From: a virus
Virus record (IMG/VR): IMGVR_UViG_3300005613_000270
Coordinates: 1-31,559 of that record
Strand: one strand, 5' to 3'
Length of the DNA stretch: 31,559 nt
Position numbers and translations under genes: made by a program. Below, in pieces: positions 1-31,559 of the stretch. The number at the start of each line of letters is the position of its first letter. Position 1 is the first letter of the stretch. The notes below the pieces were generated by a model, which saw nothing but the letters and a program-made list of their open reading frames with translations, made no database searches and was not told the DNA's origin.

Positions 1-2477
1 GTCACCACAACCGTTGTAGTGTTTGCTGGCTTCAGGCGTCCAAACCACTTACACCTAACTTCGAGCAAAGGAGAACCTCCTGCAGCTATAACTTGGGCCA
101 CGACGGAAACATTAGCCCCGTTTGCCCACAGGTGTTGATATGCGGACTGAGAGGACCCCCCACCTATTCTCTGAAATAGATAGCTGTTTGATGCATTTGT
201 CAGAAGAGATGTGTTCCCTATGTTGTTAGAATCTATTACAGCCCATCCGTTTATAGTAGACCCTCTGTTCAGGTAAAAGAGAGGAGAGGTTGCTCCCTGT
301 TGAATGGCATGACCTTCGGATGCATAGTCGTTTGAAGGAATCTCTAAGTTACCAAAGAAAACCGTGGCATTCGCTGTACTAGTGTCGAACACAGGCACGC
401 ACGTCATCACATCGTAGCTGTTAACTGACATTATATCAACAGCCAGGTAGCATTCGTTGTCGCCTGGGGTTGTCATCTGGACGTTGTCGGTGACGTCGAT
501 GAGTCTGAACGAGAGATCTGCCTTGTTGACTACGAAGAATCCGATGGGAGCCTCAGAAATATCTACTGATGGTGTGGTTGTATCTCTGTTAAGTATCTTC
601 TCCCTATCCGCAACGTGGCAGATCAGGTCTGTGATGTTGCTGTCTCTGGGTACGAAACTTTCCGACGGTAGGCCAAGGTCGTAGGAGTATGTGGACTCAG
701 CGTTGTGAGACAACAAATTCGCGACTGGAATTGGTGTTACATTTGGGTCGTCGTTTGGCAGGGTCATCGACGTGTTGCCGTTCAGAACCTGCTTCACAAG
801 CACGAGTATGTTAGTCGCCGTGAGATCTGTGGTGGTTTCAAACTTGCAAGAGAACGAAAGTTCACCACCCTTAAAGATCAAAGGGTTCGCTGGCGAAGTA
901 CCGTAAACAGCATCCACCTCCGTACCATCCAAAGGGCCCATGGCCACCTCCCACTTGGCAGAGTTGCCATTTATCACGTCATCTGACACACCAACTCTAG
1001 CGTACGTAGTGGAGTTGTTGTTTAACCCTATCTCTGGAGCAAGGCTCCCCCATCCGTATGTAGCCTTAAGCCATCTTGCGGCCCCATCGTCTGACGGCGC
1101 GAGAACAGTCTCGTTGTAGTTTACTTTAGTCTCAGATGTATCGCCTGCGTTGAAGCCGTATATCTCGTTGTTCGGGTGGAACGAATGAGATGACTCGTAC
1201 AGGTGCAAGTTCTTGTCTGGGGCAAACGTTATGTCGAATATAACCGTAGACCCAGCTGGCACAGCCTCCTCGTCTGGGTTGGTTAGCTCGAGCTTTACAG
1301 ATGCCACTCTGTTAGGTGTGCCAACATCACCCTCTCTACCCAGAACAACAACCTCGCTCGTTGCAACCAAATCAAGAGCCACGAAGTCGTTAGGTCTATC
1401 CTTGTAGACAACGCTCATGCTGGCAGACACTGGCGTGTTGTTATACCCCTCGACGTAGTTCCCGTAGAAGAGTCTATCCTCCACGATCTCGTTGGTGGCC
1501 GCCATCTGCGGGACGCTCTCAAACTGCCTAGAAGCCTGCTGTGAGGGTAGAAGCGCAAGAACCTCGTCGTTCTTAAAGTCTACCACCGTCGTGGACGTAA
1601 AGTCTGAGTCTATCTCGTCTATGACAAGCCAAGACCCCTCATCTCCAAATCTGACAAGCACACGGATCTTATCAACCGAGCTTGGCTGAGCTGGTATAAC
1701 CACCTGAGCCACGTTGTAGTTGTTAAGCTGTCTAAGGTCGCCAGACCCCTGCGTCAGATATGCTGGAGGCACGGCCAATGATGAGTACGCAGATAGCGGA
1801 GATACTTCTCCAGTCTCATATATGTTCTGATACGCGAACTGAAGCCCTGGGAGGTTCTTAAAGTTCGAGTCTGATGACTGGCCTGCGACGAACCCGAAGA
1901 CTACCTGAGGTGGCTCCTGAGGCGTTGGGGTGCACACCGTGATGGCGGTGTAAAGTCTAGACCCATTGACATCTGGGTACTCCAGATGAAATCGAACGTC
2001 AGCCTTGAACGGCTCGTTCTTGTTGTCCGTCATGTATATGATCGGATCGGTGTCATCATCCACAAACCCAGTGGCATTATCTATGGACTTGTAGGTCATC
2101 GTCATATCGACGTTGCTAACCCCATCCCATGCGAAATATGAGCTCGTGACAACCGCCTCCAGGATGTCGTCCTTTATGCGATACAAACCGTTCTTTGACG
2201 CGGCGGTCTCACCGACAGCCGCGAAGTAAGGGATGTTGTTCCTGTGATCAACGATCTTCCCAACGATGCGCAGCCCAGATACCGATGTTGATACCTCTAT
2301 GTTGCCGTTTACTGGCTTTATGACCCCAACGTTTGAGCTGGGTGTTGGTGAGCCAGAAGCGAACTCAGAGAAAGAATTTCCGACCCTAACGTTGACAGCA
2401 TCTGTGTACTGCTCTGGACCTACAAATCTTGAGTCTGTTTCTGAGTTTCTGGTCCTAGGTGTAACCTTGTTTATCAT
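1..2477 (-). CDS. Large virion protein, crAss-like muzzle/stabilization type (3' end outside window)
   Basis: The frame is open from an ATG at 2477 to the window edge, giving at least 825 codons. It begins MINKVTPRTRNSETDSR and soon reads GPEQYTDAVNVRV, then a Gly/Asn-rich stretch ending in KPVNGN. That layout (basic start, D-R, Y-x-DA-x-N, G-N) is what I associate with P22 gp10-like and crAss-like 'stabilization' (muzzle) proteins, which close the tail tube. A patch near residue 340 reads EIVEDRLFYGNYVEGY, which also fits that family. The rest looks like extended beta-sheet. The ATG overlaps the stop of the upstream ring-protein gene (ATGA), so the two are translationally coupled. No signal peptide is visible. 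The family call is by pattern and gene order only; the C-terminus is unseen. Confidence 0.7.
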   Translation of the reverse strand, partial: MINKVTPRTRNSETDSRFVGPEQYTDAVNVRVGNSFSEFASGSPTPSSNVGVIKPVNGNIEVSTSVSGLRIVGKIVDHRNNIPYFAAVGETAASKNGLYRIKDDILEAVVTSSYFAWDGVSNVDMTMTYKSIDNATGFVDDDTDPIIYMTDNKNEPFKADVRFHLEYPDVNGSRLYTAITVCTPTPQEPPQVVFGFVAGQSSDSNFKNLPGLQFAYQNIYETGEVSPLSAYSSLAVPPAYLTQGSGDLRQLNNYNVAQVVIPAQPSSVDKIRVLVRFGDEGSWLVIDEIDSDFTSTTVVDFKNDEVLALLPSQQASRQFESVPQMAATNEIVEDRLFYGNYVEGYNNTPVSASMSVVYKDRPNDFVALDLVATSEVVVLGREGDVGTPNRVASVKLELTNPDEEAVPAGSTVIFDITFAPDKNLHLYESSHSFHPNNEIYGFNAGDTSETKVNYNETVLAPSDDGAARWLKATYGWGSLAPEIGLNNNSTTYARVGVSDDVINGNSAKWEVAMGPLDGTEVDAVYGTSPANPLIFKGGELSFSCKFETTTDLTATNILVLVKQVLNGNTSMTLPNDDPNVTPIPVANLLSHNAESTYSYDLGLPSESFVPRDSNITDLICHVADREKILNRDTTTPSVDISEAPIGFFVVNKADLSFRLIDVTDNVQMTTPGDNECYLAVDIMSVNSYDVMTCVPVFDTSTANATVFFGNLEIPSNDYASEGHAIQQGATSPLFYLNRGSTINGWAVIDSNNIGNTSLLTNASNSYLFQRIGGGSSQSAYQHLWANGANVSVVAQVIAAGGSPLLEVRCKWFGRLKPANTTTVVV

Positions 2478-3325
2478 CAGTACTTAGGAGCTTGCTTGTA
2501 GTTCTTACGAATGGTCTTGAGGGCTTCCTCCCTTGTGAAGTTGTTAAGCCTACCCTTCGCCTTGCGCAGCTCGTTATAGTACTCGGTTCTGGCCCTTGCC
2601 TTCTCGTTTGCAGGGACGGTTGTCTTGCGCTCACAAAGCTTATAGTAGATGTAACATCTCAGCGCCTCCTCGCAGTACACGTGAACCATCGGGTTCGTAG
2701 ATCTTGCCTCGTCAGCGATGTACTCCATGACAACCTCCGTGACCGTGGAGTTAACCGACAACTCGATGCGGTTCTGATCAAGGTTCAGCCTGTATTCGCC
2801 CTGAAAGTGGCCGCCCCCCAAACCGTACAGAGTGCCAAAGATTCCTCCGTGGAGGTAGTTTCTGAACATGTAGCTGTCAAAACCATCCACTGGACTTGCT
2901 TGATCGACAGTTCCAGTCGTTGCTGTCTTGGAGTCGCTAACGTCTGCGACCCTGTTCAATGGTGCCTCGCTTCTGTACAGCGGATCATTTGACGTATCGT
3001 CGTACGTCACTGGATCGTCCTCCTTCTGAGAGTAGTTGATGTTCTTGTTGTGTCCGAATACGTACACAAGTCCGTCCGTACCGACCCCGCCTATCTTGAT
3101 CAGATCCACGAAGTCTGCTGGAAGCTCTACAGTGTCGTTAGACGTGACGACTGGTAGCTTCAGCGATTTAACCTTCTTCCCAGCGTCAAATCCTATCTCC
3201 CTAATTCCTCGCATGGCAATGTTACGCAACGCAGCGTCAGACACCGTGCTGACGAAGTCATCCCCGTCCATAGTGATCTTGTAGTCGTCTAGGACCTGTC
3301 GTAGGGTTACGTAGTTTCTTGCCAT
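2477..3325 (-). CDS. Ring/tail-adaptor protein (P22 gp4-like; crAss-like ring protein 1 candidate)
   Basis: A 282-aa protein that probably forms a dodecameric ring between portal and tail. Patterns I recognise from crAss-like and other Bacteroidota podoviruses are RGIREIGFD near residue 40, a beta stretch LPADFVDLIKIGG near 70, EYIADEAR near 205, an HVYCEEALRCYIYYKL helix near 220, and the basic end RKNYKQAPKY. It sits between a second ring-like gene and the muzzle-like gene, the order expected for tail-connector proteins. Its ATG lies one base before the end of the upstream stop, and its stop overlaps the next start. It could equally be called a head-completion protein; the fold is inferred. 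Confidence 0.65.
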   Translation of the reverse strand: MARNYVTLRQVLDDYKITMDGDDFVSTVSDAALRNIAMRGIREIGFDAGKKVKSLKLPVVTSNDTVELPADFVDLIKIGGVGTDGLVYVFGHNKNINYSQKEDDPVTYDDTSNDPLYRSEAPLNRVADVSDSKTATTGTVDQASPVDGFDSYMFRNYLHGGIFGTLYGLGGGHFQGEYRLNLDQNRIELSVNSTVTEVVMEYIADEARSTNPMVHVYCEEALRCYIYYKLCERKTTVPANEKARARTEYYNELRKAKGRLNNFTREEALKTIRKNYKQAPKY

Positions 3326-4104
3326 TATGCTTTAGCTTGCTGTTGTGCAGCGTAGTTGCTGATCAACGGATCTCTGAGTCTAACCCCCATCATCGAAGAG
3401 ATCTCATCAACAAGGTCCTTGTAGTACTCCTTAGGGAGATCAAAATCTCTGGTGTTGCTGGAGTCAAGTATGTACAGCCCGATGGCTTGGTTAGCCGTGG
3501 ACACAGCATACCTGGGTGGAGTTCCTCTGTCCAGGTCCCCAGGACTGGTTCGTCCAACCTTGGTGACGTATCTCGACGATGGACGTCTGTAGTACACGAG
3601 TTTTATCGACGAGGTTGGGGTTGGTATGACCTCTATGTCGTTCATCACTATCGCAACAGGGTACTCTTCTGTTGGTGATGAGAGGTTGCTTCTCTGCAGC
3701 ATCGAGACCTTATCGATATCGAATACCAGGTCACATGAATACCCTCCAACGATATCATCCCTGTCACCGTCAAAAGTCTCGATCGAGACTATCCGATCCA
3801 AGTCCGATGGCTTCTTGAACACTGATCTCTCGAAGCTGTTGTCGCCAGTGGTGTCAATGACAACTTCGTCAAGGTAGTCAGAGAGGCTGTCCTTGATAGC
3901 CCTCGCCTCTGAGTCCACACCACCAAGATCAATGTTGGATCTCTTGAGCCTTGCGGTGTTGAGGTAAGCGTCCCTCATCCTCTCATAGACAGCCTCTTGT
4001 GCAACTTCGGCGAACGAGTTGAACACTTCAGGCGTAACAAATCCTCTCTGATCCTCATTGCAGAGATCACGGATGGTATTGAACACCTTGACTACACTAA
4101 TCAT
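3325..4104 (-). CDS. Second ring/connector protein candidate
   Basis: A 259-aa protein if the ATG at 4104 is used (MISVVKVFNTI). A start at 4119 would add five residues, but that ATG lies inside the promoter-like box, so I prefer 4104. The N-terminus has the pattern F-N-x-I-x-x-L-x-x-x-x-Q-x-G-x-x-T-P-x-x-F-N, common in structural genes beside the P22 gp4-like protein of Bacteroidota phages. The middle is a beta domain with MNDIEVIPTP followed by KLVYYRRPSS. The end has DFDLPKEYYKDLV and an MGVRLRDPLISNY helix. Role inferred: a ring or connector subunit working with its two downstream neighbours. The gene follows a terminator hairpin and a TATATTTG box, so it likely opens a transcription unit. 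Confidence 0.6.
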   Translation of the reverse strand: MISVVKVFNTIRDLCNEDQRGFVTPEVFNSFAEVAQEAVYERMRDAYLNTARLKRSNIDLGGVDSEARAIKDSLSDYLDEVVIDTTGDNSFERSVFKKPSDLDRIVSIETFDGDRDDIVGGYSCDLVFDIDKVSMLQRSNLSSPTEEYPVAIVMNDIEVIPTPTSSIKLVYYRRPSSRYVTKVGRTSPGDLDRGTPPRYAVSTANQAIGLYILDSSNTRDFDLPKEYYKDLVDEISSMMGVRLRDPLISNYAAQQQAKA

Positions 4105-4108
4105 AAGG

Positions 4109-4116
4109 CAAATATA
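4109..4116 (-). promoter_or_regulatory. TAnnTTTG promoter-like box (TATATTTG)
   Basis: A perfect match to the Bacteroidota -7 consensus TAnnTTTG, ending exactly 4 nt before the ATG at 4104. I find no TTG at the usual -33 position because the terminator hairpin of the upstream gene occupies it. If it is active, the transcript would be leaderless. Confidence 0.5.
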
Positions 4117-4148
4117 CAAAAAGAAAGAGGGGCCCTTTCGGACCCCTC
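4117..4148 (-). terminator. Rho-independent terminator
   Basis: On the minus strand a 9-bp GC-rich stem (4127-4148) closes on a GAAA tetraloop and is followed by TTTCTTTTT. It sits 6 nt after the stop of the 277-aa gene and just before the ring-protein unit, so it separates two transcription units. Confidence 0.85.
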
Positions 4149-4153
4149 GGCTC

Positions 4154-4987
4154 TTACGAGAGCTTCTCTAACCTCTCCTGTAGAGATTCGTGAGTGGTTG
4201 CCCCCTTCTCCGTCATGAGGAACCTTGATAGGGTGTCGTCTGACTCGTGACCAGCTGGGTTGGCAACAATCATCTTGTTGCTGTCGAACCAGTACGCACC
4301 ATCAGGCTTGAGGGATATGATCTGGTACGACTCACACTGCTTGACAAGGGCTCTGACCTTGACGATGGGGGAGTCAAACGCTGACAGGAACGCTGACGGA
4401 TCCTTCTTGGCCTTCTGAAGAAGATCGAATCGGATTTCAGAAGTGTTGCGGTTGATGTCCATGCCGAAGTAAATGGCCACTGGCAGCAACTCGTCGATGC
4501 TCTTGTCCCTGACCGCAATGACTGCTTCGCTCATGGAGAACTCTCTCTCCAAGTTGGTCTCCGCATCCTTCTTGTTGTCAACGAGCTTGAAGATGTTGCC
4601 TCCGTTTGCCGTGTTCGACGGGTGCCTGTCAAGGTACTCCATCAGATTCGGCTTGGACTTAGGGACTAGCAGGTTTCCGTTGCGAAAAACAACAGCCTCC
4701 TTGCGGGCGCTATCGCTCTGCTCGTCTCTCCAGATGGATGGTTCGTTTGGGCAGTATCTCATCTCACGCACCTGGCCCAAGTCTTCGTCAAAGATCGTAA
4801 TCCCCTTAGACTGGATCATGTGCACAATACCGCCGCCCTCAACGGTCTGATACACCCTAGATGTTGGGGCCTCAACAACCCTCTTGATGGGGGTTGATTT
4901 CTTCTTCTCCTCCTTCTTCACAGGAGCTTCAGCAGCTGCAGCTGGCTGTGTCGTTGCCGTGGCACGACGTCTCGTTTGTTGTTCCAT
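4154..4987 (-). CDS. Phage structural-module protein of unknown function
   Basis: A 277-aa protein. Residues 1-40 are low-complexity, with an Ala/Pro/Gln stretch and a Lys/Glu run, and are likely disordered. A beta-rich segment follows (about 43-110: EGGGIVHMIQSKG, then REMRYCPNEPSIW). The helical C-terminal half contains FKLVDNKKDAE, SIDELLPVAIYFGMD, FDSPIVKVRALVKQCE and SRFLMTEKGATTHESLQERL. I associate similar sequences with the virion region of other phages but know no function. It is the last gene before a strong terminator, and its start overlaps the stop of the lectin-like gene (TAATG). It may be a minor head or connector component; that is inference from position. Confidence 0.6.
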   Translation of the reverse strand: MEQQTRRRATATTQPAAAAEAPVKKEEKKKSTPIKRVVEAPTSRVYQTVEGGGIVHMIQSKGITIFDEDLGQVREMRYCPNEPSIWRDEQSDSARKEAVVFRNGNLLVPKSKPNLMEYLDRHPSNTANGGNIFKLVDNKKDAETNLEREFSMSEAVIAVRDKSIDELLPVAIYFGMDINRNTSEIRFDLLQKAKKDPSAFLSAFDSPIVKVRALVKQCESYQIISLKPDGAYWFDSNKMIVANPAGHESDDTLSRFLMTEKGATTHESLQERLEKLS

Positions 4988-6282
4988 TAGAATTCATATA
5001 AATTGAATAGTTGCGTTGCTAAGTTACGACATCTTTCGTCACCTATATCCGTTGATATAACTCCGAAGCGAGCTATATCACCCTTGAACGATGATGTGTT
5101 GTTTCCGCCAGCACTACCTATTTGATCTATAACTAGATCTCCGCTGGTGTCCCCTGGGAGGGTGCCGATGGATGAGAGGATGTTGTCCTCTGTTTTATCT
5201 ATGATCGCCACCACGTCGCCCTTGTGGTTGTACATGTACATGTTCCCGTCAGCATCCCTTCTTATCACGAACACGTAGCAGAGCTGGTACTCTGGATCCG
5301 TAGGCTGAAACCCGACGATGTCGTTTGCTGGGAATCTGTACTCCACGGTTCCGTTCTGCGTGTTATTTGTTCTGGAGATGGCGGGGGCTGACTTCCTGCC
5401 CTCGTGACGAACCCCAAACGTGTTTATCGACACCGCAGGACTCACTAGGCTCTCGTCTTCAACGGCAAGACCAACGGTCTGCCCAGACGCGCTACCATAT
5501 ATAGACCCAACAGCACCTGCCGTGCTGGCGTATACTATGTACAGAACGTAATCGTCCTTAACGGTCAGGGTGTTAGATAGTACCAGATACTCGTTTGTAC
5601 CGACGTTTGTGCAGTCCTTGACTATGCCGAGAGAGCTCGAGGCTGTCGTCTTGGTTATCGTCCCAACAGAGCTGGATACGTCAACGTCGTACGTAGACCC
5701 ACCAGTCCCGCTGTTAGCGAGCGCAGTGATGCTGTATGGTGACGACGCGTCGTACGTTGCGTTCTCAGCCTCTAGGTCAAGTATAGGCTTGTAGTCGTCT
5801 ATGAAGAAGTCTATGTCGTTCACAACGCTGGTCGTGGATGCAGTGAACCCGTTGTCGCGCTGGAGGCTTGACAGCCTCGTGACTCTGTTGACAGGGTTTG
5901 CCTTCACAGACGCTCCGATGGTCACAGACGTCTTCACCTCCTTAAGACTCGAACCACTGTAAAGTGAATCGAATCTCATGATGTTTGGGGAGTTGTCGCT
6001 CCCGAGGAAGTTCATGATGGACTCAATAAGATCCACCTCCTTCCCCTCCTCACAGTTCACGGTGACTGTCGTCTTCTCAAATGACTCACCGTCAGTGAGG
6101 CTGTTTTCTTCGTATGGCGTGGCGTTGTTGAAGTACAGGACGACACCACCCTTGATGGCGGTGACGTACGACATAGAGTCTGCACTCACTCCAAAGACGC
6201 TAAGCCCCTTCCCCGTATCAGACGAGGAGGAGCTTAGCAGACTTAGGTCTTCCTTTCTAAAAAGAAAGTACTTACGCTTCAC
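4987..6282 (-). CDS. Virion protein with C-terminal concanavalin/LamG-like domain
   Basis: A 431-aa protein if the GTG at 6282 is the start, one base after the upstream stop codon. The open frame runs to 6333, but those 17 codons overlap the upstream gene. The N-terminal 90 residues look like a small beta domain. The central part is Ser/Thr/Gly-rich. The last 220 residues have the spacing of a jelly-roll lectin: YVLYIVYAS, FGVRHEGRKS, YVFVIRRDADGNMYMYNHKGD, and an end reading SFKGDIARFGVIS followed by a short helix with LFNLY. Such domains often bind glycans and sit on the capsid surface or tail. It follows the capsid and decoration genes, so a surface glycan-binding role is plausible but unproven. 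Confidence 0.6.
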   Translation of the reverse strand: MKRKYFLFRKEDLSLLSSSSSDTGKGLSVFGVSADSMSYVTAIKGGVVLYFNNATPYEENSLTDGESFEKTTVTVNCEEGKEVDLIESIMNFLGSDNSPNIMRFDSLYSGSSLKEVKTSVTIGASVKANPVNRVTRLSSLQRDNGFTASTTSVVNDIDFFIDDYKPILDLEAENATYDASSPYSITALANSGTGGSTYDVDVSSSVGTITKTTASSSLGIVKDCTNVGTNEYLVLSNTLTVKDDYVLYIVYASTAGAVGSIYGSASGQTVGLAVEDESLVSPAVSINTFGVRHEGRKSAPAISRTNNTQNGTVEYRFPANDIVGFQPTDPEYQLCYVFVIRRDADGNMYMYNHKGDVVAIIDKTEDNILSSIGTLPGDTSGDLVIDQIGSAGGNNTSSFKGDIARFGVISTDIGDERCRNLATQLFNLYEF

Positions 6283-6283
6283 G

Positions 6284-7018
6284 TTACGATGCAGTGAAAT
6301 CGATAGTAGTTGACACTGTTCTAGAACCACCACCTGGGGCAGTAAGGGTCACAGCGCAGGTGATATCGTCGGCACCTCCAGTATCTGCAAGGAATCCTGC
6401 AGTAGCCAGATCAGCGATGTTAGTCACGTTTCCTGCAGCCATGGAGATCAAGGTAGTTCCGTCGGCTTCGTTGCCAGTGATGGCAGCCGATCTAACAAAC
6501 GTCACCTCTCCAGAGTCAGATCCGTCACCCCCACCATCAACTCTGCTAATAGTGAATGTGCACGTGCTACCAACCTCTGCGCTTGAGTCAAGGTTGGTGT
6601 TGGTAGACTTAATGTCGAATCTAAACGGAGCCGTTTGAGCGATGGTCGTGATCGTCGTTCCTGATCCATTTACTGCGGTCACAGTGAACGGGGCTGGTGC
6701 ATTACCTACAATGTAAGGTGAGATCTGGTTGATGTTTGAACCGTCACCCAGTTCAAGCATGTTTCCCTTCGCCTTGGACAAGAAGGTTGCGATGTCTGTA
6801 CAAGCTTCTTTTGTCTTTCCAGATTGTACTTCGAAGTACACGATCTCCGCTGGCAGAGCTGCTGCGGGGTTGTTGTCGAGGTTCTTGAAGTACAAGGCTA
6901 CGATAGAATCAGACTCAGCCTCCACGCCCAAGAAGTTGTCCACAGGAAGGGCCAGCTCTTCAGCGTTCATGATGCTACCGTCAGCGGTAGCGTTGTGGTT
7001 GAAATATGCAAACTTCAT
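6284..7018 (-). CDS. Candidate capsid decoration protein with added C-terminal beta domain
   Basis: A 244-aa protein. Its first 105 residues resemble the whole of the neighbouring 100-aa protein: both begin MK-x-x-YF-N, have a P-x-DN-x-LG core, and carry a SGK-x-KE motif in the same position. After about residue 108 there is a separate Thr/Ser/Gly-rich beta domain, possibly Ig-like. Placed two genes after the major capsid protein, it may be a decoration or head-fibre protein, with the extra domain exposed. It follows a hairpin that may partly terminate the upstream message. The family is not recognised beyond that. Decoration function is inference. Confidence 0.55.
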   Translation of the reverse strand: MKFAYFNHNATADGSIMNAEELALPVDNFLGVEAESDSIVALYFKNLDNNPAAALPAEIVYFEVQSGKTKEACTDIATFLSKAKGNMLELGDGSNINQISPYIVGNAPAPFTVTAVNGSGTTITTIAQTAPFRFDIKSTNTNLDSSAEVGSTCTFTISRVDGGGDGSDSGEVTFVRSAAITGNEADGTTLISMAAGNVTNIADLATAGFLADTGGADDITCAVTLTAPGGGSRTVSTTIDFTAS

Positions 7019-7030
7019 GTCCGATAGTTA

Positions 7031-7063
7031 AGAAGCAAATGGGGAGGAGCCATTCCCCTCCCC
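7031..7063 (-). terminator. Possible rho-independent terminator or attenuator
   Basis: A 7-bp GC-only stem apart from one A:T pair (7041-7047 with 7057-7063) and a 9-nt loop lies 15 nt after the stop of the 100-aa gene. The downstream tract on the minus strand is only moderately T-rich (ATTTGCTTCT). It may reduce read-through from the abundant capsid message. Confidence 0.4.
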
Positions 7064-7078
7064 TATTGCCAGTTATGA

Positions 7079-7381
7079 TTACAGCGTGATCGTAGAGCAA
7101 GCTGTGATGTCAGCGTCGAGGTACAGAGAGTTAACGTCGTCTGCCACCACGATTACTGGATCAACGCTTGAGTTGACAGCCTCGATGATTGCTTTCACAA
7201 CCTCCTTGGCCTTGCCAGAGGTGATCGTGAGATTGCAGTCTGTTGAGTCTGCCGCTCCGTCAATAGCCACAAACTGAACGATCAAGTTCGTTGCAGAAGA
7301 GGCGTCGATACCCAACAAGTTGTCTGCAGGCATGCAGATGTTGTCTGATGTTGAGTTCGCGAAGTACAAAAATCTTTTCAT
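7079..7381 (-). CDS. Small candidate capsid-associated protein (paralogue of the next gene)
   Basis: A 100-aa protein (MKRFLYFANS...) directly downstream of the capsid gene, 19 nt away. It has a compact beta/alpha pattern: a YF-x-N start, MPADNLLGIDA near residue 17, a beta strand LIVQFVAID, SGKAKEVVKAIIEA as a helix, and VNSLYLDADI near the end. It matches the first domain of the following 244-aa protein residue for residue in several places, so the two arose by duplication. High expression is likely, since it sits between the capsid gene and a hairpin. It may be a capsid cement protein; I recognise no named family. Confidence 0.6.
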   Translation of the reverse strand: MKRFLYFANSTSDNICMPADNLLGIDASSATNLIVQFVAIDGAADSTDCNLTITSGKAKEVVKAIIEAVNSSVDPVIVVADDVNSLYLDADITACSTITL

Positions 7382-7400
7382 GTTTTCTTACTGCTTAAGA

Positions 7401-8744
7401 TTATCCCTTCAAAGCAACGTGCTGGTTAGCAGCGCGAGTGATCAAGCAGATCTCAGAGAGGTAGTGCATTTCTGCGATGTCCTGAGACAACTCGTTCTGT
7501 CCGAACACACCTCCGCCACGGATCCAGTGAACCAATTCACGGCTCTGACCGTTAGCTTCTTTGTAGTTCAACTCCAACGATGGGGCCTTAGTACCAGTAC
7601 GTGGATCAGTGACCTGAGTCAACGGAACCATGGCTCCCATGTACTTCGTAGAAGCGCCCAACAGGGTGGGATCATTCAACAACTTCCAGTCGTGCTTGTG
7701 GAAGGTGTAACCACCTCTAGTAAAGCTCTTGAATCCGAGCTGGACAGCCATGTCTGGTGAGTTCTGGAACGCACCGAACTGACCTGGGAGACCAGCGGTG
7801 ACAGCAGAAGAGATACCAGAAGCCAACATGTCGTCGATGGCCAAGTCCTGCGTTCTGTTCACGTACATAGCGTACTCAGCGGGAGCGCCTTGCTTGTCGA
7901 GCTCGATGATGATGTTGTCAAACTCAGCGAATGAATCGAGAGGGTTAGCGCTACCGTTCGTAACCTCAATACCTCTCTTCTTGATTGCCTGGAAGTAACC
8001 CTCAGAACCAGCCACACCGCCTGGCTCAGATGCGATCGTGTCGCCAGAATCTGAAATCTCACCGAAGAGCATCATCATCTCTCTGCGATCCAAGAAGCGC
8101 TGACGAGCCTCTTGCTCACCATGGATGTACCATCTGTAGTCACCACCCACGTTCACCCAGCCAATGTTCGTTGCCTGAGATCCGTTCACCTGGAACAAAT
8201 CCTTGACAATCATGAAGCTGTTCGTGTGCTTGGTTGGAACGGTCTCCATGAACTTGCTAGGAGCTTCAGCGCCCTGATTGTACATGTTGCCCAAGATGAT
8301 CAGCTCGTCACCAACCGCCCAAAGCGTGTTCGAAGTCGACCCGTCGAGTCTCTTGAATTTATCGACGCTAGAGCCAGACAAGTTAGTGGCAATAAAAACC
8401 TCGCCAGTGCGTGCGTTCATGACGACGTCCTGGAGCTGAAGCTCCGCAATTGCGGTGATGCCAGTCACTTCACCACTCGTTCCAGCTGGAGTTCCAGCAA
8501 CCGTAACCTTAGCGTGACGACGCTGCTCCTCCCAGTACTGGACGAAGTCGTTAGTACCAGCCGACTTGGTTGCGCCAGTCAACTGCAAAAATCCAGTGAT
8601 ACCCTGATCACCATAGGTCTTGATCAACAGATCTCTGTTGTCTTCCTTGTTAGCCGTCAAGAGAGCGTCCACCGTGGTGTACTTTCTTGGGGCCGTTGTG
8701 AACGTTGCGTATGAATCGCTACCGTTCTTAGCTACTGTAGCCAT
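7401..8744 (-). CDS. Major capsid protein (crAss-like / HK97-fold candidate)
   Basis: A 447-aa protein, the right size for an HK97-fold capsid subunit of a crAss-like or related podovirus. The N-terminus has TTVDALLTANKEDNRDLLIKTY and then FLQLTGATKSAGTNDFVQYWEE. The middle has SFMIVKDLFQVNGSQATNIGWV, then EQEARQRFLDRREMMMLFGE, a helix pattern like the spine helix region. The end has GGVFGQNELSQDIAEMHYLSEI. The gene is preceded by an acidic, Gln-rich scaffold candidate and followed by small decoration candidates, the usual arrangement. There is no protease domain in the frame. The start is an ATG (MATVAKNG). The call combines size, order and residue pattern. Confidence 0.75.
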   Translation of the reverse strand: MATVAKNGSDSYATFTTAPRKYTTVDALLTANKEDNRDLLIKTYGDQGITGFLQLTGATKSAGTNDFVQYWEEQRRHAKVTVAGTPAGTSGEVTGITAIAELQLQDVVMNARTGEVFIATNLSGSSVDKFKRLDGSTSNTLWAVGDELIILGNMYNQGAEAPSKFMETVPTKHTNSFMIVKDLFQVNGSQATNIGWVNVGGDYRWYIHGEQEARQRFLDRREMMMLFGEISDSGDTIASEPGGVAGSEGYFQAIKKRGIEVTNGSANPLDSFAEFDNIIIELDKQGAPAEYAMYVNRTQDLAIDDMLASGISSAVTAGLPGQFGAFQNSPDMAVQLGFKSFTRGGYTFHKHDWKLLNDPTLLGASTKYMGAMVPLTQVTDPRTGTKAPSLELNYKEANGQSRELVHWIRGGGVFGQNELSQDIAEMHYLSEICLITRAANQHVALKG

Positions 8745-8756
8745 AATTTCTTAGTC

Positions 8757-9863
8757 TTAGATGTTAAAAGTCATTTTACCTCCGTTACCGATGATGTTTC
8801 TTAGTTGTTCGGTAAGCGGATTAGAAGTTGGTGCTTGACTCTGCACGGGTGACTTCGTTGATACGTTGGCCGCGTTCGCAACCACGCCCCTCTGACCGTC
8901 ACTCATCCCCTGCTTGTATACAGATGAGATGATGTGATCTATGTTGTCAATAACAGCGCGGTGCGACGACAGCGTGTCGTAATCCCAACTGCCATCCTCC
9001 CGTACGTAAGGATCGAAGAACTCGTCAAGCTTTGCGTTCTTCTCCTTGAGTGTGGATTTGTATTGGTCGTTCAACCCGAATGTCCAGGTCTTGCCGTTAC
9101 CGAGGTCAAACTCTAGACCAGTAAGGGCGTCAACCTCTCTACTCATGTTGTTAACCCACTCCTCCGTAATGATGGGGTCACTATCATCAACAGACTTCTG
9201 CTGCTGAGCTGGAAGCTTGTAAGAATCTCTCATCCTCCCAATAGCTTCCTTAGCTTTCTGAGCGTCAATCTTCAGCTGTAGTTGTGCCATCTTAACCTCA
9301 TCCTCACTGTATACGTCAGGATTCAGCTTGTACTTTCCCTGCATGAGAGTGTTAACTTCGTCAGGCGTCAGGTTGTTGTACTCAGTGGACATGTGCACAC
9401 GAACCGCGTTGTAATCATCCATCTCGGATGGGTTAAGACGCTGGTATGCAAACCAGTCCTCTGGAGATCTACCCGTCTCCTGAACGAACTTAGCGATAGC
9501 CTCTACACGCTCGTCAAGTTGTTGTTGTGTTGGTTCTGGCGCGTTGAAATCATCGAATGAACTTACCTGTCTACCGAGCCTCTCGCCCATGTATTCAAGC
9601 ATCATCCGTTCAGCCTCTGCGTCAGAGATTGTTTCCTGTGTTGTCTGTGCTGGAGCTGGAGTGAACTCCCCAGATTCCTCATAGGCAGGAGCCTCCTGTT
9701 GAGGATGTTCCTGCTGGGGTACGGGTGTCTGCACCTGCATGCTCGCAGCCAGATCCTCTACGTTGTCAAAGAACTGAATTTCAGTGGACTGTTGTTGAAC
9801 CTCTGGCTGCTGTTCCATTTGCTCCACAGCTGGAGCTTCGTTTGATTGAATTTGATCTTCCAT
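8757..9863 (-). CDS. Scaffolding protein candidate
   Basis: A 368-aa acidic protein. Residues 1-90 are Gln/Glu/Pro-rich and probably disordered. From 80 to 250 the sequence is strongly helical (SDAEAERMMLEYMGERLG, QLDERVEAIAKFVQETG, KMAQLQLKIDAQKAKEAIGRMRD). The C-terminal end is short and basic/hydrophobic (LTEQLRNIIGNGGKMTFNI). Location immediately upstream of the major capsid gene, 12 nt apart, plus acidic helical composition and a short C-terminal tail, is typical of phage scaffolding proteins, which are present in procapsids and then lost. No protease motif is seen. Scaffolds evolve fast, so this is called from features and context rather than sequence family. Confidence 0.65.
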   Translation of the reverse strand: MEDQIQSNEAPAVEQMEQQPEVQQQSTEIQFFDNVEDLAASMQVQTPVPQQEHPQQEAPAYEESGEFTPAPAQTTQETISDAEAERMMLEYMGERLGRQVSSFDDFNAPEPTQQQLDERVEAIAKFVQETGRSPEDWFAYQRLNPSEMDDYNAVRVHMSTEYNNLTPDEVNTLMQGKYKLNPDVYSEDEVKMAQLQLKIDAQKAKEAIGRMRDSYKLPAQQQKSVDDSDPIITEEWVNNMSREVDALTGLEFDLGNGKTWTFGLNDQYKSTLKEKNAKLDEFFDPYVREDGSWDYDTLSSHRAVIDNIDHIISSVYKQGMSDGQRGVVANAANVSTKSPVQSQAPTSNPLTEQLRNIIGNGGKMTFNI

Positions 9864-9874
9864 GTTGGTTTAAT

Positions 9875-10231
9875 TTAGCCAATGTATGCTATGCACGTAC
9901 CTGTTGCTAGGTCTACTTCTTTCCATCTACCATATATGGTCATTCCCTTTGGGAAGGCCTGGGTGCTTGGAATTTCCAAACCACCATGACCCTCGTCTTG
10001 ATCTGGGGTTGCTATGCTGTGAGCAGCGTCATCGGTGTTTGCCCAGCGATCAGCATCCTCAGCCACAAGACCCCCAGTTGCGTCAAACGTGCAATCTTCA
10101 AGCATTGTTATGGCAACAAAAACTCTGCCGACAGGTGGTAGTATTTCAGCGCCTGCAGCCGTAGCGTACACCGATCCCAGCTGACCAAATGCCACCTGAT
10201 TTGCTGTTGAAGTATTAGATAGGTTTGCCAT
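9875..10231 (-). CDS. Small virion-like protein
   Basis: A 118-aa protein with a pattern I recall from several marine phage genomes: VFVAITMLEDCTFDATGGL near residue 35, a variable middle, then AFPKGMTIYGRWKEVDLATGT and a final IAYIG. It is beta-rich with no membrane segment. The gene follows a second small beta protein with adjoining stop and start, and precedes the scaffold gene. It is probably a head or tail accessory protein, but no function is known to me. Confidence 0.6.
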   Translation of the reverse strand: MANLSNTSTANQVAFGQLGSVYATAAGAEILPPVGRVFVAITMLEDCTFDATGGLVAEDADRWANTDDAAHSIATPDQDEGHGGLEIPSTQAFPKGMTIYGRWKEVDLATGTCIAYIG

Positions 10232-10638
10232 TAGCTCAGTGTTGTTGATGAGTTGTCAAGACCGAATATTGCGTACTCAATGAGTTGATCGACCTCCGTC
10301 CCGTAGGCCTTAAACGTTTGACCGTTTGGCACAGGGATGAAGGCAAACTCTCCGCCACCGATCTTAGCGATGTCGATATCGTCAGTTGTACCGTCGGCCC
10401 ACAGGTACACAAACTTTTCAAGATCCGTTGCAAGGTTCCTGATGTACAGGTAGGCTCTGTCTAGCTTGTCCGATGCCTTGTAAATAACTGGGTTACCTGC
10501 AGCGGAAGACGTCGGAGCCAGCTTGACTCGAGTCACACTCCCAGCATCAGCAGTGAACGTCTTCGCAGCAGCTATAGTAACTGGCGTTGCAAGGACGTTG
10601 TCTGTGGCTAGAGTTACGTTAACTCTAACTGTACCCAT
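10231..10638 (-). CDS. Small beta-sandwich virion protein (paralogue family)
   Basis: A 135-aa protein. The second half reads RAYLYIRNL, then EFAFIPVPNGQTFKAYG, then QLIEYAIFG. This strand order (Y-x-x-N, a G/A-rich turn, I-P, a loop, E-Y-x-x-F) recurs in the upstream 137-aa protein and less clearly in the 151-aa protein at 26,626. Such small beta proteins are often capsid decoration or head-fibre subunits. Start and stop codons overlap those of its neighbours, so the three genes form one coupled unit. Function is inferred only from position and shape. Confidence 0.55.
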   Translation of the reverse strand: MGTVRVNVTLATDNVLATPVTIAAAKTFTADAGSVTRVKLAPTSSAAGNPVIYKASDKLDRAYLYIRNLATDLEKFVYLWADGTTDDIDIAKIGGGEFAFIPVPNGQTFKAYGTEVDQLIEYAIFGLDNSSTTLS

Positions 10639-11051
10639 TATTCAAAGATGACCATGTATTCCAACGTCATTGACGTTGCAACACTGGGGGTGATGCAGAT
10701 GTCTGCGGCGGTGGTAGCGCTCCATGGGATGAGCGTCCAGTCACCAGCGTAGAGTCTTCCAACCTCCTGAGGAGAACCTCCTCCGTCACCAACAGAGATC
10801 TTGAAGTACTCCGTGGCAACGGTGCTGTTGTTCTTCAGGTACACCTTGTGAGCCTTGCTGGCGGTGTACTTGCTCTCATCCAAGAGTGGATCGAGGGTGG
10901 TGGAGGTGTAGATCTTACGAGCCACACCAGAGGTCTGATCCAAACCAGTCACAGAGTCCGCCTTCGTGAGCGTGGACGTGGTTGAGAGGGCCAGAGCGTC
11001 GCCAGTGAGGTCGCTGCTAGAGAGCGTGATCGATGCTGTAGTGGTAGCCAT
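10638..11051 (-). CDS. Small beta-sandwich virion protein (paralogue family)
   Basis: A 137-aa protein, first gene of the unit that continues through scaffold and capsid. The first 60 residues are Thr/Ser-rich; the rest shows AHKVYLKNNS, then EVGRLYAGDWTLIPWSAT and finally TLEYMVIFE. It aligns by eye with the 135-aa neighbour in strand order. A TATATTTG box lies 28 nt before the ATG, so this gene begins a transcription unit with a short leader. It is likely a virion surface protein; no named family is recognised. Confidence 0.6.
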   Translation of the reverse strand: MATTTASITLSSSDLTGDALALSTTSTLTKADSVTGLDQTSGVARKIYTSTTLDPLLDESKYTASKAHKVYLKNNSTVATEYFKISVGDGGGSPQEVGRLYAGDWTLIPWSATTAADICITPSVATSMTLEYMVIFE

Positions 11052-11079
11052 TGCTTGTTATATCTTGAAAAGTTTGTTG

Positions 11080-11087
11080 CAAATATA
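11080..11087 (-). promoter_or_regulatory. TAnnTTTG promoter-like box (TATATTTG)
   Basis: Perfect -7 box match 28 nt before the ATG at 11,051, which opens the capsid-region unit. No TTG is visible at -33. The leader would be about 23 nt, A/C-rich, without a Shine-Dalgarno sequence. Confidence 0.45.
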
Positions 11088-11094
11088 ACAAGAA

Positions 11095-11346
11095 TTATCT
11101 GTGTCTCCTTGTAATGCTTTGTGCTGCGCGAGGTTGCTCGCTATGCTGCCTGCCAGCCCTCGTGTCCCTTCGCTTCTTCTCTGATGAGGCCCTGTACTGT
11201 TCATCAGACATAGCATTGATCGCTGCGGTCGGCAAATACCTTTCCCCAGTAGCGTCTTTTCCCTGTGTTGATGGTTTGCCGCTCTTAGTTCTCCACTTCT
11301 GAGCAGTCCACATCTTGAGCGATTTCTGTGACTTCTTTAGCCCCAT
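11095..11346 (-). CDS. Small basic protein, DUF5872-like
   Basis: An 83-aa, strongly basic protein. The pattern K-S-Q-K-S-L-K-x-W-T-x-Q-x-W-R-T-K-S-G-K-P-S, then GERYLPTAAI and DEQYRASSEKKRR, is one I know from small proteins in bacteria, phages and large viruses (DUF5872-like). No catalytic motif is present. It ends the four-gene cassette of basic proteins, with its ATG overlapping the previous stop. Proteins this basic may bind nucleic acid, either packaged with DNA or acting early in infection; that is inference. Confidence 0.65.
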   Translation of the reverse strand: MGLKKSQKSLKMWTAQKWRTKSGKPSTQGKDATGERYLPTAAINAMSDEQYRASSEKKRRDTRAGRQHSEQPRAAQSITRRHR

Positions 11347-11531
11347 CAGTTCCTGTATCCGCCCCCTGCCTCTTTGTAAGCCTTGGCAAGCATCTGAGCC
11401 TTCCTAGCAGACCACTGACCTCTTCTGCCTCCCTTACCCCCAGCCATGATTCGCTGAAAGATTCTCTTCCTAAGTGATGGCTTGGTGTAGTTACCAGCCT
11501 CGTTGACTCTACTCTTAGACTTCTCAGCCAT
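11346..11531 (-). CDS. Small basic phage protein (KSRVNxAGNYTKP family)
   Basis: A 61-aa basic protein. The pattern KSRVNEAGNYTKPSLRKRIF, then GGKGGRRGQWSARKAQMLAK and a final GGGYRN, occurs in many phages of marine bacteria as far as I recall, always as a small hypothetical protein. Function is unknown. It overlaps the upstream gene by 8 nt and is coupled to the downstream DUF5872-like gene, so the cassette appears to be kept together. Confidence 0.65.
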   Translation of the reverse strand: MAEKSKSRVNEAGNYTKPSLRKRIFQRIMAGGKGGRRGQWSARKAQMLAKAYKEAGGGYRN

Positions 11532-11709
11532 GGCTCACTTGCTTAAACTTAGCGACCTCTACAGCCTTTGGGTGAGGCTTGTACTCCCCCTTCATCAGAA
11601 AGTATCTACCCCTATCCTGCATCCAGTGATAGCCAGAAGGCGGTGACACCTCCACAGACTTCTGAGAGATGTTTAGCTCACCCCCCTTGTTCTTCTTGAC
11701 GATGTTCAT
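11524..11709 (-). CDS. Small hypothetical phage protein
   Basis: A 61-aa protein with PPSGYHWMQDRGRYFLMKG followed by PHPKAVEVAKFKQ. The 'G-[YF]-H-W-M ... R-Y-[FY]-L-M-K' pattern recurs in small phage proteins that I associate with this type of cassette. It has no known domain. It overlaps the upstream gene by 4 nt (ATGA) and the downstream gene by 8 nt, typical of tight translational coupling. Confidence 0.6.
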   Translation of the reverse strand: MNIVKKNKGGELNISQKSVEVSPPSGYHWMQDRGRYFLMKGEYKPHPKAVEVAKFKQVSHG

Positions 11710-11984
11710 TTGCTAGGCCACTTAACTTTGTTAGCCCACCATGCTGGGGACAGAGGTCCTCTCGCGATGTTCTTCGCGTGTCTGGACTTAAACGCCTTGC
11801 GCTGCTCTGGTGACTGGTTGGTCTTAACCCCCTTCTGACCAAACTTCAGGTACTTAAGCACCCCCTTGTGGTGGACTACTACGTGATGAGACTTCCCAGA
11901 CCCATCGTTGAGCTTCTGGGCCTTGTTGACCTTTCTCAGACCGTGCCTAGCAAGCTTCTTGCTTATCTGTTCCCTGGATGCCAT
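11706..11984 (-). CDS. Small basic protein with RHAKNI...WWANKVKW end
   Basis: A 92-aa basic protein when started at the ATG at 11,984 (MASREQISKK). A start at 11,999 would add five residues but lies inside the promoter-like box. The middle (HHVVVHHKGVLKYLKFGQKG) is a beta hairpin. The end, S-P-E-Q-R-K-A-F-K-S-R-H-A-K-N-I then SPAWWANKVKW, is a recurrent C-terminal pattern of small phage and large-virus proteins, partly like DUF5754-type sequences. No enzymatic motif is visible. It is first of the four-gene basic cassette, directly after a terminator, so the cassette is transcribed on its own. Confidence 0.65.
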   Translation of the reverse strand: MASREQISKKLARHGLRKVNKAQKLNDGSGKSHHVVVHHKGVLKYLKFGQKGVKTNQSPEQRKAFKSRHAKNIARGPLSPAWWANKVKWPSK

Positions 11985-11988
11985 GGCG

Positions 11989-11996
11989 TAAAGATA
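11989..11996 (-). promoter_or_regulatory. TAnnTTTG-like box (TATCTTTA)
   Basis: One mismatch to TAnnTTTG, but exactly 4 nt before the ATG at 11,984, the same spacing as at six other genes in the window. It follows the terminator, as expected for a new transcription unit. Confidence 0.4.
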
Positions 11997-11997
11997 C

Positions 11998-12026
11998 AAA
12001 ACAAAGAAAGGGGCTCTATGGCCCCT
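11998..12026 (-). terminator. Rho-independent terminator
   Basis: On the minus strand a 6-bp stem (12,009-12,026) with a 6-nt loop is followed by TTCTTTGTTTTG. It ends the transcript of the 88-aa gene, 22 nt after its stop. Confidence 0.75.
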
Positions 12027-12047
12027 ATCTCGTGCAGAGAACTACGA

Positions 12048-12314
12048 TTACTCTACGACCGTAGCCGCAGGGAAGGCAGCTGCAACAGCGGCATCAACCA
12101 ACAAGTTGACGTCGGTCTCCGTAGCTCCTGCGTAGTTAACGTGAGCGTGGTGCTTGAACACACCGCCGTTCTCCACGACTTCAAGAGTCAAGTACACGTT
12201 ACCCTCTACGATCTGCAAGTTCTTTGCAGTGAAGACAGGGTTGAGCAACGTGAAGTCACCGAAGTTGTGCTCTCCAGAGATAGTCCACTGCTTAGAAGTA
12301 AAAGCGTAAGCCAT
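12048..12314 (-). CDS. Small hypothetical protein, likely virion-associated
   Basis: An 88-aa, mostly beta protein (MAYAFTSKQWTISGEHNFGDFTLL...) ending in an Ala-rich helix. No family is recognised. It is flanked by a clear promoter candidate and a terminator, so it forms a single-gene unit between the tail fibre and the basic cassette. That arrangement suggests high, independent expression, as expected for an abundant virion protein; this is inference. Confidence 0.55.
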   Translation of the reverse strand: MAYAFTSKQWTISGEHNFGDFTLLNPVFTAKNLQIVEGNVYLTLEVVENGGVFKHHAHVNYAGATETDVNLLVDAAVAAAFPAATVVE

Positions 12315-12341
12315 TTTTAAGGTATTGAATGATTAGTGATG

Positions 12342-12372
12342 CAAATATATAAAAACTTAGAGTGCCGTCCAA
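12342..12372 (-). promoter_or_regulatory. Bacteroidota-type promoter (-33 TTG, -7 TATATTTG)
   Basis: TATATTTG (12,342-12,349) with TTG at 12,370-12,372, a 20-nt spacer. This is the best -33/-7 pair found on the minus strand. It would give a leader of about 22 nt before the ATG at 12,314, and lies at the 3' end of the tail fibre gene. Confidence 0.6.
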
Positions 12373-15300
12373 TCTCTTGATGGGGAGAAGAAGACTTCGT
12401 TTGTAGATGCGTTGACGACGTACCCGCATACTCTTACGTACTCCCCAGCTGTAGACGGTGCTGTGGTGGTAAGCTCACCAGCCGTAGTAGACAGGTAGAG
12501 TACCGTTCCTGCTGCAGCCCCAGAGAATCCAGTGTTAGAAGAAAGCTTGATAACTCCTTCGATAAGCATCTCTGTTGCAGACGCTGCGTCTGTAGCGACA
12601 GCGATCATGCCGATAGACGTGCTACCCGCGTTTGCGTCCCCCTCTGCCCACGAACCTGCATTAGCTACGTATACCTTGCCTGCCGTCACAGTTCCAGAAG
12701 CGAACTGAGTTACAAGTCTAGAGCCAGCCCCGTACTCACCAGTAGCTGGAGTGGTCAAAGCCCTACCGTTTATCTCTACAGCATCGGCCCTGAGGTTTCC
12801 TCCAGAGACATTGAGGTCCCCGTTAATTGTAATCTCACCTAGGTTGAAGTCACCGTAGATAAGTGGGGTGGTGGTGTTACTGTTTGCGATATACAGCTTG
12901 TTGTGTGTTGTTTCGTTGTATCCCGCTTGATAACCAATAAAAACGTTTCCTGTACCAGTAGACGAATACCCAGCCTCTCTTCCAACGGCCACATTTTGAC
13001 CACCACTAATATTATTATAAAGTGCCTCACGACCAACGGCTACGTTGCTGTATCCCCCCTCATTATTAAGCATCGCGTTCCACCCGATAGCAACATTTGA
13101 TCCTCCGCTGTCAGTATTAAGACCAGCCTGATGGCCACCAGCTGTGTTGCCTCCGCCATTAGTCGAGCTTTGGAGCGCCTGATAACCAACCGCTGTTGTG
13201 CCACCGAATGTCGAAACTCCAGAGGAGCCCTGGCCTGCGGCATATCCAACAAGAACGTTGCTACTACCAGTGGCATACTGACCAGCAAAGCTGCCAACAC
13301 TCACTCCCCCAAACCCTGAACTCTGTCCAGCTCTATATCCTAATGCCGCAGCATAGTTGCCAGTAGCATCATAAAGAGATCTATACCCGACACCTGTGGT
13401 AAATTCAGTCCCAGTAGTGTTGCCAATAGCATCAACGCCTATAGCAGTGTTGTATGACTCAGTGGTAAGCAACAACCCACTATTGTACCCAAGCGATGTA
13501 TTCCAACCTCCAGTATTTACGGCTTTTAAAGATTGATAGCCAAGAGCAGTATTATTACCCCCAGTAGTCAGAGCAGTATTGCCAGAGCTAATCATGACGT
13601 TGTTACTACCGTCATTGATGTTTGCCAACCCGACTACATCGAGCTTAGATGTCGGTGAAGCAGTCCCGATACCTACGTTGCCAGATGAGTCGATGCGCAT
13701 GCGCTCTGTAGAGCCACCAGCAGCAAACAAAAGATTATAACCTGAATTAGCCCTAAACCCAATGTCATAGATGCCTCCTCCAGAAACAGTGGCGGAGCCA
13801 TTTCCAATAAGTCCCTGATAAGTTCCGTCGCTGTGATAAAAGCCTATCGCTGGATTAGTTTTTAAGTCCAGCGTGTGAACTGGTGAAGTAGTCCCGATAC
13901 CGACGTTGCCAGATGAATTGATACGCATAACCTGACTACCAGCAAACTTCCAATCGTAATAAGTTCCATACGAATTCATTTGGTCTGATTCGTAGTAATT
14001 CGTGGCAGAACTGTCTTGTATCTTCAAAAGACCATTGTTGATAAACGCTGATCCCTCAACATGTAGTTTGGATGCGGGACTAGTTGTTCCGATACCGACG
14101 TTGCCGCTTTCCTTTACAGTCAAAAGAGGATTAGCAGTACTACCCTGCGCTACAGTAAATGCTCTATCTGTTTCGTTGTTATTTACATCAACAACGACAG
14201 TAATACCCCCGTTGGACTCTATTGTTTCGTTTGCGCCTATGCGAATACCACCATTAACTTCAAGTTCTTTGGCTGGTGAAGTAGTTCCGATGCCCACTCT
14301 GCCTGAAGAGCCGTCAATGCGCATTACCTCTACATCTGACCCAGTCCCAGCTTCAGCCTTGAAGATGATGTCTTCGTTTGCTGCGGTATTACGGATTATG
14401 AAGTCTCCAGTGTAATTTGCTATCTCTGCATAGGTTCCACTGTGGAACATAGACAACCCAGACCCACCCATAGAAATCCTATCTCCTGTATCAACTCTAA
14501 TGCTCCCTGATACATGAAGCTTCTCGCTCGGTGAAGTAGTCCCGATACCGACGTTGTTTGAACTGCTTATAAAAATAGATCTGGTGCCAGTAGATTTAGC
14601 TCCATTAACAAACTCCAAACCACTAGTGCCATAGCTGCCGACAAACCATTTTCCAGTCGTTCCATGTTTCAGCTCTAATCCATAGTAGTTAGCTGCCCCC
14701 TCTGAATTAGCCGTAAAGTAGGCCCCTGCATTTGTTGTTTTTGACTCTATATAAGCGTCGTTGGCGCCCGACCTCTCCAGAAGTAGTTTGTCTCCAACAA
14801 CATGGAGCGGAGTGGAAGGTGTAGTAGTCCCGATGCCGACCCTACCTGAAGAGTCAATGCGCATCTTCTCTCCCCCAATGGTGTAAACTGAAACCGTGCT
14901 TGTAGCGCCAGCAGAGCCCAATACAACGCTTCCGCTACCAGACAGAATCGTAGCTCCACCAATTCTATATGCAGTAGCGCGAATGTTTCCATTTACATCT
15001 AGCGGATATGCTGGGGTAGTAGTTCCGATACCAACTCTGCTGTTAGCGATGTCGATATAAGCTGTGTCTGTAGCCGTAGCCACCCCGTCTGCATTACCAG
15101 CCCAGATGTTACCAGTAGCTATGTTAGGGACGTCGTTAGCCCTCCCAGCACCCATAATAATCCCAGAGATTTTGTTCCCCGACGTGTTTACCTTGATGAT
15201 GATACCGAGGTTCTGGATAGCGTTAGCCCCCGTAGGCTTCGTCGTAGTCCAACCCCCAGACTCTCCGAGATACACTGTCTGACCCTCTGTGTAGATAGAG

Positions 15301-15857
15301 GCGTCAGGTACGTCTACGTTGTTGATGAACCCGATGGCAATCCCCAATCCCTCCTGATCGTCAGCGAGGTCTTCATTAAGCACGAAGTGTGCTGGGTAGT
15401 TCGTAGCTGCGTCAGCAGCAATAACCTCTGCAAGGTTCCCGACAGATCCAGTGACGTGTACAGGAGTACCCTTAGTGAGAGGCCCACCACTTACGTTCTT
15501 TACATCCTCTGCAATCGTCTTCGGGTAGGCAAACGTAACGGTTGCTGCACCGTTAGTAGTAAGGACCTGACCGTCAGCCCCGTCAGCAGCAGGGAGCGTA
15601 TACGCGCTCCACTTCGTGTCGTAGTCTGTGGCGCTGTTCTTCTGTATGAACTGATTCTCTGTACCGCCAGAAGCAAATCCAGGACCAGCAGGTCCGTCTG
15701 CACCAGCAGGGCCAGTAGCACCAGTATCACCCTTCGGACCCTTCTCAGTGACCGATACAGATGAGCTGGCTGGTGATGTTATTTCAACCGAGGTTGAGGA
15801 TTGTACAGTTATATCTATAGACTCCCCGCCCTGCGTGGTTACTGTGATGTCACTCAT
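12357..15857 (-). CDS. Trimeric tail fibre / receptor-binding protein
   Basis: A 1166-aa protein built in blocks. Residues 1-37 are Ser/Thr-rich beta. Residues 39-60 are collagen-like, about seven G-x-y triplets (GPKGDTGATGPAGADGPAGPG). Residues 115-270 form a domain starting with NVSGGPLTKGTPVHV and including GQTVYLGESGGW. Residues 270-750 hold at least seven GIGTT-[ST]-P repeats of the trimeric fibre type. Residues 755-985 hold YadA-head-like repeats (N-[TV]-A-[IVL]-G-x-x-[AS]-[LG]). The C-terminal 100 residues form a beta tip ending FFSPSRDWTAL. It almost certainly forms a trimer and recognises the host surface. The adaptor-like gene lies 11 nt upstream. No intramolecular chaperone peptidase is apparent. 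Confidence 0.85.
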   Translation of the reverse strand: MSDITVTTQGGESIDITVQSSTSVEITSPASSSVSVTEKGPKGDTGATGPAGADGPAGPGFASGGTENQFIQKNSATDYDTKWSAYTLPAADGADGQVLTTNGAATVTFAYPKTIAEDVKNVSGGPLTKGTPVHVTGSVGNLAEVIAADAATNYPAHFVLNEDLADDQEGLGIAIGFINNVDVPDASIYTEGQTVYLGESGGWTTTKPTGANAIQNLGIIIKVNTSGNKISGIIMGAGRANDVPNIATGNIWAGNADGVATATDTAYIDIANSRVGIGTTTPAYPLDVNGNIRATAYRIGGATILSGSGSVVLGSAGATSTVSVYTIGGEKMRIDSSGRVGIGTTTPSTPLHVVGDKLLLERSGANDAYIESKTTNAGAYFTANSEGAANYYGLELKHGTTGKWFVGSYGTSGLEFVNGAKSTGTRSIFISSSNNVGIGTTSPSEKLHVSGSIRVDTGDRISMGGSGLSMFHSGTYAEIANYTGDFIIRNTAANEDIIFKAEAGTGSDVEVMRIDGSSGRVGIGTTSPAKELEVNGGIRIGANETIESNGGITVVVDVNNNETDRAFTVAQGSTANPLLTVKESGNVGIGTTSPASKLHVEGSAFINNGLLKIQDSSATNYYESDQMNSYGTYYDWKFAGSQVMRINSSGNVGIGTTSPVHTLDLKTNPAIGFYHSDGTYQGLIGNGSATVSGGGIYDIGFRANSGYNLLFAAGGSTERMRIDSSGNVGIGTASPTSKLDVVGLANINDGSNNVMISSGNTALTTGGNNTALGYQSLKAVNTGGWNTSLGYNSGLLLTTESYNTAIGVDAIGNTTGTEFTTGVGYRSLYDATGNYAAALGYRAGQSSGFGGVSVGSFAGQYATGSSNVLVGYAAGQGSSGVSTFGGTTAVGYQALQSSTNGGGNTAGGHQAGLNTDSGGSNVAIGWNAMLNNEGGYSNVAVGREALYNNISGGQNVAVGREAGYSSTGTGNVFIGYQAGYNETTHNKLYIANSNTTTPLIYGDFNLGEITINGDLNVSGGNLRADAVEINGRALTTPATGEYGAGSRLVTQFASGTVTAGKVYVANAGSWAEGDANAGSTSIGMIAVATDAASATEMLIEGVIKLSSNTGFSGAAAGTVLYLSTTAGELTTTAPSTAGEYVRVCGYVVNASTNEVFFSPSRDWTAL
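12900..13560 (-). repeat. YadA-head-like coding repeats in tail fibre
   Basis: About ten copies of a 22-26-residue unit containing N-x-A-x-G and A-G-Y/A-L-Q elements (for example NTALGYQSL, NTAIGVDAI, NVAIGWNAM, NVAVGREAL, NVFIGYQAG). The pattern fits trimeric beta-roll repeats of YadA-like adhesin heads. Confidence 0.7.
13655..15045 (-). repeat. GIGT coding repeats in tail fibre
   Basis: Seven copies of a unit that encodes NVGIGTTSP or RVGIGTTTP followed by a K-L-H-V-like strand. At DNA level the plus strand repeats GTAGTCCCGATACCGAC or close variants near 13,665, 13,890, 14,090, 14,285, 14,540, 14,830 and 15,020. Spacing is irregular (about 190-290 nt), because each core is followed by a different insert. 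Confidence 0.8.
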
Positions 15858-15868
15858 CTGTATGTAGT

Positions 15869-16324
15869 TTATGCTATACCCTCTGATACATCACCGTTGA
15901 CCCTGAAAGACCCTCTTAGTATGGTCTTCTGCTCGTCAATGCCAGTGGTTGTGTTTGGTTTGATCTGTTGTATATCGTAGACGTAAACTCCAGGCTGTAC
16001 CTCCCTCATAACCGAAGGAAGGGCCGTTATAGTGAGATTTCCACTATCATCAACCACGAACGACTCGAAGGAGCTCTCCTGACCCTTATCGTTAACTCGC
16101 TTGCTACCTATGTCCTTGGTGCCGATGATAAGACCGTCAGACCCCTTCGATCTGGCGGACTCCACATCCTCTCTCACCTGCATGGAGAACTTGTATCCGT
16201 CGGTGGCAAGCGGAAGAGCAGTGCCAGCCGAGTCCTTGAGTGTTAACGTGATCGAGAAGGTGTCACCCTGTCTGCAGATGATGTCGAGTCTCTCGCTTAC
16301 GTCTAGATTTACCTTCTTGGCCAT
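15869..16324 (-). CDS. Fibre/baseplate adaptor, BppU N-terminal-like
   Basis: A 151-aa protein. Residues 12-50 read RLDIICRQGDTFSITLTLKDS and, later, GYKFSMQVRE, and residues 105-145 read PGVYVYDIQQ followed by GSFRVNGDVSEG. This pattern (receive a gradient of Q-G-D-T-F, beta strands, then PGVYxYDI) is that of small domains like BppU/DUF2479 N-termini, which attach fibres to the virion. It sits between portal and tail fibre, 2 nt from the portal start side and 11 nt from the fibre gene, and so probably anchors the fibre. No other domain is seen. Confidence 0.6.
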   Translation of the reverse strand: MAKKVNLDVSERLDIICRQGDTFSITLTLKDSAGTALPLATDGYKFSMQVREDVESARSKGSDGLIIGTKDIGSKRVNDKGQESSFESFVVDDSGNLTITALPSVMREVQPGVYVYDIQQIKPNTTTGIDEQKTILRGSFRVNGDVSEGIA

Positions 16325-16325
16325 A

Positions 16326-18731
16326 TCAAATCATTTCTTGAGGGCTGAGCCCCTTTCTCTTGTCAATAAGTTTAGCCTGCTCATCGGCCTGCTTTCTAAC
16401 CCTCTCGTCCTTCTTCCCCTCCTTGAACACCTCGATCTTCTCCTTAAACTCCTGATCGTCGGTCTTGAACCCGAGGGTTGCTTGAGCTCTTATCAGCTCG
16501 ATCTCTCTTCTATACTCATGCCTCACCTGCTCAAGCTGGATCTCGAGCTGGGTCTTAAGCTGCATCTTCTGCTGCTCCATCTCGAACTCCATCTGCATCT
16601 CCTGCTGCTTAGCCTGGGAGGCTGACTCAGCTGCTTGCTGGGCCTGTTGAGCTTGCATCTGCGAGTTCTGCTGTGCCTGCTCCTGCATCTCCTTCATGCG
16701 GCGCTTCCTCCTGACAACAAGAAGACGCTCCGCCTGATTTATATCCTTAAGCTGTCTTATGGCGATGGCGTCCTCGAGATCTATCTCTCTCTGAGCGATA
16801 GAGGCCTGAATGTTCTGCTCCAAATACACCTTCTCCTGATCCTCCATATCCTTCTGCACGGTGACCCCGAAGTTGAACATGGGGAGGTCGCTGAACCCAG
16901 ACAGAGCCTTCATGTTCTCCTTTCCGATGGCGTTCATGTAGATCGTCATCAGCACAGAGTCTGGTGGGATGATCTGGAGGCATCTCACAATATCCTGACA
17001 TACCTGCTTAAACAGGATGGTGGAGGCATTCGTGATGTCGTACGTTGCGTTGTTTCCAGCCGCAATGGCCTGCTGCTGAACACCGACAAGGGTGTCACCC
17101 TTGGGCGTTGAGGCATCCATCATCTCGTTGATACCCGTAGTATCACGGATCATGTTGAGATAGTGGTTGTAGAGCGTTATGAGCTCGTTGATGTTGCGGA
17201 TGTTGTTCGGGATCTGCTGGATCGGTGGACCCTGATACCCTCCCTCAGCGTTCTTGCTTCTGTAGTAGAAGACACCCGTCTGCTCGTAGATGTCGTGCAA
17301 TTCAAGCGGCTGCAACTCCCCACCCTTGCCGAGCTGAACGTTCTCCAGCCCCTCGATGTCGATGATGAGTCCGTCTGGCTTTGCCTTGGCGACAGCCTGC
17401 TGGATCTTAAGGTGCGTGACCTGGAGCATGTCAGCAAATCCGATACAGCTCTCGACCATGCTCTTAGGCATCATGTCCCTGAGGTTGGTTGCGACAGCAG
17501 AGTAAGACATGCGGGCTCTGGTGACGTCGTGCATATTCCTTGGGACGTTGGTCTTGATACCGTATCCGATCAAGTAATCGCAGTCCATCACGAGCATACC
17601 CCCATACACGGAGGTGATCTCTACCTTGTGAGGCTTGCGCTCGTACACCCCCTTGTTAGACTTCTCCTTGTACTCAAACCCCTCGTAGTAGAAGCCTGTG
17701 TTACCGTATCTGTTCTCCTTCTCCTCGAAGTACATACAGTCAACAGAAAGGAACTCGAAGTCTAGGACATCAACCATGTACTCCTCGTAAGCGTACACGT
17801 TTCTCCCCATGGAGTCGTCGAAGTACTTGTTCTCGAGTCTGGAGAAGTCTCCGTTGTGGTTCTTTGACTTCTTAGCAATCTCCTTGTACTGCTCATCGGT
17901 GAGTTCGTCACCAGCGATACGCTTAAGCTCCTGGATGGAGATGGTCCTGATGTGACCCGCGTATACAATGTCCGAGAAGTTTGGGTCGTCGGTTGAACTG
18001 TGGATGAACCTGACTGGGTCAACGTACTCCGTGACAATACCGTAGTTAGGATCGTTGTTACGCTTGACCACAGCCATGCCGCACGAAACCAAGTCCTGAA
18101 CGCATCGTCTGAATATGTTATCGTTGAAGCTGTTCCACTCCAGCGTCAGGTTGGTAGCTATCTGCCCAGCGATCTCAGCATCTGTCTTGATGTTGGTGTC
18201 GAGCAGGATCTCAGCCTCCTCAGTGGTATCTGGGAGGTTATCTGGATCCTCATCCAGAACAAGCCCACCAGTCATCTCCTTGAGCTGCGTGAGCTCAGCC
18301 TTCATCTTGACCTGATTTATGATCCGCTGCTTCTGCTTGTTCTTCGCAGAGGTAGAGATGGGATCAACAGCCTCAAGGTTCGGGTATGGGTTTCTTGACA
18401 GGATCTTGTTCACTACGATCCTAGAGAACTTCGGAAGGATTGGAACTGGTGTGTAATCGAGGTTGACAAGCGATCCGTCGCCGTTGTTTGGATCAAGAGA
18501 CGTCAGGATCTGCTTATAGATCGTCGTATCCTGTACGCCGTTGGCGTAATCTCTGTTCTTCTCAAACGTACGTGATCTCTTCTTATACAGAGACTTGTCG
18601 TCATGGATTTTACCCCACTGATTCTCAATAGCCTTCGCGTACTTCATCCCATACTCCTTCGACATCTTAGTCTCCTTAGATGCTAGCGGGTCTGGGAAGT
18701 TCTTCGAATACTTCTTATTGGTGTTATACAT
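16326..18731 (-). CDS. Portal protein (crAss-like, large)
   Basis: An 801-aa protein, the large size typical of crAss-like portals. The N-terminus has FEKNRDYANGVQDTTIYKQI, then LDYTPVPILPKFSRIVVNKIL, a pattern of this group. Middle parts include NDPNYGIVTEYVDPVRFIHS, the wing/stem region, and PIQQIPNNIRNINELITLYNHYLNMIRDTTGINEMMDASTP, which fits the portal core. Residues 650-760 form a long Gln/Glu/Lys-rich coiled coil, likely the crown or barrel. It forms the packaging channel and lies directly after the large terminase gene. I keep the ATG at 18,731; a TATATTTG box lies 29 nt upstream. Confidence 0.85.
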   Translation of the reverse strand: MYNTNKKYSKNFPDPLASKETKMSKEYGMKYAKAIENQWGKIHDDKSLYKKRSRTFEKNRDYANGVQDTTIYKQILTSLDPNNGDGSLVNLDYTPVPILPKFSRIVVNKILSRNPYPNLEAVDPISTSAKNKQKQRIINQVKMKAELTQLKEMTGGLVLDEDPDNLPDTTEEAEILLDTNIKTDAEIAGQIATNLTLEWNSFNDNIFRRCVQDLVSCGMAVVKRNNDPNYGIVTEYVDPVRFIHSSTDDPNFSDIVYAGHIRTISIQELKRIAGDELTDEQYKEIAKKSKNHNGDFSRLENKYFDDSMGRNVYAYEEYMVDVLDFEFLSVDCMYFEEKENRYGNTGFYYEGFEYKEKSNKGVYERKPHKVEITSVYGGMLVMDCDYLIGYGIKTNVPRNMHDVTRARMSYSAVATNLRDMMPKSMVESCIGFADMLQVTHLKIQQAVAKAKPDGLIIDIEGLENVQLGKGGELQPLELHDIYEQTGVFYYRSKNAEGGYQGPPIQQIPNNIRNINELITLYNHYLNMIRDTTGINEMMDASTPKGDTLVGVQQQAIAAGNNATYDITNASTILFKQVCQDIVRCLQIIPPDSVLMTIYMNAIGKENMKALSGFSDLPMFNFGVTVQKDMEDQEKVYLEQNIQASIAQREIDLEDAIAIRQLKDINQAERLLVVRRKRRMKEMQEQAQQNSQMQAQQAQQAAESASQAKQQEMQMEFEMEQQKMQLKTQLEIQLEQVRHEYRREIELIRAQATLGFKTDDQEFKEKIEVFKEGKKDERVRKQADEQAKLIDKRKGLSPQEMI

Positions 18732-18760
18732 TCCGCGAAGTCAAGGGTTGCATGCAGTTG

Positions 18761-18768
18761 CAAATATA
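18761..18768 (-). promoter_or_regulatory. TAnnTTTG promoter-like box (TATATTTG)
   Basis: A perfect -7 match 29 nt before the portal ATG, in the 46-nt gap after the terminase gene. There is no TTG at -33. It may allow portal and fibre genes to be expressed above the level of the terminase message. Confidence 0.45.
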
Positions 18769-18777
18769 GTGGAAATA

Positions 18778-20895
18778 CTATCTATGCTTGAACCTTCGCA
18801 GAAATACCTTATCAGAAAAGTCGGACTGAACGAACTTAGGCTTCACCTTCTGAGCTGCAAGCAGCGCCAACCCAGAGCTAATAGTTAAGTCAAACTTCGT
18901 TCTGTTGTCGATCTTGTATCCTATCCAGTCCTCGAGAGTCTTGTTGAAATACATCTTCCCGTATTCCCCAGACTCTCTGTTCACACCCACGTGGTCATGG
19001 ATGTATGCCTCGATGGCGTGAGCATGGGCTTGAATCACATCCTGAGAGTTCGATGGTATGCCCTTAGTTTTCGTCTTAGTGAATGATGCTGACGTCAGGT
19101 GGGCTGGCCTGTCCATGAGATAACCGTCATAACCCCTGCTCTCGAAATATCTAGCGATCCCGTACTTGTTGTTCTCTATGAGGATTGGATAGCCGTAGAA
19201 CACGGCTGCCTTTAGCACGTCCTCGTAGAATATCTTAGCGAGGGGCGGGCGGGACGCATACTCAAGAACAAACATGTTCGATGGATGCTCCATGTGAAAC
19301 TTGTTGTACAGGTGTAATGCCCCCTTAGAGCCTCTTCCATCAAGAGTGGCATCAAGGTCGTAAGAGTCAACCCCGCCTACCCCCAGCTCTGCATTTGGTG
19401 CTATACGTTTGCTCTTGATCTCCGACTTAACGTTCCTGAGCTCAGGCGGTGGCATCCATGCAACCCTGAACCGACCCTTTGGGTCTGGGTCGAATACCAC
19501 CTCAGTGTCCTGATCCCCGTTCTTCCACACGAAGTTGCCTCTAACGACTGGGTTCGGGTATAGGTCGTCATTGTATTGAATTTGCTCGTAGATCTGACCT
19601 ATGTTGAACAGGCTCCCCTCGATACTATCTCGGAAGGCCTCGTCTGTGGAGAACGGGAACTGCCTTATGACCTCGTTAAGCTCCGACGGGTCCGCCTTGA
19701 GGCTCTCCCTTTCGTTCTTAAGAAATGTCTTAGCTCCTTGAACGACGCTATCGCCATCAAGCCCATCCACAGGGCTATCAGGGTCATCGGTGATTGGGCG
19801 TCCATGTCTGTCAAAAAATCCTTCAAGTGATTCATATGCTGGGATAAATAGTCTATACAGTCCTGATCTGGTTCGCCCGTTTGCGTTCCTCTCCTCTGGG
19901 TTGCTATCCATCCACAGATCCTTATACTCACTCCCCCCCTTGTCCATGGGGTTCACAGTGCTACCCACCAGAGCCTTTCCCACAATCTTCCTACCCACAA
20001 TAAGACACGTACGCTGAATCCTCCAAGCGTCACGAATATCCGTAGGCTTCTCCCACTTGCCAGCCTCATCAAGATAGAGTATGTGAAGCTTCTCACCGTC
20101 ATAAGCGTTGTTGGTCGTGTTCTTCCAGTTGACGACAGTGTTCAGGGCATCACCCTTGTTTGACGTCTTGTTCTTCTTCGTAATCCTCTTGCTAGGCTCC
20201 CTGAAGGCTAACTCCATGCGCGGGTTAGTCGTACCGTCCTGAATGGGTTTGAAGAAGAAAGGGTATGACTTGAACATCTGGACCACCTTCTTCATGAAGA
20301 TGTTCTCCTGCGCGTCCTTACCCGTCTTGGACTGGATTCCGAGTAGTTTATCTTTAACCTGCGTAGCTTCATCGACAAGGACTGAAGAGCAGATATTAGT
20401 GTATCCAGAACGACGACACTTGGTGTAGAGCTGACCAATGCAGCGAGGATCCGCCTCACAGGCCGCCATGTGTAAAAATATCTCACGTTGGAACTCAAGA
20501 TAGTAAGGATACCCTACATCTAGCTTGGTCCACTGAAGCATCATGTAGTGTCTCCCCGTAACGTATGTAGGGACACCATCATTGTAAAACCAAAAACCCT
20601 CACGCCGACGGCGAAACTCCTCCTCGATATACGGAGAAAACTTCTGCCGAAACTCCCTTGGCATCTCCCCCCACTCATCCATAGAGCGAATCCTCGACAG
20701 CTCCTCAGGCATAGGTCTCCTCTCCCACAGCTGCATGTCGTTTGGACGTCCATATCCCTGAATCTCCTTCTCGGGAGGCTGAGCGGGAAGTGCAACGAGT
20801 AGCCCACCGATCTGAACAACTTCACCCTTCGTACCGTTGGGGCAAATTGCGACAACAGGCGTGTCATAATCCTCTATGTTCAGGAGGGTGGACAT
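18778..20895 (-). CDS. terL: Terminase large subunit (crAss-like)
   Basis: A 705-aa packaging ATPase-nuclease. The ATPase half has a deviant Walker A (residues 155-167, QLYTKCRRSGYTN), a clear Walker B (residues 272-277, ILYLDE), and a coupling motif VGSTVN (310-315). The nuclease half has GGVDSYDLDATLDG (Asp near 510), ILIENNKYG (Glu near 574) and NRTKFDL (Asp near 669), consistent with the RNase H-like metal-binding triad. It is longer than most TerL proteins, as in crAss-like phages, with a 100-residue N-terminal extension. It cuts and pumps the genome through the portal encoded next. Its ATG overlaps the stop of the small Cys-rich gene (ATGA). Confidence 0.9.
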   Translation of the reverse strand: MSTLLNIEDYDTPVVAICPNGTKGEVVQIGGLLVALPAQPPEKEIQGYGRPNDMQLWERRPMPEELSRIRSMDEWGEMPREFRQKFSPYIEEEFRRRREGFWFYNDGVPTYVTGRHYMMLQWTKLDVGYPYYLEFQREIFLHMAACEADPRCIGQLYTKCRRSGYTNICSSVLVDEATQVKDKLLGIQSKTGKDAQENIFMKKVVQMFKSYPFFFKPIQDGTTNPRMELAFREPSKRITKKNKTSNKGDALNTVVNWKNTTNNAYDGEKLHILYLDEAGKWEKPTDIRDAWRIQRTCLIVGRKIVGKALVGSTVNPMDKGGSEYKDLWMDSNPEERNANGRTRSGLYRLFIPAYESLEGFFDRHGRPITDDPDSPVDGLDGDSVVQGAKTFLKNERESLKADPSELNEVIRQFPFSTDEAFRDSIEGSLFNIGQIYEQIQYNDDLYPNPVVRGNFVWKNGDQDTEVVFDPDPKGRFRVAWMPPPELRNVKSEIKSKRIAPNAELGVGGVDSYDLDATLDGRGSKGALHLYNKFHMEHPSNMFVLEYASRPPLAKIFYEDVLKAAVFYGYPILIENNKYGIARYFESRGYDGYLMDRPAHLTSASFTKTKTKGIPSNSQDVIQAHAHAIEAYIHDHVGVNRESGEYGKMYFNKTLEDWIGYKIDNRTKFDLTISSGLALLAAQKVKPKFVQSDFSDKVFLRRFKHR

Positions 20896-21080
20896 CAGTA
20901 TACCTGACCATATCTGTTGCTCCTGAAGCTTGGGGCTCCAGACTTAGGGTTGTGTAAGTTCATGTACTCACCGCACCTCTCGCACTTAATGTCGTGCCTA
21001 ACCTTATCGTCTATAAACTTGATGCTCACGTTCGATGCGTCGATGACGTCATCTGAGCAGCTGCACTTGTACTTAGCCAT
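20895..21080 (-). CDS. Small zinc-ribbon-like protein upstream of terL
   Basis: A 61-aa protein (MAKYKCSCSDDVID...). CxC near residue 6 and CERCGEYMN near 35 provide four cysteines for a small zinc ribbon. The end reads SGAPSFRSNRYGQVY, which I recall from small proteins beside phage terminases. A start at 21,101 would add seven residues but that stretch overlaps the promoter-like box, so 21,080 is preferred. Possible roles are DNA recognition in packaging or simply a partner of the terminase; both are inference. Coupled to terL by ATGA. Confidence 0.6.
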   Translation of the reverse strand: MAKYKCSCSDDVIDASNVSIKFIDDKVRHDIKCERCGEYMNLHNPKSGAPSFRSNRYGQVY

Positions 21081-21084
21081 AAGA

Positions 21085-21092
21085 CATATGTA
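21085..21092 (-). promoter_or_regulatory. TAnnTTTG-like box (TACATATG)
   Basis: One mismatch (TATG instead of TTTG) but placed exactly 4 nt before the ATG at 21,080 and just after the tRNA gene. Weak on its own; listed because of the shared spacing. Confidence 0.3.
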
Positions 21093-21103
21093 TTTTGACA
21101 TCG

Positions 21104-21175
21104 TACCCCCACCTGGAATCGAACCAAGATTACCGCTTTAGAAGAGCGGAGTTTTATCCGTTAAACTATAGGGGC
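21104..21175 (-). tRNA. tRNA-Arg (anticodon UCU)
   Basis: A 72-nt cloverleaf on the minus strand. Acceptor 7 bp (GCCCCTA with TGGGGGT; one G-T and one T-G pair), 4-bp D stem (GTTT/AAAC), 5-bp anticodon stem (CCGCT/AGCGG) with loop CTTCTAA giving UCU, and a 5-bp T stem (CTTGG/CCAGG) with TTCGATT loop. CCA is not encoded. It reads AGA (and by wobble AGG) arginine codons. It lies between two protein genes in the same orientation and is probably processed from their message. Confidence 0.9.
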
Positions 21176-21182
21176 AATAGCC

Positions 21183-21401
21183 TCAGACGCTGTTTCGTTT
21201 CTTGGGTCTGTTCTTCGCCCTGTTGATGGCCGCCGAAACAAAACCCCTGATCCTGCTACCTATGTGCTGAGCGTCCTTGCCATCACCGTTACCATAAGTA
21301 CCCTTATCCCTGTTGTACCTGTTGAGCTCAGCCCTATACTTCTTAGCGGCTCCGCTCTTACCGTACTTTCTGTACTCCTCCTTATAGTTTCTTGTGGACA
21401 T
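21183..21401 (-). CDS. Small basic phage protein (GTYGNGDGKDAxH motif)
   Basis: A 72-aa protein with YRAELNRYNRDKGTYGNGDG and KDAQHIGSRIRGF, followed by a basic tail ending RAKNRPKKRNSV. The NRDKGTYGNGDGKDA-x-H pattern is one I associate with small proteins near the packaging genes of phages. The conserved His and Asp resemble one half of an HNH-like site but no full nuclease is present. Function unknown. It sits upstream of the tRNA-Arg gene and begins 4 nt after a perfect TATATTTG box. Confidence 0.6.
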   Translation of the reverse strand: MSTRNYKEEYRKYGKSGAAKKYRAELNRYNRDKGTYGNGDGKDAQHIGSRIRGFVSAAINRAKNRPKKRNSV

Positions 21402-21405
21402 GAGG

Positions 21406-21413
21406 CAAATATA
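21406..21413 (-). promoter_or_regulatory. TAnnTTTG promoter-like box (TATATTTG)
   Basis: Perfect match, 4 nt before the ATG at 21,401 (TATATTTGCCTCATG). The box lies directly after the preceding short gene's stop. No -33 TTG. Leaderless arrangement predicted. Confidence 0.5.
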
Positions 21414-21416
21414 CGA

Positions 21417-21548
21417 TCACCTGCCTTGAGATCGATACTTCTTCTTGTAGTTTTTGGACGTCTTAATGTTTGACGTGCGTGTCTTGGCGTGAACACCCTT
21501 ACGTCTCACGCGCTTCTTGCTGTAGGTTGACTCAATTACCTTGGCCAT
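21417..21548 (-). CDS. Short basic protein (MAKVIESTYSKKRVRRKG family)
   Basis: A 43-aa, extremely basic protein (MAKVIESTYSKKRVRRKG, then HAKTRTSNIKTSKNY and KKKYRSQGR). I recall near-identical short proteins in other Bacteroidota phages. The 13 residues from KTRTSN to KNYKK match no domain I know. It could bind RNA or DNA. It starts 16 nt after the tRNA-like element, in the same orientation. Confidence 0.65.
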   Translation of the reverse strand: MAKVIESTYSKKRVRRKGVHAKTRTSNIKTSKNYKKKYRSQGR

Positions 21549-21564
21549 GATGTTATTTAATTTG

Positions 21565-21641
21565 TCCGCAAGGTGGGACTTGAACCCACATGTAACCAGT
21601 TACCCTTTCTACAAGGTATAAGCTTGAGGGGATACTCGCGG
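21565..21641 (-). tRNA. tRNA-like element (acceptor and T arms only)
   Basis: A 77-nt minus-strand element adjoining the HNH gene's stop. The acceptor stem pairs CCGCGAG with CTTGCGG over 7 bp (one G-T), with A as discriminator. The T arm is excellent (GTGGG/CCCAC, loop TTCAAGT). The 45 nt between them do not fold into normal D and anticodon arms: there is no G18-G19-type D loop, and no 5-bp stem with a 7-nt loop and U33. Two imperfect readings exist: TCAAG-CTTATAC-CTTGT, which would give UAU (Ile), and a TACCT/GGGTA stem with an 8-nt loop. It may be a decayed or unusual tRNA, or a tRNA-derived attachment site. Cloverleaf identity is not settled. Confidence 0.4.
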
Positions 21642-21986
21642 CTATGCATTTCTTCTTTCGTGTGTTCTCTTCCTGTGACAGTTTGAACATCTCACCTCGC
21701 ACTTTCTGATCTCCTGCTTGATGGTGTCGATGCTGTACGACTGATTCACCATGTCGGATACGTTTGCGATCTTATCTCCGACAACGTGATCGAAATCCAG
21801 AACGATCGGATCTGACTCACCGCAGTCCACGCAGCTGCACATGTCCTTCACCCTGAAGATGAACTCCTTGTTCCACTTGCGTTGAGACCTGTTTCGCTTC
21901 AAGGATCTCTTCTTGTAAACATCCTTGTGCTTTTGGTAGTGAGCCGCAGAAGCCCGTCTCTGATCCTCTGGATTCTTGTATGGCAT
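21642..21986 (-). CDS. HNH endonuclease
   Basis: A 114-aa protein (MPYKNPEDQRRA...) started at the ATG at 21,986; a GTG one codon earlier is possible. The first 45 residues are very basic. The nuclease core has CVDCGESDP, then VLDFDHV (the DH of the HNH motif) and CEVRCSNCHRKRTHERR, so two Cys-x-x-Cys pairs bind structural zinc and His residues coordinate the catalytic metal. HNH enzymes beside terminase genes may support packaging or be homing elements. It ends exactly where the tRNA-like element starts and lies between the small-terminase candidate and terL, so a packaging role is possible. Confidence 0.85.
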   Translation of the reverse strand: MPYKNPEDQRRASAAHYQKHKDVYKKRSLKRNRSQRKWNKEFIFRVKDMCSCVDCGESDPIVLDFDHVVGDKIANVSDMVNQSYSIDTIKQEIRKCEVRCSNCHRKRTHERRNA

Positions 21987-21990
21987 CACA

Positions 21991-22281
21991 TCACCTTGAG
22001 AAGCGCTCTGCGAACCCTCCAGAGTAATCCTTCTCCTGCTCTATCGACCCACTGTCCCTGAGATCCCGAACCATCTGCTCCAGTCGCTGCCTCTCTATGA
22101 TGAGCTCCTTGCAGTCAACAGCGGTCTGCTTGATTGACTGAAGCTCAGCCTTACGAGCAGCACCACCAGCCTCTGGATCGACAGGCTTTTTGACCTCCTC
22201 GATCATGTTGTTGATGGCTATCTCCATGCTACGCATGAGGTTCTCAGAGGCGTCAATCGTTGTAAACTTCTTCCTCGACAT
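21991..22281 (-). CDS. Helical protein, terminase small subunit candidate
   Basis: A 96-aa, almost entirely helical protein: NLMRSMEIAINNMIEEV, then AELQSIKQTAVDCKELIIERQRLEQMVRDL, ending in GGFAERFSR. The pattern of a long coiled coil plus a FAERFSR end is one I associate with genes just upstream of the terminase in Bacteroidota phages. Small terminase subunits are typically such helical oligomers that recognise viral DNA. It overlaps the GroES-like gene by 29 nt. No helix-turn-helix is obvious. Function is inferred from size, helicity and location. Confidence 0.55.
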   Translation of the reverse strand: MSRKKFTTIDASENLMRSMEIAINNMIEEVKKPVDPEAGGAARKAELQSIKQTAVDCKELIIERQRLEQMVRDLRDSGSIEQEKDYSGGFAERFSR

Positions 22282-22855
22282 ATAGCAGGTCTTCGGCTCT
22301 GGTTCTGTAGTACTCCTTACCGTCTATCTTGATGCGGTAGTCTCTGTTCTTCGCAAACCCAACGACGTCACCAGCGAAGATCCCCATGTCATCCGTGTCC
22401 TCATTCCCGTACACGAGGCGACCCTTCGTTGGGAGCTTCTCCTCGAGCTTCACCATCTCGATGAGGTCCGACGGGAACTCCTCCTCGACCTCCACAGACT
22501 CCAACAAAGTCCATCCTCCCAAAGTCTTTATCTCTCCAGTCTTCTGGCTCTTGAAGGCGATGGCCTGTGAGTTGATGGCCTCTGGGTCGTACTTCACGAT
22601 GTAGTGATCATCTTCACCAGTCAGTGGCTGACCCCCCTGCATCACAACGAGATGGTGGAAGTAAAGCGTATCCCCCTCAGACACACCAGTGTCGTACTTG
22701 AAAGGGGCCGCTACGACAGGTCCTTCCGTGATCCTGTACTCAAACTCCCCTCCCTCAAACCTGGTGTCTATGTAAAGCTCAAGACCACCATCGGTCTTGA
22801 CGGTGTCGTTGATCAGCTTGTCTAGCCGAACAACGAAGAAGTTGAATGTCCTCAT
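22253..22855 (-). CDS. GroES-like co-chaperonin with two tandem domains
   Basis: A 200-aa protein that looks like two GroES folds in tandem. The second (about residues 140-197) is clear: PTKGRLVYGNED, then GDVVGFAKNRDYRIKIDGKEYYRTRAEDLLYVEE, matching the classical G-D-x-V-x-[FY]-x-K-x-x-x-x-x-I-K-I-D-G-[KE]-E-Y-x-x-x-R-x-x-D-[IL]-L. The first (about 4-120) is looser: GVSEGDTLYFHHLVV, DHYIVKYDPEAI and a LGGWTLLE strand. The region between 122 and 140 is acidic. A phage co-chaperonin such as T4 gp31 helps the host GroEL fold the capsid protein. No GroEL gene is in the window. Its ATG lies 4 nt after the upstream stop. Confidence 0.7.
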   Translation of the reverse strand: MRTFNFFVVRLDKLINDTVKTDGGLELYIDTRFEGGEFEYRITEGPVVAAPFKYDTGVSEGDTLYFHHLVVMQGGQPLTGEDDHYIVKYDPEAINSQAIAFKSQKTGEIKTLGGWTLLESVEVEEEFPSDLIEMVKLEEKLPTKGRLVYGNEDTDDMGIFAGDVVGFAKNRDYRIKIDGKEYYRTRAEDLLYVEEEVYND

Positions 22856-22859
22856 TGAA

Positions 22860-23096
22860 TTAAAAGTTAAGGTCGAATTCGATCATGCATGGCATGTCGT
22901 CTATAGACTTCCAAAGAACCTGACCGTCCTCGCGTCTAATGTACACAAGATATCTCTTCATCTTGTGCCTGTGAAGGTGTTCGTCGTCAAGAACGATGGC
23001 GGATACGTTGCCATCACCAACCTTCATGCCTATGTAATAGGCCATCCCGTCCTTCGGGTTTTGCCCGATGACGATCTTCCTGATAAGTCCTTCCAT
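22860..23096 (-). CDS. Small phage protein of unknown function
   Basis: A 78-aa protein. Patterns are LIRKIVIGQNPKDGMAYYIG, then SAIVLDDEHLHRH and KRYLVYIRREDGQVLWKSID, ending MIEFDLNF. I associate this beta-rich sequence with Bacteroidota phages, where it often neighbours GroES-like genes. The strictly kept E-H-L-H looks like a metal site but no enzyme is recognised. It sits 4 nt upstream of the co-chaperonin gene and 1 nt after the previous stop, in one coupled unit. Confidence 0.6.
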   Translation of the reverse strand: MEGLIRKIVIGQNPKDGMAYYIGMKVGDGNVSAIVLDDEHLHRHKMKRYLVYIRREDGQVLWKSIDDMPCMIEFDLNF

Positions 23097-23097
23097 G

Positions 23098-23394
23098 TCA
23101 ATTTAATGATATCCCTAGCCCGTTGAGAAGATCATCTATGTCAAGATCATCGTCATCTTCGGTCGAGGGGATGAATGTTTCCTCCACAAAGTTAAGAAGA
23201 CTTATCATCTCCTCCTCACTATCCATGTTGTAGCTGTATATAGCCCTCAAACGTCTCTCACCATCCTCCTCCTCCTCGACGAGTCCAGTCACGATAAGAG
23301 AGAGCACCTCATCACGCACACCATACTTCTCTATGATGCGCTCAACCTCGAAAGCAACACGCTGTATCTCGAGCAAAAATCCTTCTCTGTCCAT
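23098..23394 (-). CDS. Small acidic protein
   Basis: A 98-aa, very acidic protein when started at the ATG at 23,394 (MDREGFLLEIQRV). A TTG start at 23,430 would add 12 residues but would overlap the divergent gene, so it is less likely. One helix (AFEVERIIEKYGVRDEVLSLIVTGL) is followed by acidic stretches and a C-terminal DDLLNGLGISLN. No domain is recognised. It opens the leftward packaging module and shares a 13-bp gap with the winged-helix gene on the other strand. A DNA-mimic role is conceivable from charge alone, but nothing more supports it. Confidence 0.6.
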   Translation of the reverse strand: MDREGFLLEIQRVAFEVERIIEKYGVRDEVLSLIVTGLVEEEEDGERRLRAIYSYNMDSEEEMISLLNFVEETFIPSTEDDDDLDIDDLLNGLGISLN

Positions 23395-23401
23395 ATCTTT
23401 G
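23394..23401 (+). promoter_or_regulatory. TAnnTTTG promoter-like box (TATCTTTG), plus strand
   Basis: Perfect match 6 nt before the ATG at 23,408. It is one of two plus-strand boxes, both at the two plus-strand single genes, and overlaps the first codon of the divergent minus-strand gene. Confidence 0.45.
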
Positions 23402-23407
23402 GGGTTA

Positions 23408-23830
23408 ATGGCTATAAGGAAGGGAACCAAGAAGCGTCTCTTCAGGGAGTTCTCCCCTCTGGATCAAAGGTACGTCAAAAGAAACTACCTAAAGAACATC
23501 AGGAGGACGCTAAAGAATTTCTGCAAGAGCAGGGATATCTTCGAGAAGGAGCTCATGTTCATGCTCTGGGGGTATGATCTTGAGTTCTTCACGATAAGGC
23601 ACGCAGCTAGCGATATGGATGTCAGCACGAGGGTGATAGCCGAGAAGACGCTATATCCGCTGATGAAGGAGGGGTATGTGTATAAGCACTTCGATAAGAT
23701 GACCCCGTCTCAGACAAGAGAAGACCATCTATTTAGAGACGAGACGAAGTACAACTACAGAGTTCGATACGCACTAACGCAAAAGGCTCGCTTGTTGGTG
23801 CAGGCCTTTTACAGGGAGTTGGAGTCTTAG
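23408..23830 (+). CDS. Winged-helix (MarR-like) DNA-binding protein
   Basis: A 140-aa protein started at the ATG at 23,408 (MAIRKGTKKRL...). The open frame reaches 23,333, but that part runs through the promoter-like box and the divergent gene. A basic N-terminus precedes a winged-helix pattern: ELMFMLWGYDLEFFTIRHAASDMDVSTRVIAEKTLYPLMKEG with a wing strand (YVYKHFDKM), then YNYRVRYALTQKARLLVQAFYREL as the dimer helix. MarR-like phage proteins of this size act as transcription or replication factors. It is divergent from the packaging module and converges on the next gene with 3 nt between the stops. It may control the switch between modules; that is inference. Confidence 0.65.
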   Translation: MAIRKGTKKRLFREFSPLDQRYVKRNYLKNIRRTLKNFCKSRDIFEKELMFMLWGYDLEFFTIRHAASDMDVSTRVIAEKTLYPLMKEGYVYKHFDKMTPSQTREDHLFRDETKYNYRVRYALTQKARLLVQAFYRELES

Positions 23831-23833
23831 TCG

Positions 23834-24769
23834 TTAGGATATGAGAACGCTTATACTTGTATTTCTCAGCGCCGCGGAGTTGGGGTTGCTCTCTTCGTAG
23901 GGCTGATTAAATGTAACTGATATAAAGTCGGGTGCACCATCAAGATCGGTTAGATCAACTGTCTGGTCAGTTCCACTTGAATCGGTGTACACAAAGTTAG
24001 ATGTTATGTCGATAAGATTCCCGTTCTTATCCCTGATGTTGAACGTATCGTTACTGTCTATCCATATCGGGACGTCCAACATAGTAACCGTGGCAGGGAC
24101 GGTGGCGTTAGTCAGTGTTATAGAAGCGTATGATTCGGTCACAACTGGAGATCCAGTGCTGTTCTCTGCCCTGACTGGAAATACAAGATCAAAAGAGTTT
24201 ATGCCATCATCAAAGTTGCCGCTAAATGCACCATATTCTGACGACGTTGTTATCTCAGCCCCATCAACACCGTAAAGCGTAAGCGTTATCTCAAAAGAGT
24301 TTGAGTACGACCCAGTGAAGGATAGGTCAATCGCAGTGTTGTCGGATTGAGACACGCTAGCCGTAAATCCTTCTGGAAGTATTTCGACATCAGAACCAGA
24401 TGATGCGCTTCTCACATCATCGTACTCCGCGCCTTCCCACTTCGACTGATCAAGAGCTATTTTGAAAGATGTATCACCTTCACCGTAAACAGTCTCAGAA
24501 GATGATGTGTATGATGTGCCTCTCTTAATGTTCTTGTACGTGACGTCAACCGTCATGCCAGTGTCCGCATTAGTGGCTACGGTATTGGCGTGATCGGATA
24601 GGTCCAACCACCCACCGAAAATAAAATAGGATGAAGTGATTCCAGTGTTAACGCCTGATTCGGCTACCGAATAAGATAGCGTCCAGTTATCCATGCCCCC
24701 ATCGTAACTGAATGACGGCCCGAGAACAGGGTTAGACATCATGAGGTTAGATCCGAGTCCTAGCATCAT
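23834..24769 (-). CDS. Beta-rich virion or exported protein
   Basis: A 311-aa protein dominated by Ser/Thr/Gly/Asn/Asp and beta strands, without cysteines. It has the look of a tail or virion surface protein with two or three Ig-like modules: GMDNWTLSYSV near residue 25, NSFEITLTLYG near 160, VTMLDVPIWI near 230 and a closing SISVLIS. No family is recognised. It overlaps the M15 gene by 4 nt (ATGA), so it shares its message, but its own 3' end meets the winged-helix gene with no terminator. Either a receptor-contact protein or a virion decoration protein would fit; function is uncertain. Confidence 0.5.
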   Translation of the reverse strand: MMLGLGSNLMMSNPVLGPSFSYDGGMDNWTLSYSVAESGVNTGITSSYFIFGGWLDLSDHANTVATNADTGMTVDVTYKNIKRGTSYTSSSETVYGEGDTSFKIALDQSKWEGAEYDDVRSASSGSDVEILPEGFTASVSQSDNTAIDLSFTGSYSNSFEITLTLYGVDGAEITTSSEYGAFSGNFDDGINSFDLVFPVRAENSTGSPVVTESYASITLTNATVPATVTMLDVPIWIDSNDTFNIRDKNGNLIDITSNFVYTDSSGTDQTVDLTDLDGAPDFISVTFNQPYEESNPNSAALRNTSISVLIS

Positions 24770-25236
24770 TCAAATATTACTTCGTAGTACGTCTTTCCTT
24801 TATCGTCTCTGCAAGCCTTGAGGCACCTCTTACGATTAACCCCATCATAAACATAAGAGACGTGCACCCAGTCAGGATTATCGTCATCACCAAACTCCCA
24901 AATGAGCTGATCAAACTCCAGATTTTCTTTAATCCAGTTGAAGATCTGAGAGTTTGTACAACCTCCGTATACGTCTGCATCGAGATCGAGTGCTCTTCCC
25001 TCCACATGCTGACTGCGTACCGACCCACCGATAGCAGTGTTGAGCTCAGGCGAACGATAGCCTGACGACACGTATATAGGGCACCCGAAAGCGTTCCTAA
25101 GAGGTTGAAATATGTTGACCGCAACCTGTCTGAGATTTTCTGTAGTCCACTCATCTGGTGTGTTGTTTATGCCTAGCCTCTTAGCCGTTGTGCTCTTTGT
25201 TACCTCGGCGAGAGAGAGATTTTTTGACAGCTTCAT
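24766..25236 (-). CDS. M15-type peptidase (endolysin candidate)
   Basis: A 156-aa protein with the hallmarks of M15A D-Ala-D-Ala peptidases: SSGYRSPELN near residue 57, SQHVEGRALDLD at 75-86 giving the zinc ligands H77 and D84, a conserved Trp-Glu pair IWEFG at 112-116, and DWVHVSY at 122-128 giving the third ligand H125. The N-terminal 45 residues (LSLAEVTKST, ENLRQVAVNIFQPLRNAFG) match the usual helices before the zinc site. It probably cleaves peptide cross-links of host peptidoglycan for lysis or entry. No signal peptide is seen, so it would need a holin or virion delivery; no holin is recognised in this window. Confidence 0.8.
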   Translation of the reverse strand: MKLSKNLSLAEVTKSTTAKRLGINNTPDEWTTENLRQVAVNIFQPLRNAFGCPIYVSSGYRSPELNTAIGGSVRSQHVEGRALDLDADVYGGCTNSQIFNWIKENLEFDQLIWEFGDDDNPDWVHVSYVYDGVNRKRCLKACRDDKGKTYYEVIFE

Positions 25237-25312
25237 TATTCAAGCGACGCTTTTCGTTTTCCACAGACGGGTCCTTCTTCTTCCTCTTGGCGTTTAGGTA
25301 GCGCTTGCTCAT
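25181..25312 (-). CDS. Possible short basic protein overlapping the peptidase
   Basis: A 43-aa ORF (MSKRYLNAKRKKKDPS...) overlapping the M15 gene by 56 nt in another frame. It is extremely basic at the N-terminus and uncharged at the end. No family is recognised. It starts 65 nt after the minus-strand TATCTTTG box, which is nearer than the peptidase start, so it could be a real leader gene. The long overlap is unusual, so I treat it as unproven. Confidence 0.3.
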   Translation of the reverse strand: MSKRYLNAKRKKKDPSVENEKRRLNNEAVKKSLSRRGNKEHNG

Positions 25313-25335
25313 TCACACTCGTTAACACCAAAAAC

Positions 25336-25366
25336 TTGGAAAAGACACATCTCTGACATATCATTG
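25336..25366 (+). promoter_or_regulatory. Bacteroidota-type promoter for the secreted-protein gene
   Basis: TTG at 25,336-25,338, 20-nt spacer, then TATCATTG at 25,359-25,366 (one mismatch to TAnnTTTG). It lies 31 nt before the ATG at 25,398, with a short AT-rich leader and no Shine-Dalgarno sequence. Confidence 0.5.
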
Positions 25367-25376
25367 CTTCAGAGTT

Positions 25377-25384
25377 CAAAGATA
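25377..25384 (-). promoter_or_regulatory. TAnnTTTG promoter-like box (TATCTTTG), minus strand
   Basis: Perfect match in the gap between the divergent secreted-protein and peptidase genes. It lies 64 nt before the small ORF at 25,312 and would drive the lysis unit. No -33 TTG visible. Confidence 0.4.
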
Positions 25385-25397
25385 AACAATTCAAATC

Positions 25398-25922
25398 ATG
25401 CGCTACACACTCATCCTCCTGATCGCAACGATCACAGCTCCACTGACAGCTCAGGTCTTCGACAACATGACCATCGATAGCATCTCAAGTGGACTGCGTC
25501 CGATCGATCCCAACCTGGCTCTCGACATGCCTATTGTGATGTCGTTCAACCCCCTTACAGACGTGAGCGGAAAGGATCTGTTCATCGGGACGCTTTACGA
25601 CATGAACACCAACATCGACGAGACTGGGTGGGACAAGGAGGCTTATTATGGAGATCTTGGGTATGTGGTCTACGATCAGATCCGCGTTGGGGAGACTGAG
25701 ACCTTCTACGAAGCGCGTTGCTTCACCTTCCAGTACATGGACATGACTGGAGATGTTACAGACGCAGTCACACTGTGCATCACTCAGGAGTATGTTGATT
25801 ACCTCCTTGAGACAGGAGGAGCCCACGTGGAGGGAGATGTGGTGATTGTAACGCGGCCTCTTCGAACAGCACGCGGTTATAGCTGTACAGTTCATGTGAG
25901 GTGGATCGAAGACAAGCGATAA
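25398..25922 (+). CDS. Secreted protein of unknown function (moron candidate)
   Basis: A 174-aa protein with a clear signal peptide: MRYT, then a hydrophobic core LILLIATITAPLTA and a likely cut after TAQ near residue 19. No lipobox Cys is present. The mature part is acidic, without recognisable domain; three Cys lie in the second half and one could pair with another outside the cytoplasm. It stands alone against the direction of its neighbours, with its own promoter candidate and a strong bidirectional terminator 3 nt after its stop. That is the classic layout of a moron: a gene useful to the host or for excluding other phages. Function is not known from sequence. Confidence 0.75.
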   Translation: MRYTLILLIATITAPLTAQVFDNMTIDSISSGLRPIDPNLALDMPIVMSFNPLTDVSGKDLFIGTLYDMNTNIDETGWDKEAYYGDLGYVVYDQIRVGETETFYEARCFTFQYMDMTGDVTDAVTLCITQEYVDYLLETGGAHVEGDVVIVTRPLRTARGYSCTVHVRWIEDKR

Positions 25923-25924
25923 AG

Positions 25925-25956
25925 AAAAAGGCCCGAGAGGGCCTTTTTTTCTTTTT
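25925..25956. terminator. Strong bidirectional rho-independent terminator
   Basis: A 10-bp stem (25,925-25,934 with 25,939-25,948) on a GAGA tetraloop, with A-runs on the left and T-runs on the right. It can end both the plus-strand secreted-protein message and the minus-strand message that ends at 25,970. Confidence 0.9.
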
Positions 25957-25969
25957 ATAGCCAATAGCC

Positions 25970-26629
25970 TTATTGACCGCCTCCACCTTGGCGCCGACCT
26001 CCCATGAGCTGGTCGAGCATATACTGCTGCTGAGTTCTTCTTCTGGTTGCAGGATCCATCTTGCTGAGAAGTTGTTCTGCTCTGAGCTGATCGTACTCAG
26101 CACCCGTCGGCATTCCCTTGAGGGCGTCCATTGCGGATGGATCGCCTTGGTTTTCCTCGTAGTATCTAGCAGCCATAGCCTTCTCGTTCTCACCGAATTC
26201 AGGGAAATACTCCTCTCTAAACATCTTGCTCTGATAGGCAAATGGGTCCATTTGGCCGCGTCGGGCGCGGGCTGCGTTGTCGTCAGCTTCAGACATGCTC
26301 ACAACACGACCAGTTTTTGGATCACGCTCTACAGACATGCCGATCTCACCAAGCCACGTGTCGTAAGCTTTATCACCAAAGGCTTCGCGAGGGTTGTCGA
26401 TTGGGTCGTAGCCGCCATCCGTCTTCACAAAGAACTGGTTCTTTCCTTCTGGGCTCTGAAGAACGCGCAGATTTGATGTATCACCATATCTTCCAGAGTC
26501 CTGGAACTTCATGCCATATCTGGCCTTACGCTTGAAGTACTCGAGGAGTTCCTCAGGCATGCGACCTGACTCCTTGTACTCGTTGTATCGGCCCGATCCG
26601 CCGAAGTCGCTCATTCTAACTGTTCTCAT
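25970..26629 (-). CDS. Hypothetical virion-module protein
   Basis: A 219-aa hydrophilic protein. It is rich in Arg, Gly, Gln and Met, with a low-complexity tail (RRRTQQQYMLDQLMGGRRQGGGGQ). A beta segment near residue 60 (KNQFFVKTDGGYDPIDNP) may be the only folded core; the rest is helical (NEKAMAARYYEENQG, GAEYDQLRAEQLLSKMD). No family is recognised. It is the last gene of the unit from 30,351 leftwards and ends just before the bidirectional terminator; its ATG overlaps the previous stop. It could be an internal or ejected protein; that is a guess from composition and place. Confidence 0.5.
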   Translation of the reverse strand: MRTVRMSDFGGSGRYNEYKESGRMPEELLEYFKRKARYGMKFQDSGRYGDTSNLRVLQSPEGKNQFFVKTDGGYDPIDNPREAFGDKAYDTWLGEIGMSVERDPKTGRVVSMSEADDNAARARRGQMDPFAYQSKMFREEYFPEFGENEKAMAARYYEENQGDPSAMDALKGMPTGAEYDQLRAEQLLSKMDPATRRRTQQQYMLDQLMGGRRQGGGGQ

Positions 26630-27081
26630 GATGTAGCTACGAAATATTCAGCTGTTATGTCTGCGCTCGATGACGCAATAGAAATCTTGTTGATGTTTGC
26701 AAATGATATGGTCACCGTCCCGTCCGCAGTCACCGCTGGAGTGGTTGACGTCTGAGTGGCATCCATGGATTGGTTGTAGATCACGAAGTGCCCTCCTGGG
26801 GTCACAAGCGTGGCGTACTCCTCGTCAGTCCCGACAACTCTCACCTCGAGGTTGTCAGCGCCGCTGAGGTGAGAGATTCTGAGGTACTTCAGATCACCAT
26901 CAGCGAACTGACCAGCACCGTCGGCAGAGTCGAACAGGATGAGATCCATCTCCGAGGACGTGGCAACGAACACCCGAGTGTCAATGGCGTTGACGCTGGT
27001 GATCGTAGACGTTCTCGTCTGACCGAAGTTCCTCCCGTTGAGAGTAACCTCCTCCGATATCTGTACACTCATGGTGGCCAT
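26626..27081 (-). CDS. Small beta virion protein (paralogue of the 10.2-11.0 kb proteins)
   Basis: A 151-aa protein with strand order DLKYLRISHLSGADNLEVRVVG, then GGHFVIYNQS and a final ITAEYFVATS. This mirrors the small proteins at 10,231 and 10,638 (strand, Gly/Ala turn, loop, E-Y ending), so these seem to be distant paralogues. Probably a capsid or tail decoration protein. It starts 4 nt after a perfect TATCTTTG box and leads into the 219-aa gene. Confidence 0.5.
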   Translation of the reverse strand: MATMSVQISEEVTLNGRNFGQTRTSTITSVNAIDTRVFVATSSEMDLILFDSADGAGQFADGDLKYLRISHLSGADNLEVRVVGTDEEYATLVTPGGHFVIYNQSMDATQTSTTPAVTADGTVTISFANINKISIASSSADITAEYFVATS

Positions 27082-27085
27082 GCGA

Positions 27086-27093
27086 CAAAGATA
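27086..27093 (-). promoter_or_regulatory. TAnnTTTG promoter-like box (TATCTTTG)
   Basis: Perfect match in the 33-nt gap after the Gly/Ala-rich gene, exactly 4 nt before the ATG at 27,081. No -33 TTG. Predicts a leaderless message for the two genes that follow. Confidence 0.5.
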
Positions 27094-27114
27094 GTAAAAG
27101 TATTTCTGACAGTT

Positions 27115-28002
27115 TTACTCGTTCATCCCGTACCCACCGAGGAATGGGTCGTACACCTGACCAGCCGTGTAGGATGGTTGTGGTTGCATCGGGGGAATCT
27201 GATAAGGTTGAGGCTGCTGAAACTGTTGGTTGTACCCTGGGAATGGTTGTTGCGGCATCATCATGGGTCCAGCCTGCATCTGAGACACCTGCTGCTCGAG
27301 CTGAGCAAGGCGTGGGTCTGTCTGCATAGCACCCTGCGCACCACCCTGAGTGAGGGCGTTGACACCAGCATCTATACCCTTGTTAAGAAGCTCCTCACCA
27401 GCCTTCTTGGCGGCCCTCTTAGCCCCAACCTTGAACAACTGTCTCCCTCCCTCAGTTAGTGCTGTAGTTCCTGCGGTGGTTCCTGCTACCGTACCAGCCG
27501 TCGCTGCTCCTGCTCCTGCGGCACCTGCGCCAGTTGCACCAGCCGCTCCTGCAGCCCCTGCCGCCCCTGCAGCCCCAGCTGCCCCAGCCCCAGGAAGAAG
27601 AGCTGGAGCTAGCAACCCACCAGTTGCAACCACTGCTGCGGTTGTGAGTGCTATCTCGCCGATGTTCTCACGCCTCTCCTTACCAAGGTCCTGATAGTAT
27701 TGCTGCTGCATCAAATCCCTTCTGCCAAGATCCTTGTACTCACCCTTCCTCATGTCGACCTGTGACGGATCGATACCCTTGCGTTCAGCCTTGCGAAGGG
27801 CGCGTTCGTTTATCCGACGCTGTTGGTTGACAGCCCTCTTCTGCTCCCTGAAGTCCTTCCCCTTAAGATCACCCCCAGCATAGGCCTCCACGACACCCTT
27901 CTGTGTCTCCGTCTCGAAGATCTTCTCCTTGGAGTTACCCCACCCCTTGTACTTGTTCTCACCAGTGATGGTGTTCGTATCCTTCTTAGTGAAAATACCC
28001 AT
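27115..28002 (-). CDS. Gly/Ala-rich protein with hydrophobic core (ejection-protein candidate)
   Basis: A 295-aa protein in three parts. Residues 1-95 are charged and helical (KRAVNQQRRINERALRKAERKG, DLMQQQYYQDLGKERRENIG). Residues 98-165 are an Ala/Gly/Thr-rich hydrophobic stretch (GLLAPALLPGAG, repeated AAGAAG units) that could insert into membrane. Residues 215-295 are Gln/Pro/Met-rich and likely disordered. A protein of this make-up beside a lysozyme-like gene resembles DNA-ejection proteins of podoviruses. No sequence family was recognised. Start and upstream stop overlap (ATGA). Confidence 0.5.
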   Translation of the reverse strand: MGIFTKKDTNTITGENKYKGWGNSKEKIFETETQKGVVEAYAGGDLKGKDFREQKRAVNQQRRINERALRKAERKGIDPSQVDMRKGEYKDLGRRDLMQQQYYQDLGKERRENIGEIALTTAAVVATGGLLAPALLPGAGAAGAAGAAGAAGAAGATGAGAAGAGAATAGTVAGTTAGTTALTEGGRQLFKVGAKRAAKKAGEELLNKGIDAGVNALTQGGAQGAMQTDPRLAQLEQQVSQMQAGPMMMPQQPFPGYNQQFQQPQPYQIPPMQPQPSYTAGQVYDPFLGGYGMNE

Positions 28003-28733
28003 CAGTCGTTGTAATTATTATAGTATCTATAGAACTTTGCCTGATAGTCTGGGAAGGTCATGTTCACCCCCTTCACGTTCTCTGGCTCCCCATCCCTCAC
28101 GGTGTGACCAAGATACTCTCTAGCCCCCTGCCTACCCTTCTTGTGTCTGAGCAGTAGCAGGTCCATGTCGCTGAACATCTCGTCGAATCCTGGGATCTGA
28201 GGTGCGTACTCCTTCCTTAGGTCTCTTATATCCTTAGAGTAAGCGTTCCCACCACCGATCGGGTTGTCCAGAGCCTTCTTCATGATCATCATCTGAGCCT
28301 CGGGGGACTTCAGATACTCTTCCTCGCTCATCCCCTTGAGCTCTGGCTCATCGTCTATGAGGTTCCACAGGAACTGAAAGGCACCAGAAGCAGACGACGT
28401 GGGGTTCTTCGCATCCCACCTGAGATCGCTCTCCACACCAGCCAGTCCATGCATGAAGGCTGTCGTATCCATGGGGGCTGTCGGCTTCTTGATCACCCTG
28501 AACTCACCGCCACCCTGATACATAGGAAACTCCGTGACAGACTTCCCGCTGAACCTGTAGGTCTTCCCAGGCTTCATGTGCTTCACATCACCAGTGTCGC
28601 TAACCCCAAGCACATCATGATCCACCCCCTTCATGGTGATGTTGTTGGAGGGGATGATGTTGAAGTCGTTGAAACGATCCTCGCTATCCCGCTTGTACCC
28701 AGTGCTTGTTATTGCGCCTTTCAGTGGTCTCAT
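28002..28733 (-). CDS. Lysozyme/transglycosylase-like protein
   Basis: A 243-aa protein. Residues 92-125 carry the SLT-like signature: A-x-x-H-G-L-A-G-V-E-S (catalytic Glu 101), a basic turn, then SSASGAFQFLWNL at 113-125. The remainder to 243 is helical and fits a small lysozyme fold with a conserved Y-x-x-F end. Virion-borne enzymes of this type open peptidoglycan during DNA entry. The position between the ADP-ribosyltransferase-like and Gly/Ala-rich genes, all overlapping by ATGA, favours an ejection role over lysis. Overlaps the next gene by 1 nt. Confidence 0.65.
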   Translation of the reverse strand: MRPLKGAITSTGYKRDSEDRFNDFNIIPSNNITMKGVDHDVLGVSDTGDVKHMKPGKTYRFSGKSVTEFPMYQGGGEFRVIKKPTAPMDTTAFMHGLAGVESDLRWDAKNPTSSASGAFQFLWNLIDDEPELKGMSEEEYLKSPEAQMMIMKKALDNPIGGGNAYSKDIRDLRKEYAPQIPGFDEMFSDMDLLLLRHKKGRQGAREYLGHTVRDGEPENVKGVNMTFPDYQAKFYRYYNNYND

Positions 28734-30211
28734 CGTGCAAATTTAGCCTTTCCACCGTATCTGTAATCAAACCCGAACTTCCTCCACATCTCTGCCCTGG
28801 AGATGTTGCCTAGGTTCCTGGCGTTGGTTGCCCCCTGAGAGTGCCATCCACCCCCTGGGATGGTGAGCGCGTCACGAGACACCACTCCAGTGACTGCACC
28901 GATGTCATCCAATATAACTGGGGTCATATCGAGTATGGTAACTGGCTGAGTCCTTGCCGCCTTGGACAGGACGGGATCGCTTGACATCCTGGCAATATCT
29001 AGTGCAGCGTCGTTGGGCTCCATGGTGACCCTGACGTCCTGCGTGCTCTTAAACCCAAGGGCGTTATCATCGCGCCAAGCGTCAAGGGCATGAGTCTTCT
29101 TCGCTATGTCGCTACTACCAGCAGCGCCAAGCATCTCCCTGTTGGTGAGGTCTGTGATTATATCCTTGTAGTCACCAGTGGGGACGTCACCAGACCTTAT
29201 CCTCCCGATGTATCCCTTGCCGCCAGCTGCCAGCTCGTGACTCCTTGGTTCGGCGTAACTCTTGGCTATTCCAAACCGATCGGTTGAGTACACCCCATCA
29301 CCAAGCGCACGGTGACCCAAACCACCCTTCGCTGACTTGAGATACCAACCAGCGGACTCCTCATCCACGGCTCTGACGCCTCTGAGCGACTGCGTGTAAG
29401 CGTCACCAAACTGTCTGGCCATCCTGGTTAGTTCGACCTCAAGCTCTGGAGTGATCCCCTTCTTTGGGTCGAACCTGGAGAGTATAGACGGATCGTTGGC
29501 TATGATGAAGTTCCTGAACGCCATTGCTGGGTCAGAGTAGATCTTATCCGAATAGAAAGGTGAGTCTGGGGCGATGGGTCCCCCGCCTGTATATGACGGG
29601 GTTGGGGTACCCTCTCCAAACACCTGGATCTTCTTCCTACCTGGGAGTGTCTCCATGATAGCATGAGCAAGGCCCTTAGCCCTATCCTCCACCTCCATGA
29701 CCTGCTTGGCGGCCTCGTACGTCTCGTTGGAGAAGTGCTCAGACTTCTGACCCCTTAAGAAGAGATCCTGTAGATCATCGAGCTTAGTGACACCAGCGTT
29801 CTTCAGAACCTTTATGGGGCCCTCGATCATGTTCGGGATGAGCAGGCTGGCCGCCGTCACACCCCCGAAGAACATCGGATCCTGTTCCTCTCCGAAGAAG
29901 TCCTCACCAGTCGCAGCCACCTTGCTAGCCTCGGCAACATCAAGCGCCTCCCCGACGAACGGGAGCATGCCAATAGCGTTCCTCCCGAAGTATCCGATAC
30001 CCTTCAGGACATCCTTAGACAGATCCCTATCCTTGTTACCTAGCGTGGACACCTCTGCCTCTGGAAGCATGACGTTTATGGGGCGACCCTGAGGATCCAT
30101 CATCACACCATCCGCAACAGCCTCCTTCAGAGACTCCTGTCCCTGCCTCGATCTAAACCACTTGCGGACTAGATCCCTGTTCTTACGATCGCTTCTCTTG
30201 ATCTCAGGCAT
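28730..30211 (-). CDS. Large putative virion protein with ADP-ribosyltransferase-like patch
   Basis: A 493-aa protein. Residues 1-60 are charged and helical. Residues 72-97 form a hydrophobic helix pair (IGYFGRNAIGMLPFVGEALDVAEA), like segments in toxin and ejection proteins. A disordered, Gly/Pro-rich linker near 200 precedes the main region. Residues 286-339 read GWYLKSAKGG, GLGHRALGDGVYSTDRFGIAKSYAE and GGKGYIGRIR: the 'G-x-G-V-Y-x-T-D ... A-x-x-Y-A ... G-x-G-Y' order seen in ADP-ribosyltransferases. A catalytic Glu is not obvious. It sits with the transglycosylase-like and ejection-like genes, so the virion may deliver it. The enzyme call is tentative. Confidence 0.6.
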   Translation of the reverse strand: MPEIKRSDRKNRDLVRKWFRSRQGQESLKEAVADGVMMDPQGRPINVMLPEAEVSTLGNKDRDLSKDVLKGIGYFGRNAIGMLPFVGEALDVAEASKVAATGEDFFGEEQDPMFFGGVTAASLLIPNMIEGPIKVLKNAGVTKLDDLQDLFLRGQKSEHFSNETYEAAKQVMEVEDRAKGLAHAIMETLPGRKKIQVFGEGTPTPSYTGGGPIAPDSPFYSDKIYSDPAMAFRNFIIANDPSILSRFDPKKGITPELEVELTRMARQFGDAYTQSLRGVRAVDEESAGWYLKSAKGGLGHRALGDGVYSTDRFGIAKSYAEPRSHELAAGGKGYIGRIRSGDVPTGDYKDIITDLTNREMLGAAGSSDIAKKTHALDAWRDDNALGFKSTQDVRVTMEPNDAALDIARMSSDPVLSKAARTQPVTILDMTPVILDDIGAVTGVVSRDALTIPGGGWHSQGATNARNLGNISRAEMWRKFGFDYRYGGKAKFAR

Positions 30212-30215
30212 GAGG

Positions 30216-30223
30216 CAAAGATA
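30216..30223 (-). promoter_or_regulatory. TAnnTTTG promoter-like box (TATCTTTG)
   Basis: Perfect match 4 nt before the ATG at 30,211 and 2 nt past the preceding small gene. No TTG at -33. Would start the ejection module message. Confidence 0.5.
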
Positions 30224-30225
30224 AC

Positions 30226-30351
30226 TTACTTACCCTTAGCCTTCCCGTGCATTGACAGGGCTATAGCGATGGCCTGCTTCAGTGGTTTCCCCTCCTGAAC
30301 CAACAGCCTTATCTTCCTGGAGATCTTCTCGTTCTTCTTAGTCTTGGGCAC
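30226..30351 (-). CDS. Small basic protein with EGKPxKQAxAIAL motif
   Basis: A 41-aa protein with a GTG start at 30,351 (PKTKKNEKISRKIRLL...), chosen because an upstream stop (TAG) limits the frame and many relatives begin PKxKK. The motif EGKPLKQAIAIALSMHGKAK is a known short pattern in small bacterial and phage proteins. Strongly basic at both ends. Function unknown. It is the rightmost gene of the leftward block. No promoter box lies close to its start, so its transcription is unclear. Confidence 0.6.
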   Translation of the reverse strand: MPKTKKNEKISRKIRLLVQEGKPLKQAIAIALSMHGKAKGK

Positions 30352-30396
30352 AGCTATCCTCTGACATAAACACTAACAGATTCCTGTAACTGCAAA

Positions 30397-30410
30397 AACC
30401 CATATGGGTT
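30397..30410. repeat. 14-bp perfect palindrome
   Basis: AACCCATATGGGTT, followed on the minus strand by a T-run. Could be an operator or part of a weak terminator. Confidence 0.5.
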
Positions 30411-30764
30411 GCTTAACGTTCTGATCTGTCAGATGACTGCGAAGTTATAAACAAAAATCTGAAAAATCAACCCCAAAGTGAAAGTTTAATCAACACAAGC
30501 TAATCGTCTGTGTTTGAGTGAGATATACTATTCGTTTTGGAGTGAAGGTTGATGAGGGTGATCTGAAAAATCTGCCGAGAAATGTATGGGGTGGGGATAA
30601 TCGTATGTTATACACGTTACGCGCACGCACCCGAAACGCAATCCTAACACCCCCTCCCCCCGCAAGCGTTCTGATTCCCGCCATACTTTTGACGTTTTGC
30701 TAAGCCATTGATTGACAGGGCGTTAGCTTGGGTCAGCTGGACAGGGACTTCAACAGAGGACGTG

Positions 30765-30789
30765 TAATGCAGTCATTGACAATGCATTA
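30765..30789. repeat. Inverted repeat TAATGCA / TGCATTA
   Basis: Two 7-bp arms separated by 11 nt (GTCATTGACAA). The layout fits a dimeric protein binding site. Located between the blocks. Confidence 0.4.
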
Positions 30790-30868
30790 ACAAAACCCCA
30801 CTCACTGTCGATTCCCCCACATCACACACCGAGGGGTGCACGCTCTCACCACCACATCCGAACGCACC

Positions 30869-30964
30869 ATGTATGTGTACGCTTTGGGAAATTTGCCTCT
30901 ACAACCCGCGTCGTTACTGGTTTTAACATCCGTTGGCTTGACAACCCCTGATTCGAATCCGTAG
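30869..30964 (+). CDS. Possible 31-aa leader peptide
   Basis: An ATG at 30,869 after an A/C-rich, 'CACC'-ending leader, like the two confident plus-strand genes. The product (MYVYALGNLPLQPASLLV...) is short and hydrophobic in the middle. It overlaps the promoter candidate of the next gene. Too short to support further. Confidence 0.2.
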   Translation: MYVYALGNLPLQPASLLVLTSVGLTTPDSNP

Positions 30965-30966
30965 AT
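30938..30966 (+). promoter_or_regulatory. Possible promoter of plus-strand block
   Basis: TTGACA at 30,938-30,943, 17-nt spacer, then GTAGAT at 30,961-30,966. With TTG at the same place the Bacteroidota box TAGATTGC would be one step off consensus. Gives a leader of about 35 nt before the ATG at 31,008. Weak. Confidence 0.3.
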
Positions 30967-31007
30967 TGCGACCAGATTCAAACACAAACCATCAAACCCC
31001 ACACACC

Positions 31008-31175
31008 ATGATGAACATGCAATTTACCTTGGAGGACAACCACGTTGCCATCCTCGACCCAGAGACCCGTGAGGTGGAAGTGATTCACATCCCTGACCTC
31101 GACGACGTAGAGGACCTCGCAGAACGTCTCGAGGAACTCGGCTACAACACCAACTCAATCCTCTTCATGTCATGA
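31008..31175 (+). CDS. Small acidic protein
   Basis: A 55-aa acidic protein (MMNMQFTLEDNHVAI...), started at the first of two ATGs at 31,008; an in-frame TTG at 30,966 would add 14 residues that look like leader. A short beta strand region (HVAILDPETREVEVIHIPD) and a helix (VEDLAERLEELGY) suggest a small alpha/beta fold. No family recognised. First confident gene of the plus-strand block, coupled to the next by ATGA. Possibly an early gene that alters the host; inference only. Confidence 0.55.
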   Translation: MMNMQFTLEDNHVAILDPETREVEVIHIPDLDDVEDLAERLEELGYNTNSILFMS

Positions 31176-31348
31176 CCGAAGGAGCGAAGCAAGCCATCCG
31201 ACAGGAGGTGTCAACCACCCCCACGGACAAGTTGAAGAAGCAGTTGCACGTGTACGACGTGCTCCTGATGGACCGACCCAACTACGAGAAGTACGAGGTC
31301 ACCATCCAAGCAATCCGAGAAGAACTCTCTGCACGAGGTGCACAATAA
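31172..31348 (+). CDS. Small helical protein
   Basis: A 58-aa protein (MTEGAKQAIRQEV...), mostly two amphipathic helices (DKLKKQLHVYDVLLM and YEVTIQAIREELSA). No family recognised. Overlaps the upstream gene by ATGA and lies 27 nt before the next ATG. Confidence 0.55.
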   Translation: MTEGAKQAIRQEVSTTPTDKLKKQLHVYDVLLMDRPNYEKYEVTIQAIREELSARGAQ

Positions 31349-31375
31349 CCCCAAACCCCCAAGCGTTATACAACC

Positions 31376-31559
31376 ATGAAGTACAATAGATTTGACTCCC
31401 TGACAGGCCAAGGCATGAACGCAGGATACTGCATCTGCGACGGCGACGCATACGCATCCAACGACGAGACGCTGTTGATTCAGCTCATGGCCATCGAACC
31501 CATCGGTGAGTCCGAGGTGGTCTCCGACTACTTGGCTCGATGCTACGAGGACGAACTCT
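31376..31559 (+). CDS. Hypothetical protein (truncated by window edge)
   Basis: The frame is open for 61 codons from the ATG at 31,376 (MKYNRFDSLTGQGMNAGYC...). It is acidic, with Cys-x-Cys near residue 19 and a helix DETLLIQLMAIEP. The 3' end lies outside the window. An A/C-rich leader ending in 'CAACC' precedes the start. No function can be given. Confidence 0.55.
   Translation, partial: MKYNRFDSLTGQGMNAGYCICDGDAYASNDETLLIQLMAIEPIGESEVVSDYLARCYEDEL

Follow-up and report, generated by a model that had tools for sequence, protein, structure and literature searches.

Tandem co-chaperonins have been treated as peculiar to chloroplasts and apicoplasts, where they raise the question of how an even number of domains is accommodated on a seven-fold chaperonin (PMC5780408; PMC3542282). 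The same question is raised by a 200-aa open reading frame in a viral DNA record of 31,559 nucleotides (IMG/VR IMGVR_UViG_3300005613_000270, positions 1 to 31,559; hereafter, the window), which a reading of the sequence alone had described as a two-domain GroES-like co-chaperonin in the packaging module. Is this protein built from two GroES-like domains, and what would such a double subunit do beside the head genes of a phage?

The gene and its relatives

The open reading frame is present where the sequence-only reading placed it, on the minus strand (Table 1), and it is a real gene. Its homologues span 89% down to 22% identity, and both halves are under strong purifying selection, with dN of ∼0.07–0.17 against a dS of at least 1.3 where this could be estimated and saturation elsewhere; synonymous sites are near saturation. 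Scanning IMG/VR with the window protein returned 196 relatives in viral contigs; when a broader alignment served as query, the number was at least 463. The protein matches PHROG 13932, “co-chaperonin GroES”, from end to end (E = 2.6e-43, profile positions 1–199 of 200). The family is already known, under a plain “cpn10/GroES” annotation in which the two domains are unmentioned. Pfam matches to LuxE on the window protein (E = 0.12) and to MazE in 2 of 33 members were discarded as noise.

Table 1. Features of the window discussed in the text, with coordinates in the window and the observation attached to each.
Feature	Coordinates	Strand	Observation
Tandem GroES-like co-chaperonin	22253..22855	minus	200 aa; ATG at 22855, stop at 22253
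N-terminal GroES-like domain, residues 1–104	22544..22855	minus	profile shuffles and model of the half alone
Putative N-domain mobile loop, residues 21–31, TDGGLELYIDT	22763..22795	minus	aligns with GroES KSAGGIVLTGS
C-terminal GroES-like domain, residues 105–200	22256..22543	minus	Cpn10 match and fold search
Putative C-domain mobile loop, residues 128–138, PSDLIEMVKLE	22442..22474	minus	low model confidence at residues 121–140
p78, conserved small protein, immediately upstream of GroES	22860..23096	minus	78 aa
p96, conserved small protein	21991..22281	minus	96 aa; 29-base overlap with the end of the GroES gene
Terminase large subunit (terL)	18778..20895	minus	phrog_6681, E = 4.5e-200
Portal protein	16326..18731	minus	phrog_6547, E = 5.4e-193
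Virion structural protein, suggested client	7401..8744	minus	phrog_13704, E = 1.8e-110

Two GroES-like domains in one chain

The C-terminal half is, by sequence and predicted fold, a GroES-type barrel. The two motifs from which it had been recognized, IKIDGKEY and that of the final strand, are both there, and the close likeness of the final strand is limited to this half. Pfam Cpn10 (PF00166) matches the window protein at residues 138–191 (E = 6.5e-4) with 20.1 bits against a cut-off of 21.1; the cut-off is exceeded in 12 of 17 related contigs, and all 33 aligned homologues carry Cpn10 at E ≤ 0.01. The C-terminal half also matches the single-domain GroES family PHROG 3188, reaches a profile score of 57.2 against an alignment of single-domain GroES, and in fold comparison with VIA gives Z values of 7–9, up to 9.2, to many GroES chains over 66–89 residues.

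A second, looser GroES copy had been proposed for the N-terminal half, and profile shuffles, the PHROG matches of relatives and a fold search all place it above chance. Pfam Cpn10 gives no match in this half of the window protein. Compared with single-domain GroES, the profile of the N-terminal half scored 35.6, and column shuffles gave a mean of 11.9 and a maximum of 23.4, with 0 of 200 reaching the observed score. The target of this comparison was an alignment of ten single-domain GroES, among them those of Thermus and M. leprae and what we take to be the GroES sequence of E. coli. The single-domain GroES PHROG is matched directly by the N-terminal halves of two relatives, L111 (residues 14–76, E = 3.4e-5) and Flavobacterium phage elemo (residues 14–64, E = 3e-4).

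Modelled alone, the N-terminal half has a pLDDT of 65, with residues 23–37 below 50. A fold other than a GroES-like barrel, which the sequence-only reading had named as the result that would overturn it, did not emerge. Co-chaperonins occupy the first seven places among its structural matches, the best being M. tuberculosis Cpn10 (VIA Z = 6.1, 72 residues), and GroES-like dehydrogenases lie behind at Z = 4.4; T4 gp31 gives Z = 5.2. These matches are moderate (Z ≤ 6.1, rmsd 3.0–6.3, Foldseek E = 0.05), and the fold is thus supported rather than proven. Together, these comparisons support, with moderate strength, a second GroES-like domain in the N-terminal half. Direct comparison of the two halves gave no significant match, so we claim two GroES domains and not a recent internal duplication.

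An AlphaFold2 model of the whole chain (33 homologues) has a mean pLDDT of 78.7 and a pTM of 0.77, with low confidence at residues 31–40, 71–80 and 121–140. Its best match in the Protein Data Bank is chain R of 7ekq, a chain of 194 aa that covers model residues 1–195 (Foldseek E = 1.6e-4; VIA Z = 9.5, 170 residues, 18% identity). This entry is the Chlamydomonas ClpP complex, in which chain R is a co-chaperonin chain. Since that complex carries CPN11, CPN20 and CPN23 (PMC8889267) and the chain is 194 aa long, we infer that chain R is itself a tandem co-chaperonin. By sequence and model, the 200-aa phage chain carries two GroES-like domains arranged head to tail.

Putative mobile loops and the roof region

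A search for the mobile-loop sequence that docks on GroEL had been suggested as a check, and it found a GroES-like motif in the N-terminal half (Table 1). The pattern G-x-[EQ]-L in this loop is kept in 33 of 33 homologues, where x is L, I, F, Q or T. The candidate loop of the C-terminal domain has the consensus S-D-[LIV]-I-E-[VIM] among the homologues. From sequence and model, the GroES-like mobile-loop motif is clear in the N-terminal domain and weaker in the C-terminal one. In the three residues presumed to dock, the central position is mostly taken by Glu (LEL, IEV), unlike the hydrophobic residue of GroES (I-V-L in E. coli).

The stretch from the post-loop Gly to the GD turn comprises 16 residues in the N-terminal domain and 17 in the C-terminal domain of all 33 homologues, compared to 24 in GroES of E. 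coli and Thermus. As judged from sequence and model, the roof-loop region is 7–8 residues shorter in both domains than in these two GroES. In more distant relatives, whose sequences were judged by eye, a recognisable loop motif occurs in the C-terminal domain only (phi38:1) or in the N-terminal domain only (elemo, Panino and ctfjg026). With the motif lost in one domain of some relatives, function could have drifted.

Gene neighbourhood

The placement in the packaging module, beside the head genes, holds across relatives. The window's lineage keeps the order p78 – GroES – p96 – terL – portal, which recurs on a contig from the bin of an Ekhidna MAG, and terL lies downstream on the same strand in 87 of the 88 loci with enough downstream sequence. 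The tandem gene precedes terL, with at most one small gene between them, in Cellulophaga phages phi18:3 and phi38:1, Flavobacterium phage elemo, Maribacter phage Panino and Manatee Spring virus ctfjg026. Between GroES and terL, p96 is found in 81 of 88 loci; PHROG and other family searches gave it no convincing family match, and a small terminase is a guess. Upstream, p78 precedes GroES in most loci of the window's lineage; Panino, ctfjg026 and the Ekhidna MAG contig have counterparts of 30–48% identity in the corresponding position. The suggested client is encoded further along the same strand, and Cellulophaga phage Calle_1 has a homologue of it that bears the annotation “structural protein /major capsid protein”.

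Two other features of the region were recorded. The interval between p96 and terL (20895–21989) is a variable slot, seen also in relatives L006, L055, L081 and others, which holds small genes, one of them HNH-endonuclease-like (Pfam HNH, a weak match at E = 0.07), whose presence depends on the relative; the distance from GroES to terL ranges from ∼0.4 to 3.5 kb. At 12357–15857, on the minus strand, lies a tail-fibre-like protein of 1166 aa with many S-S-G-N-V-G-I-G-T-T-S-P repeats, parts of which match several tail fibre PHROGs.

Distribution and companion chaperonins

The phages that carry the tandem gene are a marine family infecting Bacteroidota. By tblastn, the virion structural protein of the window is found in 85 phage records (68 Flavobacterium, 15 Cellulophaga, 1 Maribacter and 1 Caudoviricetes), most of them near-identical isolates that amount to about five effectively independent lineages in addition to the window's. 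Tandem GroES at ≥80% coverage is likewise found in 85 records with the same count in each group, a match between counts by group rather than between full accession lists. The tblastn matches of elemo are weak (E of about 1), and one of them was confirmed through PHROG 13932. TerL homologues occur in 121 records, crAss-like phages among them, and no tandem GroES was found in the crAss-like phages with a TerL homologue. Given the equal counts and the wider spread of TerL, the tandem GroES tracks the capsid type and not the terminase.

A scan of bacterial genomes for tandem GroES returned two loci, both in MAGs. At least one of them, L111 (JABSPG010000006.1, Ekhidna sp. MAG), has the phage order tandem GroES – p96 – terL – portal and is thus taken as a phage contig or prophage instead of a cellular gene; its bin hints at an Ekhidna-like host. 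Matches of the window protein to T-even phages by tblastn (residues 68–147, E = 2–7) were weak, covered 40%, lay over a small hypothetical gene and dmd, and were rejected as chance. The product at L113:8296-8859 (MW202828.1, UOF82516.1), annotated as hypothetical, is a tandem co-chaperonin (PHROG 13932, E = 3.8e-21).

Apart from the tandem gene, five lineages with complete or near-complete genomes (phi18:3, phi38:1, elemo, Panino and ctfjg026) each have a gene for a single-domain GroES, and all of these except phi18:3 encode GroEL. The single-domain gene adjoins groEL in elemo and ctfjg026. In Panino it lies downstream of the phage groEL with one small ORF between (L088:129-395, CDS0109; annotated hypothetical, Pfam Cpn10 E = 7e-9). 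A relative of phi38:1 on a 72.8 kb contig (L208) has both the single and the tandem GroES, with no GroEL detected. These observations can be set beside earlier reports of cpn10 as a core gene of the Pervagoviridae (PMC8776804), of GroEL in group 2 environmental genomes (PMC5332604) and of GroEL/GroES in Panino (PMC11590407). On contigs of 41–64 kb from the window's lineage, neither GroEL nor a single GroES was found beside the tandem gene, an absence that is provisional as the contigs are unclosed. The lack of an own GroEL on these contigs fits the use of host GroEL.

Proposed function

We consider it likely, from sequence, model and analogy, that in the window's lineage the protein acts as a Cpn20-like lid working with host GroEL on virion proteins. 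Two joined GroES-type barrels would sit side by side in the lid ring, each contacting GroEL through its mobile loop, with GroEL in this lineage supplied by the host. The roof of the lid would be partly open, like that of T4 gp31, and the lid could then close over phage virion proteins and allow them to fold. The most likely client would be the major capsid protein, because of the gene linkage and the analogy to gp31.

How would such a lid fit seven places? The sequence-only reading had expected an altered ring geometry. Plastid Cpn20 together with single Cpn10 subunits forms normal seven-domain rings, and rings of six or eight domains also work with a seven-fold chaperonin (PMC5780408); Cpn20 works with GroEL either alone or mixed with Cpn10 (PMC5780408; PMC3542282). 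By analogy, a normal seven-domain ring, reached through mixing with single subunits, is a simpler alternative to altered geometry. Three tandem subunits and one single-domain GroES could complete the ring. The isolate lineages would supply the single subunit themselves, whereas the window's lineage would take it from the host. Such a mixed ring is favoured by the finding that each complete lineage encodes a single GroES.

A lid made of tandem subunits alone is possible, though we hold it well short of probable. It would consist of four chains with eight barrels, one of them unbound, or of three chains that leave one GroEL site empty. The window-lineage contigs of 41–64 kb, with no single GroES, are in keeping with it, as are the Cpn20 homo-oligomers of plastids and apicoplasts, which are functional with seven-fold chaperonins (PMC5780408; PMC3542282). 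However, a single GroES is kept alongside the tandem one in all five lineages known from isolates or complete genomes, and likewise on the 72.8 kb contig, and host GroES would presumably be available in any case.

It is unlikely that the protein is a GroES-derived assembly or packaging factor that no longer acts with GroEL, such as a ring factor associated with the scaffold or the terminase. Such a role would account for a gene tied to the terL–portal block and not to groEL genes, for the loop motifs that several relatives have degenerate in one of the two domains, and for retention of the tandem gene by phages having their own GroEL and single GroES. Yet, in the window's lineage, each domain has a GroES-like loop motif where one is expected, with spacing that does not vary among the 33 homologues, and a position beside the genes of its client is equally expected of a dedicated co-chaperonin. 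Very improbable is a chain with a single GroES domain, to which a beta domain of unrelated origin is joined as the N-terminal half: the restriction of Pfam Cpn10 to the C-terminal half of the window protein, the missing match between halves and the modest confidence of the N-half model point that way, but they are opposed by a profile score three times the shuffled mean that no shuffle reached, by the N-terminal halves of two relatives that match the single-GroES PHROG, by best structural rows that are all co-chaperonins ahead of GroES-like dehydrogenases, and by the full-length match to a co-chaperonin chain of 194 aa.

The Cpn20-like lid thus remains the preferred reading, and its fullest version is put forward tentatively, as more doubtful than not. 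In this version the lid would have evolved independently of plastids, would combine three doubles and one single to cover seven places, and would be dedicated to one capsid type. The window's lineage would borrow both single GroES and GroEL from its host, making the machine a phage–host hybrid.

Comparison with known systems

Among the closest known proteins are phi18:3 gp096 and phi38:1 gp089 (PHROG 13932), which share homology over the full length of the window protein and the same place before terL. Their identity to it is 22–28%, they are annotated simply as cpn10 or GroES, and their genomes encode a single GroES in addition. Single-domain phage GroES (PHROG 3188) is matched by the C-terminal half and by the N-terminal halves of relatives, but has one domain and is sited elsewhere in the genome. 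In the open-licence literature, we found no description of the tandem architecture in phages, of its pairing with a single GroES, or of its tie to capsid type. In these phages, the plain “GroES” annotation seems to hide a second conserved co-chaperonin linked to capsid type. Represented in hundreds of viral contigs from the sea and in cultured phages of Cellulophaga and Flavobacterium, the family offers a small system in which to ask about ring fit and clients.

Outside phages, the closest likeness is to Cpn20/Cpn21 of plastids and apicoplasts (Arabidopsis, Chlamydomonas, Plasmodium), in which about 200 aa likewise comprise a pair of GroES-like domains joined head to tail. Cpn20 accompanies Cpn10 in chloroplasts (PMC5780408), as the tandem protein accompanies a single GroES in the isolate phages. 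The two differ in sequence, at about 18% identity, and in setting, with the phage gene lying beside terL and portal. In addition, apicomplexan Cpn20 keeps its roof loops (PMC3542282), whereas the roof region of the phage protein is short in both domains. With its roof region shortened, the phage protein is Cpn20-like in layout and is not classed as a Cpn20, and there is no sign that the fusion has a common origin.

For the roof, the better parallel is T4 gp31, which is likewise phage-encoded and has a GroES fold with no roof loop (PMC6318259); it matches the C-terminal half of the window protein at Z = 6.8. While gp31 forms heptamers of single-domain chains, each chain of the tandem protein has two domains. 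Without roof loops, gp31 makes a wider opening that is thought to aid folding of the T4 capsid protein (PMC6318259).
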